The position numbers and the translations under genes are program-made. Below the pieces are notes generated by a model. It searched no databases. It worked only from the letters and a program-made list of their open reading frames with translations, and was not told the origin of the DNA. Positions 1 through 64,000 of a stretch of DNA of 64,000 nt are shown here, in pieces (the stretch's first letter is position 1; each line of letters starts with the position of its first letter). Source of the stretch: an uncultured Lachnospiraceae bacterium. Lineage in GTDB: Bacteria; Bacillota; Clostridia; Lachnospirales; Lachnospiraceae. Where the stretch lies: the NCBI GenBank assembly GCA_947626475.1, contig CANQSK010000001.1, positions 22,071 to 86,070 of the forward strand, read 5' to 3'.

Positions 1-295
1 AGGACGGAAGCACGATTCTTCTCTTACCCGCGTCTTTGGCCGGTTTGTAAAGCACGATCTTCCTGCCGATCACCTGAACGACCTGGGAGCGGGTCCTCTC
101 CGCCAGCGTCTGGGCCAGTTCCTTCTCATCCTCCACGCAGTTCTTCAGCACGCTTCCTTTTACCAGTTCTCTTGCCTCCAGGGCCTCAGCGACCGCCGCC
201 GTAACCTCCGGCGTCAGGCCTGATTTTCCGATCTGAAAAATTGCATCCTGGGACATGGCGAGGCTTTTCAGATAAGCCCGCTGTTTCGATGTCAT
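1..295 (-). CDS. yhbY: YhbY/CRS1-family ribosome assembly RNA-binding protein (3' end runs off window)
   Basis: Manual translation of minus strand from ATG at 295: MTSKQRAYLKSLAMSQDAIFQIGKSGLTPEVTAAVAEALEARELVKGSVLKNC...; typical YhbY N-terminus; not in ORF track because truncated. Confidence 0.9.
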   Translation of the reverse strand, partial: MTSKQRAYLKSLAMSQDAIFQIGKSGLTPEVTAAVAEALEARELVKGSVLKNCVEDEKELAQTLAERTRSQVVQVIGRKIVLYKPAKDAGKRRIVLPS

Positions 296-314
296 ATACG
301 TTCCTCCAATCGCC

Positions 315-1616
315 TTATTTGTAATAATCAAATGCAAAACCGTACATCCGCACTGTGTCGCCTTCCCGGATGCCGGCCTTCTCCAAATCGTCCAGAATCC
401 CTGTTTCCTTCAGGAAATTCTGGAAAAACAGAAATCCCTTTTCCGACTCCAGATTGGTGTAGCCCAGCATTTTTTCGATTCTGGGGCCTTCCACCACATA
501 CTCGCCGTCCTCGTTCTTCTCGATCGTATATGGCAGGTTGGAACCGGCTTTCAGGAGATTTACGTCAAATTCCTTCGCGAAGACCACAGGGGTCCGGTCC
601 ACAGTCTGAAGCATCTGCCAGACGGCGTACATCAGTTCCTTTACGCCCTGGCCGGTGACCGCCGAAATGGGATATACCTTGATGCCCTCCGGCTCAAACG
701 CCTTTTTCAGCCGCTCCACCGGGTCCTCCCAGCCGTCGCCGGACTCGTCACGCCAGATGGAATCCGTCTTGTTGGCGGCGATGATCTGGGGGCGCTTCAT
801 CAGCTCAGGCTCGTATGCCTTCAGCTCACGGTTGATAATGCGGATATCCTCCACCGGATCTCTGCCCTCTGTGGACGCCGCGTCCACCACATGGACCAGC
901 ACTCTGGTCCGTTCAATATGTCTCAAAAAATCATGTCCCAGGCCCGCGCCCTCGGAAGCTCCCTCGATAAGTCCGGGAATGTCCGCCATGACAAAGCCCG
1001 CCCCGTCGTCCAGGTCCACAACGCCCAGATGGGGATTCAGAGTCGTAAAATGGTAATTGGCGATCTTCGGCCTGGCGTTGCTGACCCTGGAAAGCAGGGT
1101 GGATTTGCCCACATTGGGAAATCCTATGAGCCCCACGTCGGCCAGAACCTTAAGCTCCAGCTGAACCCAAAGCTCCTGCCCTTCCTTTCCCGGCTGCGCG
1201 TACTGGGGCGCCTGCATGGTGGCAGTGGCGTAGTTCATGTTGCCCAGACCGCCCCTGCCGCCCTTTAAAACCACTTCACGCCGGTTTTCTCCCGACATGT
1301 CGGTAATTACCTTGCCTGACTCCAATTCCTTGATCACGGTTCCCTCAGGGACTTTGATGACCAGATTCTCCGCGTTCTTCCCGGAGCAGCGCCGCTTGCC
1401 GCCCGGCTCGCCGTTTTTGGCCACAAACTTCCGGTTATAGCGGAAATCGGTCAGGGTGTTTAGGCCATCGTCGATCTCAAAAATAATATCTCCGCCTTTT
1501 CCGCCGTTTCCTCCGTCAGGGCCTCCGGCCGGAACGTACAGCTCTCTCCGGAAACTGACGTGTCCGTCGCCGCCTCTGCCGGATTTGATGAAAATCTTAG
1601 CGTGATCTGCAAACAT
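315..1616 (-). CDS. obgE: GTPase ObgE/CgtA
   Basis: MFADHAKIFIKSGRGGDGHVSFRRE glycine-rich Obg fold, GFPNVGKST G1 motif; likely start is the second Met (1616). Confidence 0.97.
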   Translation of the reverse strand: MFADHAKIFIKSGRGGDGHVSFRRELYVPAGGPDGGNGGKGGDIIFEIDDGLNTLTDFRYNRKFVAKNGEPGGKRRCSGKNAENLVIKVPEGTVIKELESGKVITDMSGENRREVVLKGGRGGLGNMNYATATMQAPQYAQPGKEGQELWVQLELKVLADVGLIGFPNVGKSTLLSRVSNARPKIANYHFTTLNPHLGVVDLDDGAGFVMADIPGLIEGASEGAGLGHDFLRHIERTRVLVHVVDAASTEGRDPVEDIRIINRELKAYEPELMKRPQIIAANKTDSIWRDESGDGWEDPVERLKKAFEPEGIKVYPISAVTGQGVKELMYAVWQMLQTVDRTPVVFAKEFDVNLLKAGSNLPYTIEKNEDGEYVVEGPRIEKMLGYTNLESEKGFLFFQNFLKETGILDDLEKAGIREGDTVRMYGFAFDYYK

Positions 1617-1680
1617 AAAAGCCAACCTTTCGCTTATGGAAAAAATGGCTTCATACGCAATTGTATGAAGCCATCAATCA

Positions 1681-1965
1681 TCACTCATTCACTGCTTCTC
1701 TGGGATATACGGAAACTTTCTTCTTGTCCCTTCCCCAGCGCTCGAACCGGACAACACCGTCAACCTTGGCAAACAGCGTATCGTCTCCGCCGCGGCCAAC
1801 GTTCTCACCGGGATGGATCTTGGTGCCGCGCTGTCTGTAGAGAATGTTGCCGGCCAGAACAAACTGTCCGTCGGCTCTCTTGGCTCCCAGTCTCTTGGCC
1901 TCGGAATCACGGCCGTTCTTCGTGGAACCTACACCCTTTTTATGAGCGAATAACTGAAGGTTCAT
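1681..1965 (-). CDS. rpmA: 50S ribosomal protein L27 with Firmicutes N-terminal extension
   Basis: [37 protein letters not shown] extends to 1974 but MNLQLF start is the usual form. Confidence 0.97.
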
Positions 1966-2317
1966 CTGAAACATCGTATTGCACCTCCTTAAACTGAATG
2001 TTAATATAGGGTTCTCCGTACGCCTCCGCGATATTCAGAAGTCCGAATACCAGCGAATTCATCAGGAGTCTGGACTCTTCACTGATCTCAGAGACAAACC
2101 GGAACCGGAAATCGCCTGCCTGCTCCTCTTCCTCCGCCTCAAACCGGTCGTCCGTAAAATGCTCTACGGAGTTGGCCATGTTCAGAGTCAGAGCCGAGAC
2201 CGCCGCGCAGACCAGATTCTGTCCCTCCAGCGGCTCGTCCCCGCGGCCCGCGTGGCCGCTCAAGTGAATCTCCCTGTAATCTTCTGCCGAATCAACAAAA
2301 ACCGTTACACAAATCAT
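1940..2317 (-). CDS. prp: Ribosomal-processing cysteine protease Prp
   Basis: Between rplU and rpm[10 protein letters not shown] and [11 protein letters not shown] motifs with His/Cys. Confidence 0.9.
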
Positions 2318-2319
2318 AA

Positions 2320-2628
2320 TTAAGCATTGATCTTGTCAATCTTAACCTGGGTATAAAGCTGTCTGTGACCGTTCTTCTTGTGATATCCGGTCTTTCTCTT
2401 ATACTTGTAGACAATCACTTTCTTGGCCTTGCCCTGCTTCTCAACAGTACCGGTAACGGCAGCGCCCGCCACAGTCGGAGCCCCAACCTTCAGTTCTCCG
2501 TCACTGACCACAAGCACCTGATCGAAAGTCACAGTCTCGCCAGCTTCTGCTTCAAGCTTTTCAACTCTAATGACATCGCCCTCGGATACCTTATACTGCT
2601 TACCGCCAGTTGCAATAATCGCGTACAT
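2320..2628 (-). CDS. rplU: 50S ribosomal protein L21
   Basis: [25 protein letters not shown]...[21 protein letters not shown]. Confidence 0.97.
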
Positions 2629-2634
2629 ATTCGG

Positions 2635-2730
2635 CACCTCCTCTTTATCATTACTCGCCAACTACGGTGTCCGGAAGTCAAAGCCTCCGAAACTTGCAGA
2701 CCTCATTGTGCGGCATACTAGAAAATAATA
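2635..2730 (-). promoter_or_regulatory. Candidate L21 ribosomal protein leader region
   Basis: Position immediately 5' of rplU in a rplU-prp-rpmA operon where Firmicutes carry an L21 leader; structure not verified. Confidence 0.3.
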
Positions 2731-2790
2731 ACATCAGAATCAAGAAATGTCAACTGATTTTTCGGGAAAATCGCGTATAAAAACTGAGAT

Positions 2791-3993
2791 TTACCCGGCT
2801 GTGCTCATCTGCTCGCGCAGAGGTTTGCGCACCTTTTTTCTGGTGATCTCCACCAGATTCAGCCGGGTCATGTCAACCACCGTAGTCCGGATGGGATCCC
2901 TCTCGCACTGGGCGGTAAGAAATTCCATCAGCTCCGCCTGCCGCTCCCCCTGTTCCATGTCGATAAAGTCCACGATGATAATGCCGGACAGGTTCCTGAG
3001 ACGCAGCTGCCGGGCGGTCTCCTCCGCCGCCTCCATGTTGATCTTAAACAGGGTATCGTCCACATTCTTTTTGCCGGAATATTTGCCGGTGTTTACGTCG
3101 ATCACCGTCATGGCCTCAGTCTGCTCGATCACCAGATAGCCCCCGGACTTCAGCCATACCCTTTTCTGCAGGGCGTCGTCAATGGCCTTCTCCACAGAAT
3201 ACAGCTTTACCAGGGACACCAGCGGATCCTGATAAAAGCGCAGCTTCGCCGCGTCCTCCGGCTGTTCCCGGTTCAGATATTCCCCTACGGCCTGATAAAC
3301 GTCCGGCTGGTCCGTGACGATCTCGTCCATGGCGCTGGAATAGGTGTCTCTTAAGCGGCTGATATAGGACGGCGCCGTCTCAGTCAGAAGACTGTAGCAG
3401 GTCCGGAAGCGTCCGTTTTCCAGGATTGAGTGATATCTTTGCTTCAGCTGCCTCAGCTCCTCCAGGATCCGCTCAGAGGAAGCGTCATAGGCGTTGGTGC
3501 GGACGATCAGTCCAAATTCCGGCTCCATCTCCGCTCTCAGAAGTTTCCTGATCTCCCGTTTCCAGGCCTCGTCATGAATTTTGGAGGAGAAATTAATATG
3601 TGGCTTATTTACGGTGAGAACACAGTATTTTCCCGTCAGGGTCAGATTGCAGGTAAGCACCGCGTCCTTCGTCTTTACTGCCTCGCGGGCCACCTGGACG
3701 ATAAGCTCGTCGCCGGAGGCCAGAGGACGGGACATGGGGGCTTCTCCGCGGGCGGATACATTAGTAAGAAAATGATTCCGGTTCTCCGAAAGACTGTAGT
3801 AGCCCGTCAGGCCGTTTCCGATATCTACAAAGGCGGCGTTGATATTTTTGACCACATTCTGCACTTTTCCCACATAAATATTGCCCAGAATAGACCCGCC
3901 GGACTCCTCCAGATCCAGCTGTACCGGCTGCGAACCGGCGTACAGCGCCGTCAGGACGCGGTTATTGATTCTGGTAATGATCAGCTTATTCAA
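2791..3993 (-). CDS. rng: Ribonuclease E/G family protein
   Basis: GNIYVGKVQNVVKNINAAFVDIG S1-like region, AMTVIDVNTGKYSGKKN catalytic motif, IIIVDFIDM. Confidence 0.93.
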   Translation of the reverse strand: MNKLIITRINNRVLTALYAGSQPVQLDLEESGGSILGNIYVGKVQNVVKNINAAFVDIGNGLTGYYSLSENRNHFLTNVSARGEAPMSRPLASGDELIVQVAREAVKTKDAVLTCNLTLTGKYCVLTVNKPHINFSSKIHDEAWKREIRKLLRAEMEPEFGLIVRTNAYDASSERILEELRQLKQRYHSILENGRFRTCYSLLTETAPSYISRLRDTYSSAMDEIVTDQPDVYQAVGEYLNREQPEDAAKLRFYQDPLVSLVKLYSVEKAIDDALQKRVWLKSGGYLVIEQTEAMTVIDVNTGKYSGKKNVDDTLFKINMEAAEETARQLRLRNLSGIIIVDFIDMEQGERQAELMEFLTAQCERDPIRTTVVDMTRLNLVEITRKKVRKPLREQMSTAG

Positions 3994-4705
3994 TGTCTTC
4001 TCCTAACTCTTCAAGGGAGATCAGCCTGCGTTCTCCCTCAGCGCCCACATCCGCATAGACCTCTTCCCGCTCCGCCTGGAAGGTGAAGGGGAGAAGCTCC
4101 TGCCCCATAAACTGATAAAAAGCATCCATGACCAGCTCCGGCTTGACGTTGTCGGTGCTTCCGGCTGAAACCTTCATGAAAACGGAACTGCCCTCTCTTC
4201 TCAGCTCATAGATCAGGGGCTTCAGATCCATTTCCTTTACGCCCTTCTTGGTTTTCTTCTCAATAAAAATATGTTCCTGGCCATAGAAGGCCTCCAGCCT
4301 GTCAAAAAAGACTTCCAAATCCTCCGGCTCCTTTCCCGGGCGGAAGCTTAAAATATAGTCGGCAGCGGCCACCAGGGACATGGCGCTTTTGGAGGAATCA
4401 TCCAGCTTCCGAAAGGACACCACCTCAATTCCCTCCGCCATCACCTCGTTCATCCTCCGTACCATGGTCCGGGAGTCCTCCGCGGACAGCACCTCAATAT
4501 CCACATACTCCCCGTTGCTCAGAAGCCCCACTCCCAGGGGAGCGGCGAATGACATGATCTGATGGGGGCTGAATCCCTCGCTGTACCGGATATCCACATC
4601 CGCCCGCCGCATGACCTTCTGAAAATATCTCATAACATCCAGGTGGCCGATGAACTTCATCATCCCCTGTTTACGGAATTTGATCCTAATTTTCAAAGCA
4701 GACAC
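3986..4705 (-). CDS. TIGR03936-type radical SAM-associated protein (DUF2344)
   Basis: MMKFIGHLDVMRYFQKVMRRADVDIRYSEGFSPHQIMSFAAPLGVG. Confidence 0.9.
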   Translation of the reverse strand: MSALKIRIKFRKQGMMKFIGHLDVMRYFQKVMRRADVDIRYSEGFSPHQIMSFAAPLGVGLLSNGEYVDIEVLSAEDSRTMVRRMNEVMAEGIEVVSFRKLDDSSKSAMSLVAAADYILSFRPGKEPEDLEVFFDRLEAFYGQEHIFIEKKTKKGVKEMDLKPLIYELRREGSSVFMKVSAGSTDNVKPELVMDAFYQFMGQELLPFTFQAEREEVYADVGAEGERRLISLEELGEDIE

Positions 4706-6545
4706 CTCCTCCGAAGGCTCTTGCCCCGCAGCCGGAACATTTCTGCCTGCAGTTGGGCGTTATCCTCTCATCCAGGGCCGCCTGCCATTCTCTCTTCAGA
4801 AACTCCTTGGACACACCTGCGTCGATGAAATCCCAGGGCAGGATCTCGTCCAGAGACCGCTCCCGCTCTGTATAGAAGCCTGGATCCACGCCGCAGGCCT
4901 CAAAAGCGTCCATCCACAGATCGTTGTTGAAATTCTCGCCCCAGGAATCGAACAGTGCGCCTCTTCTGTAGGCTTCCTCTATCACAGGGGCAACTCTCCT
5001 GTCCCCTCGGGCCAGAACGCCCTCCAGGACGCTCAGATCCGCCTCATGCCAGTTGTATTTCAGGCTCTTGAAATTTTTCATCTGCCTGAAGGTGTCGCGC
5101 ACCAGATAAGCCCGCCGGCTGAATTCTTCCTTGGTACACTGCCGCGCCCACTGGAAGGGCGTGAAGGGTTTGGGCACAAAGAAGGAGGAACTGGCCACGA
5201 TCTGCACCCGCCTCTGCCGCTGCTCCGTGGGAATCTCGTAGAAGGTTTCGGCCACCTTCTCCGACAGATACGCGATGCCCTTCATGTCCTCCTCGGTCTC
5301 CGTGGGCAGGCCCAGCATAAAATACAGCTTCACCCGGTTCCATCCGCCCAGGAATGCGTCTCTGGCGCCGCTCAGAATAATCTCCTCCGTCAGCCCCTTG
5401 TTGATCACGTCCCGCAGTCTCTGAGAACCGGCCTCCGGCGCGAAGGTCAGGCTGCTCTTCTTTACGTCCTGCACCTTGCTCATCACATCCAGGGAGAACG
5501 CGTCGATCCGGAGAGAGGGAAGGGAAATGTTGACGCCCTTTCCCTGAAATTCATCGATCAGAAAATTCACCAGCCCTTCCAGCTGCGTATAGTCGCTGGA
5601 GCTCAGGGAACTTAAAGATATCTCCTCATGCCCGGTGCTTTTAAGCATCTTGTACGCGTATTTTTTCAGATACTCCAGACTGTGCTCCCTGAGAGGCCGG
5701 TAGATGTTTCCCGCCTGACAGAACCGGCAGCCGCGGATGCAGCCTCTCTGAATCTCCAGCACCACCCGGTCCTGGGTAACCTTGATAAAGGGAACCAGGG
5801 GCTTTTCAATATACCAGGCGTCGTCCATATTCACCACCAGTTCCTTGACGACCTGAGCCGGGGCGCTGGGATTGTTGGGCGAAAAAGAGGCAATGGTGCC
5901 GTCCTGGGCGTAGGTCACATCATAAAAGGCCGGCACGTAAAGTCCCGGTATCCGGGCGGCCTTCTCCAGAAATTCCCGCCGGCTCCCGCCCTGCTTCTTA
6001 TGCTCCTTATAAACATCAAAAAGCCGGTCGTAGACCGTCTCCCCCTCCCCGATATAGAACAGGTCAAAGAAAGGGGCCAGAGGCTCCGGATTGTAAGCGC
6101 AGGGACCTCCTCCGATGACAAAGGGATCGGACTCGGTCCGGTCCCGGGCATAAAGGGGAATGCCGCTCAGATCCAGGATCTGGAGCACATTGGTGTAGCA
6201 CATCTCATACTGAAGGGTGATCCCCAGAAAATCAAAATCCTTTACCGGATCCTGAGACTCCAGGGCAAACAGAGGGATATGATTCTCTCTCATCACCCTG
6301 TCCATATCGGTCCACGGGGAATAGACCCGCTCGCAGTACACATCATCTCTTCTGTTGAACATATCGTAGAGTATCTGGATTCCCAGATGCGACATGCCTA
6401 TTTCATAAACATCCGGAAAAGCCAGGCAAAATCTGGTGTCCACTTTCGCGGGATCCTTCACTGCCATATTTACCTCCCCGCCGATGTAGCGGGCAGGCTG
6501 CTGGACAGACAGCAGTATTTCGTCACTTAATGCCAGTTTTCTCAT
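4686..6545 (-). CDS. TIGR03960-type B12-binding/radical SAM protein
   Basis: EIQRGCIRGCRFCQAGNIYRPLRE radical SAM CxxxCxxC-like motif, overlaps DUF2344 gene. Confidence 0.93.
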   Translation of the reverse strand: MRKLALSDEILLSVQQPARYIGGEVNMAVKDPAKVDTRFCLAFPDVYEIGMSHLGIQILYDMFNRRDDVYCERVYSPWTDMDRVMRENHIPLFALESQDPVKDFDFLGITLQYEMCYTNVLQILDLSGIPLYARDRTESDPFVIGGGPCAYNPEPLAPFFDLFYIGEGETVYDRLFDVYKEHKKQGGSRREFLEKAARIPGLYVPAFYDVTYAQDGTIASFSPNNPSAPAQVVKELVVNMDDAWYIEKPLVPFIKVTQDRVVLEIQRGCIRGCRFCQAGNIYRPLREHSLEYLKKYAYKMLKSTGHEEISLSSLSSSDYTQLEGLVNFLIDEFQGKGVNISLPSLRIDAFSLDVMSKVQDVKKSSLTFAPEAGSQRLRDVINKGLTEEIILSGARDAFLGGWNRVKLYFMLGLPTETEEDMKGIAYLSEKVAETFYEIPTEQRQRRVQIVASSSFFVPKPFTPFQWARQCTKEEFSRRAYLVRDTFRQMKNFKSLKYNWHEADLSVLEGVLARGDRRVAPVIEEAYRRGALFDSWGENFNNDLWMDAFEACGVDPGFYTERERSLDEILPWDFIDAGVSKEFLKREWQAALDERITPNCRQKCSGCGARAFGGGVCFEN

Positions 6546-6588
6546 GAAAATCTCCTGATTATTCTATAATCCAAAACGTATGCATAGG

Positions 6589-6611
6589 GATATGCTACAT
6601 TATAGCATATC
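6589..6611. repeat. Perfect 9-bp inverted repeat (GATATGCTA-5nt-TAGCATATC)
   Basis: Read directly upstream of the TIGR03960 gene. Confidence 0.7.
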
Positions 6612-6767
6612 AGCGCGGACTTATCCACTGGCAAATCTGTTGAAATCTCACCGGTATGTTCGTATTTGAGGGCATTATCTCCTTCATATTGTCACCCCCG
6701 CAAGAATCTCCGGATTCCGGCGCCTGCAGGTGAAAAGCTTATCCGCAGAAAAAATATGAGATTTTAC

Positions 6768-6796
6768 TTGCGTACGTATGTTGTTTATGTTAAGAT
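6768..6796 (+). promoter_or_regulatory. Promoter of antitoxin RNA A1 (TTGCGT-17-TAAGAT)
   Basis: -35 6768-6773, -10 6791-6796, 17-bp spacer. Confidence 0.7.
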
Positions 6797-6802
6797 ATAA
6801 AT

Positions 6803-6908
6803 AAGGGAAGCCACGAAAGCGGCTCTACCCTATTCAATAGTATTTATTTAGCATAGCGCTGAACGCGCCAGCCGTCACTATTGGTGGTAGTGGCGGCTTA
6901 TTTCTTTT
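6803..6908 (+). ncRNA. Putative antisense RNA antitoxin A1
   Basis: Starts ~7 nt after the -10; ends in an 11-bp hairpin 6870-6898 (one G.U) followed by TATTTCTTTTTC; overlaps toxin stop codon on the opposite strand. Confidence 0.7.
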
Positions 6909-6910
6909 TC
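6870..6910 (+). terminator. Intrinsic terminator of antitoxin RNA A1
   Basis: AGCCGTCACTA-loop-TAGTGGCGGCT then TATTTCTTTTTC. Confidence 0.75.
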
Positions 6911-6990
6911 CCGAAGACCTGATAACACAGGCCCACGAGAGTAGCCATAAGGATGCACATCTGGATAAGATCCTGATATGTGACATACAT
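6898..6990 (-). CDS. 30-aa holin-like hydrophobic toxin, copy A1
   Basis: MYVTYQDLIQMCILMATLVGLCYQVFGKKK: short N-term, single TM, basic C-terminus; RBS AAGGAGG 7 nt upstream of ATG. Confidence 0.8.
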   Translation of the reverse strand: MYVTYQDLIQMCILMATLVGLCYQVFGKKK

Positions 6991-7087
6991 GGCAATCCCT
7001 CCTTCCTTCGTACCCGGAGGGATAGATGTCCCTCCGGTGATCTGGAGGGCAGAGCCGCCTTTGAGCTTCGTGGTTCCCCATGTACCC

Positions 7088-7116
7088 ATCATACCATATT
7101 CCCTAGTATTCGACAA
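7088..7116 (-). promoter_or_regulatory. Promoter of toxin A1 mRNA (TTGTCG-17-TATGAT)
   Basis: -35 at 7111-7116, -10 at 7088-7093 on minus strand. Confidence 0.7.
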
Positions 7117-7225
7117 GAGATGATTAACTGCCTGTCGGGATCAGTCGTTAAAGAAGAGTATCCTTTGCTCTTTTTCTTATCTGCTTAAAAAACACTTATC
7201 CGCAGAAAAAAATATGAGGTTTCAC

Positions 7226-7254
7226 TTGCGTACGTATGTTGTTTATGTTAAGAT
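7226..7254 (+). promoter_or_regulatory. Promoter of antitoxin RNA A2 (TTGCGT-17-TAAGAT)
   Basis: Same hexamers and spacing as copy 1. Confidence 0.7.
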
Positions 7255-7260
7255 ATAAAT

Positions 7261-7360
7261 AAGGGAAGCCACGAAAGCGGCTCTACCCTATTATAGATGT
7301 TGCATAGCGCTGAATGCGCCAGCCGTCACTATTGGGAGTAGTGGCGGCTTATTTCTTTTT
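7261..7360 (+). ncRNA. Putative antisense RNA antitoxin A2
   Basis: Promoter at 7226-7254, terminator hairpin 7321-7349 plus T-rich tail. Confidence 0.7.
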
Positions 7361-7441
7361 CCCGAAGACCTGATAACACAGGCCCACGAGAGTAGCCATA
7401 AGGATGCACATCTGGATAAGATCCTGATATGTGACATACAT
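7349..7441 (-). CDS. 30-aa holin-like hydrophobic toxin, copy A2
   Basis: Identical peptide to copy A1, same RBS. Confidence 0.8.
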   Translation of the reverse strand: MYVTYQDLIQMCILMATLVGLCYQVFGKKK

Positions 7442-7538
7442 GGCAATCCCTCCTTCCTTCGTATCCGGAGGGATAGATGTCCCTCCGGTGATCTGGAGGG
7501 CAGAGCCGCCTTTTAGCTTCGTGGTTCCCCATGTACCC

Positions 7539-7567
7539 ATCATACCATACTCCCTAGTATTCGACAA
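7539..7567 (-). promoter_or_regulatory. Promoter of toxin A2 mRNA (TTGTCG-17-TATGAT)
   Basis: -35 7562-7567, -10 7539-7544. Confidence 0.7.
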
Positions 7568-7750
7568 GAGATGATTAACTGCCTGTCAGGATCAGTCGTT
7601 AAAGAAGAGTATCCTTTGCTTTTTCTTATCTGCTTAAAAATATCTAAAGTATGTATGATACCTGCGGATTTTCGCATCGGTTGATACCGCGGCTTTTGCG
7701 CATAAAATAAGGAGGCTCCGAAGAACCTCCTCATGCCTGTGTGCTATTCA

Positions 7751-8623
7751 TTAATTGACATACATTGGGCTGTCTGGGAAAATGTAATAGTTCCCGTTCG
7801 TCCCTGCTGTTAAAAGAATCGAAAAATTGCGCCAAGTCGGTTTTTGTCCAACGCTGCCCGCTCCCATGCGGTAACTCCCCTGTGGCAATCCGAAGATCTG
7901 GTCTGAATTGCCGGTTGTGCCATGTGGTTTGCGTCCCCACGCGAAGCTCTCGTACCCAGTATTGTCGTAAAAAGCGTTCAATTCCATGCCCTGTTCCGGA
8001 AAATTACTGAAAAACGCACTGACCGGACCGTAATAACCAGCCACTGTATTCGAGGCTGTTGAGTTATTGATGCTGATGGTCTGCCCGTTATACTGCATCG
8101 CATAAGTCAATCCAAGTGCGTGCTGCCCGATTACTGTTTTGTCTCCCTGAAGCAGTTCAAAACCATTCGGCCATTCTGTTGCCGCTCTCCAAAGTGTTTC
8201 ATCGAATGCCATCTGCGGCCAGCTTTTGCCGTCCATGATTGCGCCGTTTGTTGCAGTTGCGTTTGTCCCGTTGACTGCTCCGACTTCATGCAGATTGCTG
8301 TTTGTAAGCTGTGTCTGTACCACGCCGTTCTCGGTCCATGTTCCGTCAGTATTTACGGTATATCCGTCAGGCGTAACCGTATTTGCTAACATATAACCGC
8401 TGTTGTCAAAGTAATAGCATTCGGCCTTGCCATCATTATTGCCGTCAATCCAAAGCCATGTGTTGGTCGGATACCATCCGCCAGTTCTTTCCCACCACCA
8501 TCCGGTGTCATTCTGCTTCCACTGCCCTGCTGCAGCCTGCGCTGTTATCACGCCGCAAGTCAGTATCGCTCCTGCCAGGACAGCAGCCACAGCCGTTTTC
8601 TTAAAGATAGCCGTTTTCTTCAT
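7751..8623 (-). CDS. Secreted protein with N-terminal cell-wall/glucan-binding-type repeats and uncharacterised C-terminal domain
   Basis: Signal peptide MKKTAIFKKTAVAAVLAGAILTCGVITAQAAAG, then GQWKQNDTGWWWERTGGWYPTNTWLWIDGNNDGKAECYYFDNSGYMLANT repeats; RBS GGAGGG upstream of ATG 8623. Confidence 0.8.
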   Translation of the reverse strand: MKKTAIFKKTAVAAVLAGAILTCGVITAQAAAGQWKQNDTGWWWERTGGWYPTNTWLWIDGNNDGKAECYYFDNSGYMLANTVTPDGYTVNTDGTWTENGVVQTQLTNSNLHEVGAVNGTNATATNGAIMDGKSWPQMAFDETLWRAATEWPNGFELLQGDKTVIGQHALGLTYAMQYNGQTISINNSTASNTVAGYYGPVSAFFSNFPEQGMELNAFYDNTGYESFAWGRKPHGTTGNSDQIFGLPQGSYRMGAGSVGQKPTWRNFSILLTAGTNGNYYIFPDSPMYVN

Positions 8624-8941
8624 GCCGTTTTCCCTCCTGCTGTTCGATTGATTGATTCGTTTCGCGGCCGTCTGCGGGCGGACGCGGCACTCTGTGGAAA
8701 CGCGTCTCCCCGGCCCTGGCTCCATTATAGAACAAAGCCATGGCGTTTCCCTGCGATACATTGACCTCTTTTTCAAAAAAGAAAGGGACTGCCAATTAAT
8801 ACTGATTTTTCCCCCCATGATGAACAAAGAGGAGACGATCCCGCCAGAATTCAAGTTTTTTTAACCTGGATTCCTTTGCGGGAGGCGTCTCCATTTTTTC
8901 TAACCTCTATTTTAGGGCGCAAAAACCGAGGGTAAGAACTC

Positions 8942-9118
8942 CACCACTGCAATCTGGACGTTGTAAGCCGGTTTTAACTGTCCGTTCAGCATATGGTCTT
9001 CCTTCAGCCGCGTGAACGTGGCTTCCAGATCCGTTTTGGAATAACTGTTGCGGTCTTTTCCCATGATCTCAAAGCGTTCCTTGTACTCCATCAGGCGGCT
9101 GACGCACTCTTCCAAAAT
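8942..9118 (-). pseudogene. IS1182-family transposase fragment
   Basis: [58 protein letters not shown], resembles IS1182 transposase internal segment; no flanking remainder. Confidence 0.75.
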
Positions 9119-10175
9119 CCGTCTCCTGTTCCTCCATATAGCGGACAAGGGCATTTCCAAAGCAGCGTCCTGTCTCAACCGCGCGTGCCTGAGTGAATCG
9201 GTTATCGTCTCTTCCGAAATAGGCCAGCTCCAGGGGAAAAGCCGCTCGGGAAGAAGGGAAGGACAATACGAAAGCCGGAAATCCCGCCACATCCTTTGTA
9301 TTCCAGGTCAGCCCCTGCGGATGGTCGTTCTTGTGAAAGTAGGGGAACGCCGCTTCTGTAATGCTTGCTTCAAACAGTTCTCCCAGGCGATTCAGCCCTT
9401 CCAGCTTTTCAGCGGAATCATGGGCAATAAAGCAGAGATCATTTTCACCCCCAAGATGCCAGGGGGAATGAAAATCAAAGGCAAATATCACCGAATGCGC
9501 GGCCACATATTCCCGAATCGTCTTTGTCTGCGGATAGATCGGCTCCTTATCCAGGTCATAATCTTTGTAATGGTCGTGAGGAATCCTGAATTTTCCCTGG
9601 TCTCCTTCAATCACGCCGTCATAGTCCACAAACGGAACGCATAAAACAGAATATCCGTCGGGAAGCTGTTCTAAAAGCACCTCAAGAACGCCCTCAAGCA
9701 CATAATTCCCGGTAGATTCACAGGCGTGATGGCGTGCCGTAAGGAGAATCTTCTTCTCTCCTCTTCCAAATTCCGCGCAAGGTACCTTTCTTCCCTTTGA
9801 CGACTCGCAGAAAGTCTTAAGCGGCATCTCATGCCTTTCGGCGAACCGCTCAAACCGTTCGGGGTGATACAGCATATGATGGGCAAAATAAACCCGGTCC
9901 TCATCCTGACCAAATGTATAGGTAAAGGAATCGCCTTCCCGCGCGTCCAGCCATTTCCAGTTTTTCAGATCATGACTGACCGCCGGGCCAAAATAGCCCA
10001 GTCTTTTCTCCCCGAATACAAAGGTAACCGTCCGCCCCTGAGCCTGTTCCGCACAAAAAGCCCAGTAAAACCAGTCCTTCCATGTGTCGCGCAGCTCATT
10101 CTCCAGATAGAACCGGTCGCCGTCCTGTTCTCTTACTCTTATATTTCCTCCTGTAAAATCAGAATGGATTTTCAT
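9069..10175 (-). CDS. M14-type zinc carboxypeptidase-like protein, 3' end abutting IS fragment
   Basis: [48 protein letters not shown]-terminal residues overlap the transposase remnant in another frame. Confidence 0.75.
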
Positions 10176-10203
10176 CTCGTTCCTCTTTTCTTCGTATCCT
10201 CAA

Positions 10204-10983
10204 TCATGACGCACCTATCCCAAAAGCGTCAAACTCCCGGCGCACTCCGGCACAGGCATCAGCAAAAATCCCTACGTCCACTGAATAAGACAGGTACTGC
10301 ACGCCGGCCTCGCTCCACAGCTTCAGCGTCCGCGCGTCATCTGTAAAAGTACCTACCAACAGCCCTTTCCTGTGGGCCGCTTCCACAATCTTCTTCATCT
10401 GACGAATCACCTGCGGATGCATGGTCTGCCCGGGGATTCCAAGACTCTGCGAGAGGTCATACGGACCTATAAACAGCACGTCAATCCCCGGAACCTCCAT
10501 GATCTCATCCAGATTCTCCATCGCTTCCTGTCCTTCCAGCTGAACAATGACCAGCGTCTCATTTGCCTCCGGGAAATAGCGTTCCCGTTCCGTGACCGAA
10601 TAGCGGGCCGCTCTCACAAACCGGCAGACGCCGCGGGAGCCCGTCGGATAAAACTTGGCCTCCCGCACAGCCGCTTCCGCTTCCCCGGCGGTGCCGATCT
10701 GGGGAATCTGGACCCCTCCGGCTCCGATATCCAGGGCCTTTGAAATCTCTTCCGTACATCCGACCCGGACGATGGGAACAGCTCCGGAACACTGCGCAGC
10801 CCGGATATGATTCTGCATCTGCTCAATCCCGGCCGGCCCATGCTCCATATCCAGGATTACAAAATCCATGCCGGAGTATCCGGCTATTTCAACGAAAGCA
10901 GGGTCGCAGGTTTTCATAAAAAGTCCCACCGCCCGGGAATTTTTTATTTTCTCTCTGAATTCTGATATACGCTCTCTATTCAT
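10204..10983 (-). CDS. HpcH/HpaI aldolase family protein
   Basis: VGLFMKTCDPAFVEIAGYSGMDFVILDMEHGP, FIGPYDLSQSLGIPGQ. Confidence 0.93.
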   Translation of the reverse strand: MNRERISEFREKIKNSRAVGLFMKTCDPAFVEIAGYSGMDFVILDMEHGPAGIEQMQNHIRAAQCSGAVPIVRVGCTEEISKALDIGAGGVQIPQIGTAGEAEAAVREAKFYPTGSRGVCRFVRAARYSVTERERYFPEANETLVIVQLEGQEAMENLDEIMEVPGIDVLFIGPYDLSQSLGIPGQTMHPQVIRQMKKIVEAAHRKGLLVGTFTDDARTLKLWSEAGVQYLSYSVDVGIFADACAGVRREFDAFGIGAS

Positions 10984-10998
10984 CGCTGATGCCCTTTC

Positions 10999-11916
10999 CT
11001 ATCCTTTTACCGCGCCTGCGGTGATTCCCTTGATCAGCTGTTTCTGTCCGATAATGAACATAACAAACATGGGAATCAGCGCCGAGGAGGCGGCCGCCAT
11101 CATCAGATGGTACTCAGTTCCCGCCTCGCTGACGAAACTGTTCAGCGCCAGCGGTATCGTCTGCAGGCGCCAGTTAGGCAGAAACACCAGCGGGTTCAGA
11201 TAATCGTTCCAGGTCCAAAGGAATATAATGATCGCCAGAGACGCCATGCTTGATTTTGCCATAGGCACCATGACCTGAAGCCAGGTACGAAATTCACTGG
11301 CCCCGTCCACTCTGGCGGATTCCCGAATCTCATCCGGTATCTGCATAAAACACTGACGCATTAGAAAGGTGCCGGTGATGGAAAATATGCCCGGAAGAAT
11401 CAGCGTTTTATGGCTTCCCACCAGTTTCAGCGCGTCAAAGATCACGAATTTCGGGATAATGGTAATCTGGGACGGAATCATCATGGTGGCGAGGTAAAGC
11501 AGGAAGAGTACGTTTCTGCCCCGGAATTTTATTTTGGCAAAGGCGTATCCCGTCATGGTGCTGGTCAGTACCGCCCCTGCTACACAGGTAAGAGTTACTT
11601 TCAGCGAGTTAAAATATGCCAGGGCAAAATGATAGTTCCGTCTCGCCTTTCCTCCGATATTCCAGACCTCTACATAATTGTCCGGATAAAAGTAATCAGG
11701 AATCCAGTCGATCGGCAGCTTGGTCACATCCAGGGCCTTCTTCATGGAGGCGGACAGCATCCACAGAATTGGTACCGTCATGGTCAAGGCAATGGCCCCG
11801 ATGAGAACCGTGAACACAATCTTCGCTTTATAATCCCGTCCAAACCTGCGTTTCAGCGCAGTATCGAACCCGGTTCTTTTTGTTCTATTCATTTCAGACC
11901 TCCCGTCAATATCCAA
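10999..11916 (-). CDS. Carbohydrate ABC transporter permease (MalG-type)
   Basis: EFRTWLQVMVPMAKSSMASLAIIIFLWTWNDYLNPLVF EAA-loop. Confidence 0.95.
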   Translation of the reverse strand: MDIDGRSEMNRTKRTGFDTALKRRFGRDYKAKIVFTVLIGAIALTMTVPILWMLSASMKKALDVTKLPIDWIPDYFYPDNYVEVWNIGGKARRNYHFALAYFNSLKVTLTCVAGAVLTSTMTGYAFAKIKFRGRNVLFLLYLATMMIPSQITIIPKFVIFDALKLVGSHKTLILPGIFSITGTFLMRQCFMQIPDEIRESARVDGASEFRTWLQVMVPMAKSSMASLAIIIFLWTWNDYLNPLVFLPNWRLQTIPLALNSFVSEAGTEYHLMMAAASSALIPMFVMFIIGQKQLIKGITAGAVKG

Positions 11917-12808
11917 CCCAGCGCTTCTGGCCGTTCCACTGAATCAGCGTCACAAGGAAGATCATGAGGAACAGGATCCACGCCATGGCGGAAGCATAAC
12001 CCATTTTGTAGTATCCGAAGGCGGAACGGTAGATATAAGATACCATCACGGACGTCGAGTTTCCCGGACCGCCTCCCGTCATTACCTGGATTGTCGTAAA
12101 TACCTGAAAGGATGAAATGATATTGGTAATCAGCAGATAAAAGGTGGTCGGTGATAAAAACGGAACGGTCAGCTTAAAAAATTTGTCGAGCTCCGATGCT
12201 CCGTCAATATCCGCCGCCTCGTAAAGCTCCGTCGGAAGCCCCTGAATAGCGGAGGTATAGATCATCATCGCGAATCCCACCGTCGACCAGATCGTCACCA
12301 GGATAACCGCCGGCAGCGCCCAATGATAATCCGCCAGCCATTTTGGCGGGTTCTCCACCCCAATCCACTTGACCAGCTGCGTCACCGGGCCAAAAGAGGA
12401 ATACATCATGACCCAGACGATCGCGACAGCCACCGTGCTGGAAAAATAAGGCATCAGCATGGCAAGCCGCATGGGCAGCTTGCCGATGCAGTATTTGTCA
12501 ATGAGTACGCTGAGAATCAGCGCCAGCAGGATTGTAACAGGAACGACTGACGCTGTGTACAGCAGCGTATTTTTCAGGGATGCCAGAAACCATTCATCGG
12601 TCCACATGTCAATGTAATTCTTCAGGCCCACAAAATTCCAGTTTCCGAATCCTCTCGTGTATTCCCAGTCCGTAAAGCTGAAGACAAGCGAACACAGAAT
12701 CGGAATGATCGTAAAAGTGAGGCATCCGGCGAAATTGGGCAGCAGGAACGCGTAACCGGTAATGTCCGTCCGAAGCTGGCGCGAAAGCCGAAATCTTCGA
12801 TTCTTCAT
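11906..12808 (-). CDS. Sugar ABC transporter permease (MalF-type)
   Basis: LYEAADIDGASELDKFFKLTVPFLSPTTFYLLITNIISSFQVF. Confidence 0.95.
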   Translation of the reverse strand: MKNRRFRLSRQLRTDITGYAFLLPNFAGCLTFTIIPILCSLVFSFTDWEYTRGFGNWNFVGLKNYIDMWTDEWFLASLKNTLLYTASVVPVTILLALILSVLIDKYCIGKLPMRLAMLMPYFSSTVAVAIVWVMMYSSFGPVTQLVKWIGVENPPKWLADYHWALPAVILVTIWSTVGFAMMIYTSAIQGLPTELYEAADIDGASELDKFFKLTVPFLSPTTFYLLITNIISSFQVFTTIQVMTGGGPGNSTSVMVSYIYRSAFGYYKMGYASAMAWILFLMIFLVTLIQWNGQKRWVGY

Positions 12809-12819
12809 CTTCCGCCCCC

Positions 12820-14232
12820 TTATTCCTTCGCAAGAATCTCGTCTCCGCGTTTCTTGGCGCTTGCCAGTCCTTCCTCTACTGTTTTATTTCCTGTCCAGAC
12901 CGCTTCCATCTCTTCCTGGAAGACATCTGTGATCTGAGGCGTTTTTTCCAAAATCGTGGAAACCGCGTAGTTGCCGGAAGGATCGATCAGCGCGCTTGCG
13001 GCTGATTGCTCATCGAACAGTCCGTCGCTGCCTAACACTCTGGCCGCGATCTCTTCATTGTCGTACGTGTTGGAAGCCGGAATCCGTCCGATATCAGCCA
13101 TATAGAGAGCGCCCTCATTCATATAGAACTTCATGAACTCCCAGGCTTCGTCGATATGCTCAGAGCGCGGATTGATACTCAGAAGATCCTGATAACCCCC
13201 GCGGATATAGGTATTGTGTTCCTCATCTACCGCCGGGAAAGGCGCGAACGCCGTGACAAAATCATGAGGATAGGTCTGCGTATCCTTGATGCTCTGAAAC
13301 ACCCAGCTTCCATTGCACATGGCCGCCCTGCCGGTCAGGAACATACTCTCCTGAGTCAGCTTCTCCGTTACTGTGTCCGCGTGAGTGGGCGTGTAACCCT
13401 CCTGCATCGTCGTATTGATCAGCTCGATGGTTTTCTGCCATATGGGATCGTCGAAATTCGTTTCCGTTCCTCCCTCTTTATAGTAATAATCTCCTCCGAA
13501 GGCTTTGGCAGACATGTAATGGGCATAGGCGCTCTTGTCTCCGCCATTGGTGTTCCAGAACATACCGTAGACCTTGTCCTCTCCCTCTCCATGGGTCAGT
13601 TTTTTACAAACCTCCAGGAATTCGTCGTAGGTCCAGCTTTCAGGAATCTCAATTCCCGCCGCGTCGAACATATCCTTATTGAGAACCATGCAGAACTTGC
13701 TCAGGCTCACGGGAAGGCAGTAGGCTTTGCCGTCCTTGCGGAAATACTCCATCATATCGCCGGCATAAGATTCGATGTCAAATCCATCTCTCTGGCACAA
13801 ATCGGTCAGATCCAGAGCCAGATTTCCTTCCGCCCTCTTAAACAGGGTGGAAGATGAATAAGAGACGTAAACGTCAATCTCATCGCCGCCCAGCAGATTG
13901 GCCTCCAGCTTCAGGTTGCCGTTGGAGTCATTGACAAACGATTCCGCCTCAACCTTATAGCCCTTATCCTTGTACTTCTCTTCAAACGCATCGATAAGTC
14001 TCTGCTGAGCCTCCTGGGAAGATGCGTCGGAAAGACCGGACCAGAAATGAATCGTTACCTCCTCAGGCGGATTTTCTTCCGCTGCCGCCGTTTTTGCGGT
14101 ACCCCCCGCGTCAGAGCTTTCTTTCACCGCGGAAGAACTTCCGTCCCCTGACGCGGAAGAACCGCCGCATCCTGTCAACATGGCCCCAGCCAATAGAACA
14201 GAAATCAAACTACACACCATACGTTTTTTCAT
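12820..14232 (-). CDS. Extracellular solute-binding protein (lipoprotein)
   Basis: Lipobox LLAGAMLTGCGGSS; family 1 SBP sequence. Confidence 0.95.
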   Translation of the reverse strand: MKKRMVCSLISVLLAGAMLTGCGGSSASGDGSSSAVKESSDAGGTAKTAAAEENPPEEVTIHFWSGLSDASSQEAQQRLIDAFEEKYKDKGYKVEAESFVNDSNGNLKLEANLLGGDEIDVYVSYSSSTLFKRAEGNLALDLTDLCQRDGFDIESYAGDMMEYFRKDGKAYCLPVSLSKFCMVLNKDMFDAAGIEIPESWTYDEFLEVCKKLTHGEGEDKVYGMFWNTNGGDKSAYAHYMSAKAFGGDYYYKEGGTETNFDDPIWQKTIELINTTMQEGYTPTHADTVTEKLTQESMFLTGRAAMCNGSWVFQSIKDTQTYPHDFVTAFAPFPAVDEEHNTYIRGGYQDLLSINPRSEHIDEAWEFMKFYMNEGALYMADIGRIPASNTYDNEEIAARVLGSDGLFDEQSAASALIDPSGNYAVSTILEKTPQITDVFQEEMEAVWTGNKTVEEGLASAKKRGDEILAKE

Positions 14233-14354
14233 ACTTTTTCTCCTTTTTGATGAACTCGTCTGTTTGTTACAATTTAATTGTAGTTTTTTCTGTCAAAAAA
14301 TGCCATAAAATTATCTGTCAACATTCTTTATTATCTAACGATACCCGAAGAAGA

Positions 14355-15641
14355 TTATCTTTTGGATTCTGCTTTTTTATCAATATTCAGCTGCCGTTTC
14401 TCAAACCGGAATCTGGACCGGTACTCGCTGGGGGATTCCTTGCATATCTTTGAGAACACCACGCTGAAATAATTGGGATTTTCAATCCCAACCTCCTGAG
14501 CAACCATCCACACCGGAAGATCGGTCTTTTCCAGCAGTTCCCTGGCTTTACGGATTCTCTGCCGGGTCACATACTCGATAAAGCTCAGGCCGGTTTCCTC
14601 TTTAAATACGTGGGCGAAATAGCTTTCGCTCATATTGCAGTAATCCGCCGCGTCGCGAATCATAAAATTCCGTGAGAGATTCTCGCTGATAAACTGTTTC
14701 AGCATCATGATCTCGCTGCGAACCTCCCCCTGATACACGCACAGGCCCTCTGTCTGACCTGCATTTAAGGAAAAAGCTTTTTCACAGCAGAAAACCGCGT
14801 CCGCGAATTTACGGATCCCCTGAAACACAGGAGACAAAGCTCCCCTGATCCGGATATTGGCATAGCGGACGCCATACTCGCACAGGGCAGGAAACCGTTC
14901 CTCTATTTTTAGCCGGAGAGCGCTGTAACCGTCGCTGTCTCCGGGGTTGATCACCGATATCAGACACTGATCCGAATAACCGCAAACCTCCAGCTTTAAC
15001 TCTTCCCCCAGCACATTCTGCACCATATTTCCGACAGCGTCCTCCAGGAGTTTATCGTTTTTCTTCTTTTCCGCCCCGCCGGCGCAGGAATCGTACCGCA
15101 GCATCAGCACACAGTAAGACTCCCTGAAATTTACCGGGAGTCCGAACTCGGCAAAGGTTCTCTCCAGACGTTCAAAATCCTTGTAATCCCGCTCCGCGGC
15201 CAGACGCATCAGAAGCCGTTTCACGTCGGAAATATTTTTTCGCGCGAATCGTTCCTCTTCCGCCCTGCCGGTCTCATAGTCCAGCTCATCCAGGATTGCC
15301 AGAAGTTCCTCCGGATTCAGCTTCAGTTTGAACACGTAGTCCACAGCTCCCAGTTTCATGGCCCGTTTTACATTCTCGGCATCGTCAAACACGCTGAGAA
15401 CAATGAATTTGACAGCCGGGAATGTCTTTTTGCATGTGGCAATCAGGTCAAATCCGTCCATTCCATCCATTTTCAGGTCGGTCAGAACCACATCCGGCTC
15501 CAGCTGGCTGATCTTTTCCAAGGCTTCCTTCCCGTCAGCCGCTTCCCCCACAATCTGATATCCGTAGGATTCCCAGTCTATCAGGGCTTTGATCCCGATC
15601 CGAACCAGGAACTCATCATCCACAACCAGTATTTTCCGCAT
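14355..15641 (-). CDS. Response regulator with AraC-type HTH
   Basis: ILVVDDEFLVRIGIKALIDW receiver; C-terminal AraC HTH. Confidence 0.95.
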   Translation of the reverse strand: MRKILVVDDEFLVRIGIKALIDWESYGYQIVGEAADGKEALEKISQLEPDVVLTDLKMDGMDGFDLIATCKKTFPAVKFIVLSVFDDAENVKRAMKLGAVDYVFKLKLNPEELLAILDELDYETGRAEEERFARKNISDVKRLLMRLAAERDYKDFERLERTFAEFGLPVNFRESYCVLMLRYDSCAGGAEKKKNDKLLEDAVGNMVQNVLGEELKLEVCGYSDQCLISVINPGDSDGYSALRLKIEERFPALCEYGVRYANIRIRGALSPVFQGIRKFADAVFCCEKAFSLNAGQTEGLCVYQGEVRSEIMMLKQFISENLSRNFMIRDAADYCNMSESYFAHVFKEETGLSFIEYVTRQRIRKARELLEKTDLPVWMVAQEVGIENPNYFSVVFSKICKESPSEYRSRFRFEKRQLNIDKKAESKR

Positions 15642-17451
15642 CTGTCTCCCTCCGTCCGTCCTGCCGTATGACCGGCAGCGTATACTCTATAATTGCCCCT
15701 CCCGTTTCGCTGTTGTAAGCCCGAAGGCCAAAGGCTTCTCCATATTCGCTCTGAATCCGTCCGTTTACGTTGCCAAGCCCGATTCCGGTAATCTTCTTTT
15801 CCCCTTTCCCTTCGGCGGCATTGGCGTTTTGGAGCCAGTCACTGGAAAAACCGATACCGTTGTCTTCCACATACAGCTTGAGCACTCCGTTTCGCGTTCC
15901 TCCATGAAGCAGGATCACTCCCTCCTTCCGTACATTTTTGAACCCGTGCAGAACAGAATTCTCAATGACCGGCTGCAGAATAAAACGGATAATTCGAAGC
16001 TTCAGCACATCCTCCTCCAGCTCCGGCTGGAAGCGGAGCCGGTTCCCGTATCGGAAATTATTAATAAAAATATAAGCTTCCACGCTTTCAATCTCTTCCT
16101 GAATGCTTACCATCTCCCCGTCCCGGTTCATGCTGTACCGCAGTATGGTCGCCAGCGCATCAATACATTCCACAATATTTCCCGCGTTTTCAATAATCGC
16201 CATCCACCTCAGAGAATTAAGCACATTAAATAAAAAGTGGGGATTAACCTGTGCTCTCAGAGCTTCGTAGCGGTACCGTTCCCTCTCCTTCACCTCAGTC
16301 CTCTGTTTTCGGAATAATTCGCTGATCGTTATGGACATACTCCTAAAAGACCTGTTGATATCGCCGATCTCATCCTGCCGTTCAAAATCCAGTCCTTCAA
16401 TCGTCTCCTCCTGCTGATAGTTCAGCATCTTTTCCGATAAAAGCTGAAGGGGACGGGTTATCACCTTTGTCCACACAGCAACGCTAAGACACAGGAGCAG
16501 CATAAACGCCGCGACGATAAAGCCGGTCTGTTGAGACAGGATATGAATACTCCTGGCAAACGCGTCGCAGGAAGCAAGGCACATAATATGAAGTCTTTCG
16601 CCCTGGTAGGTAAACTGCTTACCCAGGGTAAAACTGGTCAGAAGATACTCATGGTCCGCCCTCGACACCATCATCCCTTCCGGATGCTCTTCCGCGGATA
16701 CAGCGAACTGATGTATCTGTTCTTCCTCAAACCTGCGACTGTGATCCAGGTTTAACACCACCTGGCCGGATTCCGTACAGATATAGATAATGTCCTCCGG
16801 GGTCAGGCAGGCCTGTTTCAGCGAATTTCCCCAGACGCTTTCCGGTATACTGACGATGATCGTGCCCACACGTCCGCCGGTTCTGTTCAGAACAGACTGG
16901 ACTACGGATATATAACGGATACTTTTGTTCTCCTCCACAATATAGGACGGTTCAAAGAAATTCCATACGACATATCCGTTTTGCTGGATGCCTTCCCGCA
17001 CCCAGTCCAGATCGTTTAAGAAACTGTAATCATGAAAATTCGTACTCCAGTTGCTGTACACCTTACCATAATTATCGACGCAGGCAATCCGGAATCCGGA
17101 AATACTGTAAAGGTTGTTAAACTCGATATCCGAAATAATCCGGTCAAAACAGCTCTGCTTCGTATATCCGGACACTTCCGGATCGTTAAGATACCCGCAA
17201 AATTCGTCGTTATTGCCGATAATGCGTACAATATTCGTCATATGCTGGAGCGTGGTATAAAAATCCTCTTCATTATTCTGAAGCTGTCGGACCACGCTGC
17301 GTCTTAATTCATCCCGGACATAATTGCGGTACCTGCCGGTAACGTACAGCATCAAGACCGCCACAGGCAGCAGCACCATTGACAGACATAACGCGACAAA
17401 TTTGACGGAGACGCTGTTTATCCTGAACCTTACTTTTCCCATCAATCTCAC
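15616..17451 (-). CDS. YesM-type sensor histidine kinase
   Basis: HAMP, ALRAQVNPHFLFNVLNSLRWMA, GIGLGNVNGRI. Confidence 0.95.
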   Translation of the reverse strand: MRLMGKVRFRINSVSVKFVALCLSMVLLPVAVLMLYVTGRYRNYVRDELRRSVVRQLQNNEEDFYTTLQHMTNIVRIIGNNDEFCGYLNDPEVSGYTKQSCFDRIISDIEFNNLYSISGFRIACVDNYGKVYSNWSTNFHDYSFLNDLDWVREGIQQNGYVVWNFFEPSYIVEENKSIRYISVVQSVLNRTGGRVGTIIVSIPESVWGNSLKQACLTPEDIIYICTESGQVVLNLDHSRRFEEEQIHQFAVSAEEHPEGMMVSRADHEYLLTSFTLGKQFTYQGERLHIMCLASCDAFARSIHILSQQTGFIVAAFMLLLCLSVAVWTKVITRPLQLLSEKMLNYQQEETIEGLDFERQDEIGDINRSFRSMSITISELFRKQRTEVKERERYRYEALRAQVNPHFLFNVLNSLRWMAIIENAGNIVECIDALATILRYSMNRDGEMVSIQEEIESVEAYIFINNFRYGNRLRFQPELEEDVLKLRIIRFILQPVIENSVLHGFKNVRKEGVILLHGGTRNGVLKLYVEDNGIGFSSDWLQNANAAEGKGEKKITGIGLGNVNGRIQSEYGEAFGLRAYNSETGGAIIEYTLPVIRQDGRRETDAENTGCG

Positions 17452-18359
17452 GATTTCCTCCTTATCCCGGCCTCTTCACGGCTGATTTGCCGGTATGCTT
17501 TCGGCGAACATCCGAACCTGGTCTTAAACGCTTCGGAAAAATACCCCGGATTGCAGTATCCCAGCAGATCTGAAATCTGGGTGATATCCAGTTCCGTTTT
17601 TCTGAGAAGCTTTTCCGCCCTCTCCATTCGGATTCGGCCGATATACTGGGGGACGCTCATCCCGGTCTGCTTTTTAAACAGATGACTGAGGGCAGAAACA
17701 CTGCAGTGGCAATATCCGGCGATATCCTCCACTGTAATTTTCCGGGCACAGTTTTTTCTGATATAAACAATCGCCATGCTCAGTCTGTCGTACTCGCGAA
17801 AGGCGCTGCCTGCTGTATCTTCCAGCTCCTTTCGTTCCATATACAGCAGCTGGAACATCCTTGCGAGAGGCGCCATCCTTGCGCGCAGCGTCTCCGGATC
17901 CTCCTCCGGCCTGGCCGTCTCCAGATAGAGCCGTTTCAGTTTCTGCCGGCCAAACCCGTAGGTCTCCGCGAAATGGGCCATCTTTTGCAATGCCGGTTCC
18001 CTCTGAATCCCGTGACCTCCAGAACTGACATAACCCAGCACGGAGCGGTCGCTTCCGTAAATCGGAAACACATACTCTCCGATTCCCGCGTAGCAGGTTC
18101 CGGAAAATTCCCCGTTCCCGCAGGCCTCAAATACCTTTTTCTGATGTGCGATGCAGCGGTCCCAGACTTGGGCGCTGGACTTAACATATAGGCAAAAAGG
18201 GCACCTGCTGATATTGTAAGGCGCGAGTTTGAACATATAATCGTTCATCGGAATCCTTCGATTGTGAAAAGAAACATAGTCGCCGTGCTGCGTTTCAAGA
18301 TAATCAAAATAAGCGGCTATCTCGTCGATTAACGTATTCATCATGTGATCCTCTTGCAT
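17448..18359 (-). CDS. AraC-family regulator with PocR-type sensor domain
   Basis: CPFCLYVKSSAQVWDRCIAHQKKVFEACGNGEFSGTCYAGIGEYVFPI plus AraC HTH. Confidence 0.9.
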   Translation of the reverse strand: MQEDHMMNTLIDEIAAYFDYLETQHGDYVSFHNRRIPMNDYMFKLAPYNISRCPFCLYVKSSAQVWDRCIAHQKKVFEACGNGEFSGTCYAGIGEYVFPIYGSDRSVLGYVSSGGHGIQREPALQKMAHFAETYGFGRQKLKRLYLETARPEEDPETLRARMAPLARMFQLLYMERKELEDTAGSAFREYDRLSMAIVYIRKNCARKITVEDIAGYCHCSVSALSHLFKKQTGMSVPQYIGRIRMERAEKLLRKTELDITQISDLLGYCNPGYFSEAFKTRFGCSPKAYRQISREEAGIRRKS

Positions 18360-18508
18360 GAAAACATAAGTTTCCGGCCTGATGTTATGTAGCGACTTGC
18401 CTGTAATTATTGTATCATGAATAAAACAGATAAGAAATCTAAATATTTAGTTAAACCTTCAATATTCTGCTATTTATCTGTTAATTTACGAACACAGGAG
18501 GAATCAAC

Positions 18509-19816
18509 ATGGAAAAATGGATCCAGGAACCCGCTCGCAGCGTACCCGTCGCCGCCTGTCCGGACGTACTCGTTCTTGGCGCCGGTCCCGCCGGGGTCAG
18601 CGCGGCCATATCAGCGGCCAGAGAAGGGGCCAGCGTCCTGCTGGTGGAGCAGACCGGAGACGTGGGAGGAATTGCCACCGCCGGCCTGATGAGCCACTGG
18701 ACCGGTCAGACAAAAGGAGGAATCTATGAAGAGATCCTGAACCGCTCTTCCGATCTGCCGGGAACGGAGCCCTTGTCTTCCGCCACCCGTCAGACCATCA
18801 ATACCGAAAAACTGAAGAATGTCCTGTTCGACATGCTGTCAGAAGCCAACATTCAGATTCTTCTCTATACCTTTGCCTGCGAACCGGTTATGGAAAAGAA
18901 CCGGATAACCGGCGTGATCGTTGAGAATAAGTCAGGCAGACAGGCAATCCTGTCCCGAATCACCATTGACGCCACCGGAGACGGCGACATTGCCGCCCGC
19001 GCAGGCGCGGCCTATGTCACCGGAAGACCGGCCGACGGTATGATGCAGCCGGCAACGGTTATGTTCAAGATTGGCGGGGTTGATTACAGCAGAGCCGTAT
19101 TTCCGAGAAAATTTGAAGATTATATCACGATTCCAAAAGGAGAAATTCAGGATCTCGGCAAAAAACATCTTCCGTTTCCCGCCGGTCATGTGCTTTTGTA
19201 TCCAACGACCATTTCCGGCGTCGTCACATGCAATATGACTAACTGTATCAATGTTGACGGGACCCGAACGGAAGACCTCACCCGGGCGACCCTCGTCTGC
19301 CGCGGACAAATGGATGACATTATTCGTTTTCTGCGGGAATACGTTCCCGGTTATGAAAACTGCTGGCTGTTCTCATCCGCCTCCCTGATAGGGATACGCG
19401 AGACACGCCATTTTGCGGGACTTTATACCCTTACGGAGCAGGATATCCGGGACGCCAGAGTCTTTGATGACTGGGCGGTCACCAACGCCAGCTTTAACTT
19501 TGATATCCATAACACGTCCGGTTCCGGTCTGGATTCCGCGGGGGAGCAGGCTTCCTTCAAAAGCACCTTTTACACCGTTCCCTACGGCTGTCTGGTTCCG
19601 GAACAGATTGATAACCTGCTTCTTGCGGGACGGAACATTTCCGGTACCCACAAAGCTCATTCGAATTATAGGGCCATGCCCATATGCGCCAATATAGGGC
19701 AGGCGGCAGGAATCGCCGCTGCTGTCTGCGCAAGAGAAAATGTTTTGCCCAGAGACATGGATGTGAAAAAGCTGCAGACGCGGCTCCTGGCCCAGGGCGT
19801 TCTTCCTCCTCGATAG
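18509..19816 (+). CDS. FAD-dependent oxidoreductase
   Basis: DVLVLGAGPAGVSAAISAAREGASVLLVEQTGDVGGIATAGLM. Confidence 0.93.
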   Translation: MEKWIQEPARSVPVAACPDVLVLGAGPAGVSAAISAAREGASVLLVEQTGDVGGIATAGLMSHWTGQTKGGIYEEILNRSSDLPGTEPLSSATRQTINTEKLKNVLFDMLSEANIQILLYTFACEPVMEKNRITGVIVENKSGRQAILSRITIDATGDGDIAARAGAAYVTGRPADGMMQPATVMFKIGGVDYSRAVFPRKFEDYITIPKGEIQDLGKKHLPFPAGHVLLYPTTISGVVTCNMTNCINVDGTRTEDLTRATLVCRGQMDDIIRFLREYVPGYENCWLFSSASLIGIRETRHFAGLYTLTEQDIRDARVFDDWAVTNASFNFDIHNTSGSGLDSAGEQASFKSTFYTVPYGCLVPEQIDNLLLAGRNISGTHKAHSNYRAMPICANIGQAAGIAAAVCARENVLPRDMDVKKLQTRLLAQGVLPPR

Positions 19817-19872
19817 CGCAGTTAACATTATAAAACCAATCTCTGATCAGTTTGACGGCATAGCCGCCATAC

Positions 19873-19909
19873 GAAATAACAGCCGGAAATAAATCCCGGC
19901 TGCTATTTC
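19873..19909. terminator. Hairpin between convergent genes, possible terminator
   Basis: GAAATA-AC-AGCCGG-8nt-CCGGCT-GC-TATTTC. Confidence 0.5.
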
Positions 19910-20000
19910 TACTATCTCATCCTTATAACCCGCCTTTCTGCGAAAGGCACCGATGGGGTTATGAAACCCGTTTCCGTCTTTTGCTTTCTTTAATTTCCCA

Positions 20001-21218
20001 TCAGAGGCCGAAAACATCACTGAACCCGGTGCTGTCCAGGACATCGCGGACCGTATCGTTCACGTGCAGGATTCGGAACTGCCCCTGCTCTTTGCCCGTA
20101 TGCTTAAACATAATGAGCATGACGCGCAGCCCGGCCGAGGACGTGTACTCCAGGCCCTCAAGGTCAAGGGTGATATCCTGAACGCTATTCTCCGCGGCGA
20201 CAGCCTGAAACATACCCAGAAGCTCCGGCGCGCTGATGGAATCCAGCCGTCCTTTCAGCCGCAGCGTGAGAGCGCTGCCTGTCAGAGACTGTTCCGCGGT
20301 CAGTCCGGCTGTTTCCATATGGTCTGTCTTTTCTGTCCTCTCCCCGTCCGGAGTCATGATCCAGACATTGATCTTTTCCAGGGCTGCCGCTATGGCATCG
20401 CGTTGGGCCGGCGTGCAGGCATAGAGAGTCCGAAGGCCCAGACGATCCAGCCCGGTGATGGGACGGCGCTCCGTCTTCAGGCCAAAGCTCTTCAAAAATT
20501 CCAGCTTCTCGTCAGCACTGGCAAACACAGGCGCGTGATTCGCGTCGGCCGTCTTTTTGATAACCTGAGAATTTACAATCTGGCTGAAATGTCCGCCCTC
20601 GCCTCCGGAAATCGCCTGAGCGATGGCAAAGAAATAATCGTCGCTCTCAAAATCCGTGGTGATCCAGCAGCCGCCGTGCTCCGCCAGCACCTCCGCAAAA
20701 TTGCTGACCATAGCGGACATCTCACTTTTGTTCAGGTAGCTGACAAGTCCTTCGGAACTGATGGTAACAGGTCCGGGAAGCTGGTCCGCGGCCTGACGGA
20801 CGCTGGCGCCGTTGGTCACGTCCACCACCAGGAACCGGGCCTTTCCGTCCAGAAGCTCTTTCGATACCCGCGTCATATCCTCTGCCACCGCAGGCAGATC
20901 GCCGCCGATATACTGATACCCTCTGTCCATCAGATACTTGGCTCTGGGCGTATAGCCGCAGGCCAGATCCAGCACGTTCTGATTCCCGGCCGCCTCGATC
21001 ATGCTGTTTGCCAGGGCGTAACGCAGTTCTATGGTGATGGCTCCGATCCTGCTCAAAAGTTCGATCTCAGCCGTCTGTCCGCTCACGTGAGGCGATTTTT
21101 CAAACCCCAGCGTCCGCAAAAAGGCGGCGGCATCCTCATTGCCCACGGCGCTCAGAAGGTTAAGCGTCATCTTCGCCGTGTTGAAGACAGGATTCGTGAT
21201 CTCATACAATTCATTCAT
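20001..21218 (-). CDS. Class I SAM methyltransferase-like domain fused to C-terminal STAS domain
   Basis: VLDLACGYTPRAKYLMDRGYQYIGGDLP; C-term ALTLRLKGRLDSISAPELLGMFQ...DITLDLEGLEYTSSAGLRVMLIM. Confidence 0.85.
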   Translation of the reverse strand: MNELYEITNPVFNTAKMTLNLLSAVGNEDAAAFLRTLGFEKSPHVSGQTAEIELLSRIGAITIELRYALANSMIEAAGNQNVLDLACGYTPRAKYLMDRGYQYIGGDLPAVAEDMTRVSKELLDGKARFLVVDVTNGASVRQAADQLPGPVTISSEGLVSYLNKSEMSAMVSNFAEVLAEHGGCWITTDFESDDYFFAIAQAISGGEGGHFSQIVNSQVIKKTADANHAPVFASADEKLEFLKSFGLKTERRPITGLDRLGLRTLYACTPAQRDAIAAALEKINVWIMTPDGERTEKTDHMETAGLTAEQSLTGSALTLRLKGRLDSISAPELLGMFQAVAAENSVQDITLDLEGLEYTSSAGLRVMLIMFKHTGKEQGQFRILHVNDTVRDVLDSTGFSDVFGL

Positions 21219-21240
21219 TTTGACTCCTCCTTTTTCGGAA

Positions 21241-22059
21241 TTATTCTTTAAAAATGCCGTACTCCGGCAGTTCCTGCCTGTTAATGATCCTGACGGAGGT
21301 TATGAGTACCGGAATATACAGCAGGAAATAGAACAGATATACTCCGGCCAGGATGATTCCTCCCTCACCGGATCCCACATAGTTGCCAAGGGAAGCATTT
21401 CCCATTATAGCAGCCTGCATAGGGAAGAAATCATTAATCCCGTGAACGAGAGCGATCATCCACATATTCTTATTCTTCATATACAGTGCCGCCAGGAGAA
21501 ATCCCAGCGCCCCGGACTGGAGGATCTTTAATAGGGACTGCACACAGCCGATCAGATCGTAGCTGCCGCCGAATATATAATCTTCCACATGTACAAATCC
21601 AAAGATCAGGGAGGAAAGAAGTACTGCCCACAAGATTCCCTTCCGGGTGCCGCCCATCTTTCTCAGAAGTCCGCTGAACAGGACTCCGCGGAACAGGGAC
21701 TCCTCAAACAATCCGATTGAGGCGCAGAGAATGAGAAACTCTATCTCCTTCACCGCCAATCCCTCTGTATTCATCGAATTACCGGAAATCGCTGCTGCTA
21801 CCATCAGGGCTCCCATAAGGACGGCCAGAATCAGAGGATAGACGGACTTACGCAGCGTATCTGCCGCCCCCTCTCTGACGCGGCGCAGGCTGCCGCCTCC
21901 GCCCATTGCGGTTATCACCCCGAACAAAATGGCAGTCATGACAAAACGCACCACTGACAGCCCCGGAATATCATGTACCGGCAGCTTGATTGCCGCAATA
22001 CCCATTGCCAGACATACCACAGCAACCGGAATCGGATGTTTTCTCATAAATTCTTTCAT
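21241..22059 (-). CDS. CPBP-family intramembrane metalloprotease
   Basis: SIGLFEESLFRGVLFSGLLRKMG, LSSLIFGFVHVED, MIALVHGINDF. Confidence 0.9.
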   Translation of the reverse strand: MKEFMRKHPIPVAVVCLAMGIAAIKLPVHDIPGLSVVRFVMTAILFGVITAMGGGGSLRRVREGAADTLRKSVYPLILAVLMGALMVAAAISGNSMNTEGLAVKEIEFLILCASIGLFEESLFRGVLFSGLLRKMGGTRKGILWAVLLSSLIFGFVHVEDYIFGGSYDLIGCVQSLLKILQSGALGFLLAALYMKNKNMWMIALVHGINDFFPMQAAIMGNASLGNYVGSGEGGIILAGVYLFYFLLYIPVLITSVRIINRQELPEYGIFKE

Positions 22060-22354
22060 TTCCCCAAGCTCCTTATCTGTAATTATTAATTATTACGCGC
22101 TGCCGCTATAAACAACTATTATTGTAGCATAACTCCGCTGTTTTTCCGATATGGCCGCGTTGATTTTTTTGTAGTCAAATCTGATTTTTACGCAGTCGCG
22201 CGGCAAAGATTCCGGCGCAGGCGGCCTCTTATTTTTCTCCTGCATGGTTCTGCCGTTTTTTATATGTCTGAGACAAAATAGATGTGGATTTTTTTGTGAT
22301 TTACTGTTAAAATGATACCGTCTCCCGGTATAGAATTAAAATGAGGATTGAGTT

Positions 22355-23260
22355 ATGGATTTAAAACAAGTGGAATACATCTTGAAGATCGCGTAGGAAA
22401 ACAATATCACCCACGCAGCCGAAAAGCTGTTCATTACCCAGTCGGCGCTGAATCAGCAGCTTCTGAAGCTGGAAAAAGAACTGGGAACGCCTCTCTTCTA
22501 TCGGTCCCGAACTAACTGGCGTCCTACGCCCGCCGGGGAGATTTATATCCGCGCGGCCAAACAGATGCTGCATATGAAGAAGATTACTTATGACAGGATT
22601 CATGATATTGCTGAGACCAAGAAGGGTTCTCTGACTATCGGACTTACGCCGGGCAGAGGCATCGAAATGTTCACAGCCGTATATCCGCAGTTCCATCAGG
22701 AATACTCGGAGATGACCGTAACTCCGGTGGAACGGGTCGTCATAGAGCTTCAGGATATGCTGGCGGACGACCAGCTGGATATCGCCTTTCTGACTCTCAG
22801 TGAAAAAGAGCGGACCGCCGATAATTATATTACTTTGCAGGAGGAGGAAATCCTCCTGGTCATTCCCTCAGGCCATCCCCTGAGCCAGTACGCCGCCCCT
22901 ATCGGCGAACCCTACGCGGTTATAGATCTGAAGGAGCTCCGATACGAGCCTTTTGTCATCATGCAGAAGTTTTCCACTTTGCGTCATCTAATAGACGATA
23001 TCTTCAAAGAAAGCGGTTTTAAGCCCCACGTCATGTTCGAGACCCAGAGCAACGCCACCATTATTTCCCTGATCCGAAGCTGCCTTTGCTGCGGACTGCT
23101 TCCGCGCCATTACGTGAAGGACAACCCGCCGGGAATCGCCTGCTTCGCGCTCCCCAGCCATCCCCACTGGCAGGTGACAGCCTGCTACAAGAAGGACAGC
23201 TATCTGACAAAAGCGAGCCAGTACTTTATCGAACTGGCCCGCAGATACTGGAATTCTTAA
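22355..23260 (+). pseudogene. LysR-family regulator interrupted by in-frame TAG at codon 14
   Basis: ATG at 22355: MDLKQVEYILKIA*ENNITHAAEKLFITQSALNQQLLKLEKELGTPLFYRSRTNWRPTPAGEIY...; TAG at 22394-22396; remainder intact to 23260. Confidence 0.9.
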
Positions 23261-23263
23261 GCT

Positions 23264-23686
23264 TTAGAATTTGTACAGGTTAAGACCGATCTCGTCGTTC
23301 ATCTCCCGCTCAACAGTGCAGCCGTCAAAAGCGGTGACGGTCAGCTCCGCCGTGGCGGATACGCGGCAGGCAGCCATATGGCCGCCTATGGCCTGCAGAT
23401 TCTCGTCGCACAGGGTTACGTGAATGTGCAGGTAGGTCTCGCCGTCCTTGGTGGAAATATTTCCGATGATGGAAGTGATCTCCATGGGACAGGCGATCTC
23501 CTTTTTCTTGAACACCTTGGTCGAGGTATCAAACAGGCCTACCACAGCCTGATCCGCGGCGCCCAGTCCCACGATGGAGCCGGCCCTGATCTGCTCTTTC
23601 CGGCAGAGTTCCGTAAGCTTCTGCATGATTTCTTCGCCCTTGTCAAGGCGCACAATATAATGATTTCCCGTTTTCAGATATTCCAT
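23264..23686 (-). CDS. PPC/DUF296 domain DNA-binding-type protein
   Basis: YIVRLDKGEEIMQKLTELCRKEQIRAGSIVGLGAADQAVVGLFD, HIHVTLCD. Confidence 0.88.
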   Translation of the reverse strand: MEYLKTGNHYIVRLDKGEEIMQKLTELCRKEQIRAGSIVGLGAADQAVVGLFDTSTKVFKKKEIACPMEITSIIGNISTKDGETYLHIHVTLCDENLQAIGGHMAACRVSATAELTVTAFDGCTVEREMNDEIGLNLYKF

Positions 23687-23708
23687 AAACGTCTCCTTTT
23701 GTTCAGTT

Positions 23709-24617
23709 TTACAGCACCATGCACCACAGCGGAACGGTGATCAGCGTCATCAATGTGGAGAAGACCACGCATTTCGTGGCAAATTCCACGTCGCCGCCGT
23801 ATTTGTTGGCCAGAATGGCCGTAGTGCTCGCGGCCGGCATTGCCGCCAGAAGAACAGAAACCGCCGTGACCAGCGTATCCACTCTGAATATCCGGCAGCC
23901 GATCAGGGACAGCAGGGGAATCAACCCAAGGCGGATCAGCGTAAACCGGACGACCGGAACCGTAACGATTCCTTTCAGGGGAATATCGGCAAAGATCGTT
24001 CCGATTAGGATCATGGACAGCGGCATGGTGCAGGAGCCTACCTCCTGAATCGTCTTTCCCAGCACCTCAGGAAGGGGCAGCTGGCTGATCATCAGCGCCA
24101 TGCCGATATACACGGCTATAATGCAGGGGTGCGTCGTCGCTTTTTTGAACGCTTCTTTTTTGCTGCCTGTGTCTGTGAAGCAGGCAAGGCCTGCCGACCA
24201 CATGACCACCCTCTGAGGTATCAGATAGACGGACGCCAGAGCCAGGCCTTCCGCGCCGAATACGCCCTCCGCGATGGGATTCCCCAAAAATCCCGCGTTT
24301 GACGCCATGGTGCAGTACTGGAACACCTTCCTCCTGGCAGGCTCTTCTTTATTGTAGAGAATCCGGCTCAGGATGTAGCACATCACCTGGATCGCCAGAG
24401 CGACGATGATAATGACAAGAAAGCTGGTCAGTGTCTCCAGGGAAAATTCCCTGCGAAAGGAATTGACAATATTGCAGGGCAGGATTAAATCCAAAACCAG
24501 GTCAGTCAGAATATCTTTTGACTGACCTGGAAGGATATTTGTCTTGCGAAGAACTGCTCCCACTATTAAAAGCAGAAACATTTCCGCCTGCAGGTTAATA
24601 AGGGATGAAAAATTCAT
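23709..24617 (-). CDS. AEC-family transporter
   Basis: 10-TM protein, NIVNSFRREFS, MASNAGFLGNPIAEGVFG. Confidence 0.9.
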   Translation of the reverse strand: MNFSSLINLQAEMFLLLIVGAVLRKTNILPGQSKDILTDLVLDLILPCNIVNSFRREFSLETLTSFLVIIIVALAIQVMCYILSRILYNKEEPARRKVFQYCTMASNAGFLGNPIAEGVFGAEGLALASVYLIPQRVVMWSAGLACFTDTGSKKEAFKKATTHPCIIAVYIGMALMISQLPLPEVLGKTIQEVGSCTMPLSMILIGTIFADIPLKGIVTVPVVRFTLIRLGLIPLLSLIGCRIFRVDTLVTAVSVLLAAMPAASTTAILANKYGGDVEFATKCVVFSTLMTLITVPLWCMVL

Positions 24618-24653
24618 GTAAAGTCTCCTTAACTGCAGGAGTAATCGCAGTAA

Positions 24654-25793
24654 TTATTTCATGGACATTCCCACACGGATCATGCGGAACAGACGGTCCG
24701 CGGCGCCTGCGTACAGCTCCTCAGCTCTCTCCAGAGCCTCCTCAATATCCATGGCCGCGTTGATGGTGGGAATAATGCTCTCTACGCCGAACTCATAGAT
24801 CTTTTCGGCGCCGTCCCCCATGCCGCCCACAATGGCCACAGCAGGCACGCCCTTTTTCTTACAGCGCATGCCGATCCCGCTGGGCACCTTGCCGAAGGCG
24901 GACTGCCAGTCAATGCGGCCCTCGCCGGTGACGACCAGATCCGTTCCCTCAAGGAGCGTGTCAAAATCGATCAGATCAAGAACCGTCTCGATTCCGGACT
25001 TCAGATTGGCTTTCAGGAATACGCACAGGGCGGCTCCCAGCCCGCCTGCGGCGCCTGCGCCGGCGATCTTGTCCACGTCAACTCCTGTTTTTTCCAGAAG
25101 CAGAGCCGCGTAATTCTTCATGCCGGCTTCCAGCTCATCCAGAATCTCAGGAGTGCCGCCCTTCTGCTTTCCGAAGGTATAGGTAGCTCCGTCAGGACCG
25201 GTGAGGGGATTGTTCACGTCGCACATGACCGTGATCTCAGCCTCGGCCACTGCCGGGTCAAGACCGGACAGATCGATGTCCGCAACCTTCGCCAGGTCGG
25301 ATCCGACGCCCTTTAACGGCTTGCCCTCTTTGTCCAGGAAACGGACGCCCAGGGCAGTCATGGCGCCCATGCCGCCGTCGTTGGTGGCGCTTCCGCCGAT
25401 AGCGACGGAGATCTTCCGGTAACCGGAATCCAGGGCGTGCCGGATCAGCTCGCCGGTTCCGTATGTAGTGGTATTCAGAGGATTCCTCCTGTCCGCGGGA
25501 ACCATGGGAAGGCCGGAGGCGGCCGCCATCTCAATGACAGCGGAATCGCCGCCGAACACGCCGTAAGAGGCGGTGGTCTCTTCCATCAGGGGGCCATGTA
25601 CCGGAACGGATACCATCTGTCCCTTCGTCACGGCGATAACCGCGTCCACCGTGCCCTCCCCGCCGTCGGCGATGGGCACGCCCATGACCTCACAGCCGGG
25701 GAAAATACGGTTCGCCGAGTCCGTCAGAAGACGGATAATCTGCTGGGAGGACAGGGTTCCCTTAAAAGAATCAGAAGCAAATAACAGTTTCAT
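24654..25793 (-). CDS. Glycerate kinase
   Basis: MKLLFASDSFKGTLSSQQI...GVPIADGGEGTVDA...AIGGSATNDGGMGAMTALG. Confidence 0.95.
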   Translation of the reverse strand: MKLLFASDSFKGTLSSQQIIRLLTDSANRIFPGCEVMGVPIADGGEGTVDAVIAVTKGQMVSVPVHGPLMEETTASYGVFGGDSAVIEMAAASGLPMVPADRRNPLNTTTYGTGELIRHALDSGYRKISVAIGGSATNDGGMGAMTALGVRFLDKEGKPLKGVGSDLAKVADIDLSGLDPAVAEAEITVMCDVNNPLTGPDGATYTFGKQKGGTPEILDELEAGMKNYAALLLEKTGVDVDKIAGAGAAGGLGAALCVFLKANLKSGIETVLDLIDFDTLLEGTDLVVTGEGRIDWQSAFGKVPSGIGMRCKKKGVPAVAIVGGMGDGAEKIYEFGVESIIPTINAAMDIEEALERAEELYAGAADRLFRMIRVGMSMK

Positions 25794-25803
25794 AATTCCC
25801 TCC

Positions 25804-26703
25804 TCAGATCAGACCGGCTTTCTTCATCTCAGTTTTGATCTTGTCAAGAACGGGGCCTTCCGGCGTAGCCAGGTTGGGCGTATAAGGAAGACCGATCTCG
25901 CGTCCACGCAGATTGGCCATATCCTTGGCCGCTACCGGGAAGCTGGCACCGTCCATGGACAGGCGGACGGGATTCAGTTTAAACTGAGCCTCAAGAGCGC
26001 CTTGGAAATCTCCCGCCACATATTTGTTGTAGATATCGGTGATCAGTTCCGGCATAAAGTTGGCTGCCGTGCATACGCCGCCCACTGCGCCGTGGCACAT
26101 GGAAGCGAACAGCAGGGTGTCCTTGCCGCCGAATACCTTGAAGTTTACGTCTCTGTTTCTGCGGATGAACTCGGAGGTCTGAGTGATGTCGCCGCTGGTA
26201 TCCTTCATGCCGACAATATTGTCCACCTCATGGGCCAGCTTCTCCACCAGATTGGCGGACAGCGTATATCCTACGCGGCCGGGGTTGTTGTACAGAAGAA
26301 CCGGAGTCTCGGGAACTGCGTCCGCGATGGTCTTAAAGTGCCGGAACAGTTCGGTTTCCGTGGGCTTTAAGAACATGGGCTGAAGGATTGAAATACCCGC
26401 GGCCCCGTTGGCGACGGCCATCTTGGCCAGACGCACGCACTTCTTGGTGCTGATGGCGCCGATGCCGAAGTACACGGGAACTCTGCCGGCGGCCTGGTCA
26501 ACCATAATTTTCAGGCCTCTCTCCATCTCATCCTCTTCTACCATATAAAACTCGCCGTTGCTGCCGAAGGCCAGAACACCCAGCACTCCGCCGTCAATCA
26601 CATAATCAACCTGCTCCCGCAGCTTTTTCTCATCGATCAGTTCATTCTCATCGATAGGGGTAATGATCGGAACGATAACGCCTTTAATGAAATCGGTATT
26701 CAT
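25804..26703 (-). CDS. Dihydrodipicolinate synthase (DapA) family lyase/aldolase
   Basis: GVIVPIITPIDENELIDEKKLREQVDYVIDGGVLGVLAFGSNGEF; VLLYNNPGRVGYTLS. Confidence 0.9.
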   Translation of the reverse strand: MNTDFIKGVIVPIITPIDENELIDEKKLREQVDYVIDGGVLGVLAFGSNGEFYMVEEDEMERGLKIMVDQAAGRVPVYFGIGAISTKKCVRLAKMAVANGAAGISILQPMFLKPTETELFRHFKTIADAVPETPVLLYNNPGRVGYTLSANLVEKLAHEVDNIVGMKDTSGDITQTSEFIRRNRDVNFKVFGGKDTLLFASMCHGAVGGVCTAANFMPELITDIYNKYVAGDFQGALEAQFKLNPVRLSMDGASFPVAAKDMANLRGREIGLPYTPNLATPEGPVLDKIKTEMKKAGLI

Positions 26704-26730
26704 AGCTTCATCTCCTTCGATATCAGAAAC

Positions 26731-27612
26731 TTATTCAACAGTGGTATTAGCGATCTTCTCGTAATACTTCACAATGCTGGAATGATCTTCCTTCTCGTGG
26801 CCGTCAGCCTTCAGTCCCTGCATGATCTCCATCAGCTGGCCAGTCAGCGGAACGGGTGAGCTCACTGCATGGGCGGCATTCAGGGCATTGTTCAGATCCT
26901 TAATGTGCAAGTCAATGCGGAAGCCGGGCTTGAAGTTCCTGGCCAGGATCATGGGCACCTTGGCGTCCATAACCGTGGAGCCTGCCAGTCCGCCGCGGAT
27001 CGCCTGATAGACCAGCTGCGGGTCTGTGCCGGCCTTCTTCGCGAAGGTAAATGCCTCGGACACTGCCGCGATGTTGGCCGCGACGATGATCTGGTTCGCC
27101 AGCTTGGCAACGTTGCCGGAACCGATCTCGCCTACATACACTACGGAACCTGCCATCACCATAAGCATGTCATAATATTTGTCAAACAGCTCTTTCTTTC
27201 CGCCTACCATAACGGACAGGGTTCCGTCGATCGCCTTGGGCTCGCCGCCGGATACGGGAGCGTCCAGCATCTGGATTCCGTACTTCTCACACTCCGCGGA
27301 GATCGCCTTGCTCTCGGTTGGGTCGATGGAGCTCATATCGATCAATACAAGACCCTCTTTCGCGCCCTCAGCCACACCGTCCTTACCGAGAACCGCGCTC
27401 CTTACATGAGGAGAATTGGGTACCATGGTGATGACGACCTCTACCTGTCCGGCCAGCTCCTTGCCGCTCTCAGCAGCCTTGGCGCCGCAGGATACCAGAT
27501 CCGCAACCGCTTCCTTATTGAAGTCAAATACCACCAGCTCGTGACCTGCCTTCACCAGGTTCTTTGCCATGGGGCGTCCCATGATTCCAAGTCCGATAAA
27601 TCCAATTTTCAT
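26731..27612 (-). CDS. garR: 2-hydroxy-3-oxopropionate (tartronate semialdehyde) reductase family
   Basis: MKIGFIGLGIMGRPMAKNLVKAGHELVVFD...DAPVSGGEPKAIDGTLSVMVGG. Confidence 0.85.
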   Translation of the reverse strand: MKIGFIGLGIMGRPMAKNLVKAGHELVVFDFNKEAVADLVSCGAKAAESGKELAGQVEVVITMVPNSPHVRSAVLGKDGVAEGAKEGLVLIDMSSIDPTESKAISAECEKYGIQMLDAPVSGGEPKAIDGTLSVMVGGKKELFDKYYDMLMVMAGSVVYVGEIGSGNVAKLANQIIVAANIAAVSEAFTFAKKAGTDPQLVYQAIRGGLAGSTVMDAKVPMILARNFKPGFRIDLHIKDLNNALNAAHAVSSPVPLTGQLMEIMQGLKADGHEKEDHSSIVKYYEKIANTTVE

Positions 27613-27762
27613 GTCTCGTTACCTTGCCTTTCTTTTGATTTCTTTTATTTTTGTTTCCTGCCGATGAACCTGTCATCAGCTTATGTCTGAATTATAGGCA
27701 AATCGGGAAAAAAGAACAATACGCGAAATTCATGAAACTTTCTCGTTTTTTTATGCAAAACG

Positions 27763-27825
27763 GACAGGATTTCACGAAAACGAAATTTCAGTTCAAAATA
27801 ATTTCGCTTTCGTTTCAATCCTGTC
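27763..27825. promoter_or_regulatory. Long near-perfect inverted repeat upstream of garR operon, candidate operator or hairpin
   Basis: GACAGGATT-TC-ACGAAAACGAAAT...ATTTCGCTTTCGTTTCAATCCTGTC; ~24-bp arms, about 14-15 nt spacer. Confidence 0.6.
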
Positions 27826-27859
27826 TTGCCATTTCAAAAGCTGTGGCCGTACAATCTTT

Positions 27860-29758
27860 TTACACGCCGGTAATTCCGTATTTTTTCATGCGCCGCCACA
27901 GAGTCGGCTTGCTGATGCCCAGCTCAGCGGCGGTCTTCTCACGGTTCCCGGCATATTTCACCAAAGTCCTGGCAATCTGCAGGGCGTCCTCATTTCCGCC
28001 GAACTCTGTTTTCAGAAGGCGGCTGAAGGAATCTTCACCGCCGGTTTCGCTCTCTGTCCCGGGCGGCTCCGGATACAGTTCCTCCAGAAGGGTTCGGACG
28101 GCGATCTCATCCAGGGAACGGCGTCCTGCCGTAAGGACAAGGCGGTCGCAGAAGCTCTCAATCTGGAACAGGTTGCCCTTCCACGGATACTGAAGAAGGA
28201 TCTCCCTGGCTCCCGCCGTCAGCACATGGTATCTGGAATACCGTTCGCAGCACTCCTTCATCACCTCGTCCAGCTTGGCCTGCAGATCCTCCCTCCGCTT
28301 CCGGAGCGGGGGAACCGAAAGCTCCAGGCCGGAAAGCAGATAGTAAAGATCCTCGCTGATCCTTCCGCCCCGAAGAAGCTCTGTCAGGGAAGCGGGAACG
28401 GTCACCATCACCCGCGCGTCTACCTTTCTCAGCTGGGCAATATCCATATTGTGGCAGACCTTAAAGCGTATCAGCTGATAGAGCCGGTACTGATTGGCCG
28501 CCGTCAGCTCCTGAGCGTCACGGATCAGCAGGGTTCCTCCCTGAGCCTGGACCGCCGCTCCCCGCTCGCCGAAGATCATGGTCCGCTGCTCCTCCCCGGA
28601 CAGTCCCTCGCAGGGCACATCCAGAAACGGCCCCGAAGACCTGGCACCCGCGTTATGGATGCTCTCCGCCAGCATGCGCTTCTCCGTTCCGGATTCTCCC
28701 CACAGCACCACCGGCTGCTCCGAGAGGGCGTACAGCTTGGCCAGGCGGACGCATTCCTTCATGATCTTTGAGTTCTGGAGGATATCGTCAAAATGGACCA
28801 GGGGCGGAAGTCCGCGGCTTACCCGCTGCCTCTCCTCCGCCGACAGCGCAGGCTTTTTGCGCACCTTGTGGCCTGTGATGATGGCCCCGTCCGTCTTGCC
28901 GTCATAGACCACAGGAGCCATGACGATGAAGATCTGCTCCCCGGCTCCATCCAGGAAGGTGGAAAATTCCTCGCCCTCTGTCAGGACCCGCCGCAGGTCA
29001 TCCTCGCCAAGCCGCGGCGCGATCTCCAGGACGCTTTTCCCGGACAGATTCTGCTGCTTCTGCCCCAGCATGTCTTCCATCAGAGTATTGACGCCGGTGA
29101 TGATCCCCTCCGAGTCCAGACGCATCACTCCGTTGTAAGAATAGTCGAAAAGGGTTTCCATCTGGGCCGCCGACTTCTTCTCCGAGTTCATGGCGAAATC
29201 CATCCGCTCCGCTATGGAGAAGGCCTGGCGGAGGGATTCCTCCGTTATGGACAGAAACAGGGAGGGCAGGCCCGCCTCCGCCGCCATGGAGATGGCCGTG
29301 TCGCCGCCGATGATCAGATCCACGCCGTCCCGGATCGCCTGGCCGATCACATGCTTAAGCTCCGACTCCTGCCGTGCGAAATAGGTGTGAAGCTCAATGC
29401 CGTAGAGCTCGTCGAAATGGGACATGTCGCAGAACATGTTCTTAAAGCCGGTGACTCCTATGACAGGCTTCTCTCTCTTCAGGATCTGCCTGGCTCTGGT
29501 CACCAGAAGGCCCATTTCCTGAGCGGTCATGGCGATATCCACTACGGGAACGTCCGTGTACTGTTTGATCATGACGGCCTGCAGGCCTCTGGCAATGATG
29601 ATAGAGGCGCCGCCGGCAATCGCCTGACGGGCCTCTACAACCGCGGATTCCGTGCCTACCACACGCATCTCGTCAATCTTATATTTTTTCTCCTGCAAAA
29701 TATTGTGGGCCTGATAAAGCATGTCCTCACGGGGGATCAGAAGAACGATCTTTCCCAT
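27860..29758 (-). CDS. PrpR-N/PAS/AAA/Fis-type regulator with degenerate AAA motifs
   Basis: PrpR-N like N-terminus, PAS, GESGTEKRMLAESIHNAG Walker A, no GAFTGA, C-terminal TAAELGISKPTLWRRMKKYGI. Confidence 0.88.
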   Translation of the reverse strand: MGKIVLLIPREDMLYQAHNILQEKKYKIDEMRVVGTESAVVEARQAIAGGASIIIARGLQAVMIKQYTDVPVVDIAMTAQEMGLLVTRARQILKREKPVIGVTGFKNMFCDMSHFDELYGIELHTYFARQESELKHVIGQAIRDGVDLIIGGDTAISMAAEAGLPSLFLSITEESLRQAFSIAERMDFAMNSEKKSAAQMETLFDYSYNGVMRLDSEGIITGVNTLMEDMLGQKQQNLSGKSVLEIAPRLGEDDLRRVLTEGEEFSTFLDGAGEQIFIVMAPVVYDGKTDGAIITGHKVRKKPALSAEERQRVSRGLPPLVHFDDILQNSKIMKECVRLAKLYALSEQPVVLWGESGTEKRMLAESIHNAGARSSGPFLDVPCEGLSGEEQRTMIFGERGAAVQAQGGTLLIRDAQELTAANQYRLYQLIRFKVCHNMDIAQLRKVDARVMVTVPASLTELLRGGRISEDLYYLLSGLELSVPPLRKRREDLQAKLDEVMKECCERYSRYHVLTAGAREILLQYPWKGNLFQIESFCDRLVLTAGRRSLDEIAVRTLLEELYPEPPGTESETGGEDSFSRLLKTEFGGNEDALQIARTLVKYAGNREKTAAELGISKPTLWRRMKKYGITGV

Positions 29759-29789
29759 GGAAACTCCTTTCCGGGCATCCGCGCGGGTT

Positions 29790-29848
29790 CTCAGCTCCGG
29801 CGGCTCCCAAACAACCGCGCGGACCCTCAGCTCCGGCGGCTCCCAAAC
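29790..29848. repeat. Tandem ~36-bp duplication covering 3' end of pepT
   Basis: CTCAGCTCCGGCGGCTCCCAAAC at 29790-29812 and 29826-29848. Confidence 0.9.
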
Positions 29849-31113
29849 TTCTCCGCGATCCTCAGAAGTATCTCCACGATCTTTTCCATGGACTGGATGC
29901 AGACGAACTCATATCTTCCGTGGAAGTTGTGTCCGCCGGTACACAGGTTGGGACAGGGAAGCCCCATATAGGAAAGGCGCGCCCCGTCAGTGCCTCCACG
30001 GACCGGACTGACGATGGGCGTTACGCCGCATTCCTCCATGGATTCCTTTGCAAGGTCGATCAGATACATGTGGGGAAGTATTTTTTCCTTCATGTTGAAA
30101 TAGCTGTCCCTGAGGACCAGATCTACGGTGCCTTCCCCGTATTTCTGGTTCATATAATCAGCGACTCTCCGGATATAATCCTTTTTGGCCTGGAATTTCT
30201 CCATGCTGTGATCCCGGATGATATAGTTAAGGACCGTGGTCTCCACGTCGCCTGTAAAATGATTCAGGTGGAAGAACCCCTCATACCCTTCCGTATACAT
30301 GGGATTTTCAAAAACAGGCAGCATATTCTGAAACTCCATGCCCATGAGAATGGCATTTTTCATCTTGTTTTTGGAGCTGCCGGGATGGATTCCCCGTCCG
30401 TGGACGGTCACTCTGGCGGAAGCCGCGTTGAAATTCTCGTACTCGATCTCTCCCAGGACTCCACCGTCCACTGTATAAGCCACGTCCGCGCCGAATCCTT
30501 CCACATCGAACCGGTCTGTGCCGCAGCCCACCTCCTCATCCGGCGTAAATCCGATCTTCACCATCCCGTGGTGAATCTCCGGATGGGTCAAAAGATAGTC
30601 CGCCAGGGCCATGATCTCCGCCACGCCCGCCTTGTCGTCGGCGCCCAGAAGAGTGGTCCCGTCTGTGGTGATCAGGTCTTTCCCTACATAATCCAGAAGA
30701 TAGGGATAATCCGCCGTCTTCATGGTCAGTCCCGTCTCAGGATTCAGAAGAATGTCTCCGCCGCCGTAGTTTCTGACGATCTGAGGCTTTACGTCCGCGC
30801 CGGAGCAGTCCGGAGACGTATCCATGTGGGCGATCAGCCCGAGAACAGGCGCCGTCTCAAAGCCCGGGGACGCGGGAATGGAAGCGTACACATAGGCGTA
30901 CTCGCTCACCCTCACGCCGGAGGCGCCCATAGCCTTCAATTCCTCCGCCAGCAGATTGGCCAGCTGAAACTGTTTGTCCGTGCTGGGGATCGTGCTCTGT
31001 TCCGGCATGGACTGGGTATCCACCGCGATATAGCGCAGGAAACGCTCAAGAACCGTTGTTTTCATATTCAATGTTCCTCCTGTCTTCGTCTGGTTAACGG
31101 TTGGCCAATTCAC
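29827..31113 (-). CDS. pepT: Peptidase T
   Basis: [45 protein letters not shown]. Confidence 0.95.
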
Positions 31114-32389
31114 CGGTAATATCTTCCCAGGTGATTCCCCTGTCCGCCATCAGCACCATCATATGATACAGAAAATCGGAGATCTCGTACTTGACTTCCT
31201 CCGGATCGGGATTTTTGGCCGCGATGACGATCTCCGTGGCCTCCTCTCCCAGCTTCTTGAGGATCTTGTCGATCCCCTTGTCAAAAAGATAGTTGGTGTA
31301 GGAGCCCTCCTTGGGATGCTCCTTTCTGTCCAGGATCACCTGAAATACATCTTCAAACACCCGCAGAGGGTTGGTGTCCCTATATTCCTTCTCCGCCAGT
31401 GTCTGAAAGAAGCAGGAACGGGCCCCGGTGTGGCAGGCGGCCCCGATCTGTTTGACCCTGGCCAGAATGGTATCGTTGTCACAGTCCAGGCTCAGGGATT
31501 TTACATACTGATAGTGCCCGGAGGTCTCCCCTTTTATCCACAGGGTCCGGCGGCTTCTGCTGAAATAAGTCATTTTCCCCGTAGCCAGGGTATTGTTAAA
31601 GGCCTCTTCGTTCATATAGGCCAGCATCAGAACCTCCTGATTTTGATAGTCCTGAACGATGACCGGGATCAGGCCGTCCGGGTTCAGCTTGAAATCCTTC
31701 CATTCTACGGAGCTTTCAAAGGTTTCCACAGGCAGGCCCCGCTTCTTCAGCTCCTGCTTCAGGCTCATGCAGCTGCCCTCATAGTTTTCCGGGAACGCCA
31801 GAACGGCGCCGCAGACGGCAGGCAGCTTCAGAAACGCCTCGGCCTCTCCGGCGGAGACGGCGCTGCTCACCGCCATGACCGGCAGAGACACGCCGGAAAG
31901 GGCCGCCGCGGCTTTTTCACCCAAAAGGACATCCAGAATCACCCGGGAAGCTCCCAGCTGAGCGTATTCCTCCGTCTTTTTCAGGTACCGGGCCCCGGGA
32001 AGATACGCGTAGATCTTCTCGCTTCCGAAACGGCTGGACGCCTCCTTCATCAGATCCACATTCTCGTCAACGGATACATTTAAAAATGTGGCCTTTGCCC
32101 CTGTATAAAGGTATTTCTTCACATCCTCCAGCCGCTTCACCCGTCCGCCGGCGATCACAGGGATATCCACTGCCCTCACCACTTCACGGATCAGGCCGAT
32201 GGCGCGCTCATGATCCAGGTCTGTCTCGGACAGGTCGCAGATCATCAGCTCGTCGGCGCCGTTGTCGCTGTAATAACGGCTCAAAGTCAGAATATCATCG
32301 CTGTAATACTCCCTGCTCTCCTCCATGTCCATGATAATGGCCCTGCCCTCTCTGCATCCGAAGACGGGGATCAGTTTCTTTCGTTCCAT
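31094..32389 (-). CDS. hisI: HisF-like domain fused to bifunctional HisIE
   Basis: N-term TIM-barrel like domain; middle [27 protein letters not shown]...[24 protein letters not shown]-term [13 protein letters not shown]. Confidence 0.93.
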
Positions 32390-32408
32390 AACCGATTACT
32401 CCTCACAA

Positions 32409-32464
32409 ACTATATTAACCTTCAAATCCGATTGCTTCTCACTGACTATATTAACCTTCAAATC
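32409..32464. repeat. Tandem 36-bp duplication at hisA 3' end / hisIE leader
   Basis: ACTATATTAACCTTCAAATC at 32409-32428 and 32445-32464. Confidence 0.9.
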
Positions 32465-33170
32465 TCCGGACGGCCTCCTCAAGCGCCACACGGTTCTCAT
32501 ACAGCGCCTTTCCTATGATTGCGCCCCGGATTCCCCGGTCGTACAGATTCTGCAGATCCTCCATGGAGGACACTCCCCCGGAGGCAATCACATCCAGTCC
32601 TGTCTCGTCGGTCAGCTTTTTCGTGGCATCCACGTTTGGCCCGGACAGCATACCATCTCTGGCAATATCCGTATAAACAATATGTCTGACGCCGTAATCC
32701 TTCATCCTCAGGCAAAGGTCTGAGGCAGTCATGGTGCTGACCTTCTCCCAGCCCTCGACGGCCACAAAGCCGTCCCTGGCGTCCACACCGGCCACAATGC
32801 GCTCAGGACCGAATTCCTCCGCCAGCTCCCGGATAAATTCCGGCCGTTCCACCGCCTTGGTGCCGATGATCACCCGGCTCACGCCCAGCTCCAGCATGTC
32901 CTTCACCGTCTGCCTGGTCCGGATTCCTCCGCCCAGCTGCACGGGAATATCCACCGCCTCCACGACGGCCTGAATGACCGGCCGGTTTACCGACTCGCCC
33001 GCCAGAGCCCCGTCCAGATCCACCACATGCAGAAAGGTCGCGCCCTGGGAACGCCACAGCCGGGCCATGGCGGCAGGCGTGTCTGAGTAAATCTTCACAT
33101 TGTCGAACAGTCCCTGAGTCAGGCGGACGCATTTGCCGCCCTTAATATCAATCGCGGGATACAGCTGCAT
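32451..33170 (-). CDS. hisA: HisA
   Basis: MQLYPAIDIKGGKCVRLTQG. Confidence 0.96.
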   Translation of the reverse strand: MQLYPAIDIKGGKCVRLTQGLFDNVKIYSDTPAAMARLWRSQGATFLHVVDLDGALAGESVNRPVIQAVVEAVDIPVQLGGGIRTRQTVKDMLELGVSRVIIGTKAVERPEFIRELAEEFGPERIVAGVDARDGFVAVEGWEKVSTMTASDLCLRMKDYGVRHIVYTDIARDGMLSGPNVDATKKLTDETGLDVIASGGVSSMEDLQNLYDRGIRGAIIGKALYENRVALEEAVRRFEG

Positions 33171-33256
33171 AATATCTGTCTCTCCTTAATTTTATCTTTC
33201 ATATGTCATAGTTCCTGATACTCATCGGCAGCCCTGTCGCCCTGGTATTGCCTGCG

Positions 33257-33811
33257 TCAGTCTCTGTCCACAGTCAGGTCCACCGTCTGGTAGCGGATTA
33301 TTTTCGCCAGGTCAGCCGGGCTCACCTCCACCTGAAAACCGACCTTCCCGGCGCTGAAATAAAACCGGTCAAGGTCCTTTACCGTCTCATGAATGGTGGT
33401 TTTGAAAAATTTCTTCATGCCGATGGGGGAACATCCGCCGTGGATATATCCCGTGAGAGGCAGAAGCTCTTTGGCTTTGATCATCTCAATAGACTTCTCC
33501 CCCACGGCTTTAGCCGCCTTCTTAAGATCCAGTTCCTCCGCCACGGGAATGACAAACACGTAGTTCCGGCGGCTTTTTCCCACGGTCACCAGGGTTTTGA
33601 ACACCCGGCTTACGTCCTCCCCCAGGGCTTCGGCGATCTCAGCGCCGCTGGTGGACGCGGGCAGGTCGTAGGTATGGCTTTTATACGGAATCTTCTTCTG
33701 CTCCAGAAGACGCATGACATTGGTTTTCTCATCCATACAGTCTGTTGCCTTTTCTTTCATTATAATAACAGGCGCTTCCACCTTTTTATGAAAGCGCCTA
33801 CAGTATAACAC
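33257..33811 (-). CDS. ybaK: YbaK/EbsC-type aminoacyl-tRNA deacylase
   Basis: KTNVMRLLEQKKIPYKSHTYD, VGKSRRNYVFVIPVAEELDLKKAAKAVGEKSIEMI. Confidence 0.93.
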   Translation of the reverse strand: MLYCRRFHKKVEAPVIIMKEKATDCMDEKTNVMRLLEQKKIPYKSHTYDLPASTSGAEIAEALGEDVSRVFKTLVTVGKSRRNYVFVIPVAEELDLKKAAKAVGEKSIEMIKAKELLPLTGYIHGGCSPIGMKKFFKTTIHETVKDLDRFYFSAGKVGFQVEVSPADLAKIIRYQTVDLTVDRD

Positions 33812-33872
33812 AGGTTTCCATGATTTGGGAATAGCTTCCGCGGAAAAATTTCCCGCGTTCCGCAGCAGGCAG

Positions 33873-35066
33873 TCAGACCAGATATTTCCGGATGAAATAC
33901 GCCGGCGTTCCGCTCCATGCGTGGCAGAAGCTGTTGATCAGACGGTCGCCGTAGGGGGAGGCAAACCGGTCTGACCGGTCGTAGACCTCGTAAAACGTAT
34001 CCGCGCCTTCCCGGGCCATGCCGCCCCAGTAGGAGCGGATCGTATCCGCCGCAATGCCGGTCAGGCCATTCTCCATGAGGGCTTCCACAAAATAGTGGTA
34101 CATGTAGGGAGTCGCCATCTTAACCGGCGGATCCTCCTGTATGAGGCGTTTGAGCAGTTTGCAGTTCTTCTCCCGGTCGAAAACCTCAGCCAGGACGAAC
34201 CATACCTGGGAAGCCCAGGAAAACTGCCGTCTTTTGCCGCTTACAAAGAGTCCGGTCTCCGCATCCCACAGACAGGACAGGGCTTCCTCCGTGACCAGAT
34301 CCGCCTGACGTCCGTAATATTCCGCCTTCTGACTGTCCTTCAGCCACAGGGCCATCTGCCGCGCCTGCTTCAGGGCGTAGATCAGGATCGCCTGGGCACC
34401 GGCCTGCTTGTTCAGTCCTTCGCCCCAGTCAAGAAAACACCACCAGGTTTCCCTGTCCCGCACCACGCCCCGTTCGTCCAGCTCAGCCAGGGACAGCTCA
34501 ATCTGCCGTTCCGCCGTGGGGAACAGCTCCCGCAGCGTCTCCATATCCTCTGTCTCCTTGCCTCTGACGATCAGCTTATATTTGGGGGAGGTGTCGATCA
34601 CGCTGATTTCCAGGTAGCGGAAGGCGTACCGGCGGGGCAGCCGCACCTCAGCCGGGAGCACGTCTATATGGAGATATTCCTCCTGGAGCCAGCTGCGGCT
34701 GATATCGCCGTGATAACCGGCGAAATCCCTTCCCATTTCATAGGGGATCTCTCTCAGCCTGATCCGCAGATAGGCGGGCGAGTCCTGGGGACTTCCCACT
34801 GATTCCAGGCGCAGGGCGATATATCCCATATGATGACCGCCGAAATCCAGGCACACGGACTCTCCCCTTACGAGGGCCCGCCGGGAAAGATCGTCTGCCT
34901 CTCCCGCCGGCTCCGCCGCAAAATCATCCCCCTGCTTACAGATCCGAACCAGGCGGACTGGACTGACGCGTCTTTCGGAAAGCTTCGGCTTTAGGGCCTC
35001 AGCCTTCTCTAAAAAAACAGGATTTACGGTCATCTTAAAATCGGGAATGCTGTTGATAATGTCCAT
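33873..35066 (-). pseudogene. Alpha-L-rhamnosidase-like (GH78) protein with probable internal in-frame deletion
   Basis: N- and C-terminal parts resemble Lachnospiraceae sugar hydrolases (HMGYIALRLES; CFLDWGEGLNKQAGAQAILIYALKQ) but the expected central catalytic segment is absent at YKLIVRGKETEDMETL. Confidence 0.6.
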
Positions 35067-35081
35067 ATGCGTCTCCTCCCA

Positions 35082-36158
35082 TTACGGCGTGGGAATCAGG
35101 ACCGACAGCCGGAACCACCCGTCCCCGGCGTCTGTCTGCATGGAACCGCCGTGCCGGTCCGTGATCATCTTCATGCTTTTGATCCCATATCCGTGAAAAT
35201 TCTTGTCTTCTTTTGACGTCTCAGCCGGAAGCCCGTTCCGAAAACGGATCTCTCCCTCATATCGGTTTTCCACACGAATGCGGAGAAAGCCCTTGTGCTG
35301 TCCGATGGAGACCGACACCAGCCTCTCCCCATCGGAGACGCCGCTTTTCAGATAGGTGATCTGGTGCTTCAGGTCATGATATTTGCGGTTGACCAGATCG
35401 ATGCTCTCCTCTGTGACCCGGTAATTCTCATACTGCTGCTCCACCACATGCTGAAGGCTGTCGATCTCCTTCTGCCGCAGGGCTTCCTGAATGACCATCC
35501 GGTAGCTGAACAGGATCGCCAGACCTCCAAGGTCGGTCAGGGTGTGGATGGTAAAGATCTCCTCCGTCAGCTGGCCGCTGAAGGGGGTGTTTTTCAGCAC
35601 GTAGCTGATGTTGCTTAGTGCAAAAGCGATCACCGTAACGGAAAAGACAGGCAGAAGGTGTCTTTTGGTGATCACAAGAGATTCGTTGGATTCCTGAAAA
35701 CGGCGCTCCAGCTTATACAGGATCCCGAAAACGCTGCCGTGGCAGACAACCAGAAAAAGCAGGTTGGTCCACAGTCTAAGCGGGATCCCCAGCTCCGTAA
35801 GGCCGTAATAAAAGAGCTGCCATTCCAGGGACGCGGCAAACTCTCCCATGATAAAGGCCTGGGCCGTGAAATAAACTGTATTCAGAATGGGTATGGAACA
35901 GGAACTGAAGATCATAAGAAAGATCAGGCCCACATCTACCAGCATGCAGGAGATGAACCATGCCTGCGGCACCAGATTGGTCAAAGTCATAAAGACCCCC
36001 ATAAAAGCCCAGAGTCCGAAGAAGACAAACAGTCGGCGTCTGAACGGCTCCTTATGCCGGTTCAGCCAGACGTAAAGAAAAGCGCTTAACCCGTAAGCAA
36101 GCGCATAGTAAATCCCAGGCGTATTCGTCAGATCTCCATTCGATCTATACATGAGCAA
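35082..36158 (-). pseudogene. AgrC/GHKL-type sensor kinase with probable internal deletion removing ATPase N-box
   Basis: TM N-terminus, KYHDLKHQITYL H-box, then directly SDGERLVSVSIGQHKGFLRIRVENRYEGEIRF...FHGYGIKSMKMI; no NALDNAIE-type N-box. Confidence 0.6.
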
Positions 36159-36184
36159 GTACTCCTCTCATACGTTACGCTCGG

Positions 36185-36997
36185 TTATCCGTTGATAAAC
36201 TGGTTCAAGGCGTCCATAAACTCCTTTTTGTGAGTGTGGCCACCGTTATCATATCCTTTCCCACCTGGACGTCATAACCGGAAACACCGTCCACAAAAGC
36301 CAGATTTACCAGATAGCCCTTGTTGCACCGAAAGAAGCCCTCTCCCCTCAGTTCTTCCACCACATCCCGGATGGCGCCCTTGGCCGTGAAATCGCCGTCT
36401 GTCATATGGAACGTCAGGTCGTGATCCCGCACTTCCACGAAGCGGATGTTCTGCACCTCCAGCTGCCGCTGTTCCGTCTGTGGAAGCCAGCAGCTGATCG
36501 GTGTACATGGAGGCGGGAATCTCGCCCACCATGTAAACAGCGGGCTGCTCCCAGGTCGCTTCAAAGGATGGAACCAGACCGGCGCCGGGGAAGAAGGTGG
36601 TCCTCGTGTAGGCAAAGGCCTCGTCGCTGGCGTACAGCCCGATCATATCCTGGTTCAGCTGAAATCCTCTGGATCCCAGCGCTCCCATAATATCCGCGTT
36701 TTCCTGCCCGTCCGCAGCTGCCGCGGTGGAACCGATCATGCCGCCCCGGGCCGGGAACAGGGAGTTATGGCCCCAGACCGTCACCGGCTCGGACGCCGGA
36801 TCCATGGGAAGGGCCTGGTTCTCATTTTTTAAAAGCACAGTGCCCTCTCCGCTGATCTGAGTCGCCAGATCGATCTTGGCGGCAACCAGGTCGGAAAGGC
36901 TGCTGAACTCGGATTTATAATAATAGGTGTCCTGGGCGGCATCCCCCGTCTCTACCAGCCTCATGCTACTTGTGATTTTATCATTTCGGGGAACCAA
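36185..36997 (-). pseudogene. Chimeric remnant: GH3 beta-glucosidase-like fragment joined to LytTR DNA-binding domain fragment, frameshifted
   Basis: 36997-~36475 frame reads GH3-like ISGEGTVLLKNENQALPMD...; ~36490-36205 in another frame reads QNIRFVEVRDHDLTFHMTDGDFTAKGAIRDVVEELRGEGFFRCNKGYLVNLAFV (LytTR); last KKEFMDALNQFING* is in a third frame after an A5 run. Confidence 0.8.
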
Positions 36998-37044
36998 TGA
37001 TCATTGTCCCCCCATATTCTTACACAGCATCCCGATCCGGCCGG

Positions 37045-38268
37045 TCAGGCCAGATCAAAGGAAATAAAATCAAAGGTTCCCTTGCCTACAATGCTGAAGT
37101 ACAATGCCTCCTTCTCTCTCAGGCCTTCCGGAAGCTTCCCGGAAAACTTATGAGCCGTCTTGCAGGTCTTGACCGGAATGCGGCAGATGACATCGCCCTT
37201 CTCTTCCTTCCGGACGACGACGGCGCACTCTCCGTAGCCCTGAAGCTCCACCCGGATCTTCGTCGCTTCGCGCAGGTCAAAATACTTGAATCCCACGGTG
37301 CAGTCGGTGCAGAAGTTGGACACGTACTGGTCCGGCCCCTCTTCCCTGTCGCCGCCCTTCTGCGTCAGGAAGGGATTCAGTCCCTTGCGGTATTTGACCG
37401 TGGACATAAACTGAGTCCCGTTCTTTCCGTAGACGTTGCAGGCTATGTAAGTGGGATAATGGCCTTTTCCGGCCAGGGGTTTCCCGTTCAGGCCGCAGGA
37501 GGTCATTTCCGCCTGGTAGAATTTTCCGTCCTCAAAGCGGATCTGCTCCGCGCAGGCCGATGTCGCTGCAGCTTACCAGAATGCCGCCGTATGTAAACCC
37601 TTCCGTGGGTTTGTCACTGACCGCGTAGCAGAGGTTGTGACTGTTTAAAGAACTGTAGATGAAATAATATTTTCCGTTAAATTTACGCATGGAGCTGGCT
37701 TCGCCGAAGGGCTGCTCCTCATAGGGCGTTCCTTTGGCCTCCTGGCCCGTAAGCACGCCGATATAGTGGAGATCATCCCCGGAGATAACCGTAAGCATGT
37801 CCTTCGTGTCAATTCCATCAGGCATCCGGGGTCAAACTGGAAAGGCTCGTTCCGTTTTCCGATGGGAGTACCGTCCTGATATTTGACGTACCCGTAGAAC
37901 TCGTACTTTCCTGCCGGCTCGTCACATACCGCCACGGAAATCATTTTGGTGCCGCCCATGAAATAATACAGATAGTACCGCCCGTCGGGACCCACTACCA
38001 TATCCGGCGCCGAAAGCCCGTTGGTCACGCGGACTCTGGGAGCGGCCGGATCCTGCTCCCTTTTGTAGATGCAGCCGTGATACTTCCAGTTGGCCAGATC
38101 GTCTACAGGGGCGGACCAGCAGACATAGTCGCCGAAACAGAAATTGATCCCGTTGAACAGATCGTGGGAACCATATACGTAGACCCTTCCGTCTACGATA
38201 TGAGGTTCTGCGTCGGGCACATATTCCCAGCTGGGGAGATAGGGATTAAACGCCTGCTTTGCCTTCAT
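37045..38268 (-). pseudogene. GH43-family glycosidase broken by two internal junctions
   Basis: AFNPYLPSWEYVPDAEPHIVDGRVYVYGSHD start; frame changes at ~37826 (FDPG|..KDMLTVISGDD) and ~37560 (SDIG|CAEQIRFEDG). Confidence 0.85.
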
Positions 38269-38462
38269 ACATTTCCCTCCTTTTGCATAAAAATGATTCT
38301 AAAAATCAGTGCAAGTTTATCATGTTGCTACATTCGTGTCAATTATGTTGACGGGAAATGTGGGTTTTCTGACGGGAAATGATAAACTGCCCATACACAG
38401 TATGGACAGTTTATACAACTTCCTGTATTTACTTTACAGGGATACGGCGGCCGCTTTCTGTT

Positions 38463-39635
38463 TTACCGCCACACATTCACATATTTGGCCAGTTCATAGA
38501 CTCTCTCTTTCGTCATCTCCGCAGCCGTGGAGTCGGCTGCCAGGGGCTGCATGGTTCCGCCCTCGTACTCAGCGGCTGCCTCCTGAACCGCCTGCTCCTT
38601 CTCCGCGATCCAGGTCCGCTCCTCCGCCGTAAGATTGGCCATGCTCTCTTCATCCAGATTCTCCTTCAGGATCGACCAGACTGCATTCAGAGCTTCGTCC
38701 CAGATCGCATAAATCTGCGCGTAGGCCTGGTTCATGTCCGCCTGGCTCATTCCCCCGTTCTGCAGGGACTGCTCCAGACCTGCCGCCGCTTCCTCCGCAT
38801 GGGTGATGATCGCCTCAACCGTGGCGCCGGGTTCCTCCTTCGCTGCCGTCTCGCCGGCCGCGGAAGACGGCTCCGGTTCATACTCATAGGAGCTGAATCC
38901 GTTCTGGGCATTCTCATTGTAGAGGCCGTAAAAGCCCAGTTTCTTCCCGGACACGGACGCCGGATCGTGGTATCCGACCCAGTTCAGAAATTCCTGAGGA
39001 AGGGACGCTGTCTCCGCTCCCGGCAGATACATGTAAATATCTTTGGCGTCTTCCAGGCCATATGATTCGCTGTAGCGGTAAAGGGTTCCGTCAATGACTT
39101 CCTCTCCTGTTTTATAAGGATAATTGATCTGGGCAATCCGGAAACGATAGGTGGTATCGTCCACCTTCTCAGGCGTTGTGAAGCTTCCGTTATAATCGCT
39201 GTAATACAGGACCCCATAGGGATGATTTTCCCCGGTATCCCCCATATCAGAATCCTGGAAATGTCCGGTGAACGTCCCGTCCGCCTTGATGTGCAGCACT
39301 TCGTACCATCCGCCCGCACCACTGCTGAAGTAAAATTCCATATCGGTCACATCCCCAAAGGAGAATCCCCCGGCCTCCATCTTCTGATCATCCGCGGAGG
39401 ATTCCGGCGGCGTCTCCTGCGATTCCGGCGCTGCCGCCGGATCTGCCGGCGTCTTTTCCGGATTCCCCGCTTTCGTCGTTACCTCCGGTACGGTCTCTTC
39501 TGAGACGATCACCCCGGAACCGCTCTGCGAAGCCGATACCGGTTCATATTTCTTTCCGCAGCCGGCAAGAACAGACGCTGCCAGAATAACTGCCGTCATC
39601 CCTACACACAAGCCCTGCTTCCTCTTCATGTCCAT
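38463..39635 (-). CDS. Lipoprotein with LprI/DUF1311-like C-terminal region
   Basis: Lipobox ILAASVLAGCGKK; C-term MNQAYAQIYAIWDEALNAVWSILKENL...LTAEERTWIAEKEQAVQEAA. Confidence 0.75.
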   Translation of the reverse strand: MDMKRKQGLCVGMTAVILAASVLAGCGKKYEPVSASQSGSGVIVSEETVPEVTTKAGNPEKTPADPAAAPESQETPPESSADDQKMEAGGFSFGDVTDMEFYFSSGAGGWYEVLHIKADGTFTGHFQDSDMGDTGENHPYGVLYYSDYNGSFTTPEKVDDTTYRFRIAQINYPYKTGEEVIDGTLYRYSESYGLEDAKDIYMYLPGAETASLPQEFLNWVGYHDPASVSGKKLGFYGLYNENAQNGFSSYEYEPEPSSAAGETAAKEEPGATVEAIITHAEEAAAGLEQSLQNGGMSQADMNQAYAQIYAIWDEALNAVWSILKENLDEESMANLTAEERTWIAEKEQAVQEAAAEYEGGTMQPLAADSTAAEMTKERVYELAKYVNVWR

Positions 39636-39648
39636 AGCCTCCGCCCTC

Positions 39649-40683
39649 TTATTTTTTTGTCAAAATCTGTTCGAGAATTTCCAGATCTTCCTCTGTCGTG
39701 GACCAGCTCGCAGCCAAACGCACTACGGTGTGATGTTCGTCATACGCCTCCCAAAAACTGACTGCGACTTCCTTCTCGATCTCCTTCAGCCTTTCATTTT
39801 CCAGAATGACAAACTGCTGGTTTGTGGGAGATTCATAGTAGAAGGGCAGACCGGCCCGCTTCAGGACAGCGACCATCTTATCCTTCTGCCGGTTGGCGTG
39901 CCGCCCGTTCTCAAGATACAGATCATCCGTAAACAGGACGTCAAACTGGATTCCCAGAAGACGGCCTTTCGCCAGAAGGGCGCCCCTCTGCTTGGCCATG
40001 GTGAGAAAATGCTCCGGCATATTTCCCTTTGTAAACACAATCGCCTCGCCGCACAATGCCCCCACTTTGGTGCCGCCGATGTAAAAAACATCCGATAATC
40101 CGGCAATATCGGCCATGGTCACATCCGTCTGACTGCTGGTCAGGCCGTAGGAAAGCCGCGCCCCGTCGATATAGAGGGGAATCCCGTAATCCGCGCAGAT
40201 CCCGTGCAGCTCTTCCAGCTCTTTTCTGGAATAAAGGCTTCCGTACTCAGTAGGAAAAGAAATGTAGACCATTCCCGGAAACACCATATGCTCATGGTTG
40301 CCGTCCGCGTAAAAGCCTTCCAGAAACGCTTTCAGCTCTCCCGCGTCCATCTTTCCCATATGTCCGGGAACCGTAAGCACCTTGTGGCCGCTGTACTCGA
40401 TGGCGCCCGCCTCATGGGCGCTCACATGGCCGGTCTCTGCCGCCACCACTCCCTCATAGGATCTTAGCATGGCGGAGATCACCAGCTGATTGGTCTGCGT
40501 CCCGCCCGCGGCAAGATAAACCTGGGCATCGGGACATTCGCATGCCCTGCGGATCTTCTCAATGGCCTGCTGTGTAAATCTGTCGCTTCCGTATCCGGGG
40601 GCGGGCTCCAGGTTGGTCTCCATAAGTTTTTTCAGAATCGCCGGATGGGCCCCGGTGGTATAATCGCTTTCAAATGAAATCAT
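39649..40683 (-). CDS. Threonine aldolase family (beta-eliminating lyase)
   Basis: MISFESDYTTGAHPAILKKLMETN...; IYIDGARLSYGL, YIGGTKVGAL. Confidence 0.92.
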   Translation of the reverse strand: MISFESDYTTGAHPAILKKLMETNLEPAPGYGSDRFTQQAIEKIRRACECPDAQVYLAAGGTQTNQLVISAMLRSYEGVVAAETGHVSAHEAGAIEYSGHKVLTVPGHMGKMDAGELKAFLEGFYADGNHEHMVFPGMVYISFPTEYGSLYSRKELEELHGICADYGIPLYIDGARLSYGLTSSQTDVTMADIAGLSDVFYIGGTKVGALCGEAIVFTKGNMPEHFLTMAKQRGALLAKGRLLGIQFDVLFTDDLYLENGRHANRQKDKMVAVLKRAGLPFYYESPTNQQFVILENERLKEIEKEVAVSFWEAYDEHHTVVRLAASWSTTEEDLEILEQILTKK

Positions 40684-40816
40684 GGTATTTTCCTCATCAG
40701 TCACTTTTTCGATGGTTCCCTGGGGAATTATCTTCTCCGGAAATTCTAACACACAAAGTCCATATTTTCAATAGGCCGCTTGCGCTCAAAAGCTTCGGTA
40801 AACCGCAATTTTGTAC

Positions 40817-40845
40817 TTGAAATCTCTCCGATTATCGCATATAAT
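40817..40845 (+). promoter_or_regulatory. Promoter of antitoxin RNA B1 (TTGAAA-17-TATAAT)
   Basis: -35 40817-40822, -10 40840-40845, near consensus. Confidence 0.85.
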
Positions 40846-40851
40846 ATGCTT

Positions 40852-40956
40852 ATCAAGACAGCCGGAAGGTGAATGCAGGTCACCTGTCCCGGTAGAATAT
40901 CAAAGGTTAAGAAGCAGCCGTCGACTCCCCAAGAGCAAGACGGCTATTTCTTATTC
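40852..40956 (+). ncRNA. Putative antisense RNA antitoxin B1
   Basis: Promoter upstream; terminator AGCCGTC-16nt-GACGGCT (40916-40945) followed by ATTTCTTATTCTT overlapping toxin 3' end. Confidence 0.75.
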
Positions 40957-41027
40957 TTCAAACTCAGAACTGCACAGATCAACAAACCAATGGTCAGTAT
41001 CACCATAAATTCTTCGTATGTACTCAT
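40944..41027 (-). CDS. 27-aa holin-like hydrophobic toxin B1
   Basis: MSTYEEFMVILTIGLLICAVLSLKNKK; RBS GGAAGGTGGTGAT upstream. Confidence 0.8.
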   Translation of the reverse strand: MSTYEEFMVILTIGLLICAVLSLKNKK

Positions 41028-41134
41028 AATAATCACCACCTTCCAGCAAGACTCGGAACGGGATGAGAGCACGTCCTCCGGCTGCCCGGATAAACATATT
41101 ATGTTGTCTCAGATAATCTCCTATAATTTTGTAC

Positions 41135-41163
41135 TTGAAATCTCTTCGATTATCGCATATAAT
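41135..41163 (+). promoter_or_regulatory. Promoter of antitoxin RNA B2 (TTGAAA-17-TATAAT)
   Basis: -35 41135-41140, -10 41158-41163. Confidence 0.85.
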
Positions 41164-41169
41164 ATGCTT

Positions 41170-41274
41170 ATCAAGACAGCCGGAAGGAAGGTCACTTCTT
41201 CCTGTTCTGGCGATTCAAGACACTAAGTAAGCTGCCTATCCGGCCAAGGGAACAGGCAGCTTATTTATTTTTCA
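41170..41274 (+). ncRNA. Putative antisense RNA antitoxin B2
   Basis: Terminator TAAGCTGCCT-loop-AGGCAGCTTA (41228-41263) followed by TTTATTTTTC. Confidence 0.75.
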
Positions 41275-41341
41275 TATTCAGAACAGAAACCAGCAATAGA
41301 CTAAAAGTCAGTATCACCATAAATTCCTCGTATGTACTCAT
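41261..41341 (-). CDS. 26-aa holin-like hydrophobic toxin B2
   Basis: MSTYEEFMVILTFSLLLVSVLNMKNK; RBS AAAGGGGA upstream. Confidence 0.8.
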   Translation of the reverse strand: MSTYEEFMVILTFSLLLVSVLNMKNK

Positions 41342-41538
41342 AAACATTCCCCTTTCTGCAAGACTCAGAGCAGGAAAATTGCCGCCTCCGGCTGCCCGGA
41401 TAAACATATTATGTTGTCACGTAATCACATGGATTCAAATATGAAATTATGAATACCGGAATATAACTGATTGATGTATACCTCTTCACCTATTTTTATC
41501 ATAAATACCGGTTAAAATCAATACTTTATTCAAAATAA

Positions 41539-41587
41539 GCCGCCCATGTGAGAGTTCGGTTGCATACCAAACTTCCCCATGGACGGC
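41539..41587 (-). terminator. Terminator hairpin after DMT/his-linked genes
   Basis: Minus strand GCCGTCCATG...CATGGGCGGC followed by TTATTTTG. Confidence 0.6.
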
Positions 41588-41602
41588 CGTATCTTTTTTA
41601 TA

Positions 41603-42517
41603 TCATTGTATCGTCTCCCCAACCAGCGCCGCACCCAGAATCAGCGCAGCGCCGATCACGCTGGCCAGGTTCATGGTCTCTCCCAACAGAAAGACGGAAA
41701 GAAGGATAGCCGTAGCCGGGTCGATATAACTCAGCAGGGCGATAGTCTGCCCCGGCAGGTCCTTCATGGAAGAAAAATAGATCCAATAGGCGAAACCGGT
41801 GTGAACAATTCCCACGACAGCCAGAAGCCCCACCGTCCCCCAGGTCCAGGAGACAGAGCCCAGATTCTCCGTAAAGCAGATATAAGGCAGCAGGACCAGG
41901 GACGCGGAAGCCAGCTGAACCACTGTAGTATCGTAGGAAGAAATATTTTTCAGAAATTTATTCATCAGCATGACGCTGGCGTAGAACGCCGCGGCGCCGA
42001 TTCCCAGAAGGATTCCCAGTGTGTTCCGCCCCGCGGCAGAGGCGGCGCCTGAGCCGGAAACTGCTTCGGAAACAGTTTCCGCGGCGGCCTTCCCTTCAAT
42101 CGGAAGCAGGCCGGATATCAGAAGCATTCCCGCAAAGGCCGCAAGGATGCAAATAACCTTCCGGGCGGTCAGAGGTTCCTTCAGGATGACCGGCGACAGC
42201 GCCATGACGAATACAGGCGCCATATAATAGCACAGGGTGGCGATGGAAACCGTGGTATACCGGTAGGATTCAAAGAGGAGAATCCAGTTGATTCCGATTG
42301 CGGCTCCGGACAGGACCAGCCAAATCCCGTTGCTTCGGATAGCCACGGCGGACAGCTTTTTGCCGCTTCCGGCCATCACCAGAAGCAGAAACACAGAGCC
42401 TACCGCGCCTCTCACCAGAGCGATCAGAGACGACGGCAGGCCAATATGCCGGACAAATATGCCGATGGTGCCGAAGATCAGCATTGCCGTGATAAATTTT
42501 ATCCTGGAAACATTCAT
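41603..42517 (-). CDS. EamA/DMT-family transporter
   Basis: 10-TM EamA sequence, SLIALVRGAVGSVFLL. Confidence 0.93.
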   Translation of the reverse strand: MNVSRIKFITAMLIFGTIGIFVRHIGLPSSLIALVRGAVGSVFLLLVMAGSGKKLSAVAIRSNGIWLVLSGAAIGINWILLFESYRYTTVSIATLCYYMAPVFVMALSPVILKEPLTARKVICILAAFAGMLLISGLLPIEGKAAAETVSEAVSGSGAASAAGRNTLGILLGIGAAAFYASVMLMNKFLKNISSYDTTVVQLASASLVLLPYICFTENLGSVSWTWGTVGLLAVVGIVHTGFAYWIYFSSMKDLPGQTIALLSYIDPATAILLSVFLLGETMNLASVIGAALILGAALVGETIQ

Positions 42518-44076
42518 TTTTTCTTCTCGATCATATTGGCGGCCGCAGTAAAGGCAAACGCCAGACCCATGGCCACCAGCATCGCAAGGGCAAAGGCCAG
42601 GCCTTTTCCCTCATTTGCCATAAACGGGGCGAACACAGACGGAACGTAAGCAGTTCCTTTCACATCGAACACGCCAACCACAGCGCCGGAGGCCATGGCG
42701 CTGATCAGCGCGCCAGCGAACACCAGCTTGCTGGAAAACATAAACGGATAGGCTGCCTCCACAAACGTACCGAAACAGATATTGACCAAGCAGCCGGGAA
42801 GAGCCACTGCGGCATCCCCCTTCTGCTTGGGCAAAAGCACGTTCGCCAGGGTGATGCCTGCTGAAACCATGACCAGTCCAGTCATATCGATGGCACCCAG
42901 AAAACTGAAGCCCACCTCTTCCATCTCCAGCAGCACAATGGGCAGGATTGCCGCATGGTACACGCCGCCGATGATTGCGGGCCAGATCAGCACTCCGGCG
43001 ATAGCTCCCGCCAGAACCGGGTTGAACGCGATGCACGCGTTGATGACTGAACAGATTCCGTTGCCCAGCCACAGGGCCACCGGCGCGATCAGGAATTTTC
43101 CTACAAGTCCCGCAAGGAGGCCGCCCAGGCCGCCTGCGGCGATGTTGGTCGTCGTTCCCGGAATATTGTGCCGGAAGCAGAACACGCTGATATAATAGAC
43201 GAGGACGCCTGCGAGAATACCTACCAGCAGGCCGCCGATGACTCCGCCGTCCACTGCCAACATACCGGCCGCGACGCCGGCCACTACGCCCACCTCGTCC
43301 AGACCGGATATCTGCTTCGCCGCGATCGTGCAGATCACAATGGGCAGCGCGCCTACCAGAGTATCAAACACACCGGAAAGAGCGCCCAGTCCGGGAATCT
43401 TGCTCAGCGCCAGGCAGAGGGCCATGCCGATAAACGCCGGAAGGCTGGTCATCATGATCCCGCGGAAATTAACCCGCTTCCAGACATTGCCGGACGCCTT
43501 TTCCGCCGCGCTCTCGCCCGTGTTGCCGATGACCGGCATGTATTTCAGATTCCATTCCTTTGCCAGAGAAGTCGTAAACGCCACTGCACGGGTCCGGTTT
43601 GTCGTTCCCGTTGTTCCCGACGCCGAGATCACACGGCATCCCAGATTCTGAATCCGCGCGACGCCGCTGCCACCGGTTCCGGCCATAGGGATATTTGCCT
43701 TTGCCGCCGCGCGCACAACCGCCGCGTTGGCTCCGTCCGGGTCAGCGCTGACAAACATCACGCCGTCAATCTCTCCGCCGTCAATCTTTTCCGCAAGCTC
43801 TTCATCCACAGTCTTGGCAAACTCGTCCGCTTCCTTCAGCGTTCCGCGAAACGCCTCCTTCAGACTGCCGCCGTCCCACACATAGAGCACTGCCTCGCTG
43901 TCCGGACCTGCCGTGTCCAGACTTCCGGACGCCAGCAGATACTGGACAAAGGTAATCTCCATCCCGGCAGCCTTTGTCTGCTGCTGGATTTCCTTCATCA
44001 TCCCCGCGGGGTCGCTGCCGCCCTGCTTGTACAGATTACCGCCGCTGCTCCCGATAAACGCGATTCTCTTTGTCAT
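42514..44076 (-). CDS. PTS EIIC-like membrane protein with N-terminal Rossmann-like cytosolic domain
   Basis: N-term TKRIAFIGSSGGNLYKQGG...GTGGSGVARI; C-term multi-TM EIIC-like; starts at second Met (44076). Confidence 0.75.
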   Translation of the reverse strand: MTKRIAFIGSSGGNLYKQGGSDPAGMMKEIQQQTKAAGMEITFVQYLLASGSLDTAGPDSEAVLYVWDGGSLKEAFRGTLKEADEFAKTVDEELAEKIDGGEIDGVMFVSADPDGANAAVVRAAAKANIPMAGTGGSGVARIQNLGCRVISASGTTGTTNRTRAVAFTTSLAKEWNLKYMPVIGNTGESAAEKASGNVWKRVNFRGIMMTSLPAFIGMALCLALSKIPGLGALSGVFDTLVGALPIVICTIAAKQISGLDEVGVVAGVAAGMLAVDGGVIGGLLVGILAGVLVYYISVFCFRHNIPGTTTNIAAGGLGGLLAGLVGKFLIAPVALWLGNGICSVINACIAFNPVLAGAIAGVLIWPAIIGGVYHAAILPIVLLEMEEVGFSFLGAIDMTGLVMVSAGITLANVLLPKQKGDAAVALPGCLVNICFGTFVEAAYPFMFSSKLVFAGALISAMASGAVVGVFDVKGTAYVPSVFAPFMANEGKGLAFALAMLVAMGLAFAFTAAANMIEKKK

Positions 44077-44136
44077 TTCCTCACCCTTTCCCAAACTGTC
44101 AATGCCCTATTATCTTCCGGCACGAAAACCAATTTC

Positions 44137-44724
44137 TCAGATTACTCCCTTTGTGGACAGAACCCCCGCAATCCTCTCGTCATACCGGGTGGCGTCGTCC
44201 AGCGCCTTGGCAAAAGCCTTGAAGGCCCCTTCGATAATATGATGGTTGTTGAACCCGTTTAACTGTTTTATGTGCAGGTTCATCTCCGCGCCATAAGACA
44301 CGGCATAGAAGAACTCGCGGATCATCTCTGTCTCCAGCTCTCCTACTTTCTCCCGGTCCAGATTCAGTTCATATACCAGATAGGGCCTGCCGCTCAGGTC
44401 AACGGCGCACAGAATCAGGGCGTCGTCCATGGGAAGGATCTTGGAGCCGAAACGGACGATTCCTTTTTTGTCCCCAACAGCTTCCCTGATCGCTTTTCCC
44501 AGCACGATTCCCGTATCCTCAATGGTGTGATGGGTATCCACACAGAGATCGCCGTCCACCTTCACCTTCAAATCAAAAAGTCCGTGGCGGGCAAAGCCGT
44601 CCAGCATATGGTCAAAAAAACCGATGCCTGTGGAAATATCCGCTTTTCCGCTGCCGTCCAGATTCAAACTCAGGGAAATCCTAGTTTCTTTCGTGTTGCG
44701 CTCTACCGACGCTGTTCTTGCCAT
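44137..44724 (-). CDS. hisB: Imidazoleglycerol-phosphate dehydratase
   Basis: TGIGFFDHMLDGFARHGLFDLKVKVDGDLCVDTHHTIEDTGIVLG. Confidence 0.97.
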   Translation of the reverse strand: MARTASVERNTKETRISLSLNLDGSGKADISTGIGFFDHMLDGFARHGLFDLKVKVDGDLCVDTHHTIEDTGIVLGKAIREAVGDKKGIVRFGSKILPMDDALILCAVDLSGRPYLVYELNLDREKVGELETEMIREFFYAVSYGAEMNLHIKQLNGFNNHHIIEGAFKAFAKALDDATRYDERIAGVLSTKGVI

Positions 44725-44769
44725 TGTACCGCACCTCCGGTTTTATCATATATTCATAAAATGATTACG

Positions 44770-46062
44770 CTATTTCTCAAACCGCACCCGTATGGAATTG
44801 GCGTGAGCCGTCAGACGCTCCGCCTCCGCAAAGGCGATAATGTCCTCATGCACCGGCTCCAGGGCCTCCCGGGAGTAATAGATCACGCTGGATTTCTTGA
44901 TGAAATCGTCCACTCCCAGGGGGGAGAAGAACTTGGCGGTGCCGTTGGTGGGCAGGACATGGTTTGGTCCGGCGAAATAATCCCCCAGCGGCTCGGAACT
45001 GTACTCTCCCAGGAAAATAGCTCCCGCGTTCTGGATCCCGGTCATCACCTCAAAAGGATTTCTGGTTACGATCTCCAGATGCTCCGAAGCGATCTCATTG
45101 GCTGCGGCAACTGCGTCCTCCATATTCTCCGCCACCAGGATATAGCCGAAGTTCTCCAGGGATTTTTCCAGGATCTCTCTCCGTGAAAGCTCTGGCAGAA
45201 ACCCGTCGATCTCGGCGGAAACCGCCTCCGCCAGATCTCTGCTGGTGGTCACCAGGATAGCGCTTGCCAGCTCGTCATGCTCCGCCTGGGACAAAAGGTC
45301 GGCCGCCACATAGCGGGGATTGGCCGTCTCATCGGCCAGAACCAGAATCTCGCTGGGCCCGGCAATGCTGTCGATGCTCACATGACCGTAGACCGCCTTC
45401 TTGGCCAGAGCCACAAAAATATTGCCGGGGCCTACGATCTTGTTGACTCTGGGAACTGATTCCGTCCCGAAAGCCAGCGCCGCGATGGCCTGTGCTCCTC
45501 CAACTTTATAAACCTCCGTCGCGCCGGCCAGATGGGCCGCCGTCAGTGTGACCGGATTCACCTTTCCGTCCTTTCCGGGAGGCGTCACCATGACGATCCG
45601 TCTGACCCCGGCCACCTCGGCGGGAATAATGTTCATGAGCACAGAAGAAGGATAAGCCGCCTTGCCGCCCGGCACATAGACGCCTACGCTCTCCAGGGCC
45701 GTTATCTTCTGCCCCAGGATCCGTCCGTCCGGCTTGCTGTCAAACCAGCTGTGGCGCACCTGCATCTGATGATACTCACGGATGTTTTTCATGGCCTTCT
45801 TCATAACTTCAAGAAGAGACTCATCTACCTGAGCCTCCGCCTCCGCGATCTCCTCTTCCGTCACGCGGATAGTCTCCGCCGTGATATCCGCGCCGTCAAA
45901 TTTTTTGGTGTAGGCAAACAGCGCTTCATCCTTCTGCTCTTTCACCGCGTCCACAATCTCCTGGACGGTTCTGGCGTACTTGCCGTAGTTGTTGGGATCC
46001 CTCTTCAGCAAATCCGATAAAATATTTTTTCTGCTTGTCTCATCTAAGGTTATGATACGCAT
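44770..46062 (-). CDS. hisD: Histidinol dehydrogenase
   Basis: GGKAAYPSSVLMNIIPAEVAGV, IDSIAGPSEILVLAD. Confidence 0.97.
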   Translation of the reverse strand: MRIITLDETSRKNILSDLLKRDPNNYGKYARTVQEIVDAVKEQKDEALFAYTKKFDGADITAETIRVTEEEIAEAEAQVDESLLEVMKKAMKNIREYHQMQVRHSWFDSKPDGRILGQKITALESVGVYVPGGKAAYPSSVLMNIIPAEVAGVRRIVMVTPPGKDGKVNPVTLTAAHLAGATEVYKVGGAQAIAALAFGTESVPRVNKIVGPGNIFVALAKKAVYGHVSIDSIAGPSEILVLADETANPRYVAADLLSQAEHDELASAILVTTSRDLAEAVSAEIDGFLPELSRREILEKSLENFGYILVAENMEDAVAAANEIASEHLEIVTRNPFEVMTGIQNAGAIFLGEYSSEPLGDYFAGPNHVLPTNGTAKFFSPLGVDDFIKKSSVIYYSREALEPVHEDIIAFAEAERLTAHANSIRVRFEK

Positions 46063-46089
46063 ATGTTTTCCTTCCTGTTGTTCAAATGA

Positions 46090-46746
46090 TCAGACCGTAT
46101 CCGCCTGCCTCGCCAGAAGCTGCTTCAGGTCTCGGATCATTTTATTGATCCTCTCGTTCTCACGCTTCATGCTTACCTGGTTTACGATGACTCTGGCCGA
46201 CAGATCGCAGATCTCCTCCAGCACCGTCAATCCGTTCTCCCGCAGTGTGGAGCCGGTCTCCACAATGTCCACGATCACTTCGGACAGTCCCACTAACGGC
46301 GCCAGCTCAATGGAGCCGTTCAGCTTGATGATCTCCACGGTCTGGTGCTTCTTATTATAGAAATAATCCTTGGCAATGTTGGGATATTTTGTCGCCACGC
46401 GGATCAGCTCATGGTGCTTCAGCCGCTCTCTGGCTGATTCCGGGCCGCAGACACACATTTTGCACCGTCCTGTCCCCAGATCGATCACCTCATACAGCTT
46501 CCGGCCTTCCTCCAGGATCACATCCTTGCCGGAGATTCCGATATCGGCGGCCCCATACTCCACATAGGTAGGCACATCATTGGCTTTCGCAAGAAAGAAG
46601 CGGATTCCCAGCTCCTCATTGGTGAAGATCAGCTTGCGGGTATTCTTATCCTTCATCTCCTCACAGGAGATGCCGATCTGCTCCAGAAGCTCCATAGTCT
46701 TAAAAGCCAGCCGCCCCTTGGTCAGGGCAATGGTGAGATACCTCAT
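46090..46746 (-). CDS. hisG: ATP phosphoribosyltransferase (short form)
   Basis: [52 protein letters not shown]. Confidence 0.97.
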
Positions 46747-47990
46747 GACTCGACCCCCTCTCCAGGCGCGCTTCCGGCCTCCCGGCCGTCGGAATCCGAA
46801 TCCTCCGCGCTGAGATAATGGATATCCTGAATGCCGTTTCGGTTGGCATAATCTCTGTAATCCTCCAGGCTCATTTCCGGCTGTCTCCTCATAAGGCAGA
46901 TATTCTCCCCGTAGTGCCTCAGCTCCATCGCCCAGCGGATGGCCTTCTGCCTGACCGGCTGTTCATAGAGCACAATGGCGTCCGCCGGCTTTACCGGCAC
47001 ATCCACCTTCTGCCTGGACAGAGCCAGCATCAGCTGGTCGATCACAATAGCAAAGCCTACCGCCGGAGTATTTTTTCCGAACTGTTCCAGAAGCCTGTCA
47101 TACCGGCCGCCGGTGACGATATACTCTCCGGTCCCGTAAGTGTAGGCCTTGAAAATAATTCCGGTATAGTATTGGTACTGGCTGAGCATGCCCAGATCAT
47201 AGGACACATACCCGGCCAGCCCGTAATCCTCAAGAATTGACTGGACCTTCTCCAGCCGCTCGATCGCCTTGAGGGAACGCTCATTGGCAACCTTTCCCTT
47301 CAGTTCCTCCAGCATCTCAAACCCGCCGAACAGCTCCGGCAGCCTGAGAAACAGCTCCCTGAGCCTGGTAGAGATCTCCATGCCGGAAATCAGCGCCTCC
47401 ACTCCGAAATGATTCTTGTTCTCGATCAGTTCCCGAAGCTTTTCCTGCGTCTCCCCGTCCATGCCGGCTTCCTCCGCCAGCCCGCGGAAAAACTCCACCT
47501 GCCCCAGCTCCACCTGAAATTCCAGCAGCCCGGCGGCTTTCAAAGACTCAATGACCAGGGCGATCATCTCTCCGTCCCCGTCGCTGGAGCCGTCGCCGAT
47601 CAGCTCCACGCCGGTCTGGGTGATCTCCTTCAATCTTCCCTGATAATTGGAGTTGTTGATAAAAGTCCGCTCCCTGTAGCAGAGGCGCAGCGGAATCGTT
47701 TCCTCCATAAAATATTTGGCCACGCATCTGGCAATAGCCGGGGTCACATCAGGCCGCAGAACCAGCGTATTGTTGTCCCTGTCAAAAAATTTAAACATTT
47801 CCCGGGAAGTGACGCTGCCTCTCTCCTTATTAAAAATATCGAAAAACTCAAAGGTAGGCGTCTCAATATCCTGATAGCCGTAACGCCGGAAAACCTTGCT
47901 GATCCTGCTCTGGACCGCCAGCTTTCTGGCACATTCTCCATTATATATATCACGAACGCCCTCCGGCGTATGAAGCAGACTGAATGCCAT
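46743..47990 (-). CDS. hisZ: ATP phosphoribosyltransferase regulatory subunit
   Basis: [19 protein letters not shown]; HisRS-like fold; paired with short HisG. Confidence 0.95.
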
Positions 47991-48145
47991 AGCTCCTCCC
48001 GAATTGAAATACGTCACTTTAATGTAGCGCAGTGCTAATTTAATAACGTGCCATGATTATACTAAAGCCTTACCTCTTTGTCAATCCTTTCAGCAAAGAA
48101 TCCTCCGGCCCGTCAATCTCTCCGAAGGATTCTCAGATAAACATC

Positions 48146-49576
48146 TTATTTTCCGCAGTTTCCGGTACATCCGTCAAAGCAGTAGGTACACAGCTTACAC
48201 TTGGGCAGGCCGATGGATTTCACCAGATCGTCCAGCCGGTGGTATCTGAGGGTGGTAAAATTCTGCTGCCTGCAGATGTCCTTCAGCATGGCGCTGTAGC
48301 GGTCGCTCTCCGGGTCCGCGTACTCGGCCAGGGTATTCTCCGCGTTCTCCCCTTCTCTTGCCAGAATGACTCTCCTGGCGATCAGATCCAGATCCGACTG
48401 GGAACGGGAGAAATTCAGATACCGGCAGCCGTACACCAGAGGCGGGCAGGCGGGGCGCACATGAACCTCCTTCGCTCCGCTCTGGTAGAGAAATTCCGTT
48501 GTCTCCCTCAGCTGGGTGCCGCGCACAATGGAATCGTCGATCAGCAGCAGTTTCCGGTTCTCGATCAGGGCCCGTACCGGGATCAGCTTCATCCTGGCGA
48601 TCAGATTTCTCTGGTTCTGGCTGGTCGGCATAAAGGACCTGGGCCAGGTAGGCGTGTATTTGATAAACGGTCTCGTGAAGGGAATCTTGGACTCATTGGC
48701 GTAGCCGATGGCGTGGGCCGTCCCGGAATCAGGAACCCCTGCCACCATATCCGGCTGGACATCGCCGGCCGCCATATCCCGCTTTGCCAGCATGCTGCCG
48801 CAGCGGTAACGCATTTCTTCCACATTGATCCCCTCGTAGGAGGACGGCGGATATCCGTAATACACCCACAGGAAGGAACAGATCTGCAGCTGACTTCCGG
48901 GAGCTGCCAGCTGCTCCATGCCGTCCGGCGTCATCCGGACGATCTCACCGGGGCCCAGCTCACGCTCATCTGAATATCCCAGATTCATGTAGGCGAAATT
49001 CTCAAAGGAAATACAGTAGGCGTTCTCCTTCTTTCCGATCACAAGAGGAGTCCGGCCCACCCGGTCTCTTGCGGCGATAATGCCGTCCTTTGTCAGAAGC
49101 AGAAGCGTCATGGAACCGTCCACGATCTTCTGGACGTACTGAATGCCTTCCACCAGGCTGTCACATTTGCAGATCAGGGACGCCATCAGCTCCGTCACGT
49201 TGACCTGGCCGCTGGTCATCTCCTGGAAATGGGTATTTCCCTGAGAATAGACCTGCCTGAGGAGTTCGTCGTAATTATTTACTTTGCCGACTGTCACGAT
49301 AGCGAAGCTTCCCAAATGGGACTGGATGATCAGCGGCTGGGGCTCATAGTCGGAAATGCAGGCGATGCCGTAATATCCCTTCATCTCCTCCACGTCCCGC
49401 TCAAATTTGGTGCGGAAAGGGGAATTTTCAATGTTGTGAATCGCCCGGTTGAAGCCATCCTCGCCGTAGGTCGCCATGCCGCCTCGCCTGGTTCCCAGGT
49501 GAGAATGGTAGTCTACTCCGTAAAACAATTCATGTGTACAGTTCTGTCTCGATACAACTCCAAAAATGCCGCCCAT
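48146..49576 (-). CDS. Amidophosphoribosyltransferase-like (PurF family), N-terminus MGGIFGV
   Basis: SHLGTRRGGMATYGEDG Ntn domain; LLLIDDSIVRGTQLRETTEFL PRPP motif; start at 49576 with AAGGAG RBS. Confidence 0.88.
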   Translation of the reverse strand: MGGIFGVVSRQNCTHELFYGVDYHSHLGTRRGGMATYGEDGFNRAIHNIENSPFRTKFERDVEEMKGYYGIACISDYEPQPLIIQSHLGSFAIVTVGKVNNYDELLRQVYSQGNTHFQEMTSGQVNVTELMASLICKCDSLVEGIQYVQKIVDGSMTLLLLTKDGIIAARDRVGRTPLVIGKKENAYCISFENFAYMNLGYSDERELGPGEIVRMTPDGMEQLAAPGSQLQICSFLWVYYGYPPSSYEGINVEEMRYRCGSMLAKRDMAAGDVQPDMVAGVPDSGTAHAIGYANESKIPFTRPFIKYTPTWPRSFMPTSQNQRNLIARMKLIPVRALIENRKLLLIDDSIVRGTQLRETTEFLYQSGAKEVHVRPACPPLVYGCRYLNFSRSQSDLDLIARRVILAREGENAENTLAEYADPESDRYSAMLKDICRQQNFTTLRYHRLDDLVKSIGLPKCKLCTYCFDGCTGNCGK

Positions 49577-49664
49577 GCACGATTCTCCTTTTTGTACGTT
49601 CTGCAGCCCTTCAAAATCCGGCGGCTGCGGCGCTCTCATAAATTTAGCAATAGAAGTGTAGCAT

Positions 49665-49698
49665 AAAAGCAGGTTACAATCAAGTATAACCTGCTTTT
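49665..49698 (-). terminator. Hairpin AAAAGCAGGTTA/TAACCTGCTTTT after GDPD gene
   Basis: Perfect 12-bp inverted repeat with T-rich 3' arm. Confidence 0.65.
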
Positions 49699-49714
49699 CC
49701 AATGGAATTCACTT

Positions 49715-51550
49715 TCAGGAGACTTCCATGCTGAAGGTCGCTTCCTCCTCGTCGAGAATGCGGGCCGTTTCCTCCGGACGTCCGGTGATCACATTGTCAA
49801 CGCCCAGTCTCCTCATTTTCTTTACATCGTCCTCCGTATCGACGGTCCAGGCGTGAACCTCCTTGCCCCTGGTGTGCAGCTCAGAGATCATGGTCGGAGT
49901 GATGAACATGGTCTCGATACTGAAAAAGTCCGCCGCCGGAAGATCGTAATACAGCCCCGCGCCCATCGCCATGATGTAACCGCATTTCAGTTCCGGCGCC
50001 AGCTCCTTTACCCGTTCCAGGGCATCATATTGAAGGGAGGATATGATACATTCGCCCTCAAAGCCGTTCTCCCGGATGACGCGGACCGTCTCGTCCACCA
50101 GTGTGGGGGTCGTTCCCTTAATCTCAATATTCAGTTTGATCTTTCCCTTGCAGAATTTGATCACTTCGTCCAGAGTGGGAACCGGCGTTCCAGCAAACTT
50201 CTCACGGTCTTTTCCGCTGTATCCCAGGCTGGCATCCAGCTTCTTCAGTTCTTCATATGTTATATCGGTCACATTTACGTTAACGCCGGTACACCGCTTC
50301 AGGTTGGTGTCATGGGTCAGCACCACTACGCCGTCTTTGGTCTGCTGGACGTCCAGCTCCGCGTAGCCGGTAACGCCGCAGTCGATGGCCGCCTGGAACG
50401 CCGGTATGGTATTCTCCGGCGCCACGGCAGAATATCCCCGATGGCTGGTAATTTCCATCCGGTCGTTTTCCAAAGCTTCCGCCAGCCCCTCTTCTTCCTC
50501 AGCATAGGAGATCATCAGAGGCGCGCCAGCGCCAAAGGCCACCATCAGAGCATACATGGCAGCCACGATCAGACCGTGGCCGGTAATGCGCTTTTTCGGC
50601 ACCGCCTCCGGCGCGCATTCCGGGCAGGCTTCTCCGTCACGGTTCTTGTACCTGTGAAACAGAAGGGTCAGGTAGGCATACTGGGCGAAGTTGACCACAC
50701 AGTTGGCGGCAAATACCAGTATGGGCATAAGAGCGTACTGGAGAATAAGGCCGAAAGCGCGCGACCACTCCCCTTCCGCTCCTCCAAGCCCTATCAGGAT
50801 TATGACGATCAGCATCAGCGTCAGAAACAGATAGAGAAACATCAGTAATATATGCCAGAGATTGTTCAGGAACAGCTTCACCACGCTCCCGATGCGGCGG
50901 CCGCGTATCAGACGGATGCTTCTGCCCGCGGCTTCCGGAAGATCGCACTGTTCCAGGACAAAATAATGGAACACGAACATCCATTCCACGACCCAGAAAA
51001 CCAGCGCCGTGAAAACTGCGGAATACAGAGCGAGGTAGACCGGCTTCTCCTGAATTACCTCCATGATATACGCGGGCACCACGATCTGGCTGATCATATC
51101 AGAGGTGAGAAAAGTATTGGTGAAGGGCACGATCACCGCGGCGAACATCAGAAGAGGCAGATTCTTCGGCTTGTAGATATGCCGGATGCTCATCGCGGCC
51201 CGCCGTAGCAGAGCGATCAGCCCGATCTTTTTGTTATGATAGGCGCATTCAAGGCAGATCAGTACGGCGGAGATCTCCATCAGGTTCCAGAACATATATC
51301 CCACGGCAATCACTATGAGCGTCAGCCAGATAAGAGGGCTTAACAGAACCTCCTTCAGATTGCTGTTGGAAATAAACTGAGTTCTGGAATGCAGAAGAGC
51401 CTGCGTCCACAGAGTTCTGCCTATGGGCACAACGGCCAGGGAAAAGATCCCCTTGTAAAGCAGAAGGAACAGAATGATCGTGGAAGTGGGCCTGCGGAGC
51501 CGTTCCCTCCGTCTCCGCCGTTCCTTCCATTTCTCAACAAAGCCTACCAT
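49715..51550 (-). CDS. Glycerophosphodiester phosphodiesterase with N-terminal membrane domain
   Basis: MEITSHRGYSAVAPENTIPAFQAAIDCGVTGYAELDVQQTKDGVVVLTHD. Confidence 0.93.
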   Translation of the reverse strand: MVGFVEKWKERRRRRERLRRPTSTIILFLLLYKGIFSLAVVPIGRTLWTQALLHSRTQFISNSNLKEVLLSPLIWLTLIVIAVGYMFWNLMEISAVLICLECAYHNKKIGLIALLRRAAMSIRHIYKPKNLPLLMFAAVIVPFTNTFLTSDMISQIVVPAYIMEVIQEKPVYLALYSAVFTALVFWVVEWMFVFHYFVLEQCDLPEAAGRSIRLIRGRRIGSVVKLFLNNLWHILLMFLYLFLTLMLIVIILIGLGGAEGEWSRAFGLILQYALMPILVFAANCVVNFAQYAYLTLLFHRYKNRDGEACPECAPEAVPKKRITGHGLIVAAMYALMVAFGAGAPLMISYAEEEEGLAEALENDRMEITSHRGYSAVAPENTIPAFQAAIDCGVTGYAELDVQQTKDGVVVLTHDTNLKRCTGVNVNVTDITYEELKKLDASLGYSGKDREKFAGTPVPTLDEVIKFCKGKIKLNIEIKGTTPTLVDETVRVIRENGFEGECIISSLQYDALERVKELAPELKCGYIMAMGAGLYYDLPAADFFSIETMFITPTMISELHTRGKEVHAWTVDTEDDVKKMRRLGVDNVITGRPEETARILDEEEATFSMEVS

Positions 51551-51768
51551 TCTTTTTTGATCTCCTCTTCCTTCACGTCATAAAGAGACATAAATTCCTT
51601 CAAATCTTCCTCACGCCGGATCAGCATCAGATCTTCAAACTTTCCCGTAGCCTCGTCCTTGAATCCGGCTACCTTCTCACCGGTACAGATGCTGGCGCGG
51701 ACCACCGGAATCTTTCCGGTCTTGTCGTAAGACGCTCTGGCAGCGCTTTTTTTCTTTCCGAATATCAT
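51544..51768 (-). CDS. Small conserved-type hypothetical protein
   Basis: ORF with 4-7 nt overlap to the GDPD gene; MIFGKKKSAARASYDKTGKIPVVRASICTGEKVAGF. Confidence 0.6.
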   Translation of the reverse strand: MIFGKKKSAARASYDKTGKIPVVRASICTGEKVAGFKDEATGKFEDLMLIRREEDLKEFMSLYDVKEEEIKKEW

Positions 51769-51812
51769 ATCTTCCTCCCGGGGCCTGAATCAGGCCCTCA
51801 TTATATTCAGGT

Positions 51813-52598
51813 TCACAGAAAGCGCCCTTTCCACAAAAAATCCATGAAAAGCGGCACCTGCTTCTCCCAGTCCGCCTCACAGTGATTTCCGCCTGTCTGG
51901 CAGTAGATCTGAGTAGCGGCACCGTACATGCCGATATATTTGGCGATGGAACGGTTCCTCCGGGACGTATAGCTTTTCATATCCTCATGCCAGTGGTCCG
52001 TGACGCCCCTGGCCTCCCTGGTCCCCCAGGACAGATACACCCTGGTGTCCGCATCCATCCAGCTTTCCTTCAGATCCCGATAGACATTCGGCATGCAGAA
52101 GCCTACGGCGCTGGACACGCAGGCCGCTTTGGAAAAGCACCAGTTATAGCGGACAACCCCGTACAGGGCCATAAGTCCGCCCATGCTGGAACCGGCGATC
52201 CCTGTGCACCGCCGGTCCGGATAGGTACGGTATTCCCGGTCAATAAAGGGCTTCACATCTCCCGTGATCCACTGAAAGGTAGCATCCCCCTTCGGCTCCA
52301 TCCGGCTGAAAAATCCCCAGGCGACCCTGTAAGGGCAATATTCGCTGAGCCTCTGATCGCCCTCATGTCCGCACTCGATCCCCACAATGATCATCGGCTT
52401 ATCCCATCCGTCAAGAAATTCCTTCAGACCCCAGCTCTTGCCGTAGGTAGCGTCACTGTCATAGTACAGATTATGACCGTCGAAGAAATACATGACCGGA
52501 TACCGCTCATCCGTATCATAGTAGGAATCCGGCAGATAAATATGGAGCCTCCGGTTCTGCATGGCCGGAGGATACCAGAAGTCCTGTTTTACTACCAT
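51813..52598 (-). CDS. Esterase D-type alpha/beta hydrolase
   Basis: RRLHIYLPDSYYDTDERYPVMYFFDGHNLY; CTGIAGSSMGGLMALY. Confidence 0.92.
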   Translation of the reverse strand: MVVKQDFWYPPAMQNRRLHIYLPDSYYDTDERYPVMYFFDGHNLYYDSDATYGKSWGLKEFLDGWDKPMIIVGIECGHEGDQRLSEYCPYRVAWGFFSRMEPKGDATFQWITGDVKPFIDREYRTYPDRRCTGIAGSSMGGLMALYGVVRYNWCFSKAACVSSAVGFCMPNVYRDLKESWMDADTRVYLSWGTREARGVTDHWHEDMKSYTSRRNRSIAKYIGMYGAATQIYCQTGGNHCEADWEKQVPLFMDFLWKGRFL

Positions 52599-52601
52599 TT
52601 A

Positions 52602-52853
52602 CTAAGCCTCATAGGCGGCTCTTACCGCCTTAGCCAGCTGATCGGCACAAGACGTGGGTCTGGGCCCGCAGGTATTTCCCGACAGAATGGACTCGATCTG
52701 TTCCACCGTCATTCCCTCCACCAGCTTTGAGATCGCCTTCAGATTGCCGTTGCAGCCGCCCACAAAACTGACATTATGTACCACGTTGCCGTCCAGATCC
52801 ATGCTGATCACCTGGGAGCAGGTTCCCTTAGTCATATAATCAAAATGCTTCAT
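52602..52853 (-). CDS. TIGR03905-type TSCPD domain protein
   Basis: GTCSQVISMDLDGNVVHNVSFVGGCNGNLKAISKLVEGM...CGPRPTSCADQLAKAV. Confidence 0.93.
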   Translation of the reverse strand: MKHFDYMTKGTCSQVISMDLDGNVVHNVSFVGGCNGNLKAISKLVEGMTVEQIESILSGNTCGPRPTSCADQLAKAVRAAYEA

Positions 52854-52945
52854 CTTAGTCCTCCTTGAATTATTTTCTTTAATATTTTATTATAGCAAAA
52901 CCATCCTGTCAGCGCAATCATCTTTTTATGTCACTGCCGGCGCTG

Positions 52946-53857
52946 TCACTGACGGCGGATCGCGGCAAGCAGCTGCTCCGTCTTTTTCCTGGTCGCCAGG
53001 CCTTCGGAAAAGGCGGACGCCGAACCGGAGCATATCCCCATATAAAATGCCTGCTCATAGTCTCCGCCCGGCAGATAACCGGCCAGGAAACCGGCCGCCA
53101 TGGAATCCCCGGCGCCTACGGAATTTCGCACCCTGCCCGCAGGGGCTTCCGACTGGAATATCTGTCCCTCCTCCGTCACAAGAACCGCGCCCTGACCGGC
53201 CAGAGAGACCAGCACATTGGCGGCACCCGCCTCCTGCAGCCTGCGGGCGTAAGGCACTACTTCATCTCTGGTTCCCAGAGTCACGCCGTAAATCTCTCCC
53301 AGCTCATGGCAGTTGGGTTTTACCAGAAACGGATGATATTTCAGAACGCCGGTCAGCAGCGGTCCCGCGGCATCCACAAGAATCCGCAGCCTTTTGCCGG
53401 ATAGATGTTTCATAATATCTCCGTACATGGTCTCCGGCATTCCGGCGGGAATCGCCCCCGCCAGCACAAGGACATCTCCGTCCGAAAGGCCGTCCAGCTG
53501 CCTGAATAATGCTGAAATGTCTTCACGGAAGACCTCCGGTCCCATACCGTTGATCTCAGTCTCCTCATCGGATCTTATCTTCACATTGATGCGTGACAGT
53601 CCGTTTTTCACCTGAATAAAAGAGGAGCGAATCTCACGCTCCTCAAGCAGGCGGACAATCTCCTTCCCTGTGAATCCGGCCGTAAATCCGAGTGCAATAC
53701 TCTCATACCCCAGGTTCTTAAGCACCAGGGACACATTGATCCCCTTGCCGCCGGGATTTAAGATTTCCTTTGCAGTACGATTAATCCCGCCCTGTCTGAA
53801 ATGGTCCACAGATACAATATAATCCAGGGACGGGTTCAGTGTTACAGTGTAGATCAT
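52946..53857 (-). CDS. 1-phosphofructokinase family (PfkB)
   Basis: MIYTVTLNPSLDYIVSVDHFRQGGINR, NSVGAGDSMAAGFL. Confidence 0.9.
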   Translation of the reverse strand: MIYTVTLNPSLDYIVSVDHFRQGGINRTAKEILNPGGKGINVSLVLKNLGYESIALGFTAGFTGKEIVRLLEEREIRSSFIQVKNGLSRINVKIRSDEETEINGMGPEVFREDISALFRQLDGLSDGDVLVLAGAIPAGMPETMYGDIMKHLSGKRLRILVDAAGPLLTGVLKYHPFLVKPNCHELGEIYGVTLGTRDEVVPYARRLQEAGAANVLVSLAGQGAVLVTEEGQIFQSEAPAGRVRNSVGAGDSMAAGFLAGYLPGGDYEQAFYMGICSGSASAFSEGLATRKKTEQLLAAIRRQ

Positions 53858-53868
53858 ACGGTTATCCT

Positions 53869-55149
53869 TCACCCACAGAAATCCTCAATTGCCTTTCCGA
53901 TATCATGACGCATATATTTGTTGCCGAACTGTATCCATTCTGTCGCCCCGTAAGCGTTGTCGCGGGCTTCCTTGAGGCTGGCTCCCAGGGCGGTCACGCC
54001 AAGGACACGTCCGCCGTTGGTTACAATATCGCCCTCATCATTAAACTTGCTTCCCGCATGGAATACGTAGTAGCCGTCATTTCCCTCAAAGCGGTCCAGA
54101 CCTGAGATGACGAACCCTTTCTCATAATGCTCCGGATACCCCTTGCTGGCCAGCACCACGCACACCGCCGCATTGTCCTCAAACTCCAGTTCAATCTGAT
54201 CCAGAGTGCCGTCAATACAGGCCTCAAACACATCGATAATGTCATTTTTCATTCTGGGAAGCACAACCTGGGTCTCCGGGTCACCGAAGCGGGCGTTGTA
54301 CTCCAGCACCTTGGGACCGTCCGCCGTCAGCATCAGGCCGAAGAAGATCACGCCCTTAAACTCCCGGCCCTCAGCACGCATGGCGTCCACAGTGGGCTGG
54401 AAAATATGCTCCATACAGTAGCGGTTGATCTCTTCCGTATAGAAGGGGCTGGGAGAAAAGGTTCCCATGCCGCCGGTGTTCAGGCCCTGGTCGCCGTCTT
54501 TGGCCCGCTTGTGATCCTGGGCGGAGGTCATGACCCGGATGGTCCTGCCGTCCACAAAGGACAGCACCGACACCTCTCTTCCGGTCATAAATTCCTCCAC
54601 GACAATGCGGTCACCGGCCGCCCCGAACTGCTTGTCCATCATCAGGGTCTTCACGCCCTCCCTGGCTTCCTCGCGGTCCCGGCAGATGAGGACGCCCTTA
54701 CCCAGAGCCAGCCCGTCCGCCTTCAGGACGATGGGCATGGGCGCCGTCTCAAGATAGGCCAGAGCTGCCTCCGGCGTATCAAACGTCTCGTAGGCCGCCG
54801 TAGGAATGCCGTATTTCTTCATTAAATCCTTGGAAAATGCCTTGGATCCCTCCAGGATAGCCGCATTCTTCCGCGGTCCGAAAGCCCGGATTCCGGCGGC
54901 CTCCAACGCGTCCACCGCACCGGCCGCCAGAGGATCATCAGGGGCAACCACTACCAGGTCGATCTGATTGGCTTTGGCAAACTCCGCCTGCTTCGCAAAA
55001 TCCATGACACCGATATTCACGCACTCGGCCAGGGACGCTATCCCCGCATTGCCCGGCGCGCAGTAAATCTTATCCACCTTCGGACTCTGTGCCGTTTTCC
55101 ACGCGATGGCATGCTCGCGGCCGCCGCTTCCGATAATCAATACCTTCAT
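53869..55149 (-). CDS. purD: Phosphoribosylamine-glycine ligase
   Basis: [35 protein letters not shown]. Confidence 0.98.
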   Translation of the reverse strand: MKVLIIGSGGREHAIAWKTAQSPKVDKIYCAPGNAGIASLAECVNIGVMDFAKQAEFAKANQIDLVVVAPDDPLAAGAVDALEAAGIRAFGPRKNAAILEGSKAFSKDLMKKYGIPTAAYETFDTPEAALAYLETAPMPIVLKADGLALGKGVLICRDREEAREGVKTLMMDKQFGAAGDRIVVEEFMTGREVSVLSFVDGRTIRVMTSAQDHKRAKDGDQGLNTGGMGTFSPSPFYTEEINRYCMEHIFQPTVDAMRAEGREFKGVIFFGLMLTADGPKVLEYNARFGDPETQVVLPRMKNDIIDVFEACIDGTLDQIELEFEDNAAVCVVLASKGYPEHYEKGFVISGLDRFEGNDGYYVFHAGSKFNDEGDIVTNGGRVLGVTALGASLKEARDNAYGATEWIQFGNKYMRHDIGKAIEDFCG

Positions 55150-55760
55150 TTAACCATACCTCCTGCTTCTATCTTGCCGTTGGCGATCATATCGATCGCC
55201 TGGGGCAGAATCACCCACTCGGCTTGTTCCATAACCCGCTGCTGCAGAACCTTAGGCGTATCGCCGGGCAGCACCTCTACCGCCTTCTGCAGAATGATCG
55301 GGCCGGAATCCATGCCCTCATCCACAAAATGAACGGTGGCCCCCGTAATCTTTACGCCGCGGGCCAGCGCCGCCTCGTGAACCTTCAGCCCGTAGTATCC
55401 CACTCCGCAGAAGGAGGGAATCAGGGACGGATGAATGTTGATGATCCGGCCGCGGTATTTCTGAATCATGGCCGGCGGGATTGTCACCAGGAAACCAGCC
55501 AGCACGATCAAATCCAGACCGTATCCGTCAATCGTCTCAAGAAGGGCCTCGTTGTAGGCCGCCCGGCTCTCATAGCTTTTGGGAGACAGGCACAGCGCCG
55601 CAATCCCGTGCTGTCTGGCCCTCTCCAAAGCATAGGCCCCGGCATTGTTGCTGATCACGATCTCCACTTTAGCATTGGTGATCCTGCCGCTGTCTATGGC
55701 GTCCAGAATCGCCTGCAGGTTGGTACCGCCTCCGGATACCAGAACGCCGATCTTTAACAT
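55146..55760 (-). CDS. purN: Phosphoribosylglycinamide formyltransferase
   Basis: [31 protein letters not shown]. Confidence 0.98.
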
Positions 55761-56785
55761 AAGGTCACTCCCTTTTCACCTTCCTCAATGGAGCCGATGA
55801 TATAGGGTGTCTCACCGGCTTCTTTCATGGCATCCACGGCCTTCTCCGCATCGGCCGCGTCTACGGCCACGATCATGCCAATGCCCATATTGAAGGTATT
55901 GTACATGATTTTCTCTTCAATATCGCCCTTCTCCGCCATCAGCTTAAAAATCGGCGGAACCGGATAGCTGTCCTTCTTCACCACAGCGCGGGTGCCGTCC
56001 CGGAGCATCCGGGGCACATTTTCATAAAAGCCTCCGCCGGTAATATGGCTGCAGGCCTTCACCTTCACTCCGGCCTCTTTCACATTTTTCAATGCTTTTA
56101 CATAAATCTTTGTCGGCGCCAGAAGAATATCTCCCAGGGTGCCTCCCAGCTCCTCATAGTAGGTTCCCAGCCCCTCCGCCGTCATTTCCTTCTCAAAAAC
56201 CTTGCGCACCAGGGAGAAACCGTTGCTGTGAACGCCGGATGACGCCATGCCGATGAGCACGTCTCCGGCCCCAAGGGTACTGCCGTCAATCAGTTCTTTC
56301 TGCTCCACTACGCCTACAGTAAATCCGGCCAGGTCGTACTCGTCCTCCGCCATCATGCCCGGGTGCTCCGCCGTCTCGCCGCCTACCAGCGCTGCCTCCG
56401 CCTGCCTGCAGCCCTCAGCTACTCCGCTCACAATGGCAGCTATCTTCTCCGGCACATTCCTGCCGCAGGCGATATAATCCAGGAAAAACAGAGGCTCGCC
56501 TCCCGCGCAGGCCACATCGTTGACGCACATGGCGACACAGTCGATACCGATGGTATCATGCCGGTCCATGATCATTGCCAGCTTAAGCTTTGTCCCTACG
56601 CCGTCCGTTCCGGACAAAAGCACGGGATGTTCCATGTTTTTGACGGCATCCAGGGAAAAGGCCCCTGAAAATCCTCCGATGCCGCCCAGAACCTCCGGCC
56701 GCATGGTCGACGCTACATGCTTTTTCATCAGCTCCACGGAACGGTAGCCGGCTTCAATATCCACTCCTGCTTTCTTATAATCCAT
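55754..56785 (-). CDS. purM: Phosphoribosylformylglycinamidine cyclo-ligase
   Basis: [42 protein letters not shown]. Confidence 0.98.
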
Positions 56786-56813
56786 ACTGTCTCCTCCGTA
56801 ATGAAAAGTTGTA

Positions 56814-57920
56814 TCAAGTTCTGTATTTATCCACAATGTCCGTCATGACCTTCCATTTGCGTTCCATATCCTGTGCCAGGGCAAACTGGGTGCGGGCCCG
56901 GACCAGATTGTGTTCCGGATAATCGATGTGAAAATAGACGCTGCCCTCCAGATAATCCGTCAGGAAACGGATGCCGCACTCCATGGTCATCAGCTTGGCT
57001 CCCATGGGCAGCATTCGGACCTCATTGTCCGTCAGGCTCCCCTGACAGCCCTCCAGGAATCCTCTCACAAACATCTCATACAGCTCCAGAGAAAGAGAGA
57101 CCTTTCCTGTATCCCTTTCATCCTCCAAAGCCGTGTTGGCACCGAATCGTATGGCATCGCCGAAATCAAAGATGGACAGTCCGGGCATGATGGTGTCAAG
57201 ATCCAGGACGCAGAGGGTGTCCCCCGTTTTAGCGTCAAACATAATGTTATTCAGCTTCGTGTCGTTGTGGGTGACGCGGAGGGGCAGCTCGCCGCCTGCC
57301 AGCATATCCATGGCCGTGCCGCACTCCCGTTCTCTCGCCGCCACAAACTCCAGCTCCCCGGCCACCTGTCCCGCATAGCCGCAGACATCCTTCCGCACTG
57401 CCTGCCAGAGAGCCTTAAGCCGACTTGGAGTGTCATGGAAATGGGGAATCGTCTCTACAAGGGTTTCCGCCGGATAGTCTGCCAGCATCCTCTGAAAATG
57501 GCCGAAGGCCTTGCCGCTGAGATAGAAATCCTCCGGCCGCTCCACCTGTTCATAACAGACGGCGTCCTCGATAAAGAGGACCAGCCTCCAGCACTGGCCT
57601 TCCCCGTCCATGTGGCTTTTCCGCCCTTCTTTGTCCGGGATCAGCGTCAGCGTCTCACGGTTCGGGTCTCCTCCCTGGGCGATGATCTTTTCCCGCAGGA
57701 AATCTGTGATCTTCTCCACATTGTCGCTCACTGCATGCAGATTGTGAAACACCTCCCGGTTGATCCTCTGAAGAACGTAGCGCGGATAACCTTCCGCACA
57801 TTCCACCAGATAGGTGTCGTTAATATGACCGTTGCCGAACCGCTCGCAGCTTCTGACGGCGCCCTCCGGCAAAAATGCCCTCAGCACTTCCTGCGTCTGT
57901 TTCCTTTCACTGTCTGTCAT
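56814..57920 (-). CDS. nahK: Phosphotransferase, probable N-acetylhexosamine 1-kinase
   Basis: [48 protein letters not shown]; adjacent to GH112 phosphorylase. Confidence 0.85.
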
Positions 57921-57932
57921 GGAAGCCCTCCT

Positions 57933-60125
57933 TTATGTATCGCCGCAGGATGCCGGCCGGAATATCATCGGCTTCCAGCAAATCTCTGCCGGAGCCAGTT
58001 CCATCTGAAAGTTCTTTCCCTCTCCGTCATAAACAGCGGTAATCTGAGGTTCCCTGGAATTGTTCAGCACCGCGTATTTCCCGGCGTCAGGATAGGCATG
58101 TACTTCGCAGAACGGGTTATCCGCGTACCAGACCTCAAAACGGTCTTCCTTATGAGCCGCGTAATAAAGACTTCTCATCAGCAGTCTGGTATTCTCCGCG
58201 CTGTAAGGCAGACCGGCCAGATAGACGCCTCTGCCCCTGCCGTAGGCATGAGCGCTTATATGGACATCATGCCCTGAATACTCCACGATCTCCGTATCCT
58301 CCGAAAGAGCGTACACATTCTTCATGCTCTCGCCGAAATCGAAAGCTGTTTTTCGGTCTTTTCGGATAAAATGTCCGGGCTGCTCCGTCTCAAAATATTT
58401 GTCTGTGGAAAGGGAAAATCCCAGCTCCTTATCCACGCCCAGCACGTCCGCCAGCTGAAAATACCGGCCGCCGTGATGAACGGCGCTGGGTTCTCCCACG
58501 CCGACAAAGCCTCCGCCCTCCCAGACCCACCGGCGGACCGCCGTCACCAGCTTTTCGTCCAGCCATTCATCGCCGCCGGAAAACGCGGTCCCGGCGTCGC
58601 CGGCATTGATCAGCACATCCAGATCCTCCGGAATCCCGGTATCCCGGATATCGTCAAAGTTTAAAAATACCACGTCCGCGGCCGCTCCGCTCAGGCTTTC
58701 CAAAATCCCGTAATAGCTATAGGCCTGCTTATACCAAAGAGCGTGAGCAACCATATAGGGCTGCCAGGCACGCAGATGCCCCCAGCAGTTTAAGATTCCG
58801 ACCTTCAGGCCGCTGTAGGGCCTGCTTTGCGCGATATTATCATAAATCCGGCGGAACTCATCCGTCACAGTTTCAATATAATCAATAAATTTCGGAAATT
58901 TGTAAGGCAGGCTCAGATATCCGCCGTAACCGATCCGGTCCAGCGGGCTCCTCATGATCGCCCTCCTTGCGCAAAGCCAGTTGTTTACCGCCTCCGGCAC
59001 CGGGTCGTTCCCCTCATAGAAGGTATCCGGGAAAAAATAGGGAAGGAACCGCCCCTCTGTATACCGGACTCCCTTAATGTCTGAGATCAGACGAAGGGTG
59101 GTGCCGTCACCGACGCTTCCCACCACGGCGTCCAGGCCGATGGAGGGAAAATATTTGCCGTAAGGCTCCGTGCCGATCCAGTTGTCCCCCAGGAACATCA
59201 TGGCTTCCCTGCCGGCCTCGTGGACCAGCTTCACCAGCTCCGCCGCCTTTCCTGTCACAAAGCGCTGGATGAAATCCATGTAATCCCGGTAACGTTTTGT
59301 GGGAACCCGGAACGTCGTATTGTAATAGCCGTTGTCTACAATGTCCTCCGGACGTAGCCGGTATCCGTACTCAGCCGCGAACTCCTCCAGGGCTTCCGGA
59401 GATACCGTCGCCCCGTAGCCGAACCAGTCTACGTACTTTTCCTTCGCCCGGCTGTTGAACACCAGGGTAAAATGATAGAAAAATGTAGTAAACCGAACCA
59501 CATCCGTATCAGGATTCTCCTTCAGCCACTGAACCAGATACTCTTTCGCGAACCGGCCGGAAGCCGGTTTTCTCACATCAAACGGAATCTCATGGGGCTT
59601 GTCTCCCCAGTGATTGGTAATGTGGTTATACATCTGGGTCGGGTCCCAGACGGCATAAACCAGAAAGGATACGGTATACTCATGAAACGGCTCTGCCTTC
59701 TCAATATGGACCAGATTCTTTTCCTGCTCTACACGCCAGCAGCTGACCGAAACCGGCTCATCCGCCGTCCGGTCCATGACCTCCCACCACACAGCCGGGT
59801 CATGAACATAGTCCGGCTGTACCTGCTGGTCAAAATAACCGTCCATAAAATCAATGTCCAGCTGCTCTTCCGCAGCCGTCACACGCTTAGACATAAGGTA
59901 AAGCTGCTGACATTCCTCCATATGCTCCTTCGCGAACTCGTTGTGTCCCCTCGACACAAAATAAGTCGTATAAATTCTGGCGTCCAGCTGCTTCAGTTCA
60001 TGGGAAAGCTTTGTTCCGTCGCTGTCCCGGATGGCGTCCGCGCCCCAGCGGGCCGCAATCTCTTTCGTCTCTTCCAGAAATCCTGTCTCGCTGGGCAGTG
60101 TCACCCGGCCTTTTGTCTTGGACAT
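57933..60125 (-). CDS. gnpA: 1,3-beta-galactosyl-N-acetylhexosamine phosphorylase (GH112)
   Basis: GRVTLPSETGFLEETKEIAARWGADAIRDSDGTKLS; full-length 730 aa. Confidence 0.93.
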   Translation of the reverse strand: MSKTKGRVTLPSETGFLEETKEIAARWGADAIRDSDGTKLSHELKQLDARIYTTYFVSRGHNEFAKEHMEECQQLYLMSKRVTAAEEQLDIDFMDGYFDQQVQPDYVHDPAVWWEVMDRTADEPVSVSCWRVEQEKNLVHIEKAEPFHEYTVSFLVYAVWDPTQMYNHITNHWGDKPHEIPFDVRKPASGRFAKEYLVQWLKENPDTDVVRFTTFFYHFTLVFNSRAKEKYVDWFGYGATVSPEALEEFAAEYGYRLRPEDIVDNGYYNTTFRVPTKRYRDYMDFIQRFVTGKAAELVKLVHEAGREAMMFLGDNWIGTEPYGKYFPSIGLDAVVGSVGDGTTLRLISDIKGVRYTEGRFLPYFFPDTFYEGNDPVPEAVNNWLCARRAIMRSPLDRIGYGGYLSLPYKFPKFIDYIETVTDEFRRIYDNIAQSRPYSGLKVGILNCWGHLRAWQPYMVAHALWYKQAYSYYGILESLSGAAADVVFLNFDDIRDTGIPEDLDVLINAGDAGTAFSGGDEWLDEKLVTAVRRWVWEGGGFVGVGEPSAVHHGGRYFQLADVLGVDKELGFSLSTDKYFETEQPGHFIRKDRKTAFDFGESMKNVYALSEDTEIVEYSGHDVHISAHAYGRGRGVYLAGLPYSAENTRLLMRSLYYAAHKEDRFEVWYADNPFCEVHAYPDAGKYAVLNNSREPQITAVYDGEGKNFQMELAPAEICWKPMIFRPASCGDT

Positions 60126-60139
60126 GAAAACCTCTCTTC

Positions 60140-60658
60140 CTACTTTTTCATCTGAGCCAGATATTCCTTATATCCGATCTGTTCCAGCTTCTCCGCTTTT
60201 GCCGCCACATCATTCTTCATGGATTCCGAATATGCTTTCAGGCGCTCCAGCAGCGCCTCATCGGAAACAGCCAGGATCCTGGCTGCCAGAATTCCCGCGT
60301 TGGTGCCTCCGTTGATCGCCACAGTAGCCACAGGAATGCCGGAAGGCATCTGCACAATAGAGTAGAGGGAATCCACTCCGCCCAGGTCAGAGGTCTTCAT
60401 GGGAATCCCTATGACCGGCATGGGGAACAGAGCCGCGCACATGCCGGGCAGATGAGCCGCTTTCCCGGCACCGGCGATCACCACCTTCACGCCCTTTTCC
60501 TCCAATGATTTCGCATAGTTAAAAAAGATATCCGGCTCTCTGTGAGCAGAGATGACCGTCATCTCAAATTCAACGCCGAGCTTGCTTAACACGTCCGCAG
60601 CCTGGGCCATAACCGGCATATCCGAGTCGCTGCCCATGACAATTCCTACTTTTGCCAT
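60140..60658 (-). CDS. purE: 5-(carboxyamino)imidazole ribonucleotide mutase
   Basis: KVGIVMGSDSDMPVMAQAADVLSKLGVEFEMTVISAHREPD. Confidence 0.97.
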   Translation of the reverse strand: MAKVGIVMGSDSDMPVMAQAADVLSKLGVEFEMTVISAHREPDIFFNYAKSLEEKGVKVVIAGAGKAAHLPGMCAALFPMPVIGIPMKTSDLGGVDSLYSIVQMPSGIPVATVAINGGTNAGILAARILAVSDEALLERLKAYSESMKNDVAAKAEKLEQIGYKEYLAQMKK

Positions 60659-60745
60659 CCTGCTCTCTCCTTCTTCTGAATCCATATTTCCAGCCTCATA
60701 TACTTAATTATCATACCATTTCGCAAAGACGCAGGCAACCGTTTT

Positions 60746-62596
60746 TCAGCCTTTGTTCCCACGTTCCAGAATCTCCATGAATTCCTGTCCGGTTATGGTC
60801 TCTTTCTCGTAGAGATACTGGCTGATCTCGTCCAGCTTGCTCCTGTTCTCCGCCAGAAGCCGGCTGGCCCTGGCATGCTGAGCCTTGACCAGTTCCACTA
60901 CCTTGGCATCAATGGCAGCCGCCGTAGTCTCACTGCAGGCAAGGCTGGAATCCCCGCCCAGATAAGCGTTCTGCACAGTCTCCAGGGCGACCATATCAAA
61001 GTCATCGCTCATTCCGTACCGGGTCACCATGGCCCTGGCCAGCTTGGTAGCCTGCTCAATGTCGTTGCTGGCTCCCGTGGTGACAGAGCCGAATACAAGT
61101 TCCTCAGCGGCGCGGCCTCCGGTAAAGGTGGCGATCTTGTTCAGCAGCTCCTCCTTGCTCATCAGGGCATGGTCCCCGTCCTCCACCTGCATGGTGAAGC
61201 CCAGCGCTCCCGAAGTTCGCGGAACGATCGTAATCTTCTGAACCGGCGCCGAATGACTCTGCAGCGCCGCTACCAGCGCGTGTCCAACCTCATGGTAGGC
61301 CACGATACATTTTTCCTTCTCACTCAGGATGGCGTTCTTCTTCTGAGCGCCTGCCAGGATCGTATCCACCGCCTCCTGGAGGTCCGGCTGAGTAACGCGG
61401 CTGCGGCCGTTGCGCACGGCTCCCAGAGCCGCCTCGTTGACGATATTGGCCAGCTCGGCGCCTGACGCTCCCGGCGTCATCCTTGCGACCACATTGAAGT
61501 CACAATCCGAATCCAGCTTTACCTTCCGGCCATGAAGGCGAAGAATCGCCTCGCGGCCCTTCAGGTCAGGCAGCTCCACAGGAACCCTCCGGTCAAAGCG
61601 GCCGGGCCGCAGAAGCGCCGGATCCAGGCTCTCCGGGCGGTTGGTTGCAGCCAGAATCACCACGCCCTTGGTGGCGTCAAAGCCGTCCATCTCTGTCAGC
61701 AGCTGGTTCAGAGTCTGCTCCCGCTCATCATTGCCGCCCATGCCACTTCCGCTGTCACGTTTCTTTCCAATGGTATCAATCTCGTCAATAAATACGATAC
61801 AAGGCGCTTTCTCACTGGCCTGCTTAAACAGATCCCGAACTTTGCTGGCGCCCATGCCTACGAACATCTCCACAAACTCACTTCCGGCAATGCTGAAGAA
61901 AGGTACCTCCGCCTCACCGGCAACCGCCCTGGCAAGCAGCGTCTTTCCTGTTCCGGGAGGCCCCACAAGCAGCGCTCCCTTGGGCATCTTGGCCCCGATC
62001 TCCTCATATTTTTTCGGGTCGTGAAGGAAACCCACGATCTCCTTCAGGCTTTCTTTCGCCTCATCCTGACCGGCTACATCGCTGAACTTGATGCCGGTCT
62101 TGTCATCCATCACATACTGACGGGCGCCTGACTTGCCGAACATCATGGCGTTCATCCCGCCTCCCCCGCCGGACATCCTGCTGATCCGCCGGCTGAACCA
62201 GGTGGCCAGAAGAATCAACGGCAAAAACGGCAGGATCCAGTTGGTCAGCAGATACTCAAGCACTCCCTGCTTTTTATAGATCCGGCCGAAGCTGACCCCC
62301 GCATCCTCCAGCCTCTGGACGATGGCGTAGTCCTGGGGGATAACATTGGTCTGATACATCTTTTCGTCTTTATCAATAAAATAAATCTGCTCTTCCTCAA
62401 GCTGAACCGTAGACAGCTTCTGTCCCTCCAGCATATTGATAAAGGTTCCGTAATCTACCGTCTGAATCTGCGACTCCAGAACCGCCGGAAACAGAAATAC
62501 ATTCAGCAAAAGCATAATCAGGATTACCAGTCCGTAGGAAACCAAAAACGGACGGCGCTGTTTGCGGGGATCCTGATTGGGATCGTTCTGTTTCAT
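60746..62596 (-). CDS. ftsH: ATP-dependent zinc metalloprotease FtsH
   Basis: [32 protein letters not shown]. Confidence 0.98.
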
Positions 62597-62639
62597 GTTA
62601 ATGTCCTCCTTTGTTGCGGTCATTTATTCTATCATACAA

Positions 62640-63326
62640 TCACGTCTGTTTTTTGTCAATCTCACGCCGGCCTCCAATGAGCTCTTTCGTGACCTCCGCC
62701 ACGTCCCGATGTCTGATCTCCCGGGGCTCAAAGTGAATCAGCGAGTACACCAGCTGCATGACAGCCCCGGCCCCGAAGGTGCTGATCAGGGTACCGATTC
62801 CCACCGGACCCCCAAGCAGCCATCCTGCCAGAAGCACCGCGGCCCACAGCAGAATCTCAACAGCGCCGATGGGGATTTTCGGCATGCGCTTTCCGATTCC
62901 CACCAACAGGGAATCTCTCGGTCCGCAGCACTGCGCCGCCTCCATATAGATCCGCATGCCCAGAGCCATAAAGACAAATCCGGCCAGCATCACCGCGATT
63001 CCAAGCCACAAATTATGATTTTCCGGCAGCGGATTGAGACTGTTGTACATCTGCACCAGATTTCCCGTAAGCAGCGCGTCGATGATCGTCCCATACCCAA
63101 TCCGTTCATGAAGCAGCAGGTCGATCACAAGGATCGCCAGAGCGATCACAGTCATGGCCAGTCCGTAATTCAGAAAGGTATGATAAGAAAGTCCCATTCC
63201 CAGACAGTCCCAGGGCGCCAGGCCGATGTTGGCGTAAATCGTCAGATGAACCCCAAAGGCAAAAACTGCCAATCCCGCGACAATCTGACCCCACTGGGCT
63301 AAAATCTTTTTCCTGCTCAATTTCAT
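62640..63326 (-). CDS. YczE/YyaS/YitT-family membrane protein
   Basis: LAPWDCLGMGLSYHTFLNYGLAMTVIALAILVIDLLL. Confidence 0.85.
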   Translation of the reverse strand: MKLSRKKILAQWGQIVAGLAVFAFGVHLTIYANIGLAPWDCLGMGLSYHTFLNYGLAMTVIALAILVIDLLLHERIGYGTIIDALLTGNLVQMYNSLNPLPENHNLWLGIAVMLAGFVFMALGMRIYMEAAQCCGPRDSLLVGIGKRMPKIPIGAVEILLWAAVLLAGWLLGGPVGIGTLISTFGAGAVMQLVYSLIHFEPREIRHRDVAEVTKELIGGRREIDKKQT

Positions 63327-63434
63327 TCACCTTCTGCTCTCCATATATTATGCCCATTATACACAATAATCCGACAAAAAGGAAGGGGCCTTCACACCAA
63401 TCTGGTGCTCAGCCCCGCCGACAGTCTGCCCTCT

Positions 63435-64000
63435 TTAGATATTATATTCTTCAAACAATCTTGCCCTGAACTCTTCATCTGACGCCGCCCGCACCAGAAG
63501 CGCCTCCTTGTGTTCTTCTGCCAGGGCAAGGATCAGTTTTGACATCCGCTTCCTTTCCTGTTCAATCCCTTCTGCTCTTCCACGTTCTCTACCTCTCGCC
63601 TCTCCGTCCAGAATCAAGTCTGTTATCGCCTGACACATTCCTCTCTCCTCCTTCTCCTCTTTCTCATCCGGTTCCATCAGCTTCCTCAGCCTTTTCTGCT
63701 CTCCCAGCAGTATCAGCGCCGCCTGCCTCTCTACCTGGTCCATCCCATCCAGTTCCTCCCGATGCTCCTTCACATACTCATACAGCTTCTCTTTGTCACG
63801 GTCACACCTCAGCAGGCCAAAGATATGCTTCAGGCATGTTCTGTAGTTCTCCGGATGCTCAATCTCCCTGGCCGGGATCAGGTTCAGCCGGTAGTCCGGC
63901 AGGTACGGCAGAAGTTCCTCCGCTTCCCTGCTTCCCCAGTCCAGATCCAGCATCTCGTGAAGACTTCTGCTCCCGTCCCACTTCTCTCCCAGATAAAAAA
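63435..64000 (-). CDS. Rpn-family (PD-(D/E)XK nuclease/transposase-like) protein, 5' end beyond window
   Basis: YLGEKWDGSRSLHEMLDLDWGSREAEELLPYLPDYRLNLIP; GEARGRERGRAEGIEQERK tail; frame open to window end. Confidence 0.8.
   Translation of the reverse strand, partial: FYLGEKWDGSRSLHEMLDLDWGSREAEELLPYLPDYRLNLIPAREIEHPENYRTCLKHIFGLLRCDRDKEKLYEYVKEHREELDGMDQVERQAALILLGEQKRLRKLMEPDEKEEKEERGMCQAITDLILDGEARGRERGRAEGIEQERKRMSKLILALAEEHKEALLVRAASDEEFRARLFEEYNI

Follow-up and report, generated by a model that had tools for sequence, protein, structure and literature searches.

The window, the whole stretch of 64,000 nucleotides analysed here, comes from a Lachnospiraceae draft genome (3.12 Mb in 207 contigs, probably a metagenome bin), in whose largest contig it spans positions 22071-86070. 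Between a ybaK gene and a gene for an LprI-like protein, which the initial annotation had considered intact and which are both full length, it carries the following remnants.

33873..35066, minus strand: GH78-like alpha-L-rhamnosidase remnant, a 397-aa open frame from which an in-frame deletion has removed 124 aa, most of them catalytic-domain residues
35082..36158, minus strand: remnant of a GHKL sensor histidine kinase with its H-box still present; an in-frame loss of 84 aa has taken the N-box
36205..36476, minus strand: what is left of a response regulator, its LytTR DNA-binding part, without the receiver domain
36477..36967, minus strand: GH3 remnant without a start codon, about 160 aa from near the N-terminus
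37045..38268, minus strand: GH43 remnant with two deletions (134 and 103 bp), its ORFs in three pieces

A DNA search of 60 relatives, one genome per species, found the locus in two congeneric genomes: G008, where it is on a single 59.6-kb contig, and G024, where it is spread over three contigs (C41, C262 and C194). The latter genome is the rabbit MAG Lapin-001__bin58 of an uncultured Lachnospiraceae bacterium, and C41 matches CANQBN010000041.1. Junctions were called by alignment of the window to intact syntenic orthologues, provided by G024 for all of the genes and by G008 for GH78, GH43 and the kinase.

34555..34571: J1, in GH78; best split 34559-34562, the position being imprecise because the flanks have diverged; 0-1 bp of microhomology; 372 bp fewer than in G008 and G024
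35324..35332: J2, in the kinase; up to about 4 bp shared, imprecise through the blur of divergence; 252 bp fewer than in both relatives
36476..36477: J3, out-of-frame fusion of LytTR and GH3 with 0-1 bp in common; exact position read by eye from the sequence
36967..37045: J4, at the GH3 5′ end; start region and spacer replaced, net loss 139 bp
37548..37559: J5, in GH43; the ancestral ends carry a direct repeat of 7 bp, GCAGGCC; 134 bp fewer than in both
37814..37815: J6, in GH43; 0-1 bp shared; 103 bp fewer than in both

The initial annotation, made from the window alone, had placed junctions at about 34560, 35340, 36475, 37826 and 37560 and suggested alignment to intact homologues for defining them. 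That alignment confirms all five near these positions, with 0-7 bp of shared sequence, and the compact architecture in homologues that would have spoken against its reading is not found: the G024 homologues, and those of GH78, the kinase and GH43 in G008, are intact and longer. Two lesions come in addition to these five: that at the GH3 5′ end (36967-37045) and a 1-nt frameshift in the LytTR fragment near 36241, seen as a 1-nt gap in the alignment.

The GH78 remnant runs as an open frame from start to stop and has kept its Shine-Dalgarno site. Its GH78_N domain (Pfam) is also kept and Bac_rhamnosid6H is matched only from profile position 114; the intact homologues are of 521 aa in G024 and 536 aa in G008. 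The N-box, which in G024 reads NGLDNAIEAA, is absent from the window kinase, and the GHKL domain match begins there at profile position 24 as against 3-102 in G024; with its N-box lost the kinase is predicted to be dead. The response regulator is a full Response_reg-LytTR protein in G024 (C41:1738-2439). The GH3 remnant is 84% identical at the DNA level to C262:1246-1748 of that genome, and the match to Glyco_hydro_3_C is weak in the remnant and strong in G024. As the GH43 deletions together total a multiple of three, the middle segment is out of frame between outer parts that share a common frame; the G024 homologue is an intact 508-aa open frame.

That the GH78 and kinase deletions are both in frame, with open frames running from start to stop, and that GH78 has conserved codons as well as its ribosome-binding site, would fit retention of the two shortened proteins in an altered but useful form. 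Such functional remodelling is hardly credible when the kinase has lost its N-box and GH78 about one third of its catalytic domain, the partner regulator is without a receiver and frameshifted, and GH43 and GH3 are plainly broken.

Polysaccharide-utilisation operons of the Lachnospiraceae combine glycosidases with two-component control. The intact set in G024, consisting of GH43, GH3, an esterase, a LytTR regulator, a GHKL kinase and GH78, is of this type, whereas in the window all members still present are broken and transporter and esterase are gone. The ancestral gene order is GH43, GH3, putative transporter, esterase, LytTR regulator, sensor kinase and GH78. In G024, homologue comparison puts GH43 and GH3 on C262, and C41 carries the end of a membrane protein followed by the esterase, the receiver-LytTR regulator, the GHKL kinase and GH78. 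The membrane protein is without a Pfam match and from its sequence is probably a sugar transporter. C262 and C41 would adjoin, judging by gene order in the window and in G008, and with that adjacency and the gene content of the two contigs J3 would have taken out at least about 3.4 kb, spanning the remainder of GH3, the putative transporter, the esterase and the receiver domain.

All operon proteins of the window are predicted to be broken because of the six net losses (372, 252, an estimated 3,400 or more, about 139, 134 and 103 bp), which strike essential segments or frames: the kinase is without its N-box and the regulator without its receiver, GH78 lacks about one third of its catalytic domain, GH3 is almost entirely gone and the GH43 frame is disrupted. 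The affected genes are all co-oriented, and the glycosidases with their own two-component regulator form a single functional unit. Since G008 and G024 agree at J1, J2, J5 and J6, the changes there are derived in the window lineage.

G008 has a loss of its own in the same operon. The end of its GH43 is fused in frame to the start of the kinase, so that everything from GH3 to the regulator is missing and a single open frame of 942 aa results; some 3-4 bp (GCAT) are shared at the join. The fusion lies at L040:7737-10565 (G008:C12) and comprises a nearly complete GH43 and a full GHKL sensor kinase. Its apparent origin is a deletion that removed the genes in between. As G008 thus lost the middle of the operon independently, the operon is dispensable in the genus.

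Direct repeats at the ancestral deletion ends amount to 7 bp at J5, up to about 4 bp, blurred by divergence, at J2 and 0-1 bp at J1, J3 and J6. An origin from long repeats or k-mer collapse was rejected, the junction repeats being just 0-7 bp. At J4 GH3 has lost its start codon together with roughly 35 residues of the N-terminus, and some 78 bp of filler, including the near-palindrome GGGGAACCAATGATCATTGTCCCC at 36985-37010, is in their place; a search for the source of the filler, locally and in the genome, gave nothing above chance, and the near-palindrome has no significant copy elsewhere in the window's genome. A gene for Ku was absent from this genome and from 25 congeneric genomes in a search that did detect the Bacillus subtilis positive control. 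The short overlaps and the lack of Ku fit illegitimate recombination of a Ku-independent kind; the literature on microhomology searched held nothing specific to anaerobic Firmicutes.

The real chromosome might be intact, with the draft contig merely skipping pieces. An assembly or consensus artefact of this sort, which the initial annotation had offered beside a deletion hot spot, would accord with the presence of several deletions and the absence of substitutional decay in GH78 and GH43, with junctions that are mostly blunt, with a draft assembly of 207 contigs, and with the break-up of G024 itself into C41, C262 and C194 at this very locus. It is nevertheless disfavoured and considered unlikely. 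Artefacts should ignore gene function, yet the 134 comparable G008 ORFs reveal no gene-internal deletion elsewhere; the deleted pieces have ordinary GC (0.49-0.55) and were found on none of the other contigs of the genome; the 0-7 bp overlaps would be too short for k-mer collapse; most shortened spacers have kept their Shine-Dalgarno motifs; and the LytTR fragment has an ordinary 1-nt frameshift.

Among the 134 G008 ORFs with homologues in the compared parts of the genome, gene-internal deletions were detected in this cluster only, though the scan is imperfectly sensitive and missed J1, probably because it fell inside one gapped alignment. Five independent deletions within 4.4 of about 40 kb of aligned coding DNA have a rough probability of 1.5e-4 by chance, which bears out the earlier remark that the density is unusual for random decay.

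Between orthologous neighbour genes, in the part of the genome sampled, spacers tell of a wider tendency. With differences of at least 20 bp counted, window spacers are shorter than those of G008 at 13 sites (3 of them inside the cluster) and longer at none; on three other contigs, with at least 30 bp required and the tally taken from coordinates, 11 gaps are shorter and 2 longer. Pooled over the four contigs this gives 24 shorter and 2 longer than in G008 (sign test, p = 1e-5). Relative to the window, spacers are longer at 5 of 8 sites in the more distant G004; for G001, 4 of 14 are longer and one is shorter. The trend in the window is weaker against G024 alone, with 6 longer in G024 and 1 shorter, and this counts against the preferred explanation given below. 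The spacers of the relatives compared with one another are roughly balanced. In larger samples, with genes called crudely, the median spacer is 29 bp in the window's genome and 70 bp in G008, and most genes adjoining shortened spacers keep a Shine-Dalgarno motif.

Spacers that are often 40-130 bp below those of congeners can be seen at 1625-1681, 44724-44770, 46743-46746, 48017-48146, 52598-52602 and 60685-60746, and also on three other contigs. Extra segments of G008 near 49,600 and 55,171 were not counted as window deletions; they are taken as insertions in G008 because G024 or G001 agrees with the window. At 53858-53882 G008 has about 1.16 kb more, and adjoining unmatched DNA is present in G024 and G001 contigs as well; the neighbouring window genes overlap there by 4 bp, a possible clean loss of a whole gene. 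A different kind of change is at 6556-29837, where about 23 kb is missing at the same position from both G008 and G024 and is likely an insertion in the window lineage.

The spacers suggest a general tendency in the window lineage to lose unselected DNA, of which the operon appears to be part. Since short deletions occur also outside the locus, the cluster has the look of an operon released from selection and not of a sequence-specific hot spot. Six lesions with little point decay, the near-palindrome and unmatched filler at J4, and the separate G008 deletion in the same operon could be read as the outcome of a single burst, for instance multiple breaks re-joined in order, or of local fragile sequence. 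This is decidedly improbable: the junctions have no motif in common, their 0-7 bp of shared sequence differing from one to another, the same kind of loss is found in spacers elsewhere, and the interval that was hit matches a functional unit, the outcome expected from relaxed selection. The earlier proposal of a hot spot or an artefact was right as to dense deletion, and a site-specific hot spot is not needed, given the co-oriented unit, the independent loss in G008 and the shortened spacers elsewhere.

The remaining codons of GH78 and GH43 contain no stops besides the natural one. N/S on the window branch is 30/122 for the two together, like the 29/119 of G008 and lower than for neighbouring genes of the same genome, so that no relaxed selection is detected in what remains and purifying selection is still visible. 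Slow random decay is excluded by this want of neutral drift, and the deletions, unless an artefact, are very young relative to divergence from G008. Alongside six deletions, the data allow for no more than about 12 extra nonsynonymous changes; the deletion-to-substitution ratio is high here, which counts against the preferred explanation. So does the frame outcome, as losses that are multiples of three in GH78, in the kinase and in summed GH43 would be expected in about 4% of cases under pure neutrality. The kinase alone has raised N/S on the window branch (68/70 versus 9/34), mostly in its N-terminal half, which may reflect an earlier loss of constraint or divergence of some other cause. In 16 neighbouring genes N/S is 366/806 on the window branch versus 190/606 in G008 (p = 4e-4; the sum excludes mis-framed codon triples, those with an N/S above 1.5 in at least one species), as expected from weaker selection; a lyase control was out of frame and was dropped from the comparison.

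The explanation preferred, and held to be rather probable, is that an accessory operon for plant-glycan utilisation very recently lost its selection and is being removed by separate deletions under a general deletional bias. The deletions are derived and hit every gene of the unit, spacers are shorter elsewhere, and other compared genes are spared. Selection on the operon would have been lost first and the deletions would have followed, arising one by one by illegitimate recombination and ranging from 100 bp to several kilobases. Ku-independent end joining or replication slippage may have made them. The bias would be lineage-wide, with deletions surviving only where selection is absent. A stronger proposal is that this is a gut Lachnospiraceae lineage in which unselected DNA loses sequence by deletion faster than it gains point mutations, through Ku-independent end joining of low homology, with dispensable operons shredded fast and spacers shrinking genome-wide; as it stands this is doubtful.

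Gene loss of this kind is known; what is unusual is how many lesions there are in a loss that appears so young. Of 378 Salmonella pseudogenes, 346 have just one inactivating mutation (PMC2916853). Those pseudogenes are mostly young and lineage-specific, and as in the window non-functional DNA is deleted before substitutions build up; the window differs in having 4-5 adjacent genes that together bear one small lesion and no fewer than six large ones. Genome compaction through deletion bias under drift is established (PMC5447742) and resembles the lineage-wide spacer loss found here, to which the window lineage adds raised N/S in neighbouring genes. At 3.1 Mb, among congeners of 2.1-6.1 Mb, this differs from a reduced genome and represents mild compaction.

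Were the cluster an artefact after all, it would be a caution for pseudogene counts drawn from draft genomes. If real, the loss of an operon has been caught before substitutions blur the junctions and with a nearly complete ancestral reference at hand, so that the deletion mechanism and the order of loss would be directly readable, and it flags a lineage in which the rate of deletion relative to that of substitution could be measured.
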